Shown here: positions 1-34,852 of the stretch, piece after piece
How the letters are laid out: the number at the start of each line of letters is the position of its first letter
How positions within the stretch are numbered: the first letter of the stretch is position 1
The notes under the pieces: model-generated
Seen by the model: the letters and a program-made list of their open reading frames with translations, nothing else
Database searches by the model: none
What the model was told of the DNA's origin: nothing
Program-made: the position numbers and the translations under genes
IMG/VR virus record: IMGVR_UViG_3300049255_000061
Coordinates: 1-34,852 of that record
Source: a virus
Reading direction: 5' to 3' (one strand)
DNA length: 34,852 nt

Positions 1-2
1 AC

Positions 3-437
3 GACCGTCTCGACGGCGGGGAGATGCAGCGCTCGAAAGGCTCGCGCCGCGACAAGGAGAGGGCTGAGAAGCCCCAGCCGGAAGAGTGTTTGCAATGCGG
101 CCGCATTAAACCGGCCGCAGCCAGGAAGTGTCCATCCTGCGGCTTCATGACCGCTCCAAAAACCAGGCACGTGCACGCCGTCGGCGAGCTCGAGCAGGTT
201 TGCGGCAAGGCCATCAAAGCTGACCGTGAAACCAAGCAACTATGGCATTCGATGCTCCTGCAGATCGCGTCCGACCGCGGTCATAAACAGGGCTGGGCCG
301 CACACAAGTACAAAGAAAGGTTTGACTGCTGGCCTCGCGGGTTAGCGGACATCCGGATACCCCCCAGCGTCGAAGTCCGAAACTGGGTGAAGTCACGTGA
401 CATCGCATGGAGCAAGAGCGCAAGGAGGGCGGCATGA
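3..437 (+). CDS. C-terminal end of a phage helicase-like replication protein (5' truncated by window)
   Basis: The frame is open back to the first bases, so this is probably the tail of a longer gene rather than a protein starting at the ATG at 24. The visible part holds a four-cysteine zinc-ribbon-like motif, CLQCG followed about 14 residues later by CPSCGF, then a helical, basic end. A zinc ribbon of this kind near the C-terminus is familiar from phage superfamily II DEAD/DEAH helicases, but no helicase motif lies inside the window, so the assignment is inference. The stop overlaps the next start as ATGA (434-437), indicating translational coupling with the primase-like gene. A free-standing zinc-ribbon protein starting at 24 is the alternative. 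Confidence 0.6.
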   Translation, partial: DRLDGGEMQRSKGSRRDKERAEKPQPEECLQCGRIKPAAARKCPSCGFMTAPKTRHVHAVGELEQVCGKAIKADRETKQLWHSMLLQIASDRGHKQGWAAHKYKERFDCWPRGLADIRIPPSVEVRNWVKSRDIAWSKSARRAA

Positions 438-1621
438 AGCCTATTCTCTTCACAAAGATTGTGAACACGCGCGGGCCGCTTTCAAAGGCTTTCGCGCTCA
501 AAAACGGGCAGCTGCAAAAGACCGCGGCCGCCGATTTAGTCGAGGGCCGGGCCATCCGCACCGCGATCAAGGCGTTGCCGGATCTTGCAATGGTCATCGA
601 AGGCCTGGGCCACAACGAGGCGCTGACGTTCGGCATTACATCGTTCGTCGACGCCCGCGTTGCGACTCAGAAAGCCCTGTCGAAGGCTGGCCGGAATACC
701 GTTGCACGCGATCGCAAACATTTTTTCTGGCCGGAAGACCGGGCTATCCTGCAGTTGGATATCGACAAGCCGAAGGACGGCAGCAAGCCGCTCAAGGCGA
801 AAGAGTTTGATGCCCTTCTCTGCAGGCTGCTGCCGTGGTGGCGCAGCGTTGCCAGGATGTATAAACCGAGCGCCAGCGCTTTCGTCTTTGACGATGCTGG
901 CAACGAGCTCTCGGGCGCTGGCTCCCTTCGCGCTTATGCGATAGTCGATAAGGGGGAAAACATCCCCCACCTTGGCGTTGCCGTCACGGACGCGCTTTGG
1001 CGTGCTGGATACGGCCGCATTGAATTCGGCGCCGCCGGGCAGGCCCTGGTTCGCTGCCCCGTTGACGGGGCAGTGTGGCAGCCGGAGCGACTGGATTTCC
1101 AGGGCGCTCCAATTCTTGGCAAGGGTCTGACGCAAAAGAAGTTTCCTCCGCTGTTTTTCGACGGTGTAGACATCGTTTCCGAACAAGCACTTGCGTCCGG
1201 CCCGGGCAAGATCGCTTTCTCGGCCTGGCAGGCCGGCAGCAAAGAGGTCCGCATTGCCAAGAATGCGGCGAAGCCAGAAGAGAAGCGCCGCCGCAACAGA
1301 TACATCGACGATCGCGTGCGGAAGGACGTCGAAGCTGGCGCCGATAAAAAGGCGGCAACGCAGCGCTGGCAGGCCGCGGTGCTTTCAAACACGCTGCGCG
1401 GGGATTTCGTGCTGCACTTCCGCGACCGTGGCCCGACCAAGGTCACTGATGTTTTGGCGAATGTCAGAACATTTCACCTTGAACGCTGCGCTGACCCGCT
1501 CGAGCCTGCAGGTTATGGCGGTGATCCCAGGATTGCGCAGTTTTACGCCAATCAAGCGCCAAAACGCCCGAGCGTGTTCTCCCACGCGCATGGCGGTTGC
1601 CGATACGCGCTGACTGCCTAA
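434..1621 (+). CDS. AEP-type primase/polymerase-like replication protein
   Basis: A 395-residue protein. The ATG at 434 is chosen over an upstream in-frame start at 407 because a strong AAGGAGG lies five bases before it and because it forms an ATGA overlap with the preceding gene. LQLDID near residues 107-111 resembles the DxD metal-binding motif I of archaeo-eukaryotic-type primases. The middle (about 150-220) has the Ser/Arg-rich strand pattern and a VDGAVWQPERLDF stretch common in phage primase-polymerases. The C-terminus carries SHAHGG, seen at the end of many phage and plasmid primase-like proteins. It would make primers or short DNA during phage replication beside the helicase-like gene. 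No D5-type helicase domain is attached. Assignment rests on motifs only. Confidence 0.6.
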   Translation: MKPILFTKIVNTRGPLSKAFALKNGQLQKTAAADLVEGRAIRTAIKALPDLAMVIEGLGHNEALTFGITSFVDARVATQKALSKAGRNTVARDRKHFFWPEDRAILQLDIDKPKDGSKPLKAKEFDALLCRLLPWWRSVARMYKPSASAFVFDDAGNELSGAGSLRAYAIVDKGENIPHLGVAVTDALWRAGYGRIEFGAAGQALVRCPVDGAVWQPERLDFQGAPILGKGLTQKKFPPLFFDGVDIVSEQALASGPGKIAFSAWQAGSKEVRIAKNAAKPEEKRRRNRYIDDRVRKDVEAGADKKAATQRWQAAVLSNTLRGDFVLHFRDRGPTKVTDVLANVRTFHLERCADPLEPAGYGGDPRIAQFYANQAPKRPSVFSHAHGGCRYALTA

Positions 1622-1631
1622 GGACATCTCA

Positions 1632-1832
1632 ATGAAACGAACTATCGACCTCCGCCCAAAGAGGAGAGCGCGGTCGTACCTGGCTGCGCGCCCCAATCTG
1701 GCGATTGCATGGTCATCGACCATCAAAAACCTGGACGCTGAAGACAAGCTGTTTGCCGAGCGGCTCATGTTCGACGTCTGCCATTTCATGGCCAGCAGGC
1801 CGGAAGGCAAACCACTCCCGCTTCGTGCTTGA
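1632..1832 (+). CDS. Small basic protein of unknown function
   Basis: A 66-residue protein whose first third is rich in Arg and Lys; the rest is predicted helical (DAEDKLFAERLMFDV). AAGGA eight bases before the ATG supports the start, and the gene follows the primase-like gene by ten bases, so it belongs to the same transcript. No known family is recognised. A small replication accessory or nucleic-acid-binding role would fit the position but is not shown by the sequence. Confidence 0.55.
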   Translation: MKRTIDLRPKRRARSYLAARPNLAIAWSSTIKNLDAEDKLFAERLMFDVCHFMASRPEGKPLPLRA

Positions 1833-1858
1833 TCAGGCATAACTTTTAAGAGATCAAA

Positions 1859-2728
1859 ATGGCAACAAGACAAAAACCCTCGCACCCATCGACCCACTCC
1901 GCGGACCGCATCGCCAAGGCGCTGTCGAGTGTCACGCCGGTCCGTGTGCGGAAATTGCCGCCGCCCGGCGATCGTCCGGCCCTCGAGGCCGGTGACGCAA
2001 TCGTCGAAGCGCTGGACCGCGTCATGACCGCCAAGGCGCGGATGGTAGAGCAGCGCCTTCCGCCAAAGAGGCCGCCCAAGCCGGTCGCAGCCGAAACGCC
2101 GGAGCGCGGTGCACGTGCTGCGGAAGGCATCGATGAGGAATGCCTCTCGATGAATGATGGCCACATCCGCGGGCGGGTGAGGTACCCGATGACGCTGCTC
2201 CCGGCGCTTATGCACATCGAGAGCGATGCGCTCGAGGCCCGCCAGAAGCGCTCCAAGCCCAATGAGCCCCCATTGCGCAAATCGAAACTGGATAAAGCCC
2301 TCGATTTCGATCAGACGCAAACGCTGCGCTGGGCGCTCTCGCGCTATTTCGTCGACAGCTTCCTCACCCAGGAAAGCGGTAAGAGCCTTTACGAGCCGAC
2401 GATAAGCGGCGGCAACGCACCGCGCAGGTTGATGCCCTATGGCAAGGCCCAGCAGCAGGCACTGGAGCGCCTAGCCTACGTCAGAAAGCACCTTTCCAGA
2501 GAGGATAGACGTGACCTCGAAACCTTCGGAATCATGATGGGCGATGAAGATTTGATACGCCAGCCGATATCCATGGCAAAGTTCGGTCACAGTAAAACCG
2601 GACTTGCGGATGAACGTATCCAAGAAGGCGTTGCTATAGGCGTAATCATGAAGGTTGCAGAAAGGCTATATGATCTTTATAGGCTGCATACGCTGCCGAG
2701 TCATTTCTTGGATACATCTGCGGCCTGA
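1859..2728 (+). CDS. Unknown protein at the end of the replication operon
   Basis: A 289-residue protein in two parts. Residues 1-100 are Pro/Arg/Ala-rich and probably disordered. Residues 130-280 look like a compact helical domain (motifs RLAYVRKHLSREDRRDL and GIMKVAERLYDLYR). It is the last gene before the terminator at 2829, so it ends the early transcript. The position and helical C-terminus would suit a late-gene activator or antiterminator, but no diagnostic motif is present and I do not assign one. The ribosome-binding site is weak (AAGAGA). Confidence 0.7.
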   Translation: MATRQKPSHPSTHSADRIAKALSSVTPVRVRKLPPPGDRPALEAGDAIVEALDRVMTAKARMVEQRLPPKRPPKPVAAETPERGARAAEGIDEECLSMNDGHIRGRVRYPMTLLPALMHIESDALEARQKRSKPNEPPLRKSKLDKALDFDQTQTLRWALSRYFVDSFLTQESGKSLYEPTISGGNAPRRLMPYGKAQQQALERLAYVRKHLSREDRRDLETFGIMMGDEDLIRQPISMAKFGHSKTGLADERIQEGVAIGVIMKVAERLYDLYRLHTLPSHFLDTSAA

Positions 2729-2828
2729 TACAATTTGATACACTTTTTTCTTCAGAATACAAGAAATAGCTCTTGCGCCTTACGGCAGAATAAAGTAGGG
2801 TTATTTCTAAGCTCGAAGAGCCATGCGC

Positions 2829-2862
2829 AGCCGCCCGAATTTTATTCGTTGGCGGCTTTTTT
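2829..2862 (+). terminator. Rho-independent terminator after the replication operon
   Basis: AGCCGCC at 2829-2835 pairs with GGCGGCT at 2851-2857, an inner CGAA/TTCG extends the stem, and a run of six T follows. It lies 100 bases after the stop at 2728 and before the HNH gene, so it should end the leftmost transcript. It also argues against translating the upstream in-frame extension of the HNH gene, which would run through it. Confidence 0.75.
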
Positions 2863-2889
2863 CACGTCTTCCTCCTGCTGGGGAATGAA

Positions 2890-2925
2890 GCGGCGGACAC
2901 AAACGGGTAGCTCCCGGTCCGCCGC
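2890..2925 (+). promoter_or_regulatory. Strong hairpin in the leader of the HNH gene
   Basis: GCGGCGGAC (2890-2898) is exactly complementary to GTCCGCCGC (2917-2925). Inside it a second stem, CGGG/CCCG (2904-2907 with 2913-2916), closes a five-base loop. There is no T-run, so it is not a classical terminator. It ends 40 bases before the HNH start and could protect the mRNA end, control translation or bind a protein. The role is not known. Confidence 0.55.
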
Positions 2926-2965
2926 GATCCCAGCAAGGCCCAATCCCAGCAAAGGACAAACTGGC

Positions 2966-3460
2966 ATGCACAAGCTCACTCACGAGCGGCTTATTGCCGT
3001 GGCCGATTACGACCCCACGACTGGCCGCTTCACCGCCAAGATAAATCGCAATCGCGTTAAGGCTGGCACCATCCTCGGCACGCGTCACGGCAACGGGTAT
3101 TTGGTCGCCCGCATCGACGGCGAGCGCTTCCTATTGCACCGCCTGGCTTATTTTTACATGAAGGGCACGTGGCCGAAGGACGAGATCGACCACCGCAACC
3201 TGCGCAAAGACGAAAACCGTTTCGCGAACCTGAGGGAAGCAACCCGTCAGCTCAACGCGGCCAACATCGGACCCCAGCGCAATAATCCGCTCGGCCGCAA
3301 GGGCGTATATGTCCAGAACCGCAAGAAGCGATACCGGGCGCAAATCAAGGTTGATAACCGGACGATCTATCTGGGGAGCTTCAAGCATTCCGAGACCGCA
3401 AGCGTTTTCTACGCTCTAGCCGCCATGCGCCATTTCGGCGATTTCGCCCGCGTAGCCTAA
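2966..3460 (+). CDS. HNH endonuclease with AP2-like C-terminal DNA-binding region
   Basis: A 164-residue protein. The start at 2966 has AAAGGA ten bases upstream; an in-frame extension to 2735 is rejected because it spans a terminator. HNH core: HR at 58-59, IDHRN at 74-78, then N84 and N88 in DENRFANLREAT, a standard HNH_3-type beta-beta-alpha-metal site. Residues 105-160 (GVYVQNRKKRYRAQI, then IYLGSF) look like an AP2-type domain. This layout is typical of free-standing phage homing endonucleases that nick or cut DNA and spread to related genomes. Its place about 0.7 kb before terS also resembles packaging-associated HNH proteins, but the AP2-like part favours a homing role. Confidence 0.88.
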   Translation: MHKLTHERLIAVADYDPTTGRFTAKINRNRVKAGTILGTRHGNGYLVARIDGERFLLHRLAYFYMKGTWPKDEIDHRNLRKDENRFANLREATRQLNAANIGPQRNNPLGRKGVYVQNRKKRYRAQIKVDNRTIYLGSFKHSETASVFYALAAMRHFGDFARVA

Positions 3461-3469
3461 GGAACCGAA

Positions 3470-3730
3470 ATGACCGCAACAGTCACACCGAACCATTCGG
3501 CGCTGCAGTCATCGATCCGCGCGGTCACCGGCAAAGCGCTCGATTATAACTCGGATTGGCACGCTCTATTCGACCATGACGGCATCACGGCCGGCTTAGG
3601 CTTCGACGGCCGCCTGCTCAAATGGATCAATTTCAAACTCTCGTCGAATTACGTTTCCCTGCCCGCCGCGATGCACGCATACGCGGTTTCCAAAGGCGCG
3701 CCCAACTGGTCCGCGCTCACAACGATCTAA
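3470..3730 (+). CDS. Small unknown protein
   Basis: An 86-residue protein starting ten bases after the HNH stop with TAAGGA as ribosome-binding site. The sequence is mixed, mildly hydrophobic and has no signal peptide, cysteine pair or coiled coil. Motif WINFKLSSNYVSLPAAMHAY suggests a small folded domain. I do not recognise the family. It sits in a run of tiny genes just before the terminase. Confidence 0.65.
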   Translation: MTATVTPNHSALQSSIRAVTGKALDYNSDWHALFDHDGITAGLGFDGRLLKWINFKLSSNYVSLPAAMHAYAVSKGAPNWSALTTI

Positions 3731-3747
3731 CCTGAAAGGAAAGCCAA

Positions 3748-3927
3748 ATGGCTAAGAAAGAGAACGAAGGCAAAGACTCTCACGGCATGAAGCGCATGAA
3801 GATCAATGGCCACGAGGATACGGTTCTCGGCCGCGCCGCTGGCGAAGCCAAGGAATACACCACGCACAAGGGCAAGCCCGTAGAGCGTAAGACCGGCGGC
3901 AAGAAGAACCCGTTCGCGTGGACCTGA
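3748..3927 (+). CDS. Very small basic protein
   Basis: A 59-residue, Lys/Gly-rich protein with no hydrophobic segment (starts MAKKENEGKD, ends KKNPFAWT). GAAAGGA eight bases before the ATG gives a good ribosome-binding site, and the stop overlaps the next start as TGATG at 3925-3929. Composition suggests nucleic-acid binding or disorder; function unknown. Support is the start signal, the tight packing and the uninterrupted frame. Confidence 0.6.
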   Translation: MAKKENEGKDSHGMKRMKINGHEDTVLGRAAGEAKEYTTHKGKPVERKTGGKKNPFAWT

Positions 3928-4121
3928 TGTCGCATTTCATGCGTGACGATCATTCACTCGACATTTTCCGAGAAGAGCGTCTTGGCCGCAATCGCCGCCG
4001 GGGGAAAGTTAAGCGCGAGAACCGTTATGGCGTTTTTGATGGGGAGAAGATCGTTCCGCTTAAGCATGTGTTTGGCGCTGAATATGTATCAGCACAACAT
4101 GAGCCGACATCGGATTTTTAA
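3927..4121 (+). CDS. Small basic unknown protein upstream of terS
   Basis: A 64-residue protein with an Arg/Lys-rich middle (RLGRNRRRGKVKREN). The ATG at 3927 overlaps the previous stop as TGATG, which is why it is preferred over a GTG three codons earlier. It ends six bases before terS. Function is not recognisable; the position makes a packaging accessory possible but unproven. Confidence 0.55.
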   Translation: MSHFMRDDHSLDIFREERLGRNRRRGKVKRENRYGVFDGEKIVPLKHVFGAEYVSAQHEPTSDF

Positions 4122-4127
4122 AGCGCC

Positions 4128-4610
4128 ATGACCCGCAAGCTCACTCCTAAGCAGGAGAAGTTCTGCCAGCTCTACATCGAGCTCGGCGATGCTTCGGCGG
4201 CTTATCGCGGCGCCTACGATGCCAAGGCCATGAAGCCTACCACCATTAACCGCAAAGCCACCGAGTTAATGCGGAACGGCATTGTTACGGCACGCATCGA
4301 TGAAATCCGCAAACCTATCCAAGAGCGCGTCGCAGCCAAATTCGAGGTCACCCTCGAAAACCTCACGGCTATGCTTTTCGCGGATCGAAAGAAGGCTGAG
4401 AGCTTGGAAGCGTCTGCGGCTGGGATCGCGTGCGCGCGCGACACGGTGATGGCGATCGCCAAGCTGAACGGGCTCATCGTCGATCAGGTCAAGACCAACA
4501 ACACCTCATACGTGATGGGCGTCGAACGCCTTAAGAGCGAGGAAGAGTTTGACGCAGCCTATAGCATGGGCGTGGAAAGCGCAGCCGGGTCCTCAGACGG
4601 CTTTGATTGA
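4128..4610 (+). CDS. terS: Terminase small subunit (TerS)
   Basis: A 160-residue protein. The N-terminus KLTPKQEKFCQLYIE, then ASAAYRGAYDA and an N-x-x-AT-x-LM stretch, matches the Terminase_2 small-subunit family: a helix-turn-helix domain that recognises the packaging site, followed by helices that form the ring (RKPIQERVAAKFEVTLENL). It would bind phage DNA and deliver it to TerL. The last 62 bases overlap the start of terL in another frame, so the two are probably coupled. Confidence 0.88.
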   Translation: MTRKLTPKQEKFCQLYIELGDASAAYRGAYDAKAMKPTTINRKATELMRNGIVTARIDEIRKPIQERVAAKFEVTLENLTAMLFADRKKAESLEASAAGIACARDTVMAIAKLNGLIVDQVKTNNTSYVMGVERLKSEEEFDAAYSMGVESAAGSSDGFD

Positions 4611-6885
4611 CTGCCCGTACCCCGAAATCTTCTTCGGCGGCGCGCGCGGCGGCGGCAAGGGCTTACCCAAGGAGCATAGGGTCTTAACGCCTTTCGGCTG
4701 GCGAGAAATCGGCCGCCTGAAGGAAGGCGACAAGATTTGCGCCACGGATGGTACGGTTACAAGCGTCATTGGCGTCTATCATCGCGGCGTGCAGCCCATG
4801 TATCGGCTGACGTTGCATGACGGCACCGTTGTTCGTTGCGACGAGGATCACATCTGGCTGGGCTGGGAAGCGAACAAGTCGCGCAAGATTGGGAACGAGC
4901 GCACTTCTGGTGAGAGTGCGGCGCGAAAATGGACAACGCGCCAGATTTTCGGGCATTACCAGCGCCATGGCATCAAACACAGAATAGCGCTTCCGGTCAT
5001 TTCAGCGCCGTGTGCGATGAACGGCAACGCAAGGTGGGGCGAAATTCCCCCTTACGTGATTGGCGTTCTCTTGGGCAACTGCGGCTCTCTCGATAAGCGT
5101 GTTCCATCCGGCCTTTTGTTCGCACCCGCAGATCAGCGCTGGGAAGTGCTTCGCGGCCTCATGGACACGGACGGATGGGCTGAAGCGGATGGTGATTGCT
5201 ACTTTGCTTCGATCTCGCGCGGTTTGGCGGAAGATGTAAGGAACCTTGCCCGGTCCCTTGGGGCGGTTGTCACGATGCGGGTTGGGCAGAAGGCTTGCAC
5301 AAACGCAATCGGGCGCCCTTCGACCGAGGCATTCTGCCTTCGCATCAAGATGCCTGAACCGGAGCGCATGTTCGCCTTGCCGAGAAAGCAGGCTGTGTGC
5401 CGCGGCCGGGTTCCGCAAAGCATGGGCGTATGGATCGACAGCATTGAGCCATGCAAACCGGAAGAGACGGTTTGCATCCAAGTGGCGCATCCAAGCAGCT
5501 TGTTCATCATCGAGGATTTCGTCGTCACGCATAATTCGGACGGCGTTTTGGGCAAGTGGGGCGTCAAGGCAGCACTCTACGGCGAACGATTTAACGCGGT
5601 ACTCTTCCGCCCGGAAATGCCGGGCTCCGATGACCTTTGGGCCCGGGCGGAAGAGATTTACGGCCTTGTCGGAGCTTCGCTGAAAGAGTCGAAAAAGACG
5701 ATCATTATGCCGGGCGGCGGCCGTATCCGCTTCCGCCCGCTCGAAAGCGTCTCGGATGCTGGAAAGTATCAGGGCCAGAACCTAAGCGACGTCGCAATCG
5801 AAGAGGCTGGGCTTTATCCAAGTCCGAAACCTATCGATATGATGCACGGCGCGATGCGGTCCGCTTCTGGCGTGCCGACGCAAATGATACTGACCGGCAA
5901 CCCTGGCGGGCCCGGCCAGCAGTGGATTGCTGAGCGCTACATAAACCCCGCCCCGCTTGGCATGAAAAAGCTTATTCGGGTTCTCCCGAATGGCAAAGAG
6001 CATAAATATATCTTCATCCCGTCCAAGGTGCGGGATAACAAGATTCTCCTCGACAACGACCCCAGCTACATTGATCGGCTGTATCTCGTCGGCTCGCCTC
6101 AGCTTGTAAAAGCCTGGCTCGACGGTGATTGGAGCGCGATCGAGGGCGCGTTTTTTCAGGAGTTCAGCGTGGCCAGGCATGTTTTGCGTCCTGTGCCCAT
6201 ACCCGCCTTCTGGATGCGTTTCAGGGCAATGGACTGGGGCTCAGCCAAACCATTCTGCGTCCAGTGGTACGCGGTAGCAGGCGACGACTGGCAGCATCCA
6301 GACGGGCATGTAATCCCGCGAGGCGCCATGGTTTGCTACAGGGAATGGTACGGCGCCAGCGCTCCGAACGTCGGCCTAAAGCTTACTGCGGACGCGGTAG
6401 GCAAGGGCATCAAAGAGCGAGAGAAGGACGAGCGGATTGATGAGGCGGCAAGCGTCATCGATCCCGCGACGTTCACTCAAGACGGCGGACCCTCGATCGC
6501 CGAACGCCTCGCCCTGCAGCGGGTCATATTCCGGCCCGCGGACAACGCACGCATCGCAAGAGCGGGCGCGATGGGTGGCTGGGATACGCTGAGGCAAAGG
6601 CTCATCGGCGATAATGACGGCCGGCCGATGATTTATTGGTTTTCGACGTGCACGGCGCTGATCCGCACGCTGCCGATGCTGCAGCACGATCCGTCCAAGG
6701 CGGAAGACCTCGACACGAAGGCGGAGGACCACGCGGCAGACACGGCACGCTACGCCGTTATGTCCCGCCCATGGGTTCGCCCGCGGCCGATACCGCTTAG
6801 CGAGCGGCTTTCGGTCCCGATGACCCACGATGCAATGAAAGCATGGCGCGAAGATCGCGACCGCAGAGCGAAGGACAGGCTTTGA
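4549..6885 (+). CDS. terL: Terminase large subunit (TerL) interrupted by an in-frame intein
   Basis: 778 residues as encoded, about 486 after removal of the intein. Start is a TTG at 4549 with GAGG upstream; the typical entry QPGPQTALIDC follows at once. The ATPase P-loop is GGARGGGK (30-37) followed, after the intein, by SDG (330-332). Walker B is DVAIEEAG from residue 414. The RNase-H-type nuclease has acidic residues in AMDWGS (about 562), VIDPA (638) and DHAADTARY (727, 731). The enzyme drives ATP-powered DNA packaging into the prohead and cuts the concatemer. Until the intein is removed the P-loop is split and the ATPase should be dead. It overlaps terS by 62 bases. Confidence 0.95.
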   Translation: MTQPIAWAWKAQPGPQTALIDCPYPEIFFGGARGGGKGLPKEHRVLTPFGWREIGRLKEGDKICATDGTVTSVIGVYHRGVQPMYRLTLHDGTVVRCDEDHIWLGWEANKSRKIGNERTSGESAARKWTTRQIFGHYQRHGIKHRIALPVISAPCAMNGNARWGEIPPYVIGVLLGNCGSLDKRVPSGLLFAPADQRWEVLRGLMDTDGWAEADGDCYFASISRGLAEDVRNLARSLGAVVTMRVGQKACTNAIGRPSTEAFCLRIKMPEPERMFALPRKQAVCRGRVPQSMGVWIDSIEPCKPEETVCIQVAHPSSLFIIEDFVVTHNSDGVLGKWGVKAALYGERFNAVLFRPEMPGSDDLWARAEEIYGLVGASLKESKKTIIMPGGGRIRFRPLESVSDAGKYQGQNLSDVAIEEAGLYPSPKPIDMMHGAMRSASGVPTQMILTGNPGGPGQQWIAERYINPAPLGMKKLIRVLPNGKEHKYIFIPSKVRDNKILLDNDPSYIDRLYLVGSPQLVKAWLDGDWSAIEGAFFQEFSVARHVLRPVPIPAFWMRFRAMDWGSAKPFCVQWYAVAGDDWQHPDGHVIPRGAMVCYREWYGASAPNVGLKLTADAVGKGIKEREKDERIDEAASVIDPATFTQDGGPSIAERLALQRVIFRPADNARIARAGAMGGWDTLRQRLIGDNDGRPMIYWFSTCTALIRTLPMLQHDPSKAEDLDTKAEDHAADTARYAVMSRPWVRPRPIPLSERLSVPMTHDAMKAWREDRDRRAKDRL
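4660..5535 (+). mobile_element. Intein inserted in the TerL Walker A motif, class 3-like
   Basis: A 292-residue insert, TerL residues 38-329, lying exactly between Lys and Ser of the P-loop; removing it restores GGARGGGKSDG. Block A is GLPKEHRVLTPFGW with Gly at position 1, where Cys or Ser is usual. Block B contains H101-I-W103. Block F has Cys309 (TVCIQV) where class 1 inteins carry Asp. Block G is VVTHN (Thr327-His328-Asn329) followed by Ser+1. Trp, Cys and Thr in these places form the WCT set that defines class 3 inteins, which splice without an N-terminal nucleophile. Two LAGLIDADG-like blocks remain (about 168-180 and 201-210) but look degenerate. Confidence 0.9.
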
Positions 6886-7229
6886 ACGACAACGCACCGA
6901 AGACCGAGGCGCAAGCGCCCGCATTTGGCCAGCAGATGAACGGCGAACAGTTCGCTGCGCTCCTGAAAGAGACGCTGCAAATCGTGGTCATGGGTATGAT
7001 GTCCCGCCACAATATGGTGCCCCCGCAAATGATGATTGCATCTCTTTCCGCCGCCATGGGCATGGTGATGAGCGAAGTCACGGCAACGCCCGTCATCGCC
7101 ACCACGCTTGAGCTTCGTAAGGGCGTGCAGGACATTTTTGCCGAGACGCTGCGCAAGCATGTGGCTGCGCTCTCGGCAGTAACCCCCGGCACTCATTTCC
7201 AAGTGAAGCCCGATGGCAAAAAGCACTAA
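6882..7229 (+). CDS. Small unknown protein between terminase and portal
   Basis: A 115-residue protein if it starts at TTG 6882, which overlaps the terL stop as TTGA and has AAGGA six bases upstream; an ATG at 6843 in the same frame lies inside terL and lacks such a site. The middle is Met-rich and helical (IVVMGMMSRHNMVPPQMMIASL). It overlaps the portal start by 17 bases. Position suggests a head-assembly or packaging accessory; no family is recognised. Confidence 0.7.
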   Translation: MNDNAPKTEAQAPAFGQQMNGEQFAALLKETLQIVVMGMMSRHNMVPPQMMIASLSAAMGMVMSEVTATPVIATTLELRKGVQDIFAETLRKHVAALSAVTPGTHFQVKPDGKKH

Positions 7230-9564
7230 GGGCGGCGCCGGCCGCGGGATCCAGGATCGCCCCAAGGCAACGTCCGAAACGGGTGGCGGCACGGTTGCCG
7301 ACCTCAACACGCTTGCCAATCCCGGGGACGATTATTCCAAGGAAGAGGCGGGCGGCAGCGCGAAGAATTGGCTGCAGGAAATTACGTTCGCCAAGAAGCG
7401 CGCCGAGGCATGGCATCAGGTTGGCTCCGACGTTCTTGGGCGCTATCGCGACAATCGCGCGACGGAGACGCCCCAAGGCAAGCGCAATGAGCGCCGGACG
7501 AACATCCTCTGGAGCAACACAGAAACGCTCATGAGCCACCTTTGCGTGGATCTGGGCACACCCGACGTGAAGCGCTCCTTTCCGCAGCCTGGCAAGAAGA
7601 CCAAGGTTGCGCGCGTCGCCGCTGAGATCCTCGAAAAGGTCCTCAAGGTTGAGGATCACGGTCAGGACGTTACCCATGAATTCGAGGTGGCGATCGAGGA
7701 TCACCTGCTGCCGGGCCGCGGCCAAATCTGGCTCGATCTCGATGAGGCTGAGGACGAAAACGGAGACATGAATTGGCTCGAGGCCAAGATCGTGCATGTG
7801 CCGTGGGATGGCTATCTCGAGGGTGAAGGCCGCAATTGGCGCGAAGTCCCATGGGTCGGCCGGATGCTGCTCTTTTCGAAGAACGACCTCGAGAAATCCT
7901 TTAAGGAGTATGCGGACGAAATCCCGCTCAACTACACCGTAGACGTCGGCCAATCGCGTCAGACCGAAGAGGTCTATAAGCGTGCCGCCGTTTGGGAGCT
8001 ATGGTGCAAGGAGACCAAGCAGCGGATCTACATCGCCGAGGATTTCCCGACGATCCTGCAGGTCGACGACGATCCGTACAGGCTCAAGGGATTCTTCCCG
8101 TGCCCGTCCGGGCTATATGCGGTGAAGACCTCAAACGATCGCACACCGGTAGCGCTCTATAAGCAGTATGAGGACCAGGTCATGGAGCTCGACCGGCTCA
8201 CGACCCGCTCCTACCGTCTTCTCGAGTCGCTAAAATATTGCGGCGTATATGGGTTTGTGGGCGAAGATGGCATGCCCGATATGTCGCGCCTCGACGATGG
8301 CGAGTTCATTCCGTTCAAGAATTTCCCGGCGCTACAAGATAAGGGCGGCCTCGAAAACCTATTCATGGTCCGCGATCTCGAGAAGATCATGATCGCGATT
8401 AAGGGCGTGCAGGAGCAGCGCCAAAGTCTTATCCAGACGATTTACGAGGTGACGGGCATCTCGGACATTATCCGCGGACAGTCGAACCCGAATGAGACGT
8501 TCGGCGCCCAGCGGCTCAAAGCGCGGTTCGGCTCAAACCGGAGTTCGCGCCGGCAGCGCATCGTCCAGCGCTTCGTTCGCGACGCCTACCGCCTGAAGGC
8601 GGAGCTGATTGCGGAGCACTATTCCCGCGAGCAATTGCAAGAAATGACGGGGATTTCGATCCCCACCAAGGAAGACCAGGACAAGGCACGGATTGCGCTC
8701 GCGCAGGCCAAGCAGGCGATGCAGCAGGCGCAGGCGGCTCAGCAGGCGATCGTACAGAGGCTAGCGCCGCCAGCGCAGCCTGGAATGCCCCAGGCGGCTT
8801 CTGGAGCCCCTATGGGCGCCAACGCTGCCCCAGGGGCTCCCGCGGGCGCGAACGGAACGCCGAACCCGGCTATGCAGCAAGCGGCGATGACCGCTCAGAA
8901 GCTTGCGCCCATGCCCCAGTTCGATCCGGATAGCATTCAGGAAATTCAAAACATCCTGTCTGCGGTTTGCTGGGAGGATATTCAGAAGGTGCTGCGCTCG
9001 AATGTGCGCCGCCTGTTCATGGTCGATATCGAGACCGACGACACGGCGTTCGAAGACGAGCAGGAGACCAAGGACTCGGCGAACGAATTCGCCAAGACGC
9101 TGTTCGGCCTGATGCAGGAGACGCTACCGGCGATCCAGTCCAACCCGGCGCTTATTCCGATGGCCAAGGAGACGGTGCTCTTCGTGGCGGACTCTTACAA
9201 GGTCGGCCAGGCCTTTGAGGACGTGATCAACGACACCTTCGACAAGATGGCGAAAATGCCGCCCAAGCCCGCTGGAGACCCCAAGCAGGCGGCTGAAAAC
9301 GCGAAGGTTCAAGCGGTCCAGGCCGAGACGAGGGCCCGGCTGCAGAACGACGCTATGGACCAGCAGCAGGCTCGCGAAGAGCACGCCATGACGATGCAGG
9401 AGCGGCAGCAAAACATGCAGCAGGATCAGCAAATCCACGCCGCAGAGATGCAGAGCCGCATGGAAGAGATGGCCGCCGAACGCGAAAAGCTGCAGCTGCA
9501 GCTTAAGGAGATGACGGCGAAGCTGGCCGCGGCGGGACTACCGTCGCAGCCGATAGCAGCATGA
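7213..9564 (+). CDS. Portal (head-to-tail connector) protein
   Basis: A 783-residue protein, in the size range of podovirus portals of the P22/N4 kind. It directly follows the terminase, the standard place. Residues 60-500 form the portal body (NERRTNILWSNTETL near 93, GISDIIRGQSNPNETFGAQ near 416). Residues 490-555 are Gln/Ala/Pro/Gly-rich, and the last 100 residues are a long Gln/Glu/Met-rich coiled coil, consistent with the barrel helix of this portal type. It would form the twelve-subunit ring through which TerL pumps DNA and to which the tail attaches. Family assignment is from context, size and overall pattern. Confidence 0.82.
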   Translation: MAKSTKGGAGRGIQDRPKATSETGGGTVADLNTLANPGDDYSKEEAGGSAKNWLQEITFAKKRAEAWHQVGSDVLGRYRDNRATETPQGKRNERRTNILWSNTETLMSHLCVDLGTPDVKRSFPQPGKKTKVARVAAEILEKVLKVEDHGQDVTHEFEVAIEDHLLPGRGQIWLDLDEAEDENGDMNWLEAKIVHVPWDGYLEGEGRNWREVPWVGRMLLFSKNDLEKSFKEYADEIPLNYTVDVGQSRQTEEVYKRAAVWELWCKETKQRIYIAEDFPTILQVDDDPYRLKGFFPCPSGLYAVKTSNDRTPVALYKQYEDQVMELDRLTTRSYRLLESLKYCGVYGFVGEDGMPDMSRLDDGEFIPFKNFPALQDKGGLENLFMVRDLEKIMIAIKGVQEQRQSLIQTIYEVTGISDIIRGQSNPNETFGAQRLKARFGSNRSSRRQRIVQRFVRDAYRLKAELIAEHYSREQLQEMTGISIPTKEDQDKARIALAQAKQAMQQAQAAQQAIVQRLAPPAQPGMPQAASGAPMGANAAPGAPAGANGTPNPAMQQAAMTAQKLAPMPQFDPDSIQEIQNILSAVCWEDIQKVLRSNVRRLFMVDIETDDTAFEDEQETKDSANEFAKTLFGLMQETLPAIQSNPALIPMAKETVLFVADSYKVGQAFEDVINDTFDKMAKMPPKPAGDPKQAAENAKVQAVQAETRARLQNDAMDQQQAREEHAMTMQERQQNMQQDQQIHAAEMQSRMEEMAAEREKLQLQLKEMTAKLAAAGLPSQPIAA

Positions 9565-9586
9565 GAATGGCCACAGCCAAATCCAT

Positions 9587-9802
9587 CTACTTATATACTG
9601 CACCGCAGTTGGTGCAACGGCCATTGAAAACAGTGAACCGTTCGCAATGTAAGCATTTCGTCCCCTTTCCGCCTTTCCCGCCATTCGGAGGGGCAACTGG
9701 CACAATCATGCGTTGACCGCAATTGGAGCACGTCCGGTCTCTTCCGTTTGCGTCCACGAAAAACGTTTGACGACTACATTTAGGGCAAGTCTTACCAGCC
9801 AT
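9587..9802 (-). CDS. Zinc-ribbon protein, antisense to the head operon
   Basis: A 71-residue protein with three or four Cys pairs: CPKC, CSNC, CLHC and CTNC, in an arrangement expected to bind two zinc ions as two small ribbons joined by a Gly/Lys linker. On the minus strand AAGGTG lies six bases before the ATG, so the start is well supported. It is one of only two convincing minus-strand genes, placed between portal and the next structural gene and flanked by a TG-repeat and a terminator. That placement is typical of an independently expressed accessory gene. Nucleic-acid or protein binding is likely; the target is unknown. Confidence 0.78.
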   Translation of the reverse strand: MAGKTCPKCSRQTFFVDANGRDRTCSNCGQRMIVPVAPPNGGKGGKGTKCLHCERFTVFNGRCTNCGAVYK

Positions 9803-9818
9803 ATCTTCACCTTACGCA

Positions 9819-9844
9819 TATATGTGTGTGTGTATGTGTGTATG
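9819..9844. repeat. TG-rich simple repeat upstream of the zinc-ribbon gene
   Basis: Alternating ATAT, then (TG)n, TATG and TG units over about 26 bases, within 20 bases of the start of the minus-strand zinc-ribbon gene. It lies where that gene's promoter should be, so length changes could alter its expression. It may also simply be a slippage-prone spacer left by insertion of the gene. Confidence 0.7.
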
Positions 9845-9914
9845 CTGAAGCTTGTGTCAATGGGGACCGCTGCAATGCCGTCAAACTAGCAGCATCCATC
9901 TTATTCGGCTCAGC

Positions 9915-9938
9915 AAGGCGCTTTCGGGCGCCTTTTTT
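9915..9938 (+). terminator. Rho-independent terminator before the capsid genes
   Basis: AAGGCGC (9915-9921), loop TTTCGG, GCGCCTT (9928-9934), then a run of T to 9938. It should end transcription coming from terminase and portal, so the capsid genes after it need readthrough or their own promoter. The stem resembles the terminator at 24075 in size and loop. Confidence 0.8.
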
Positions 9939-9955
9939 ATTGGGAATTCAACAGC

Positions 9956-10339
9956 ATGCCAGTTTCGATGGCGGGTCTTGACCTGTCTTTCCTGAAGACG
10001 CCCGCATCCAAGCGCTTCCTGGCCAAAGCCAAGCAGGAAGGCAACAAAAAGCGCGCTGCCCGCGCCGCTGAATACCGCGCTCGCAAGCGCTCCGATCTCG
10101 AATGCCCAGCATTCATGCCGGACATCAACGCGGTCTATGGTGATGGCTTCAAGTCTCCCATCGACGGCCGTTGGATTTCATCCCGTTCACAGCTTCGGGC
10201 TCACAACCGCACGCACCGCGTCGACCAGTGCGGCGACGTGAAAATCGAAGATTACACCGCTTATGTCGAGAAACAGCGCGACGTCGGCGACATCAACACG
10301 AAGGAGGTCTCGTTCGAATGGAGTCCCTACCAGAAGTAG
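9956..10339 (+). CDS. Conserved phage protein of unknown function next to the scaffold gene
   Basis: A 127-residue basic protein. Residues 15-50 are a Lys/Arg/Ala-rich helix. Residues 52-85 hold the pattern FMPDINAVY...SPIDGRWISSRSQLRAHN, which I recall as recurrent in small proteins located between portal and capsid in related phages, always without an assigned role. It overlaps the next gene by 22 bases. Likely a head-assembly accessory, by position only. Confidence 0.72.
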   Translation: MPVSMAGLDLSFLKTPASKRFLAKAKQEGNKKRAARAAEYRARKRSDLECPAFMPDINAVYGDGFKSPIDGRWISSRSQLRAHNRTHRVDQCGDVKIEDYTAYVEKQRDVGDINTKEVSFEWSPYQK

Positions 10340-11469
10340 CGGTCAGCAGCCCTGAAAAGGGCGACGCGCGCAACCTCAGCGACATCCTGAATGCCCAGCT
10401 CGACGCCGCTGAAAAGCGGACGCGGGACAAGGCCTCCGAACGTAAGAGTAAGCCATCCGAGGAAGAGAAGCCCGTCAAGGAAGCCCCAAAGGGCGAAACC
10501 GATGATGAGGCTCCTTCCAAAGGCGGCAAAAAGCCGGCGGCCGATGGCGACAAGCCAAAGGAGCCGGCGAAACAGGCAAAAGTGGAATCCGATGCGGACA
10601 AGCCCTTTGCGCCAAAGTCGTGGACCGAAGAAGAGCGGAAGGCCTTCGAGGCGTCGCCCCCCGAGGTGCAATCAGCCATAAACAAGCTGGTTAAGAACCT
10701 CCAAGGTGGTTTCACCAAGAAGACGCAAGCTCTTGCTGAGGACCAAAAATTTGCTTCCGAAGTCCGGGGCGTTCTGCAGCCGCATCACATGCAGCTGTTC
10801 AAGAGCCACGGGATGACGGAAGCCCAGGGCATCAAAACGGTTATGGGGCTGTATGACAGCGCCACGAAAGACCCCGTGTCGTTCGTCAAGCGCATGATTC
10901 AGAACAGCCGCATACCGCTTGAAGCCCTTGGCATCGCCGCACCGCAGAGTGGCACGCAGCCGGCACCGGAAACACCCGGTCAACCCGCCGATCCCACCGT
11001 GGCAAGGCTCCAGGAAGAACTAAACGCGATCAAAGGCGTTTTGACACAGGCTCATACCCAATCCCTTAACACCGCGAGGCAGCGTGAAGAAGCTGCGATC
11101 GCGGAAACGCACAATGTCATCATGAACTTCATCAACGAAGTAGATGATGCCGGCATGCCAGCGCATCCCCATTGGGATACCGTTCAAAATCATGTGCTCA
11201 TGATTGCCAAGAACGACCCCGATATTGCGGACCTGCCCCCACGCGAGAAGCTTGCAGCGGCCTATGAAAGGGCCGTATGGGCCAATCCCGCGGCGAAGGC
11301 GGCCATGCTTGAGGCGGAGCGCGCGAAGACTGCGGCGGAATTCGAGAAGGAGCGCTCACGGGCGGCCATTTCGAGGAAGCCCAGCAGCGCATCTGGCGGC
11401 GTCAAGGCGGGTAAAAAGCCATTGGATCAAATCATCAGGGATCGCGCACGAAAATTTGGCGGACTTTAA
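10318..11469 (+). CDS. Scaffolding-like protein
   Basis: A 383-residue protein beginning at ATG 10318, with AAGGAGG ten bases upstream; a longer in-frame reading to 10171 is rejected because it runs through the preceding gene. Residues 15-105 are extremely charged (Lys/Glu/Asp/Pro) and probably disordered. Helical segments follow (about 110-220 and 240-300), and the end is a basic helix, KPLDQIIRDRARKFGGL, reminiscent of the coat-binding C-terminus of scaffolds. Position immediately before the major capsid gene is the classic scaffold place. It would guide procapsid assembly and then leave. No protease gene is seen nearby. Confidence 0.7.
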   Translation: MESLPEVAVSSPEKGDARNLSDILNAQLDAAEKRTRDKASERKSKPSEEEKPVKEAPKGETDDEAPSKGGKKPAADGDKPKEPAKQAKVESDADKPFAPKSWTEEERKAFEASPPEVQSAINKLVKNLQGGFTKKTQALAEDQKFASEVRGVLQPHHMQLFKSHGMTEAQGIKTVMGLYDSATKDPVSFVKRMIQNSRIPLEALGIAAPQSGTQPAPETPGQPADPTVARLQEELNAIKGVLTQAHTQSLNTARQREEAAIAETHNVIMNFINEVDDAGMPAHPHWDTVQNHVLMIAKNDPDIADLPPREKLAAAYERAVWANPAAKAAMLEAERAKTAAEFEKERSRAAISRKPSSASGGVKAGKKPLDQIIRDRARKFGGL

Positions 11470-11486
11470 CCTAAGGACCTGATCCC

Positions 11487-12455
11487 ATGTCGATCCCCAA
11501 CAGCACGTGGACCGAGTTGACCTCGACCACGCTGGCGGATTATCGCGATCAGCTCGCCGATAACGTGCTCAAGCACAATCCCTTCCTCCTGCGTCTTATG
11601 GAGAAGGGGAACACGGACGAGGCTGACGGCGGCTATACGCTTCTCGAAAACCTAATGTACCAGCAGAATTCAACCTTCAGCTGGTACTCTGGCTACATGC
11701 AATTGAACGTCACGGCTTCTGACACGATCACGAGCGCGCAGTTCGACTGGCGCCAGTGCAACGCGAACGTCACGATCAGCGGCCTGGAACAAATCCAGAA
11801 CGCCGGCCGCGAGCAGAAGTTCAGCCTCATCAAGTCGCGTATTCTTGTGGCTGAAAAGACCCTCAAGAATAACGTGGCTGCTTCGCTGTTCTATTCGAAC
11901 ACCGAAAACTCTGGCCTCTCCATCGGCGGTCTGCAGTTCCTCGTCGCGGATAACCCCACAGCGGGCACCGTTGGCGGCATCTCGCAGGCGGCTCAGACCT
12001 GGTGGCAGAACCAATATTACAGCTTCAGCGGCAACTCTGTGACCGCTTCGGCAACCACGATCCAGGCAGCAATGAACTATGTCTACCTCAGGACCCTCCG
12101 CGGTCGCGATGAGATAGACCTGGTTCTCGGCGGCAAGACGTACTTTACGTACTACTGGACCAGCCTACAGACGCAGCAGCGCTTCACGGATTTCGAGAAA
12201 CCGGCGGGCGCAGGCTTCCCGGCTGGCTTGAAGTACATGAATGCCGACTGCTTCTATGACCCGTCCGAGACGACCGGGACGCGCCTCTACATGCTCAACA
12301 CGGACTATTTCCACTTCCGTCCGAGCTCAGAGCGCAATTTCGTTGTGGATCCTGAGAAGGCCTCGACGAACCAGGACGCCATCGTGATCCCGGTCTATTG
12401 GGCTGGCAACCTCACAAGCTCGAACTTGAGCCTCCAGGGAGTGGTCTGCACCTAA
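11487..12455 (+). CDS. Major capsid protein
   Basis: A 322-residue protein with AAGGA before the ATG. The N-terminus is a helix followed by FLLRLMEKGNTDEADGGYTLLENL, then a beta-rich middle and a C-terminus with ERNFVVDPEKAST and NLTSSNLSLQGVV. This layout, size and place between scaffold and decoration-like gene match podovirus-type capsid proteins, expected to adopt the HK97 fold. No signal or protease cleavage site is evident. Confidence 0.85.
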   Translation: MSIPNSTWTELTSTTLADYRDQLADNVLKHNPFLLRLMEKGNTDEADGGYTLLENLMYQQNSTFSWYSGYMQLNVTASDTITSAQFDWRQCNANVTISGLEQIQNAGREQKFSLIKSRILVAEKTLKNNVAASLFYSNTENSGLSIGGLQFLVADNPTAGTVGGISQAAQTWWQNQYYSFSGNSVTASATTIQAAMNYVYLRTLRGRDEIDLVLGGKTYFTYYWTSLQTQQRFTDFEKPAGAGFPAGLKYMNADCFYDPSETTGTRLYMLNTDYFHFRPSSERNFVVDPEKASTNQDAIVIPVYWAGNLTSSNLSLQGVVCT

Positions 12456-12482
12456 TAAGTGCGATCATGAAAGGTCACGACT

Positions 12483-13004
12483 ATGGCAGTCAACACCAAC
12501 ATCACGGCGTACCAGCCTCTGGGCGCCAATTTCTATCAGGCGGACACCACGCAGCGTTTCCGCCTTGGCGAAAAGGCTCTGGGCGCGAACAATTCCGAGT
12601 GGGAATACGTTCAAAACGCCTCGAGCTCCGTCGCGATCAACGCCTACGAGTTAGTTGGATACAACTCCGACTATAAAGCACAGGCGGTGGTTTCTTCGGC
12701 TACGTCCGACGCTGCGAAGTATCGCAACGCCGCGTTCGCCCAGGTCTCTATCCCGGCCTCGGGATACGGCTGGGTCTGCCGTCGCGCTTCTGGCGGGATC
12801 CAGGGCAAGGGCGTCGCTTCGTGCGCGGCCAATGCGCAGCTGTACGTCGGCGCTTCCGGTGTATCTGCGGGCGTCCTGCAGGGCGCTTCCGCGACCAACA
12901 CCGTCAAGGTTGAGGGCGTGGTTTTCGTTACCGCGATCGGCTCTACGGGCACGAACAGCGCTGAAATCATCGCGAATTATCCGCGGTTCGGCGCCGTCAG
13001 CTAA
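12483..13004 (+). CDS. Capsid-associated (decoration-like) protein
   Basis: A 173-residue protein rich in Ala, Ser, Gly and Val with a beta pattern (YQPLGANFYQADTTQRFRLG; YGWVCRRASGGIQGKGVAS). It starts 27 bases after the capsid stop and precedes a terminator-like hairpin, so it is made with the capsid protein. Head decoration or stabilising proteins commonly sit here; the role is inferred from position and composition. Confidence 0.6.
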   Translation: MAVNTNITAYQPLGANFYQADTTQRFRLGEKALGANNSEWEYVQNASSSVAINAYELVGYNSDYKAQAVVSSATSDAAKYRNAAFAQVSIPASGYGWVCRRASGGIQGKGVASCAANAQLYVGASGVSAGVLQGASATNTVKVEGVVFVTAIGSTGTNSAEIIANYPRFGAVS

Positions 13005-13010
13005 TAACGG

Positions 13011-13030
13011 GGCGGGCGATTGCGCCCGCC
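13011..13030 (+). terminator. GC-rich hairpin after the capsid pair, possible partial terminator
   Basis: GGCGGGCG and CGCCCGCC pair perfectly over 8 bases around the loop ATTG, followed by TTTCCCC rather than a full T-run. It sits between the decoration-like gene and the DUF115-like gene, so it could reduce downstream expression relative to capsid, or protect the capsid mRNA 3' end. Confidence 0.55.
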
Positions 13031-13054
13031 TTTCCCCTCCCTTGGAGCCTTTTC

Positions 13055-13912
13055 ATGCAGGTTGAAGAACTCCATCCTGTAGCGTTTAAGATCGCCCCAA
13101 ATTCCGGGCCCGAAGTTTTTAAGGCCAATATTCAGGCGAACATCGGCCTTCCTGTTCCCCGCCTGCGCGTCAGGCAGTGCATGATCGTTGGCGGCGGACC
13201 TTCCGTTGCCGATTATCTGGGCGAAATCGCAACCGCAAAAGCCAATGGCTTCGACATTTTCGCGATCAACGGCGCGGTCAATTTCTTGATGAAAAACAAT
13301 ATCGTGCCGCAGTACGGCATCCTTTACGACGCTCGCGAAGGCAACACGGTATTCGTCCGGCGCACATACGGCGCCGTTCATTGGCTTGTGGCTTCGCACG
13401 CTCACCCAGCCGTCTGGGATGCGCTCCTCAACACCGCGCACGGGATCCCCGAGCGCACGACCATGTTTCACACGAACGGCGGAGATGGCATCCAGGAGAT
13501 GATCAGGGCGGCCGAACCTGAAGCCACAATTTTCGAAAGCGCGTCCATGGGCGGCCTCATGGCCCTCAGCCTCGTCAACATCATGGGCTACAAGACGGCG
13601 CGGCTTTACGGCTATGACAGCTCGGCGCGCGAAGTGCCGCTCGAAAAGCGGACTGATCCGACGGACATCTACGCCAAACACGCCTATCCGCAGCCCTTGA
13701 ACGAAGACCAGAAGCTCGTCGAGGTCTATTTCAACGGCAAGCCCTACACGACCACGGGCGTTCTGGCTCAGCAAGCCACGTATTTCTCCAGAATTTACCG
13801 GCTTTACGAACAACTCGGCCTTTCCATCACCGTCATCGGCGATGGCCTTCTCCCGGATATGTGGCGCGCTGAGCAGGCGCTGCGGTCCATAACCTCACAG
13901 GAGTCTCAATGA
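13055..13912 (+). CDS. DUF115/MptE-like protein
   Basis: A 285-residue protein with a Rossmann-like entry: MIVGGGPSVADYL at 43-55, IFAINGAVNFLM at 68-79, then VPQYGILYDAR at 84-94. This order (glycine loop with PS, an I-N-G strand, a PQY...D strand) is that of DUF115 proteins, which include bacterial Maf flagellin glycosyltransferases and archaeal MptE. In a phage head operon it may glycosylate a virion protein or modify a host product; catalysis and substrate are not shown. The stop overlaps the next start as ATGA. Confidence 0.62.
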   Translation: MQVEELHPVAFKIAPNSGPEVFKANIQANIGLPVPRLRVRQCMIVGGGPSVADYLGEIATAKANGFDIFAINGAVNFLMKNNIVPQYGILYDAREGNTVFVRRTYGAVHWLVASHAHPAVWDALLNTAHGIPERTTMFHTNGGDGIQEMIRAAEPEATIFESASMGGLMALSLVNIMGYKTARLYGYDSSAREVPLEKRTDPTDIYAKHAYPQPLNEDQKLVEVYFNGKPYTTTGVLAQQATYFSRIYRLYEQLGLSITVIGDGLLPDMWRAEQALRSITSQESQ

Positions 13913-14664
13913 GCGAAAATCCCCTTGCCGGCCGCCCTTATATGGTCGGCGAAAAGCAGGCGCTTAGCCGCTGGTACGACGCAACCGACAGCGCCGTGGT
14001 GAATGAGCACGGGCAGAAGCATTATCGCGTATCCGGGCAAATCGTGCGCGTCGGGGAAGTCGACCTTGCGGCGTCAGATTATCACCTTGAGGAAATCCTC
14101 AAATGGACGCTTTGCGTTGCTTCACGCGTGGTCAGCAGCCATGATGAGGCGGTGCAGCCTCTCTATCGCAACAACATCCGCACGTTTGAGCAGCGCTTTC
14201 CGGGCGCATTCGCCGAATACCGCAAGCGATTTGGCGAACAGGGTCTGCCGAAGACGATCGCGAGCGTCACCTCTGACGTGCCGCGCGAACTGCTTGGGCC
14301 GTATGAGCCCCCGGTCGAGCCCAAGAAGCCCGATGCGCTTTCCCGCCGTGAGCAGCTTCTAAGGGAGCTTGCCGAAATCGACGCCGAAGCCACCCGCGCG
14401 GAAGTTCTGGTGCCTCACGAAGAAGAGCCAGACGCCAGAGACGAATACGCCACCGAGGGCATGTCAATTCTCGAGTTCTCGAAAGTCCCGCCCAAAGCCC
14501 GCCAGAAGCTCCTGGAGCGCGGTGTGGCGACGGTTTCGCATCTCGCCGGCCTTCCAGACAGCATTCTCCCCGATCTCGGGCCCGGCCAATGGGTCAAATG
14601 GCGCCTCGAGGCTCAGCAAGCCACGGGCGACCCCCAATGGAAACAGCCTGAGCTCGCAGCGTAA
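13909..14664 (+). CDS. Virion-region protein with C-terminal helix-hairpin-helix-like segment
   Basis: A 251-residue protein coupled by an ATGA overlap to the gene before. Residues 10-125 form a folded domain that I do not recognise (EEILKWTLCVASRVVSSHD). A charged helical linker follows. Residues 195-240 (KARQKLLERGVATVSHLAGLP...LGPGQWVKWRLEA) resemble a helix-hairpin-helix fold that could bind DNA. The place between capsid and connector genes suggests a head completion or ejected protein; this is inference. Confidence 0.6.
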   Translation: MSENPLAGRPYMVGEKQALSRWYDATDSAVVNEHGQKHYRVSGQIVRVGEVDLAASDYHLEEILKWTLCVASRVVSSHDEAVQPLYRNNIRTFEQRFPGAFAEYRKRFGEQGLPKTIASVTSDVPRELLGPYEPPVEPKKPDALSRREQLLRELAEIDAEATRAEVLVPHEEEPDARDEYATEGMSILEFSKVPPKARQKLLERGVATVSHLAGLPDSILPDLGPGQWVKWRLEAQQATGDPQWKQPELAA

Positions 14665-14680
14665 CTAAAGGACTGCGGCC

Positions 14681-15400
14681 TTGAGCCTCATCACGATCAT
14701 TCAGGACGCCCTCGCGGAATGTGGCGAGACCGCCATACCGCAGACCGTCATCGGCAATTCAGACGCGACTGCCGTGAAGGCCCTCGCCATCGTGAAGGGT
14801 CTTGGCCGCGATCTTTGCAAACAGTACAAGTGGCCGGAGCTAAAGGTCGACTATCAGTTCGAAACGGTCATCAATCAAGCCGCCTATGCGCTTCCGTCCG
14901 ATTTCCAGCGCATGGTCCCGCTTACGCAGTGGGATTTCACCGCGAAATGGGCGTTGAACGGTTCGGCAACGGACAGCTTCTGGGCGGCGCTGCAGAGCGG
15001 CATCATCACGGTCGGCCTTCGCATGTGGTTCCGGCTGCAGGGGTCGAATTTCGTGCTCGCGCCGACGCCCACGGACGTGCGGACGATAAATTACACCTAT
15101 TTCCGCAACACTTGGGTGTCGAGTGCTTCCGGTACGGCGCAAACGTCGTTCCTCGCCGATACCGATTACCCCGTGTTCATGCCCAACGGCAACGCGGAAG
15201 AACTCCTGAGGCTTGGTCTGATTTACAAATGGAAGGCGTCGAATGGTCTTCCGTATGCCGACGACAAGGGGAATTATCTGAGCGCGATCGACGCCGACAC
15301 TTTCGACGCCCAAGAGCTTCCGATCATCGATACGACGGGGATTATCCGCTACACCGTCGGGCGCGGCAACATTCCCGAGACTGGATTCGGCGGCGTCTAA
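14681..15400 (+). CDS. Connector adaptor (tail tubular A-like) protein
   Basis: A 239-residue protein starting at TTG 14681, with AAAGGA nine bases upstream. The N-terminal helix (IIQDALAECGE), the L-C-K-QYKWPELKVDYQFET turn and the beta part with AYALPSDFQRMVPL recall the gp4/gp11-type adaptor that sits under the portal in short-tailed phages. It would close the filled head and dock the nozzle. The next gene starts within its stop (TAATG). Confidence 0.72.
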   Translation: MSLITIIQDALAECGETAIPQTVIGNSDATAVKALAIVKGLGRDLCKQYKWPELKVDYQFETVINQAAYALPSDFQRMVPLTQWDFTAKWALNGSATDSFWAALQSGIITVGLRMWFRLQGSNFVLAPTPTDVRTINYTYFRNTWVSSASGTAQTSFLADTDYPVFMPNGNAEELLRLGLIYKWKASNGLPYADDKGNYLSAIDADTFDAQELPIIDTTGIIRYTVGRGNIPETGFGGV

Positions 15401-16890
15401 TGGTTGCCCGAAAAATCTACCCTGAGGCGCAAGGCAGCGCGGAGTCGATGCCGTTTCCGGCGCCGGTGAAGGGCTTGAACACGCGCGACTCCTACATCGC
15501 GCTTGGCCAGGATGAGGCCCGGGAGCTTATCAACTTCCTACCGCAGACGGGCGCTTGCACTGTGCGGCCCGGGTATTCGCCCTTTGCGACGATATCGGGC
15601 TCAAAACAGGTCAAGACGCTCGCCCGCGTCGCGATCGGCGGCACGAACAGCCTACTGGCAGCGTCAAACGGCACGCTTTGGAACGTCATAAGCGGCACGC
15701 CCGCCTCGCTTGCCACGGGCTACACCAACGATCATTGGTCGACGGCTTTCTTGGGCGGCTATCTCTTCGGCGTAAATGGCACCGACACGCCGTTTCGCTA
15801 CGACGGTTCGACGGTCTCGGCCACGGGCTTCAGCGGCCCCACGCTTACAAGCATGCGCACCATCAAGGCGGTGCAGTTCCGGCTTTGGGCGACCATCAAC
15901 AATAGTGGCGACGTTTGGTATGGCCCGCTTGAAGGTGTCACTGGGCCTTTCACGATCTTTCAAATTTCGCAGATATCCGACGGCGGATACTGCGTTGGCG
16001 TTTTCGCCTGGCAGGCTCAGAATGCGACAGTCTTCTGCATGTCGACGGGCCAGGTGCTTGTTTACCAGGGCGATCCCACCACGAACATCACTCTTGCCAC
16101 CAAATATTACGCGCCACCGCTGATCGAGCCAGATGCCGCGGTGCAAATGGGCGGCGAATTGATTTTGCTCACGACGTCCGGCCCGATTTCCATGGACCTT
16201 GTCGCGGCGGGCCTTGGCTTCGAACTCGATGCGCTTGGCGTCTGGGGCAAAATTTGGCCATCGTGGCAGACTGATTATGCCACCTATGGCGTTAATTCCG
16301 GCTGGTTCGGCAAGTTTATCAATGGCCTTTGCTATTTCAATGTAGCGACCGGCACCGCGACGACAAAGCAGTACGTGTTCAATACGCGCAACCAGGCGTG
16401 GACGACCTATCAGGGCTTGCCCATTGCCTCGCTCGAGCAGGTTGGAAACACGATCTACATCGGATCTTCGAACACCGATGGGGGCGTTTTCACTCATTCC
16501 GGCGGGCAAGACAACGGCGCCTCGATCTTTGCGCGCGGGCGTCCGGGCTTCTCCTATCTCGGCAAGCCAAACCGCAAGAAGACGTTCTCTTTGATCAAGC
16601 CCAATATTTTCACAACGGGCGCTCTGACCGTTCAAGCGCAAATGGACGTCGATTTTCAAACTTCGCCGATTACGGCACCAGCCGCTGTGATGTCGGCCGG
16701 CGGCACTTCTACGCCATGGGGCTCGGCATGGGGCTCCTCCTGGGCGATGTCGAACCTGAACAAACCACAATGGCTCGGGACCGCTGCAAGCGGCCACGCG
16801 GCCTCTGCGGTCATCCAAACGCTTTCAAGCGGAACGGATGTGCAATGGTTCTCGACCGACGCCATGACGATGATGGGGGGCGCTCTTTGA
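15400..16890 (+). CDS. Tail nozzle / packaged-DNA stabilization protein (beta-propeller type)
   Basis: A 496-residue protein starting at ATG 15400 (TAATG overlap); a longer in-frame reading to 14719 is only a shadow of the adaptor gene. The start PFPAPVKGLNTRDSYIAL and the GxxxVRPGY motif near 47-51, followed by repeated beta strands with Asn/Gly turns through the whole chain (LARVAIGGTNSLLAASNGTL; DHWSTAFLGGYLFGVNG), are typical of phage nozzle or P22 gp10-type stabilization proteins. It should form the short tube below the adaptor, keep DNA in and carry the fibres. Confidence 0.72.
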   Translation: MVARKIYPEAQGSAESMPFPAPVKGLNTRDSYIALGQDEARELINFLPQTGACTVRPGYSPFATISGSKQVKTLARVAIGGTNSLLAASNGTLWNVISGTPASLATGYTNDHWSTAFLGGYLFGVNGTDTPFRYDGSTVSATGFSGPTLTSMRTIKAVQFRLWATINNSGDVWYGPLEGVTGPFTIFQISQISDGGYCVGVFAWQAQNATVFCMSTGQVLVYQGDPTTNITLATKYYAPPLIEPDAAVQMGGELILLTTSGPISMDLVAAGLGFELDALGVWGKIWPSWQTDYATYGVNSGWFGKFINGLCYFNVATGTATTKQYVFNTRNQAWTTYQGLPIASLEQVGNTIYIGSSNTDGGVFTHSGGQDNGASIFARGRPGFSYLGKPNRKKTFSLIKPNIFTTGALTVQAQMDVDFQTSPITAPAAVMSAGGTSTPWGSAWGSSWAMSNLNKPQWLGTAASGHAASAVIQTLSSGTDVQWFSTDAMTMMGGAL

Positions 16891-17318
16891 CGCAAATCAG
16901 ACTCGTCGAAGATAAGGACGGCACAGTCGCCCGGTGGATCTTTGATTACGTCAAGTCGATCGCGATCCGCTACGACCTTTCATTGGGAGTCATCGACAGC
17001 CAGGGCACGCTCAAAGGCGGCATCATGTTTTCGGGCTACAACGGCTCCGACGTCGAAGTTCACTTTTTCGGGCCCGGCACGCTCAAGCGCCACGTGCTGG
17101 TAATGATTTTCAAGATTGCGCTTTTGCATTTCAAAGCGAACCGCATGACGGTCCGCACGCGCAAGCCTTCGATGGCGCGGGGCGTGCAAAAGCTTGGCGC
17201 GGTCTACGAGGGCAAGCACTTGCGCACCTACGGGCCTACCGACGGCGACGAACACGCCGCTCACCAATTCGTCTTCTTTCGTGAACGCATGGCCGAAATC
17301 GCTGGAGTTGCACTATGA
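16887..17318 (+). CDS. GNAT-like acetyltransferase
   Basis: A 143-residue protein starting at TTG 16887, overlapping the previous stop as TTGA, after a G-run that may serve as ribosome-binding site. The beta-strand order with GGIMFSGYNGSDVEVHFFG, a turn at PGTLKRH, then RKPSMARGVQKLGAVYEGK resembles the GNAT fold as found in small phage proteins. The acetyl-CoA loop is not textbook (R/Q-x-x-G-x-G/A is not clear). Substrate unknown; related genes often sit among phage connector genes. Confidence 0.6.
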   Translation: MTQIRLVEDKDGTVARWIFDYVKSIAIRYDLSLGVIDSQGTLKGGIMFSGYNGSDVEVHFFGPGTLKRHVLVMIFKIALLHFKANRMTVRTRKPSMARGVQKLGAVYEGKHLRTYGPTDGDEHAAHQFVFFRERMAEIAGVAL

Positions 17319-18439
17319 CGTCGCTTTTTAGCAGCGCGCCGTCCGCGCCGAATCCGTATGAGGTTGCGGCCGCCCAGACGCAATCGAATCTGACGACCGC
17401 GGACGCGCAAGCGAACCTGAACGCGATCTCGCAATATAATCCGTACGGCTCGAGCACCTTCCTCGAGAACGCAAACGGCGATCCCTACGCGCAGGTCTCG
17501 TCAATGACACCCGCGCTTGCCGATCTTCTCGGCGGGCAGGAATATATTGGCGGCGCGCTGCAGGGCACGGCGCAGGGTCTGATCGGCAATCTGCCGACCG
17601 GGGGCGTGAGCACGGATTTCGGGCCGGAAACGAATTCGGCCGAAGAGGGCGCCTTCGCGCAGAGCATGGGGCTGTTGAACCCTGAGTTTAATCTGCAGAA
17701 CCAGGCTCTCAACACAACCCTGACCGATCGCGGCATTCCCGTCGGCTCGGAGGCGTGGAACAACGCGACGTCCGGCCAGCAGCTCACACAGGACGCAGCG
17801 ACGACCAGCGCGGCAGGCGCGGCCGTGGGCGCGGGCAATGCTGAGCAGGCGCAGCTTTTTGGTGAAGGTTTGAGCGCGAACCAGCTTCCGTATCAAGAGC
17901 TCGCGCAGACTCTGGGCATGAGCCCCACGTCCGGGCTTATCTCAAGCGCGCCCGGCGCCGTCGCAACGTCGCCCACCACGATCCAGCCCACGAACGTCTC
18001 AGGCGACGTCTATCAATCCTACGCGGACCAGCTCGCGGCCTACAATCAGCAGCAAAACAACCTGACAAGCGGATTGCTTGGCGCGGCGACGCTTGGCCTT
18101 TCTCCGGCGGTTGGTGCAGGTCTCGGCTTGGGCAATTCCTCGGTATTCGGCTCCTTGCTCTCGGACGAAAACGAGAAAGAAAACCGCAGACCGGCGGATG
18201 GCGAGGACATCCTGTTCCATCTCGGCAAGCTCGACGTCGATCATTATGACTACCGGGACAGCGCCCAGCACAAATATGGCGTTCCGGAACACCGCACGGG
18301 GCCCATGGCGCAGGATTGGGCAAAGCACTTCGGCGGTGATGGCCACATGATCGATCTGGGCGACATGGCGGGCAAGATGCTCGCGGCAATCCAGGCGCTC
18401 GATGCCCGGACCTCTCACCTGGCCGAGAAGCGCGCGTAA
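17315..18439 (+). CDS. Virion protein with C-terminal S74-type intramolecular chaperone domain
   Basis: A 374-residue protein overlapping its neighbour by 4 bases (ATGA). Residues 1-240 are Ala/Gln/Asn/Gly-rich and helical. The last 90 residues (SDENEKENRR at about 283, then DYRDSAQHKYG, GPMAQDW, MIDLGDMAGKMLAAIQAL) follow the Peptidase_S74 pattern: an SD-x-x-x-KEN start, a Y/W-x-Y strand, a G-x-x-AQ-x motif and a final helix. Such domains help trimers fold and then cut themselves off. They are usual on tail spikes, so the protein is probably a structural appendage or internal protein with a self-releasing end. Confidence 0.72.
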   Translation: MTSLFSSAPSAPNPYEVAAAQTQSNLTTADAQANLNAISQYNPYGSSTFLENANGDPYAQVSSMTPALADLLGGQEYIGGALQGTAQGLIGNLPTGGVSTDFGPETNSAEEGAFAQSMGLLNPEFNLQNQALNTTLTDRGIPVGSEAWNNATSGQQLTQDAATTSAAGAAVGAGNAEQAQLFGEGLSANQLPYQELAQTLGMSPTSGLISSAPGAVATSPTTIQPTNVSGDVYQSYADQLAAYNQQQNNLTSGLLGAATLGLSPAVGAGLGLGNSSVFGSLLSDENEKENRRPADGEDILFHLGKLDVDHYDYRDSAQHKYGVPEHRTGPMAQDWAKHFGGDGHMIDLGDMAGKMLAAIQALDARTSHLAEKRA

Positions 18440-18440
18440 C

Positions 18441-20825
18441 GTGGCTGACGCATCGACGAATGCGGAAACGCCGGATAGCCAAGGCGTTCCGCCCGCATTT
18501 CTTCAGATTCCGGCTCAGCCGGCCGCACCATCGATCAATCCGGAGCGGATTGCGAGTGTTTCGACGCGCCTGGAAACCGGCGCGCGCGATCCCCTTGTCG
18601 GCGTTGGCAGCGTTGCCCATGACACCGGCGGCTCCAAGTCTTACGGCAATTTCGGGCTGAATAGCCTTCCGGGCTCTTCGGCCTGGCAATTTCAGAGCCT
18701 TTATGGGCAAGACCTTGGATTGACGGCGCAACCCGGCACGCCTCAGTTTGACGCACAATGGAAAGCGGCAGCGGCGACGGACCCCAAGAAGCTGCGATCG
18801 GCCGAACTGGATTGGTATTCGCGGACAGTTCTGCCGAAGATCGGTGCGAATTTGCAGGCTGTTGGCGTTTCGCCCGAGGCTGCGAATGACCCGCGCGTCG
18901 TATCCTATTTCGCGGATCGTTCTGTCCAGCAGGGGACGGGCTCGATCTCGGAAAGCCACAAGCACTCCGCTCGCATCAATGAGGCGTGGCAGGCATCGGG
19001 CGGCGATCCCGTGGCGTTCTTGAAGAACATGAGTCAGCGGGACCTCGCCGCTTACCAGCAAGACTTTCCGCATGCGATCGCGAGCGGTGTTTATCCCTAC
19101 AACGGCCACGTGAACCGTATCGCGGGCCGCGAGAACGCATCGCTCAATATCGGCGCGCAGCCATCGGACGGCTCCGTCGTGGGGCAAATCGTAAACGCAA
19201 TCGCTTCTCCCGTAACAAGGGCATCCAGGATGGCAGATTATCAGAACGGGCCGAGCGCAAACCCGCAATACGGCAACGGCCCGGTTGCACCCGCAAACCA
19301 CGATCTCGCGAAAGCTCTGATTTCGGGGGCGTTTTCTGAGTCGAATTCGCCCGGCAAGGGCACCATGATTGGCAAGCTCGCACAGCTCATCACCGGCATG
19401 AGCATGGAAAACCAATATAATGATGCCCAGCGGTCTTTCTTGGCGGCTGACCCCGCTCGTGGTGGCAGCGGGAATGTTCAGCAAGTGCCGCAAGCGCAGC
19501 CAGGCGGACAGCCGGGGTTTCTCTCTCAGCTCGTGCACGCCTTGACCGGCATTCCGGCACAGAAGCCAGCGCCCCCCCCCGCCCCCGCTCCTGCGCGGCC
19601 CGTACAAGTCCCTACAGCGGCCAACCCCTTCGCTGGCGTTTCCGTTGCGCCGACGCAAGCGGGCGGCGCAACGCTTCCCGGTAGCGTCACAGCGGGCGCT
19701 CCGCAGGCACCGGCACCTCAAGCAGCCCCACAGGACTCTCCCGCTCCCGCGCCTTCACAAGCTCCGGCACAAGCGCCTGTTCAGCCGCAATCTTCAGCGG
19801 CACAACCCTTTACGCTTGCCCCCGCAAATGATCCCGCAGCTGCGCGCGCCAAGATTGAGCAGACGTGGCCGCAGAACGTCATTGACTACGCGACATCGCC
19901 TCAAATGCGGCAGTACGACCCTCAGCGTTATGAGGCAGGCGTGAAAATGGCGAATGAAAAACGGGCCGCCGTTGCCGCCATAGATAACGCGCCGAATGAA
20001 AGGTTCGATTTCACTGACAGCAACGGCCTAGTCCATCACATGCAGGGCAATCAGTACAAGACCTCAACCGAATACGCTCCGCCAACTGATCCGGCCAAGA
20101 TCGCGGGCGCGAAAAAGGCCGCAGAATCTGAAGCCGAAGTCGGTCCGGAAGGCGAAAAGGCCTATGCCAAGGAAACCGGCACCTATTACGGCAAGAAGTT
20201 TAATGCGATCCAGACGAACGCTCAGACCTCAATGACGGAGCTCCCGCAATTGCGTCTCCTGCAGAAGGTCATGAACGATCCGGCTTACACCTCAGGTACA
20301 GGGGCAAACGCGCTCGAAAGGCTTTCATCGGCGGCCCGGACGATGGGGCTCGGTTCCGGCGAAACGGCCACCCTGATGCAGTTTGCCGACAAGCTGGGCA
20401 AGACCGGCGCGCTGGAGAATATTGAGGAGCTTGGAACTCAAGGCGCCGTCCGCGTGCCGACCCTGCAGCTTATCGCCAAGTCGAACTATGCTCCGGACAA
20501 TACGCCGGAAGCAAACCGCGCCGTTGTCGAAATCCGGGCGCGCACCGCAGAACGCACGCAAGAGATTGCCGACATGGCAACCGATTATGCGGCGGAGCAC
20601 GGCGGGCGTATTGATGCCGGTTTCGATAAGCTTGTGCGGCAGACCTACAAGGACAAGCCGCTCTTCACGCCTCAGGAAATCGAAGACTACAGCTCACTGT
20701 TCAGCGGCAAACAACCGGCGGTCAAGTCTGCGGCAAGCAGCGCACCGGCAGCACCCGCGCCAGCTCCAGCTTTCCCGCCGGGGGACGTTACGGCGGAAAT
20801 GCGAAGAAGGGGGCTTCTGAAATGA
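18441..20825 (+). CDS. Large virion protein with putative murein-hydrolase-like N-terminus
   Basis: A 794-residue protein starting at GTG 18441, two bases after the preceding stop. Residues 35-190 (ARDPLVGVGSVAHDTGGSKSYGNFGLN...YGQDLGLTAQPGTPQFDAQW) resemble a lysozyme-like module present in phage internal proteins, with an S-Y-G-x-x-x-L-x-S core. Residues 370-470 are a Pro/Ala/Gln-rich linker. The C-terminal 320 residues are mostly helical. Size and place match ejected internal virion proteins that open the cell wall. The hydrolase reading is inference from pattern. Confidence 0.6.
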   Translation: MADASTNAETPDSQGVPPAFLQIPAQPAAPSINPERIASVSTRLETGARDPLVGVGSVAHDTGGSKSYGNFGLNSLPGSSAWQFQSLYGQDLGLTAQPGTPQFDAQWKAAAATDPKKLRSAELDWYSRTVLPKIGANLQAVGVSPEAANDPRVVSYFADRSVQQGTGSISESHKHSARINEAWQASGGDPVAFLKNMSQRDLAAYQQDFPHAIASGVYPYNGHVNRIAGRENASLNIGAQPSDGSVVGQIVNAIASPVTRASRMADYQNGPSANPQYGNGPVAPANHDLAKALISGAFSESNSPGKGTMIGKLAQLITGMSMENQYNDAQRSFLAADPARGGSGNVQQVPQAQPGGQPGFLSQLVHALTGIPAQKPAPPPAPAPARPVQVPTAANPFAGVSVAPTQAGGATLPGSVTAGAPQAPAPQAAPQDSPAPAPSQAPAQAPVQPQSSAAQPFTLAPANDPAAARAKIEQTWPQNVIDYATSPQMRQYDPQRYEAGVKMANEKRAAVAAIDNAPNERFDFTDSNGLVHHMQGNQYKTSTEYAPPTDPAKIAGAKKAAESEAEVGPEGEKAYAKETGTYYGKKFNAIQTNAQTSMTELPQLRLLQKVMNDPAYTSGTGANALERLSSAARTMGLGSGETATLMQFADKLGKTGALENIEELGTQGAVRVPTLQLIAKSNYAPDNTPEANRAVVEIRARTAERTQEIADMATDYAAEHGGRIDAGFDKLVRQTYKDKPLFTPQEIEDYSSLFSGKQPAVKSAASSAPAAPAPAPAFPPGDVTAEMRRRGLLK

Positions 20826-21613
20826 GCGGCCTTCAGGACCTCTCTGACGCCGATTTGCAGGCGCTTTACCAGAAGCAGCAAGCCGCGCCTTCGGGTCTGC
20901 AAGCCATGTCCGATGACGATCTAAAGGCGCTCTATGAGCATCAAAACCGCTCTATCGGCGAAAAGGCTTTAGACGTTGCCAGCGATGCCGGTCAACGCAT
21001 GTGGACGGGCCTCAAGGAAACGGCGAAGAGCTTCCCGGTTATCGGCGCGCTTGTTCCTCAATCCGAGGACATGACGAAATATGAAAAGGATCACCCTACC
21101 GTCACGGCTATTAATCGCGTTGGCGGGAATGCGGCGGCCAGCATCCCGCTAACGCTTGCGGGCGCATCGGCGGGTTTGCCTTTGGGCGTTTCATCGGCAG
21201 TTGCGGGCGGCGGCGTGAATGCGGCGGATACGGCGGCGCGCGGCGGATCACCGAAAGACGTTGCCATTTCTGGCGGCATCGGCGCGGCGGCGGGCGCGCT
21301 TCCCTTTGGTCAAGTTGGAAAGGCAACAGCCGACGCCGTGGCCGGGCCTTTAAGCCGTGGCGTTTTTTGGGGCGCTGGCACCGTGGGCGGCCACATGGCG
21401 GGCATTCCTTGGCACACGGCGGCGGAAGTGGGCGGCCTTCCCGCCTTGCTCATGGGCGAAACGGAACTCAAACCGGCCATATCTTCGGTTTTGCAAAACA
21501 ACCTCTCGCCTCTTGCAAAAGTTCTCGCGTCGAAAGCGGCTCAGTCGCAAGTCTCTCCCGGCTCTACAGTTGGCGAGTTGGTGAAAGCTCTAACAAAAAA
21601 CAATATTAGGTGA
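20822..21613 (+). CDS. Putative internal virion protein with DLSDADLQALY-type repeats
   Basis: A 263-residue protein coupled by ATGA overlap. The N-terminus has two copies of a short motif: LQDLSDADLQALYQKQ (residues 4-19) and LQAMSDDDLKALYEHQ (26-41). Residues 95-200 are very Gly/Ala-rich with alternating hydrophobic stretches (ISGGIGAAAGALPFG), as in proteins that insert into membranes during ejection. It follows the large virion protein, so both may travel with the DNA into the host. Confidence 0.62.
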   Translation: MSGLQDLSDADLQALYQKQQAAPSGLQAMSDDDLKALYEHQNRSIGEKALDVASDAGQRMWTGLKETAKSFPVIGALVPQSEDMTKYEKDHPTVTAINRVGGNAAASIPLTLAGASAGLPLGVSSAVAGGGVNAADTAARGGSPKDVAISGGIGAAAGALPFGQVGKATADAVAGPLSRGVFWGAGTVGGHMAGIPWHTAAEVGGLPALLMGETELKPAISSVLQNNLSPLAKVLASKAAQSQVSPGSTVGELVKALTKNNIR

Positions 21614-21616
21614 AAA

Positions 21617-21772
21617 ATGCCAAGATCATTTTTCCTTCTAGTTGCGGTCATTGCGGCATGTTTACTTCCCGGACCGGAACGTCATAGCCTTTTGGCGCTG
21701 CTCATTATTGCGCTTATTGTGTCACCTTTCTTGCCTCAACCGTTCCGCTGGTTCTTTCGCGGCGAAAAATAA
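21617..21772 (+). CDS. Short membrane protein (51 residues)
   Basis: Starts MPRSFFLLVAVIAACLL and ends WFFRGEK. Two hydrophobic segments (about 5-17 and 24-40) are joined by a short polar PGPERH turn, so it should sit in the inner membrane as a hairpin. It starts four bases after the previous stop, and the next gene follows in 12 bases. It could be a holin or an ejection accessory, but a clearer holin precedes the endolysin at 27.4 kb, so I leave the function open. Confidence 0.6.
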   Translation: MPRSFFLLVAVIAACLLPGPERHSLLALLIIALIVSPFLPQPFRWFFRGEK

Positions 21773-21784
21773 GGAAATCCCCTC

Positions 21785-22261
21785 ATGTGCGGATCCGCAT
21801 CGTCGGGCCCCGGCTACTCGGTGGTCCAAGGCGCTCCCTTGACCTATCAAAACGGCCAGTGGGTACAAAGTGGCCAGCCCGTCAATCCGGCGGCGTCATC
21901 TGGCGCTCAGTCTGGCCTTAGCGGTTTTCTGAACAGCATCCTCGGTGGCTCTTCGCAACCGTCGGTCCCGGCCGCGCCCGCCAATCCAAATCCAAGCGGT
22001 GGCGTCACGCCCACGCCCACGAACCTCAATCCAGGGTCTGGCGGGTGGAATCCGAACACGCCGGCAGCTTCGATGCAACCGGCGTCAATCCTCTCCACGA
22101 TGGCCAGGGGAATGCAGGCCCCGGCGGGAATGCCATCTCAGAACATGGCCGGGCAGGGAAGCATGCCCGTTACGCCCGCTGGCGCGCCCATGGGCGGCTC
22201 GGGTGCAGGCGGCATGAACATCGCGGCGCTCATCAAAGCGCTTCTGGCGAAGGGGGTTTAA
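21785..22261 (+). CDS. Gly/Pro/Ser-rich virion-region protein
   Basis: A 158-residue protein with AAGGAAA before the ATG. A short N-terminal part (GPGYSVVQGAPLTYQNGQWVQ) may fold; the rest is low-complexity Pro/Asn/Gly/Ala, ending in a short helix (NIAALIKALLAKGV). This composition is common in phage linker or assembly proteins before the fibre genes. No family recognised. Confidence 0.6.
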   Translation: MCGSASSGPGYSVVQGAPLTYQNGQWVQSGQPVNPAASSGAQSGLSGFLNSILGGSSQPSVPAAPANPNPSGGVTPTPTNLNPGSGGWNPNTPAASMQPASILSTMARGMQAPAGMPSQNMAGQGSMPVTPAGAPMGGSGAGGMNIAALIKALLAKGV

Positions 22262-22262
22262 C

Positions 22263-23021
22263 ATGCCCTGGGGCGGCGGCGTATTCACGCGAACGGACGG
22301 ATCCAAAAACGGCTCGACGGTTTGGCAACAGGAGCAGGCGGCAAGCGTCGGCATCATCGCCAGTGGTCACGACATTCACGATCAAGACATCGCCGGCGGC
22401 ATCAACAATTGCGTCGCGAGGGATGGCTCGAATACGCCTACCGCCGATCTTCCGATGAACGGTTTCCAGCACACCGGCGTCGCGCAGGCAACTTCATCTG
22501 GGCAGTATATGGAGTATGCCCAGGTTAACGCCGGCTTCCAGCCGCTCAGCGCATTTCTAACCGCGCTCGCCGGCCTTACGACTGCCGCGAACGAATTCAT
22601 ATACGCGACAGGCGCCAATAGCTTCTCTCTTTCGTCCATTACCTCTTTTGCCTTGACCTTGCTCGGACTTTCGAGCGCACCGGCGGTAAAAGGCGCTCTT
22701 GAGCTGTCTCAAAGCATCACAGCGTCCGGCTCGACGCTAACGATCAACATGGCGCTTGGCTGGAACGTCGAGCTGACGCTCTCCGCAAACGTGACCAGCG
22801 TTGTCGTTCAAAATTGGCCGGCATCAGGCTCACTCGGCCGCTTGACGCTCGATATCACGTCGACCGGCTCTTACACCATGACGGGATGGCCTGGAACGAC
22901 ACGGTGGACGGGCGGCACCGCGCCCACGATTACGGCAAGCGGGAAGGACACGGTCGTTCTTACAAGCGCAGATGGCGGCACAAACTTCCGGGGCTACCTC
23001 GCTGGCCAGAGCATGAGCTAA
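22263..23021 (+). CDS. Tail fibre protein with conserved phage-fibre N-terminal module
   Basis: A 252-residue protein. The entry FTRTDGS...TVWQQEQAA...IIASGHDIHDQDIAGGIN...RDG...PTADLPMNG is a module I recall at the N-terminus of many phage fibres, where it anchors the fibre to the particle. The remaining 150 residues are beta-rich and end with a Trp/Gly/Thr-rich section like fibre tips (ITSTGSYTMTGWPGTTRW). It starts one base after the preceding stop. Confidence 0.75.
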   Translation: MPWGGGVFTRTDGSKNGSTVWQQEQAASVGIIASGHDIHDQDIAGGINNCVARDGSNTPTADLPMNGFQHTGVAQATSSGQYMEYAQVNAGFQPLSAFLTALAGLTTAANEFIYATGANSFSLSSITSFALTLLGLSSAPAVKGALELSQSITASGSTLTINMALGWNVELTLSANVTSVVVQNWPASGSLGRLTLDITSTGSYTMTGWPGTTRWTGGTAPTITASGKDTVVLTSADGGTNFRGYLAGQSMS

Positions 23022-23024
23022 GCC

Positions 23025-23792
23025 ATGGCTTATCTGAAGACGATCATTCTAACGTCCGGGACATCCTGGACGGTCCCCATGGACTGGCGTGATGACTCGA
23101 ATCTCATCGGCACCTTGGGAGCGGGCGCCGGGGCTGGGTTAGGTTATTATGACGGCGGCGGCAATGGAAATGCTTCAGACCATGGCGGCGGTGGCGGCGG
23201 CGGTGGAGCATGGTCTCAGAAGGCCAACCTCACGCTTAAGCCGGGAGCTTTGGTGACCATCAACATCGGCCAAGGTGGCGTTAGCTCTACGAACGGCGGC
23301 GATACCTGGTTCAACGGCGCTAGTCTCGCGGCGTCCTCATGTGGTGCTAAAGGCGGAACAGCGGGCAACTATAGCACAGCTGGCACTGGCGGACAGGCAT
23401 CGTCGGGTGTGGGCGACACTAAATATTCCGGCGGCAACGGATCGAACGGCAGCAATAACCTCAACGCAGGCGCGGGCGGTGGCTCAGCGGGCCCGAACGG
23501 AGGCGGCGGAAACGCTTCGAGCGTCGCATCGCCTGGTAGCGCCGACAATGGAACCGTTTCGCCGCCCTCTTCACAGGGCGCTAATGGTAACAACGGCTCC
23601 GAATTCGGGACCATCGGCTGCGGAACCGGCGCATGCGGGCAAAACGGCTCTTTCGCTACAGGTGGCACGGGCGGCTATGGCGGCGGCGCCGGCGGTGCTG
23701 GTTATAGCAACGGAACCCCCGGAAGCGGCGGAAACGGCTTTATTGTCGTTCGGTACAATCCTCTCCTACAATGCTCGGCTTTGCTGATCTAA
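23025..23792 (+). CDS. Glycine-rich tail adhesin 1
   Basis: A 255-residue protein. The N-terminus (IILTSGTSWTVPMDW) is followed by a Gly/Asn/Ser-rich body with runs such as GGGGGGGG, and ends with a beta strand (GNGFIVVRYNP). The composition matches polyglycine phage adhesins, in which glycine helices pack into a lattice that displays receptor loops. Its first 130 residues resemble those of the larger protein at 25231, including the pairs SGTSWTVP-DW and GVGDTKYSGGNG/SVGDTKYAGGNG. Confidence 0.75.
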   Translation: MAYLKTIILTSGTSWTVPMDWRDDSNLIGTLGAGAGAGLGYYDGGGNGNASDHGGGGGGGGAWSQKANLTLKPGALVTINIGQGGVSSTNGGDTWFNGASLAASSCGAKGGTAGNYSTAGTGGQASSGVGDTKYSGGNGSNGSNNLNAGAGGGSAGPNGGGGNASSVASPGSADNGTVSPPSSQGANGNNGSEFGTIGCGTGACGQNGSFATGGTGGYGGGAGGAGYSNGTPGSGGNGFIVVRYNPLLQCSALLI

Positions 23793-23808
23793 AGAAAGGT
23801 ACTTAGAT

Positions 23809-24051
23809 ATGTCTAGCCCTTATACTCGCGAGGCCATGCAGGCGCGCTTCGCGGAACTTGAAGCGAAGAAAGCAGAGATTCACGCCAAGGCGGACCCCAT
23901 CCGCGCGCAACGCGACGAAATGGTAAAGGCGCACGAAGCAGCCCGGGCCGTGCTCGATGCCCAGCTTGCTGAAGCCCAGAAAGGGCTAGGCGAAATCGAT
24001 GACGAACGCGGCCTTCTAGCGAAAGTTTTGGGCGGATACTCGATCGGTTAA
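23809..24051 (+). CDS. Short coiled-coil protein
   Basis: An 80-residue, highly charged protein (Ala/Glu/Lys/Arg) predicted as one long coiled coil from about 8 to 68, ending AKVLGGYSIG. GAAAGG lies before the ATG. It is followed by a terminator at 24075, so it ends the fibre transcript. A fibre-assembly or trimerisation helper would fit; function unknown. Confidence 0.65.
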   Translation: MSSPYTREAMQARFAELEAKKAEIHAKADPIRAQRDEMVKAHEAARAVLDAQLAEAQKGLGEIDDERGLLAKVLGGYSIG

Positions 24052-24074
24052 GCCCCGCCAAATCACTGCAATCC

Positions 24075-24098
24075 AGCGCCTTTCAGGGCGCTTTTTTT
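24075..24098 (+). terminator. Rho-independent terminator inside the fibre region
   Basis: AGCGCC (24075-24080), loop TTTCAG, GGCGCT (24087-24092), with seven T after it. It separates the first fibre group from the second, which begins at 24120, so expression of the second set depends on readthrough or a local promoter. Confidence 0.8.
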
Positions 24099-24119
24099 AT
24101 GCCTGAAAGGGGCTGACCC

Positions 24120-24533
24120 ATGTCCATCGCGTTCAACAAATTCAACGCATACGTCGCCGATGTGCACAATAAGGTGCATAATCTCGGTTCAGACACGCTA
24201 AAGTTGATGCTCTCCAACACCGCTCCCGTTGCGACGAACGCGGTCAAGACAGACATCACGGAAATCTCAGCCGGCAACGGTTATTCCGCGGGCGGCCCGA
24301 CGGTTACGGTCACGGGCTCGACACAGACAGGCGGAACTTACACGCTAGCGGCTTCAGCGACCGTGATAACGGCGACCGGCGCGATCGGCCCCTTCCGATA
24401 TTGCGTCCTTTACAACTCGACCGCCGCGTCTGGCAACCTCATCGGCTGGTACGACTATGGCTCTGCAATAACGATGCAGAACACCGATACGTTCACAGTG
24501 ACCTATTCGTCCGGCATCTTTACCTGCACCTAA
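24120..24533 (+). CDS. Small phage structural protein
   Basis: A 137-residue protein. The pattern KFNAYVADVHNKVHNLGSDTLK, LSNTAPVATNAVKTDITEI, GNGYSAGGPTVTV and FRYCVLYN...LIGWYDYGSAI is one I recall as recurrent in small phage virion proteins of beta-rich fold. It lies in the fibre region. Its exact position in the particle is unknown to me. Confidence 0.7.
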   Translation: MSIAFNKFNAYVADVHNKVHNLGSDTLKLMLSNTAPVATNAVKTDITEISAGNGYSAGGPTVTVTGSTQTGGTYTLAASATVITATGAIGPFRYCVLYNSTAASGNLIGWYDYGSAITMQNTDTFTVTYSSGIFTCT

Positions 24534-24536
24534 GCC

Positions 24537-24785
24537 ATGCCAATCGGACCTTGCGCTCTCATAGACGCTCCCTCGGGAGACGTCCTGAACGTGATTATGG
24601 CAGACGTCGATAGAGATGTTGCCCCGGCCGGGACGCTGCTTGTGGCAGTTCCGGCAGGTGCTTCCATCGACACGACCTGGACCTATGACCAGGCTACGAG
24701 CAGCTTTGTCATGCCCGCCGCCATGCAGGCAGCACAGGCGGCTCAAGCTGCCTCGATTCAAAGCCAGGCGTACACGTTCTCATGA
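24537..24785 (+). CDS. Small fibre-region protein
   Basis: An 82-residue protein. Residues 1-50 look beta-rich (ALIDAPSGDVLNVIMADVDRD), residues 55-80 are an Ala/Gln-rich helix (MQAAQAAQAASIQSQ). It starts 3 bases after the previous stop and overlaps the next start as ATGA (24782-24785). Unknown function. Confidence 0.6.
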   Translation: MPIGPCALIDAPSGDVLNVIMADVDRDVAPAGTLLVAVPAGASIDTTWTYDQATSSFVMPAAMQAAQAAQAASIQSQAYTFS

Positions 24786-25231
24786 CGGTTTCGGGGACGA
24801 TTGCGGCTGACGGCAACTCCGTCACGCTTCAAGACGATGCTGGCGCGGGATCGGTCGTTTTCACGAAACAGGGGCTGGGGTCTTACTCAATTTCGATCAG
24901 CGCGAATGCGTCGGCGACCGGCGCACAGAAGGCTGCGCTTGTGGTCGGATCGTGCGCTTGGATGTTTTTGAACGTTCCCGACGCAGTGCTTCTTACCGGT
25001 ACGATCGCTGTGACAAACGCGGCGGCAATCGCAATGGTTGCGAACTATCCCGGCGTCAAAAGGGTCAATCAAACGGCGTCTGCCTACACTTATGCGCTCC
25101 CGATTGGACGTTGGGCGATGAATTATAGCGGCGGCGTCCCTGCCGCGGTCTCGGCGCTTCAAGCCGCCGGGCAGGCTACGAAGGCAACAGCGCTTCAAGC
25201 CGCCTGGATTGCGGCAGGATCGCCGGCTTAA
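24782..25231 (+). CDS. Fibre-region protein of unknown function
   Basis: A 149-residue protein, beta-rich in the first half (GTIAADGNSVTLQDDAGAG) and Ala-rich/helical at the end (VSALQAAGQATKATALQAAW). It overlaps the next gene by one base, and its neighbours are adhesin-like. Probably a structural or assembly partner of the adhesin; no family recognised. Confidence 0.58.
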   Translation: MTVSGTIAADGNSVTLQDDAGAGSVVFTKQGLGSYSISISANASATGAQKAALVVGSCAWMFLNVPDAVLLTGTIAVTNAAAIAMVANYPGVKRVNQTASAYTYALPIGRWAMNYSGGVPAAVSALQAAGQATKATALQAAWIAAGSPA

Positions 25232-27063
25232 TGACCACAAAAGTCATTTTTCTGACGTCGGGCACGTCCTGGACGGTTCCGTCAGACTGGAATAGCTCGA
25301 GCAACACGATCGAGTGCATCGGCGGCGGCAGCGCGGGTATCGCCGGCAATACAACAGATTCTGGGGGCGGCGGCGGCGGCGGCGCTTACGCTAAAAAATC
25401 GAATGTTTCGCTCACCGCTGGCAATAACGTCACCGTTGCCGTCGGCGCGGCCGGCGCATCGGGTAGCGCTGGGGGGGACACGTGCTTTGGCGCATCCACA
25501 ATCGGTGGCAGCGGCATCTTGTGCGGGGCCAAAGGCGCCGGAGCTGCAAGCGGGACAACGGGCGCCACGGGGGGCTCGTCTGGAAGTTCTGTTGGCGATA
25601 CAAAGTACGCCGGCGGAAATGGGGGCACCCCATCGTCAAAAATTGGGGGTGGAGGCGGCGCCGGCGCTGCAGGCCCTAATGGTCCTGGCGCGAACGGAGC
25701 CAGTGACTCCAGCCAAGGCAACGGCGGCGGCGGCGGCGGCGCCAACAACGGCGGGGCCGGTTCTGTAGGAGGCACCAATAACGGCGGCGCGGGCGGAACC
25801 AATCGTTCAAGCTCAGGTAGCGGCACCGGCGGTACAAGCAGCACTCCCACTGGCGGAAGTGGCTCGTCTGGGGGCGGCGGGGGGGGTGGTTATTCCCCTA
25901 TGTCTAGTTCCGGTTCCGCTACTGGAAACGGCGGAGCCGGCGGCACAGGATCGCAAGAGTCTGTATGGACTGCAACTGCGGGGGGCAGCGCAGGGCCTGG
26001 ATCAGGCGGGGGCGGAGGTGGAGAAAGTGGTATGTTCACCAGCAACAGCGTGGGCGGTGCAGGGGGCAATGCTGGCGGTTATGGCGCCGGCTCGGGCGGT
26101 GGCGGCATTTGCAAAAGCTCGACCGCTGCGGCCGGCAACGCTACACCCGGCATCATCGTTATTACCTATACGCCCACTAGCGTTGCCTATAGCATTTCAG
26201 CCGCTGCCGGAAGCTTCGCACATTCGTACCAAAGCACGGCCCTTGTTCACGGCTGCAACGTGGCATCGGGCGCCGGGAGTTTTGCGCACACTTACCAGAA
26301 CGCCGCGATCGCTGCGGCGCGCAGCCTGGCATCGGCCGCCGGGAGTTTCGCTCATGGCTACCAAAACGCGAATTTGGCGCATGGCTATAATTTAGGAAGC
26401 GGGGCTGGCTCGTTCGCCCACGTGTACGAGGGCGCTGCTCTTGTTCATGGATATAACGCAGGGCCAAGCGCAGGATCCTATGCACATTCCTATGGCGCCG
26501 CCGTTTTCACGGCAGCGCGCAGCCTAACAGGCGCCCCCGGTTCATTTGCCCATAATTATGAAAACGTCACCGTCACCGCGGCTCGCGGCCTGATCGGCGC
26601 GGCCGGCACGTTTGCCCACGTCTATGAGAATACGACGATCACGGCGGCCCGATCTCTGGCGGCAGCGGCAGGGTCATTCGCTCAGGCTTACCAAACCGCG
26701 ACGCTTGTGCATGGCTATCACGAAGCGGCAAGTGCGGGGGGCTTTGCGCACACATACCTTGCGGCCACACTCGTTCGTGGGCGCTGGATCACAGCGGCTG
26801 CCGGCTCATTCTCGCACGCCTATTCGAGCGTCGCCATTAGGTCGGCTCGAACCCTGGCAGCCGCGCCTGGCAATTTCCATCATGTTTACATGGTGGCCCA
26901 AGGCGTTCTGAAATCGGGCCGCAATGCAACGCTGATCGCTAAACCGTACAACCGCCAGATCGTGGATCCGAGCACGGGCCTGCTTCGTGCCGAATGGCAG
27001 ACGAAGCTTGGCCAGATGATCGATACGGTCAATCAGCTCCTCCAAAACCAGGCGCAATCATGA
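25231..27063 (+). CDS. Glycine-rich adhesin 2 with eleven 22-residue repeats
   Basis: A 610-residue modular protein. Residues 1-320 are a Gly/Ser/Asn-rich adhesin part related at the N-terminus to the protein at 23025. Residues 323-564 are eleven consecutive repeats of exactly 22 residues, consensus near A-x-A-A-G-S-F-A-H-x-Y-x-x-x-x-(I/L)-x-x-x-R/Y-x-L. A 46-residue tail follows (RQIVDPSTGLLRAEWQ, then a helix QLLQNQAQS), probably for trimerisation or attachment. It likely sits at the tail and contacts the host surface. The 3' end overlaps the small paralogue as ATGA. Confidence 0.78.
   Translation: MTTKVIFLTSGTSWTVPSDWNSSSNTIECIGGGSAGIAGNTTDSGGGGGGGAYAKKSNVSLTAGNNVTVAVGAAGASGSAGGDTCFGASTIGGSGILCGAKGAGAASGTTGATGGSSGSSVGDTKYAGGNGGTPSSKIGGGGGAGAAGPNGPGANGASDSSQGNGGGGGGANNGGAGSVGGTNNGGAGGTNRSSSGSGTGGTSSTPTGGSGSSGGGGGGGYSPMSSSGSATGNGGAGGTGSQESVWTATAGGSAGPGSGGGGGGESGMFTSNSVGGAGGNAGGYGAGSGGGGICKSSTAAAGNATPGIIVITYTPTSVAYSISAAAGSFAHSYQSTALVHGCNVASGAGSFAHTYQNAAIAAARSLASAAGSFAHGYQNANLAHGYNLGSGAGSFAHVYEGAALVHGYNAGPSAGSYAHSYGAAVFTAARSLTGAPGSFAHNYENVTVTAARGLIGAAGTFAHVYENTTITAARSLAAAAGSFAQAYQTATLVHGYHEAASAGGFAHTYLAATLVRGRWITAAAGSFSHAYSSVAIRSARTLAAAPGNFHHVYMVAQGVLKSGRNATLIAKPYNRQIVDPSTGLLRAEWQTKLGQMIDTVNQLLQNQAQS
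26197..26922 (+). repeat. Eleven in-frame 66-bp (22-residue) tandem repeats
   Basis: Units begin at 26197 and run without a gap to 26922: 11 x 66 = 726 bases. Each unit carries GSFAH-like residues at places 5-9 and Y at 11. Two kinds of ending alternate, LVHGYN-like (units 1, 3, 4, 8) and TAARSL-like (units 2, 5, 6, 7, 10). Unit 11 is the most diverged. DNA copies differ by many synonymous changes, so the array is old or under selection, not a fresh expansion. Confidence 0.85.
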
Positions 27064-27350
27064 CGGCTTACAGCGCATCGGTCTCGCCGGGAAGCTTTGG
27101 TCATAGTTACAAATCTGTATCTGTTGCGTCTGTCAAGCATGAACCGGGGGCGCCCGGCAGCTTTCAGCATGTATATATGATTGCTCAGGGCACAGTAGTC
27201 TCAAGCAGAAAAGCAACGCTTATCCTGAAAACTTTCTCCCGTCAGTTAAGTGATCAGGATACCGGTCTTTTGTCTACCGAATGGCAGCAGAAGATCGGCC
27301 AGCTGATCGATAACATCAACGTTCTACTTCAAAACCAGGCGAATCACTAG
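27060..27350 (+). CDS. Short paralogue of the repeat-adhesin C-terminus
   Basis: A 96-residue protein starting at ATG 27060, overlapping the adhesin stop as ATGA. It has two 22-residue repeat units (VSPGSFGHSYKSVSV..., GAPGSFQHVYMIAQG...) and the same tail as the large adhesin: KATLILKTFSRQLSDQDTGL and a final helix QNQANH. It looks like a duplicate of the last two repeats plus the tail. It could assemble with the large protein or act as a donor of sequence variants. A leftover from duplication is also possible. Confidence 0.68.
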   Translation: MTAYSASVSPGSFGHSYKSVSVASVKHEPGAPGSFQHVYMIAQGTVVSSRKATLILKTFSRQLSDQDTGLLSTEWQQKIGQLIDNINVLLQNQANH

Positions 27351-27359
27351 GAGACCAAC

Positions 27360-27800
27360 ATGACTGACACAGTATCCGCTGCCGCTCCGGCTTCCGCAAC
27401 AGTTCCTGCCGCTCCCACGGCCAAAGAGATCGCGCGCTCTGCCACGGCGGGCGTGAATGTTTCCGCCACGAGCGTCGTCACAAGCTCTCTCGGCGCCGTC
27501 TTCGGCGCGGTGATCGCGATCGCGGCCATCCTAATCGCGATCTTCGTTTCCGAGCCTATGATCCGGCTTTTGGCAGCTTTCGCCGCAGCCGGGGCTGTCG
27601 GCTTCGTAATCGCGGTGATCTGGAATCACCTGCACCTCAACGCGACGGCCAGCGCAAACACCCTTAACTCGCTCGGAGCGGCGCATGGCGCCGCGCAGCA
27701 AGCCACCGAGGCTTTGCAGACGGTCCTAAACACCATTGCACCTGCGGCAGCCTCACCGGCTCCTGCCGCGTCTGCAGCACCTGCTCCGGCCGCCTCTTAG
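27360..27800 (+). CDS. Holin-like membrane protein
   Basis: A 146-residue protein. Two membrane segments (about 43-63, AVFGAVIAIAAILIAIFV; and 68-88, IRLLAAFAAAGAVGFVIAVIW) are flanked by Ala/Pro-rich soluble tails. It lies directly before the endolysin with 10 bases between, the usual lysis-cassette order. Two segments fit a class II holin that would open the inner membrane; the long Ala/Pro tail is unusual for a holin. The function is by position. Confidence 0.7.
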   Translation: MTDTVSAAAPASATVPAAPTAKEIARSATAGVNVSATSVVTSSLGAVFGAVIAIAAILIAIFVSEPMIRLLAAFAAAGAVGFVIAVIWNHLHLNATASANTLNSLGAAHGAAQQATEALQTVLNTIAPAAASPAPAASAAPAPAAS

Positions 27801-27810
27801 GAAGGAACCG

Positions 27811-28629
27811 ATGCAAGCTTCTTCAGCCTGTTACGATTTTATCAAAAAGCAGGAGGGCTTCGCCCTTTCCGCTTATGACGATGGCGGGGGCGTCTGGACC
27901 ATCGGGTGGGGAATCACCCGGTGGGATTTGAAGACGCCAGTCAAGAAGGGCGACTCCATAACCGAGTCGGAGGCCCAGCGGCAACTCGAAATCGAGGTTC
28001 ATAGGGTCGAGGATGCAATCAACAAAACGGTGAAGGTCCCACTCACCCAGCCCGAATTCGACGCGCTTGTAAGCCTTTTCTACAATATCGGAACGGGCTG
28101 GTGCACGGGCGAAGGTCACGACCAGGCAACGCTCATAAAGCTTTTGAACCAGGGAAAATACGCCGCCGTTCCGGCGCAATTCCTGCGCTTCGAGCGCGAC
28201 ATCCATGGTCGCGTTGTCGAAGGGCTCGAGAAGCGCCGCCGCTGGGAGTCTCAGATGTGGCTCTCCGACGATCACACGCACGTGGTCGCCGCGGCACCGC
28301 AGAACGAGCCCGGCCAAATGCCTCAGACCGTAACGCCTTCCAAGGCGTCGACCGCGGCCGAAACGGCCAAAAACTCCTGGACGATCCGGGCCGGCGCAAT
28401 CGGCCTCTTTGCGTGGCTCGCCCATGCGCTCGACAGCGTCTTCGGCGTTTTCGCCGATATCGCGAAAGCTGTGGTCGATACTGCAAGCGGAGAACTCGGC
28501 CCGATGCAGACGCTCGGGAGCCTCATCATCAAAAACGCAGAAAGCCTGACCTTTGCGGTAACAGGCCTCGCGCTAGTGATTGTTATCACCCGGCGCCTGC
28601 AGGCCGGCGTATCTGGAAAGGTGGGTTAA
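27811..28629 (+). CDS. GH24 endolysin with C-terminal membrane segments
   Basis: A 272-residue protein starting at ATG 27811 after AGGAAGGA. The T4-lysozyme-type triad is Glu15, Asp24 and Thr30, with the same spacing as in T4 (E, +9 D, +15 T), in KKQEGFALSAYDDGG and VWTIGWG. It cleaves the glycan of peptidoglycan. The enzyme domain ends near 150; then a Pro/Ala/Thr linker and two hydrophobic segments (about 193-207 and 246-260). These membrane segments are not found in plain T4 lysozyme and would tether the enzyme or act with the holin. It follows the holin-like gene directly. Confidence 0.9.
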   Translation: MQASSACYDFIKKQEGFALSAYDDGGGVWTIGWGITRWDLKTPVKKGDSITESEAQRQLEIEVHRVEDAINKTVKVPLTQPEFDALVSLFYNIGTGWCTGEGHDQATLIKLLNQGKYAAVPAQFLRFERDIHGRVVEGLEKRRRWESQMWLSDDHTHVVAAAPQNEPGQMPQTVTPSKASTAAETAKNSWTIRAGAIGLFAWLAHALDSVFGVFADIAKAVVDTASGELGPMQTLGSLIIKNAESLTFAVTGLALVIVITRRLQAGVSGKVG

Positions 28630-28633
28630 AAGC

Positions 28634-29035
28634 ATGTTTGGGAGGCTTCTATCTCTAGTTGAGGGACACATGTCACTACTCGCCGGAATTCTACCCCTGG
28701 TGTCTACCATCTTCGCCGGCCCACTAAATCTAGTATTCGGGATCTTCGACGCGCTCCTGAATTCGCAAACCGGGCGCCTCGTTTTGGTGGGTACTGCCGC
28801 TCTTTTCGGGGGATGGTTTTGGGGGTGGTCCTACGAGCACCGCGCGTTAGGGACAGCCATCACTTCCCTAAACGCGCAATGGATTCAGAAGATCGAGGCG
28901 GCGAATGCCGAGGGCGATCGCAAAGTTCAAGAGGCTCTAAATGCGGCGAAAGCTGTTCCTCCCGCTCCTAGCGGCGATGCCCTTGTGCGGTTGTGCCGGG
29001 CAGACCCCGCTTGCCGTAAAGTTGCAAAGAAATGA
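28634..29035 (+). CDS. Inner-membrane spanin-like (Rz-type) protein
   Basis: A 133-residue protein from ATG 28634. An alternative start at ATG 28670 (121 residues) has a better ribosome-binding site, GAGGGA. It has a hydrophobic segment near 17-35, a second near 48-62 (LVLVGTAALFGGWFWGW), then a charged helix (about 70-105) and a Cys-containing tail (RLCRADPACRK). The order membrane anchor, then helix fits an i-spanin, and the outer-membrane partner gene overlaps its 3' end. Two membrane segments instead of one are unusual. Confidence 0.6.
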   Translation: MFGRLLSLVEGHMSLLAGILPLVSTIFAGPLNLVFGIFDALLNSQTGRLVLVGTAALFGGWFWGWSYEHRALGTAITSLNAQWIQKIEAANAEGDRKVQEALNAAKAVPPAPSGDALVRLCRADPACRKVAKK

Positions 29036-29144
29036 CGCATGCAGGCTGCCCGGGGTCACATGGACCCCGGGCGACTCTCAACAGACCATCGATGAAGTAA
29101 GGCGTTTGGCGGCCGCCCGCGCGTCTTTATGCGGTAAAACCTGA
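28941..29144 (+). CDS. Outer-membrane spanin-like lipoprotein (Rz1-type)
   Basis: A 67-residue protein in another frame inside and beyond the previous gene. It starts MRRKLFLPLLAAMPLCGC: a basic start, a hydrophobic stretch and a lipobox LCGC with Cys18 as the lipidation site. The mature part has two more Cys. A lipoprotein overlapping an Rz-type gene is the classic Rz/Rz1 pattern for outer-membrane disruption. Confidence 0.7.
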   Translation: MRRKLFLPLLAAMPLCGCAGQTPLAVKLQRNDACRLPGVTWTPGDSQQTIDEVRRLAAARASLCGKT

Positions 29145-29160
29145 AGAAGGAGTGCTGGGT

Positions 29161-29544
29161 ATGGCAGCCCAAGAGTATGAAAATGGAAGTTCTCGCACAA
29201 GCCCGTCTTCTTACCTTTCTGAAATCATAGGAAAGGTCCGCGCGGGCTGGATCGTGGGCGTAATCATTATTTCCGCCGTGACCAACTTCACCGCCACGCT
29301 GATTATAAACGGGTGGGTAATCGCACCGGCAAAAAGTACTGAGTTGGCCGCTGCGGTCGAGATCCTAAGGGCGAATAAAGCGCAGCTTGCGGAGCTCGGC
29401 CCGTCGGTCATCCGTCTCGACGAATCTTTTAAGGGCGTCACGCGGCAACTCGATTCCATCGACCGAAAAATTGATGTATTACTCCGTCAGCCTGCAGTCC
29501 GCGCGCAGGTTATTGTGAAGCCCAAGGGCTTTTTTGGGAACTAA
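29161..29544 (+). CDS. Single-span membrane protein with C-terminal coiled coil
   Basis: A 127-residue protein with AAGGAG eight bases before ATG 29161. One membrane segment lies at about 30-52 (IVGVIIISAVTNFTATLIING), followed by a heptad-like helix (60-110) and a basic end. It follows the spanin pair, so it may be a lysis accessory or antiholin. No signal peptide cleavage is expected; function open. Confidence 0.62.
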   Translation: MAAQEYENGSSRTSPSSYLSEIIGKVRAGWIVGVIIISAVTNFTATLIINGWVIAPAKSTELAAAVEILRANKAQLAELGPSVIRLDESFKGVTRQLDSIDRKIDVLLRQPAVRAQVIVKPKGFFGN

Positions 29545-29547
29545 CAC

Positions 29548-29796
29548 ATGGGCGACAAGCTCGAAGAATTGCTTGAAGCGGCTCATGCGGTTTTGCCCTA
29601 TTTGAGGGTTTCGACGGATCCTCACCGCGGCTTGTCCGAGGTGAGTGAAAGCGCCATGCGAATTATAAATCACTCCGCTGGCGATCGGTTTAGGCTTGAG
29701 GCCGATGAGGCTGACCGGAAGGACGCCGCAATCACCCGTTTCCGGGAGGCGCTTGTAAATATCTCCGCCCAGGGAAGTTCAAATGGAAAACGATGA
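29548..29796 (+). CDS. Small unknown protein
   Basis: An 82-residue, mostly helical, acidic protein (starts MGDKLEELLEAAHAVLPYL). It is three bases after the previous stop and overlaps the next start by 14 bases. No family is recognised; I see no membrane segment or cysteine pattern. Confidence 0.58.
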   Translation: MGDKLEELLEAAHAVLPYLRVSTDPHRGLSEVSESAMRIINHSAGDRFRLEADEADRKDAAITRFREALVNISAQGSSNGKR

Positions 29797-30115
29797 TAGG
29801 GTTACACCCGCCAAACCGACCACGCGCATCCCAGAGCTACTGTCGATGCCGCTGAATGAAAACCAGTACGTTGCCGTCGCAAAAGTTGTGGGGGTTTCGA
29901 GTCACATTGAAAGGTCCGACCTCGTTCCGGAAGGTGATCTGACAATCCGGTGGCGCATCGAAGCTGCGGCCGCGTTCCTTGCCGCTCTCATCGGCCACGC
30001 AAAGACAGCTGCGCTCGACGATCCAGACAGGCCGAGCCCCCAAAAGCTTGTCGATCTGTTCATCGATATCACTGTCAAACGCGCCCGCGAGATCGAACGG
30101 CAGGGCCACGCCTAA
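29783..30115 (+). CDS. Small unknown protein, last gene of the late plus-strand run
   Basis: A 110-residue helical protein (RIPELLSMPLNENQYVAVAKVVG; then LVDLFIDITVKRAREIER). It overlaps its neighbour, so both are made together. After it comes a 20-nt inverted repeat (30116-30135) without T-run and two copies of the GYGTATATGC motif. Function unknown. Confidence 0.6.
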   Translation: MENDDRVTPAKPTTRIPELLSMPLNENQYVAVAKVVGVSSHIERSDLVPEGDLTIRWRIEAAAAFLAALIGHAKTAALDDPDRPSPQKLVDLFIDITVKRAREIERQGHA

Positions 30116-30135
30116 AATTCTCAAGCTCAAGAATT

Positions 30136-30170
30136 GCGTATATGCACAATTTGCCGTAAAGTGTATATGC
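30136..30170 (+). promoter_or_regulatory. Two GYGTATATGC motifs upstream of the exported protein gene
   Basis: GCGTATATGC at 30136-30145 and GTGTATATGC at 30161-30170, with starts 25 bases apart, lie just before the gene at 30196. The same ten bases occur at 31741-31750 in the promoter of the regulator gene. They contain TATATG, which can act as a -10 element, so they may be tandem promoters or operators. No good -35 box is seen at this location. Confidence 0.45.
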
Positions 30171-30195
30171 AGTTCTTTGGGAGTGAGTTGTTGAG

Positions 30196-30489
30196 ATGCG
30201 TATAGGCTTTCTTGTCGCCGCCTTGGCGATATTTCCAGTCGCGAGTTTTGCCCTAGACATTTCTGACGACGCCGTTCGAGATCAAATTATCGCGGACTCG
30301 CGATCGGCTTATTATGCGACCGGGCATCCGTGCGCTTGCCCCGACGATCGCGCCAAAAACGGATCAAGATGCGGCGCGAGAAGTGCTAACACGCGGCCCG
30401 GCGGTGAGCATCCTCTTTGTTTTCGAACGGAGGTTTCGGCTTCGGCGGTCGCCGCTTGGCGGGCATCTCATAAATCGGCATCAAAGTAG
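30196..30489 (+). CDS. Exported small Cys-containing protein
   Basis: A 97-residue protein with a clear signal peptide (MRIGFLVAALAIFPVASFA, cut after residue 19 likely). The mature part contains HPCACPDDRAKNGSRCGARSA and GGEHPLC, a four-cysteine pattern found in small alphaproteobacterial periplasmic proteins of unknown role. It has its own upstream motif pair and ends 5 bases from the convergent gene, so it looks like a separate accessory unit that could alter the lysogen's envelope. Confidence 0.65.
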   Translation: MRIGFLVAALAIFPVASFALDISDDAVRDQIIADSRSAYYATGHPCACPDDRAKNGSRCGARSANTRPGGEHPLCFRTEVSASAVAAWRASHKSASK

Positions 30490-30493
30490 CCGA

Positions 30494-31684
30494 TTAGTCT
30501 GATACGATCTTTAGCCGTGGCGCTCCCTTTTTCAGGCGAACATGACAGTAGCGGGGGCGCCCGTTGTTGCGTTCATAGGCAACAATCCGCTGCATCCGCT
30601 TGGAAAAGGAAATCTGGGTGCCTGGCTTGATGCCCCGTTCTTCACAATCACGCTTCCAGGCAGCGTAGAGGACTGCCGGCTGGATATATTCGCCTGCGGC
30701 GTTCTCCACCCTTCTGGCAAAGAAGTTGTCGATTTGGCCGTCCTTGTCGCCGGACGTTTCTCCAGAACTTGAAGCCTCCCCATCCCCCGTCTCGTCAGGT
30801 TTTTTCTGACGCCGCGCCTTAGACGTCCTCGCTGGCTTCTCAGGCCCCCTGTGCTCGCGCTGCAAAAATAAGAACAGTGCCGCTGGCCCAAAGGCCGCTA
30901 AGAGCTCAACGCCCGCCCCCTTCCCCCAATCTCGCGATGCCGACACATAGATTTTATCCCCGTCCTCGACCTTATAGCCGAACATCGTAATGAAGCGTGT
31001 GACGTTTTCTGCAAATGGGTCGACCGTTGCGGGCGCGGAATCGTCTTTATCCTCGAGCTTTGCCAGTTTTCCGTCGATCTCGTCGCGCTTTTCAGCCGCG
31101 GCCTTCTTGCGCTTCAGGTCGGCTATGGCAGCGCAGAATTCCCGTGACGGGCCCGCCGTAATCTTTCCCTGCTCACACCCATTGGTGGCGGTCCAGCGCT
31201 TGGCGTCCGTCGCCTGCTTCGCCTGGATCTCGGCCTCAATCCCAGCCGGCGTCTCCTCGCCAGCGATCTCGAATTGGCTTTTTCGGCTTTGCGACAATTG
31301 GGATCTCAGTGCTGCAATTCGATTTTTGTGCTCGATTTGCGTGCTCCGATTGTCGCGGAAATTGTCGCTCGCGGTCGCCGCGAGCCCAATTGCGTTCAGT
31401 ATATTGAGGCAAAGAAAAAAAGCGCCCAGCAAGCCGAAGACTATAGAGCGAGCAAACCCGCGCCCAGTGAGAGAAACCTCAATAAAAACAGCACTTGCCA
31501 GCACAGAACCGATCGCAAAAGTCGTCCATGCGGCGCCCTGCCCACTCGCCGCTTCGAGGTTAATCCGGAGGGCTGGAGCCAGCGGAAGAAGGCACAAAAA
31601 CCCCTTCAAAATTGTCGCAGGAATTGTCGCATCAATTGTCGCGCGTTTCCCTCTACTGCGCCCGCCCAAGTATCCCGTCTCCAT
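30494..31684 (-). CDS. Membrane protein with periplasmic coiled coil and cytosolic winged-helix-like end
   Basis: A 396-residue minus-strand protein. Three hydrophobic segments (about 24-41, 52-72 and 77-103) come first, then a long charged coiled-coil region (110-230) with two Cys, a fourth segment (about 270-287, GVELLAAFGPAALFLFL), an acidic/Ser-rich linker, and a C-terminal domain (about 340-390: PAVLYAAWKRDCEERG, then FSKRMQRIVAYERN) resembling the winged-helix end of D5-type phage primases. So a possible DNA-binding domain is tied to the membrane. It is antisense to the late genes and diverges from the regulator gene. Superinfection exclusion or lysogen maintenance is possible; not shown. 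Confidence 0.68.
   Translation of the reverse strand: METGYLGGRSRGKRATIDATIPATILKGFLCLLPLAPALRINLEAASGQGAAWTTFAIGSVLASAVFIEVSLTGRGFARSIVFGLLGAFFLCLNILNAIGLAATASDNFRDNRSTQIEHKNRIAALRSQLSQSRKSQFEIAGEETPAGIEAEIQAKQATDAKRWTATNGCEQGKITAGPSREFCAAIADLKRKKAAAEKRDEIDGKLAKLEDKDDSAPATVDPFAENVTRFITMFGYKVEDGDKIYVSASRDWGKGAGVELLAAFGPAALFLFLQREHRGPEKPARTSKARRQKKPDETGDGEASSSGETSGDKDGQIDNFFARRVENAAGEYIQPAVLYAAWKRDCEERGIKPGTQISFSKRMQRIVAYERNNGRPRYCHVRLKKGAPRLKIVSD
31349..31642. repeat. Clustered (A)ATTGTCGC repeats inside the membrane-protein gene
   Basis: ATTGTCGC occurs at 31349-31356, 31361-31368, 31611-31618, 31623-31630 and 31635-31642; the last three are spaced by exactly 12 bases, and a reverse copy lies at 31291-31298. 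The three form a 12-base tandem repeat coding for ATI-x units in the protein. They resemble the palindrome core at 32019-32036, so they may be binding sites of the nearby regulator, or just a coding repeat. Confidence 0.45.
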
Positions 31685-31721
31685 TTTGCTTTGCCATCAT
31701 CAGTATTATCACTTGATAGAC

Positions 31722-31749
31722 TTGACAAATTGAGGCCAAAGTGTATATG
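31722..31749 (+). promoter_or_regulatory. Sigma70-like promoter for the RHH regulator
   Basis: TTGACA at 31722-31727 and TATATG at 31744-31749 with a 16-base spacer, 52 bases before the ATG at 31801. The -10 box is part of GTGTATATGC, which also appears before the gene at 30196. The divergent minus-strand gene starts 38 bases away, so a protein bound here could govern both. Confidence 0.6.
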
Positions 31750-31800
31750 CGAATTTAGCAAATCTTTGCAAGGGCAGCAACGCCGAGAATAGAGGGAAAA

Positions 31801-32004
31801 ATGAAACTTAAGCAGCGCCGTAAAAACGACCTTCCGACCTACTGCATGACCGTCCGCCTGCCGCGGCCGGCCGTCGACCGTCTGGCCCTAAAAGCCCACG
31901 AACTAAATACCTCCCTCCAGGGCATCGGCGAAGTCGCGCTCGACTCCTGGATGCGGGAGAATGGATTAGGTGGTCTCGATGATCACGAAGTCGTGAACAA
32001 ATAA
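31801..32004 (+). CDS. Ribbon-helix-helix transcriptional regulator
   Basis: A 67-residue basic protein. A short strand (YCMTVRLPRP) precedes two helices (AVDRLALKAHELN and LQGIGEVALDSWM), the MetJ/Arc/CopG plan, in which paired strands enter the DNA groove. It diverges from the membrane-protein gene and precedes an inverted repeat at 32019. Such small proteins often autoregulate and control the lysis-lysogeny balance or integrase expression. Ribosome-binding site GAGGGA is near. Confidence 0.7.
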   Translation: MKLKQRRKNDLPTYCMTVRLPRPAVDRLALKAHELNTSLQGIGEVALDSWMRENGLGGLDDHEVVNK

Positions 32005-32010
32005 TTTTAT

Positions 32011-32041
32011 TTGACGTCTTGACGAATTGTCGTCAAAAGAT
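32011..32041. promoter_or_regulatory. Palindromic operator-like site with TTGACG boxes
   Basis: TTGACGA (32019-32025) and TCGTCAA (32030-32036) form a perfect 7-bp inverted repeat around ATTG; another TTGACG lies at 32011-32016. It follows the RHH stop (32004) by 14 bases and precedes the gene at 32100. TTGACG may also be a -35 box with a weak TATTTC -10. An operator overlapping a promoter is the natural reading. Confidence 0.6.
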
Positions 32042-32099
32042 TATTTCTCATTTCACGGGCGTATTGCGCCTACTTCCCAGAAAATTTGAGGTTTTAGCC

Positions 32100-32318
32100 A
32101 TGGCGACCCTGGACCGTGTTCGCGAGCTGCTGCCCGCGTACTTCTTTGCTGACCCCCTCTATCGCAACCTAGCAATAGAAGGCGTTCACCGCGCTAGCGC
32201 ATTGGAGCACCGCGACTTGCTTGCCAGGCTCGACGCGGATCGCCGCTCCCGCGACCTGCAACGCAAAATCGATGACTGCGTCGACGCCGCACGGCGCTTT
32301 AATCAGCGCTGGTTCTGA
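32100..32318 (+). CDS. Small unknown protein
   Basis: A 72-residue, helical, charged protein from ATG 32100, with GAGG nine bases upstream; a longer reading to 32019 would run through the palindrome and is not used. Sequence MATLDRVRELLPAYFF, then ALEHRDLLARLDADRRSRDLQRK. It belongs to the regulator/integrase region; unknown function. Confidence 0.55.
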   Translation: MATLDRVRELLPAYFFADPLYRNLAIEGVHRASALEHRDLLARLDADRRSRDLQRKIDDCVDAARRFNQRWF

Positions 32319-32512
32319 CGACAACCGCCTGTCCACATCTCGAAAACTGGCAGTTTACGAAGAGTTCGCACCAGTGCTAATACATGACTGTCGGAGCGCA
32401 TTGCGTCGTTCCGTTGGCGCCTGACCAACGCCAGTCCAATCGACGGAGAGTGAGCAGACCCACAGCACCCCTGGAAAAGGGTGCTTGCCTAACTCTTTTC
32501 GATGAGGACAAA

Positions 32513-32860
32513 ATGAATGCGTCACACCTCCAATTGCTCACGCTTGAACAAGTTCGGGATATGCACCCGCCCGAAAAACGTCCATCGCTACGATGGATAA
32601 GCACCCACGCCGACCGCACCAAAACGAAAGTTCGTCGCGGGCGATTTGCGTTTGTGCCGGCAAACCGGCTTGAATACTTTTGGGAGGGCAGGGTATGGCC
32701 CAGCGGAGAAATCATAGAGCGACCTATCGGCCGCGCGGCCCAAAAGGCGAGCTCCAGGCGAGGTTCTGGCTCCCGGAAAGGCAAGAAAACGGCACCGTCA
32801 GCTTTGGATTCTGTGAGCGCAGCACACGAAGCACTGACCCAGCTCGCGCAAGAGCATTAG
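32513..32860 (+). CDS. Small basic protein overlapping the integrase start, excisionase candidate
   Basis: A 115-residue protein from ATG 32513 with TGAGGA before it. The first 70 residues (LLTLEQVRDMHPPEKRPSLRWIST, then RRGRFAFVPANRLEYFW) could hold a winged-helix-like DNA-binding domain; the C-terminal 45 are basic and low complexity. The last 166 bases overlap the integrase in another frame. Small DNA-binding genes just before a tyrosine integrase are often excisionases, so this is a candidate; no excisionase motif is certain. Confidence 0.5.
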   Translation: MNASHLQLLTLEQVRDMHPPEKRPSLRWISTHADRTKTKVRRGRFAFVPANRLEYFWEGRVWPSGEIIERPIGRAAQKASSRRGSGSRKGKKTAPSALDSVSAAHEALTQLAQEH

Positions 32861-33801
32861 TCGAGCAATGGGTAGCCGAAGCACACTCGGCGCTTTTGAG
32901 GCCCGTCGAAACAAAGACGACGGGCATGAACTTCGCCGTAGCGGTGCAACGCTACGCTGCGCTTGGCAAGGGCAAGTCAAACATCCCGTTTCTTAGAAAG
33001 ATCATCGATAAGGCCGGCGTCAAACCGATCGAAGAAGTCGATCAGGACTTTGTTGACCAGCTCGCCCGCGAGATTTATCCGGGCGCCACGGCCGCGACCA
33101 TCAACCGGCAAATCTTCACACCGATATGCGCGGTCTTGAAAGCGGTGGAGTCCAAAGCGTTCCGGCGGCCGCCGCTAAAGCGCCCCGCGAACTCCCTTCC
33201 GGATACTCCGATCGAAATTCCGCCCGATGAATGGTATGCGCAGATCCTCGAGGCCGCGCCCGCCAATATCGCGGCATATATCCTTTTCAACCGCTTTCAT
33301 GGCCGGCGGACATCGGAAGGGCTGAAAATCAAGCCCGCGCATGTAGAGGCCGATTGGCACGTCACAGTGCGCGATAACAAGGGCAAGCAGCACATTCGCT
33401 TTCGCCTGGCCGATGAGGTCGTAGAGCAGCTGAACCGCTATCCTTGGCGCCTGAATCAATACCTATTCGGTTTCTCCTCAAAGTCCCGGTATTACAAAAA
33501 GCTCAAGGCGCTATGCAAAGAGTTTGGGTTGAAATATTACCGGCCAAAGGACGCCGGGCGCCACGCCTTTGCAACAGGTCTTCTCAAGCAAGGCCGTACT
33601 TTGAAACAGGTGCAGGCCAGCGGCCGGTGGAAATCTTCGAAAGCCGTCGAGCGATACGCTCATCTCGAGGTCAATGAGGTGGACGAAAAAGCCCGCGGCC
33701 TAGCTTCATCTTGGCTGCAAAATGCAACGCGTAAAGCGGACGTGATTTCCCCTGCAAACTGGTCACCCGCTGGTCTGAGAAAAGCGGGAGATGATAAGTG
33801 A
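32695..33801 (+). CDS. int: Tyrosine integrase
   Basis: A 368-residue tyrosine recombinase from ATG 32695, after GGAGGG; a TTG five codons earlier is the alternative. An N-terminal SAM-like core-binding part (about 85-145) precedes the catalytic domain: Arg I in RRTSEG (near 207), Lys in the beta-hairpin DNKGKQH, Arg II in AGRHAFAT, Trp in SGRWKSS in place of the usual His, and the nucleophile Tyr in ERYAHLE. The expected box II His before AGR seems replaced by Lys or Asp (RPKDAGRH). It should act on the tRNA-Thr fragment 34 bases downstream. Confidence 0.88.
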   Translation: MAQRRNHRATYRPRGPKGELQARFWLPERQENGTVSFGFCERSTRSTDPARARALVEQWVAEAHSALLRPVETKTTGMNFAVAVQRYAALGKGKSNIPFLRKIIDKAGVKPIEEVDQDFVDQLAREIYPGATAATINRQIFTPICAVLKAVESKAFRRPPLKRPANSLPDTPIEIPPDEWYAQILEAAPANIAAYILFNRFHGRRTSEGLKIKPAHVEADWHVTVRDNKGKQHIRFRLADEVVEQLNRYPWRLNQYLFGFSSKSRYYKKLKALCKEFGLKYYRPKDAGRHAFATGLLKQGRTLKQVQASGRWKSSKAVERYAHLEVNEVDEKARGLASSWLQNATRKADVISPANWSPAGLRKAGDDK

Positions 33802-33835
33802 TTGAAAAATAACGCATTTTGTAATTAAGTTTCGA

Positions 33836-33882
33836 CCTTGGTAAGGGAGAGGTCGAGAGTTCAATCCTCTCTTGCAGCACCA
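33836..33882 (+). other. Attachment-site core: 3' half of tRNA-Thr(GGT)
   Basis: From CCTTGGTAAGG (anticodon loop TTGGTAA, anticodon GGT) to the terminal CCA at 33880-33882, with a proper T arm (GAGAG, loop TTCAATC, CTCTC), a TTGCAGC acceptor strand and A before CCA. The 5' half is absent: upstream bases do not pair with the acceptor strand. A 3' tRNA half next to int is the normal phage att core; about 47 bases should match the host tRNA gene. Confidence 0.8.
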
Positions 33883-34193
33883 GTTAAACCCCTTGAAAAT
33901 ATAGACTTTTTTGACTTCATCCAGGAACCGGAATGTTCATGTTGTCGCATTGCGACCGTGAACAAACGGTGAAGGCCCGATCAAAACCTGGGCGAATAGC
34001 GGGCGGCGGTTCACGGGGCGTTCTTGTCTTGTGGGCTGAATTGTTATGCTTTAGTTTCGAAGCGCATTTTGGGTGAAATCCGGCAAGCAGAGCGCCTTGA
34101 CTGGGTACACGATCGAATTGGATAAGTAACAGCCCATCGGGCCACGAAATTAGATAGACCTGCCACAATTCGGCGGCGTCGCGTTTATTGTTA

Positions 34194-34237
34194 GTTTCGG
34201 CTCATTTCTGAAACGATATTTCAGGTTTCAGCGAAAC
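34194..34237. promoter_or_regulatory. Nested inverted repeats, candidate operator
   Basis: CTGAAAC (34208-34214) is perfectly repeated in reverse as GTTTCAG (34225-34231), spacer 10 bases. Outside it GTTTCG-GCT (34194-34202) and AGCGAAAC (34230-34237) are nearly complementary. Four GAAAC/GTTTC half-sites lie in 44 bases, about 250 bases upstream of the early operon, as expected for a repressor-binding region. Confidence 0.55.
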
Positions 34238-34406
34238 CCGGTAATTTTATTCCAAAAACGATGTAAAAAGTTAGCGTTTCTTGCCGCGCGCCCGCGGACA
34301 CCCAAAGCACCCCCAAAAAATGTGCTATGGTAATTGTTAGCCCGAATTGCGTCTTCCGTCAGGAAAATCGCTTCGGCGAACCCCAATAAAATCTGGAAAA
34401 AACCAA

Positions 34407-34437
34407 CGCCCGGCGGATTGGCCACCGGGCGATTTTT
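34407..34437 (+). terminator. Terminator in the early leader
   Basis: CGCCCGG (34407-34413) pairs with CCGGGCG (34425-34431) and ATTTTT follows. It sits 46 bases before the first early gene rather than after a gene, so it may be an attenuator for that operon or stop transcription from the integrase side. Confidence 0.7.
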
Positions 34438-34482
34438 GCTGCGCGTCTGCCAGGACCGCAGCGGCCACGGAGGGCCGATCAC

Positions 34483-34749
34483 ATGTCACACATAGATCAA
34501 ATCGAAGCCGCGGTCAATCGCGGAAACGTGGGCGTCATCCCCGACGCTCGCAGGCAGCGCATGACCTTCTGGGCAAAGCGCTTGAAGGGGCTGGCTGAGA
34601 AAGCCGCGGAAGCCGCAACCATCATCGAAGCAGAGACGCGCGCGCTCGCACCATCGCACTCAGATGGCTGGCTTTTGGATGATGCCGAACATTTAAGACG
34701 CGTGTCCACGGCGCTTGTGGAAGCTCTCAGCGACGGGGGCGCTGAATGA
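34483..34749 (+). CDS. First gene of the next early operon, unknown protein
   Basis: An 88-residue, mostly helical protein (MSHIDQIEAAVNRGNVG, then WAKRLKGLAEKAAEAATII). GGAGGG lies before the ATG. It overlaps the next start as ATGA (34746-34749), so it is co-translated with a replication protein. No family is recognised. Confidence 0.65.
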   Translation: MSHIDQIEAAVNRGNVGVIPDARRQRMTFWAKRLKGLAEKAAEAATIIEAETRALAPSHSDGWLLDDAEHLRRVSTALVEALSDGGAE

Positions 34750-34852
34750 GTGTCAACGCCACAAAATGGGCCTGGGAGCAAAGGGCGGGCGGTTCGACTG
34801 AGAAATCGATCCTTCTCGCGCTCGCGGACTGGTCAAGTCCCCATGATGGCCA
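34746..34852 (+). CDS. Replication initiator-like helix-turn-helix protein (5' part only)
   Basis: Only 35 codons are in the window. MSVNATKWAWEQRAG then KSILLALADW matches the N-terminal helix-turn-helix of phage replication (lambda O-like) and helix-turn-helix primase-loading proteins, which bind the origin and start phage replication. The rest lies outside the window. Start is set by ATGA coupling with the gene before. Confidence 0.6.
   Translation, partial: MSVNATKWAWEQRAGGSTEKSILLALADWSSPHDG

Follow-up and report, generated by a model that had tools for sequence, protein, structure and literature searches.

Class 3 inteins, terminase inteins and the P-loop insertion site have all been published, and they provide the framework in which the terminase gene presented here is to be read. 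Class 3 inteins are recognized by the lack of a Cys at A:1, a Cys at F:4 and a WCT triplet (PMC7891396, PMC5050341), and their splicing starts with attack of the F:4 Cys on the N-scissile bond, after which the N-extein passes to the +1 residue and Asn cyclises (PMC7891396). A catalogue from 2020 holds 1701 of them, 82.5% with LAGLIDADG motifs (PMC7891396), and a phage origin has been proposed for the class, as cited in PMC5050341. In mycobacteriophages, terminases are the main intein hosts, and TerL1-c, -d and -e are class 3, with splicing shown for -c and -e (PMC5050341). The Gaia TerL1-e sequence, which reads KCISV...VTHN/S (the slash here and below marks a splice junction), is among those shown to splice (PMC5050341).

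The virus record analysed here, IMGVR_UViG_3300049255_000061 (34,852 bases; hereafter the window), carries a terL gene that very probably harbors a splicing-competent class 3 intein within its P-loop, one that would have arrived as a homing intein and has probably since lost its homing endonuclease (HEN) function. The mycobacteriophage inteins TerL1-a to -e likewise occupy the terminase ATPase domain, and TerL1-a, between the P-loop Lys and Thr, shares the site found here (PMC5050341), but they belong to another terminase and phage and are 32-33% identical to the intein of the window. The two mycobacteriophage HENs tested, those of TerL1-b and -c, were both active (PMC5050341), whereas the truncated HEN described below is probably inactive. 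The solved class 3 inteins (Tori et al. 2010; Tori and Perler 2011; MsmDnaB, 6bs8; MchDnaB1, 6rix) show the same absence of a residue-1 nucleophile, the same WCT and THN residues and the same HINT fold, but they comprise 125-145 residues without a LAGLIDADG domain, whereas the intein of the window has a terminase host and retains a truncated LAGLIDADG domain.

Counterparts at the P-loop Lys recur in other terminases. The L013 intein, identical to that of a Cohaesibacter marisflavi prophage terminase (L098), shares the Lys/Ser site, Gly1 and Ser+1 and is 54% identical where aligned, but it is 358 aa long, carries both LAGLIDADG motifs (GVLIGDGS and GLMDTDG) and lies in a different TerL extein. 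In L014, whose TerL belongs to the family of the window's TerL, an intein with Leu1 and Thr+1 (45% identical) occupies precisely the same position. The TerL intein of Acinetobacter phage TaPaz (MZ043613; GSGK/A...THN/T), annotated as intein-containing, has the Trp of block B and the Cys of block F but differs in Ala1, Thr+1 and an identity of 31%. Across 397 genomes of Cohaesibacter's order, matches were found in Cohaesibacter itself, with one weak match besides. Because each element is known and the combination recurs in L013, L014 and TaPaz, the window provides a clear but ordinary new example with a decayed endonuclease, and knowledge of class 3 inteins is unchanged by it. Its value would be as a clear-cut natural example in which a class 3 intein, after endonuclease loss, still ties an essential phage motor to splicing, and L013 offers a full-length, HEN-bearing counterpart for comparison.

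The terL gene and its junctions

The terminase genes and the parts of the terL precursor are arranged as follows.
4128..4610, + strand: terminase small subunit gene (terS), directly upstream of terL and overlapping it; phrog_51, E=6.4e-19
4549..6885, + strand: terL precursor gene, 778-aa ORF, 486 aa once spliced; TTG start overlapping terS
4549..4659, + strand: N-extein, 37 aa, ending in the Walker A sequence ...GGARGGGK
4660..5535, + strand: predicted class 3 intein, 292 aa, splitting Walker A between Lys and Ser, Gly first (4660-4662)
5536..6882, + strand: C-extein, 449 aa, first residue Ser+1 of Walker A, then the rest of TerL

The TTG start is backed by homology to L002 and others in the residues preceding the P-loop. 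The insert corresponds to residues 38-329 of the ORF, between Lys37 and Ser330, with the N-terminus GLPKEHRVLTPFGW and the C-terminus VVTHN/S. Read without it, TerL continues as FFGGARGGGK-SDGVLGKWG. The intein-less TerL proteins of the viral contigs L002-L009, to which the spliced TerL is 41-55% identical, have an intact P-loop of the form GG[AE]RGGGK[ST]D, and the P-loop of the Pseudanabaena phage Pam5 terminase is likewise uninterrupted and without insert; these unbroken P-loops confirm the junction. An earlier reading made from the DNA alone (the sequence-only reading) had placed the insert at 4660-5535 between the Lys and Ser of Walker A, and all of its coordinates were reproduced, including a spliced length of 486 residues, obtained here by leaving the insert out of the 778-aa ORF. 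An alignment placing Gly38 outside the intein, named in that reading as grounds for abandoning it, is contradicted by many relatives, which together with the intein-less homologues fix the junction at GK/x.

The identity of the extein as the terminase large subunit rests on the match of the C-extein to PHROG phrog_2 (terminase large subunit, E=1.3e-27) and on the continuity of Walker A once the insert is left out. The frame is intact, and the identities to L013 at the three codon positions (0.62/0.69/0.35) fit purifying selection on the protein.

Catalytic residues, relatives and predicted fold

Relatives were sought with a six-intein alignment as query and with GLMDTDG or MDTDGWA required; the hits comprised 80 loci in viral sequences and three in genomes. 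Phage class 3 inteins at GK/S or GK/T proved numerous, and 81 distinct inteins were kept because their GK junction was clear and they ended in HN; the HN end was therefore an inclusion criterion, while the other catalytic residues were not selected except through homology. The catalytic positions of the intein compare with these relatives as follows.
4849..4851, + strand: block B His, intein His64 (B:10); 81/81 relatives
4855..4857, + strand: block B Trp, intein Trp66 (ORF Trp103; B:12), the W of the WCT triplet; 80/81 relatives
5473..5475, + strand: block F Cys, intein Cys272 (ORF Cys309; F:4), predicted branch-point nucleophile; 81/81 relatives
5527..5535, + strand: block G Thr290-His291-Asn292 (G:5-G:7), C-terminal splice junction; Thr 81/81 relatives

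In ORF numbering the last three residues are Thr327, His328 and Asn329, and Ser+1 is Ser330. Residue 1 is Ala in 37 of the 81 relatives, Gly in 10 and Cys in one. In the window the homologue-defined junction makes it Gly, neither Cys nor Ser, and since the earliest Cys of the insert occupies intein position 27, no Cys can serve as residue 1. With Cys272 at F:4, Trp66 at B:12 and Thr290 at G:5, the insert displays each of the published class 3 sequence features, and these residues are best explained by class 3 splicing. The Gly start without a usable nucleophile, the Trp103, Cys309 and Thr327 markers and the His328-Asn329/Ser+1 end had all been correctly recognized in the sequence-only reading, which nevertheless overlooked that the stretch from block B to block F contains a truncated LAGLIDADG endonuclease. 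When the 81 inteins were made into a profile from which the window was left out, the insert scored 277 bits (E=1e-80 for Z=1e6) and 200 shuffles yielded no reported match, ruling out a chance motif match.

Two further loci have unusual arrangements. In L018, a single viral contig, two class 3-like inteins (187-1047 and 4001-4918; 287 and 306 aa, among the shortest found) lie in two neighbouring P-loop proteins. The TerL of Acidovorax phage ACF1 (L105) has an intein at GK/C with Cys1 together with a block B Trp, a block F Cys and THN, and thereby joins a class 1 nucleophile with the class 3 triplet.

The AlphaFold2 model of the intein, computed from 66 sequences, has a mean pLDDT of 93.9 and a pTM of 0.90, and the full-length structure is similar to PI-SceI (Z 23.0). 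The splicing domain superimposes on 6bs8, the class 3 DnaB intein of M. smegmatis, with Z 19.1 and an rmsd of 1.5 Å over 123/125 aligned residues, and on M. chimaera MchDnaB1 6rix with Z 18.4. A class 1 Prp8 intein scores Z 18.9 against the same domain, a tie with 6bs8 given that Z differences below 1 count as ties. The HINT fold is thus like that of the solved class 3 inteins and confirms an intein, but fold by itself does not separate the classes, and it is the residues that decide class.

The endonuclease remnant

The region between blocks B and F retains two LAGLIDADG elements.
5050..5079, + strand: remnant of the first LAGLIDADG motif, ending GVLLGN; Asn140 where 76/81 relatives have Asp
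5155..5175, + strand: second LAGLIDADG motif, GLMDTDG; Asp169 and Asp171 kept; Pfam LAGLIDADG_3, 3.7e-06

The Pfam match spans residues 162-211. Relative to L013 and L014, a block after GVLLGN is absent from the window, so that approximately 60-70 residues are missing between the two motifs, with the deletion junction between 5079 and 5080; the 81-intein profile skips columns 134-193 (60 columns) cleanly between intein residues 140 and 141. The spacing of the motifs (blocks C-E) is 32 residues in the window versus 91-97 in L013 and L014, and is shorter than in any relative in which both motifs were located, the next being 48. An active LAGLIDADG endonuclease has two motifs with catalytic Asp and both half-domains, a complement that is incomplete here, the first motif ending GN and not GD; the same Asp-to-Asn change occurs in 4 of 81 other inteins. 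Because of the deletion and the loss of the first catalytic Asp, the homing function has probably been lost. What remains of the HEN shares 51% identity with L013, compared with 55-60% for the splicing blocks, and this nearly equal conservation suggests that the loss may be recent or that the remaining half may have a structural role.

The deletion could conceivably be an assembly error at the 5079/5080 junction, as it is known from one virus record and an exact 30-mer search gave no second copy in viral contigs, a collection that may omit records very near the window. The DNA of L013 and L014 is too divergent from the window for a microhomology repeat to be called at the deletion.

Proposed splicing of TerL and the surrounding genes

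The insertion splits Walker A, and the packaging ATPase activity would therefore need splicing: in the precursor the motif would be broken, leaving a protein incapable of ATP hydrolysis or DNA packaging. In the mechanism we propose, Cys272, with His64, Thr290 and Trp66 helping, would attack the Lys37-Gly38 peptide bond to yield an internal thioester branch, Ser330 (+1) would then receive the N-extein, Asn329 would cyclise with His328 assisting, and an acyl shift would link Lys37 to Ser330 to restore GGGKS. The element would have come in as a LAGLIDADG homing intein and only later have undergone its deletion and Asp substitution, and an intein that no longer homes could have been kept because only its exact excision spares TerL.

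The HEN deletion or Gly1 could instead have killed splicing, leaving a decayed class 3 intein and a non-functional TerL in a defective prophage, an outcome that we regard as very unlikely. The HEN is truncated, an Arthrobacter class 3-like intein is described as a pseudogene (PMC3196547), and the class 3 intein AceL NrdHF no longer spliced once its residue 1 was changed from Ala to Gly (A1G; PMC7891396), so a Gly at this position is not neutral in every intein; yet 10/81 relatives naturally begin with Gly, the catalytic residues are all intact, the frame is open across 778 aa, the HINT fold is confidently predicted, and portal, capsid and lysis genes follow downstream of terL, all in open frames. 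Close to negligible is the probability that the intein belongs to class 1 or class 2 and merely resembles class 3, with a Cys or Ser N-terminal nucleophile elsewhere or with direct attack by Ser+1, since although Ser+1 is present and the class 1 intein gp41-1 also ends THN (PMC7664689), the F:4 Cys is invariant in the relatives, the splicing domain is matched best by a class 3 intein (albeit with class 1 Prp8 tied), and a class 1 intein with a shifted start is ruled out by the absence of any Cys before residue 27 and by the junction that relatives and intein-less homologues fix.

If a splicing-competent class 3 intein is accepted, its retention after homing loss could conceivably reflect a switch in which oxidation of Cys272 delays splicing and restrains the packaging ATPase under host stress, an idea to which we give very little credence. 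Oxidation-dependent delay of splicing has been reported for mycobacterial class 3 DnaB inteins (PMC6195587).

A free-standing HNH endonuclease gene (2735-3460, + strand; HNH_3; phrog_99, E=6.4e-54) lies 0.7 kb upstream of terS. In L008 an HNH gene (4346-4831) whose product is 44% identical to that of the window adjoins an intein-less terL just downstream, so the occurrence of HNH genes beside terL does not depend on the intein. A phage integrase family gene at 32680-33801 (+ strand; PF00589, E=3.9e-10) makes it probable that the phage is temperate. An 807-aa protein encoded at 18402-20825 (+ strand) has no match in PHROG; close to its N-terminus it carries a match to the VgrG3-like C-terminal domain (PF21277, E=3.9e-08). 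The major capsid protein (11487-12455, + strand) shares 45% identity with its counterpart in Bradyrhizobium phage ppBjS10J-1 and 39% with the one in Myxococcus phage Mx8.
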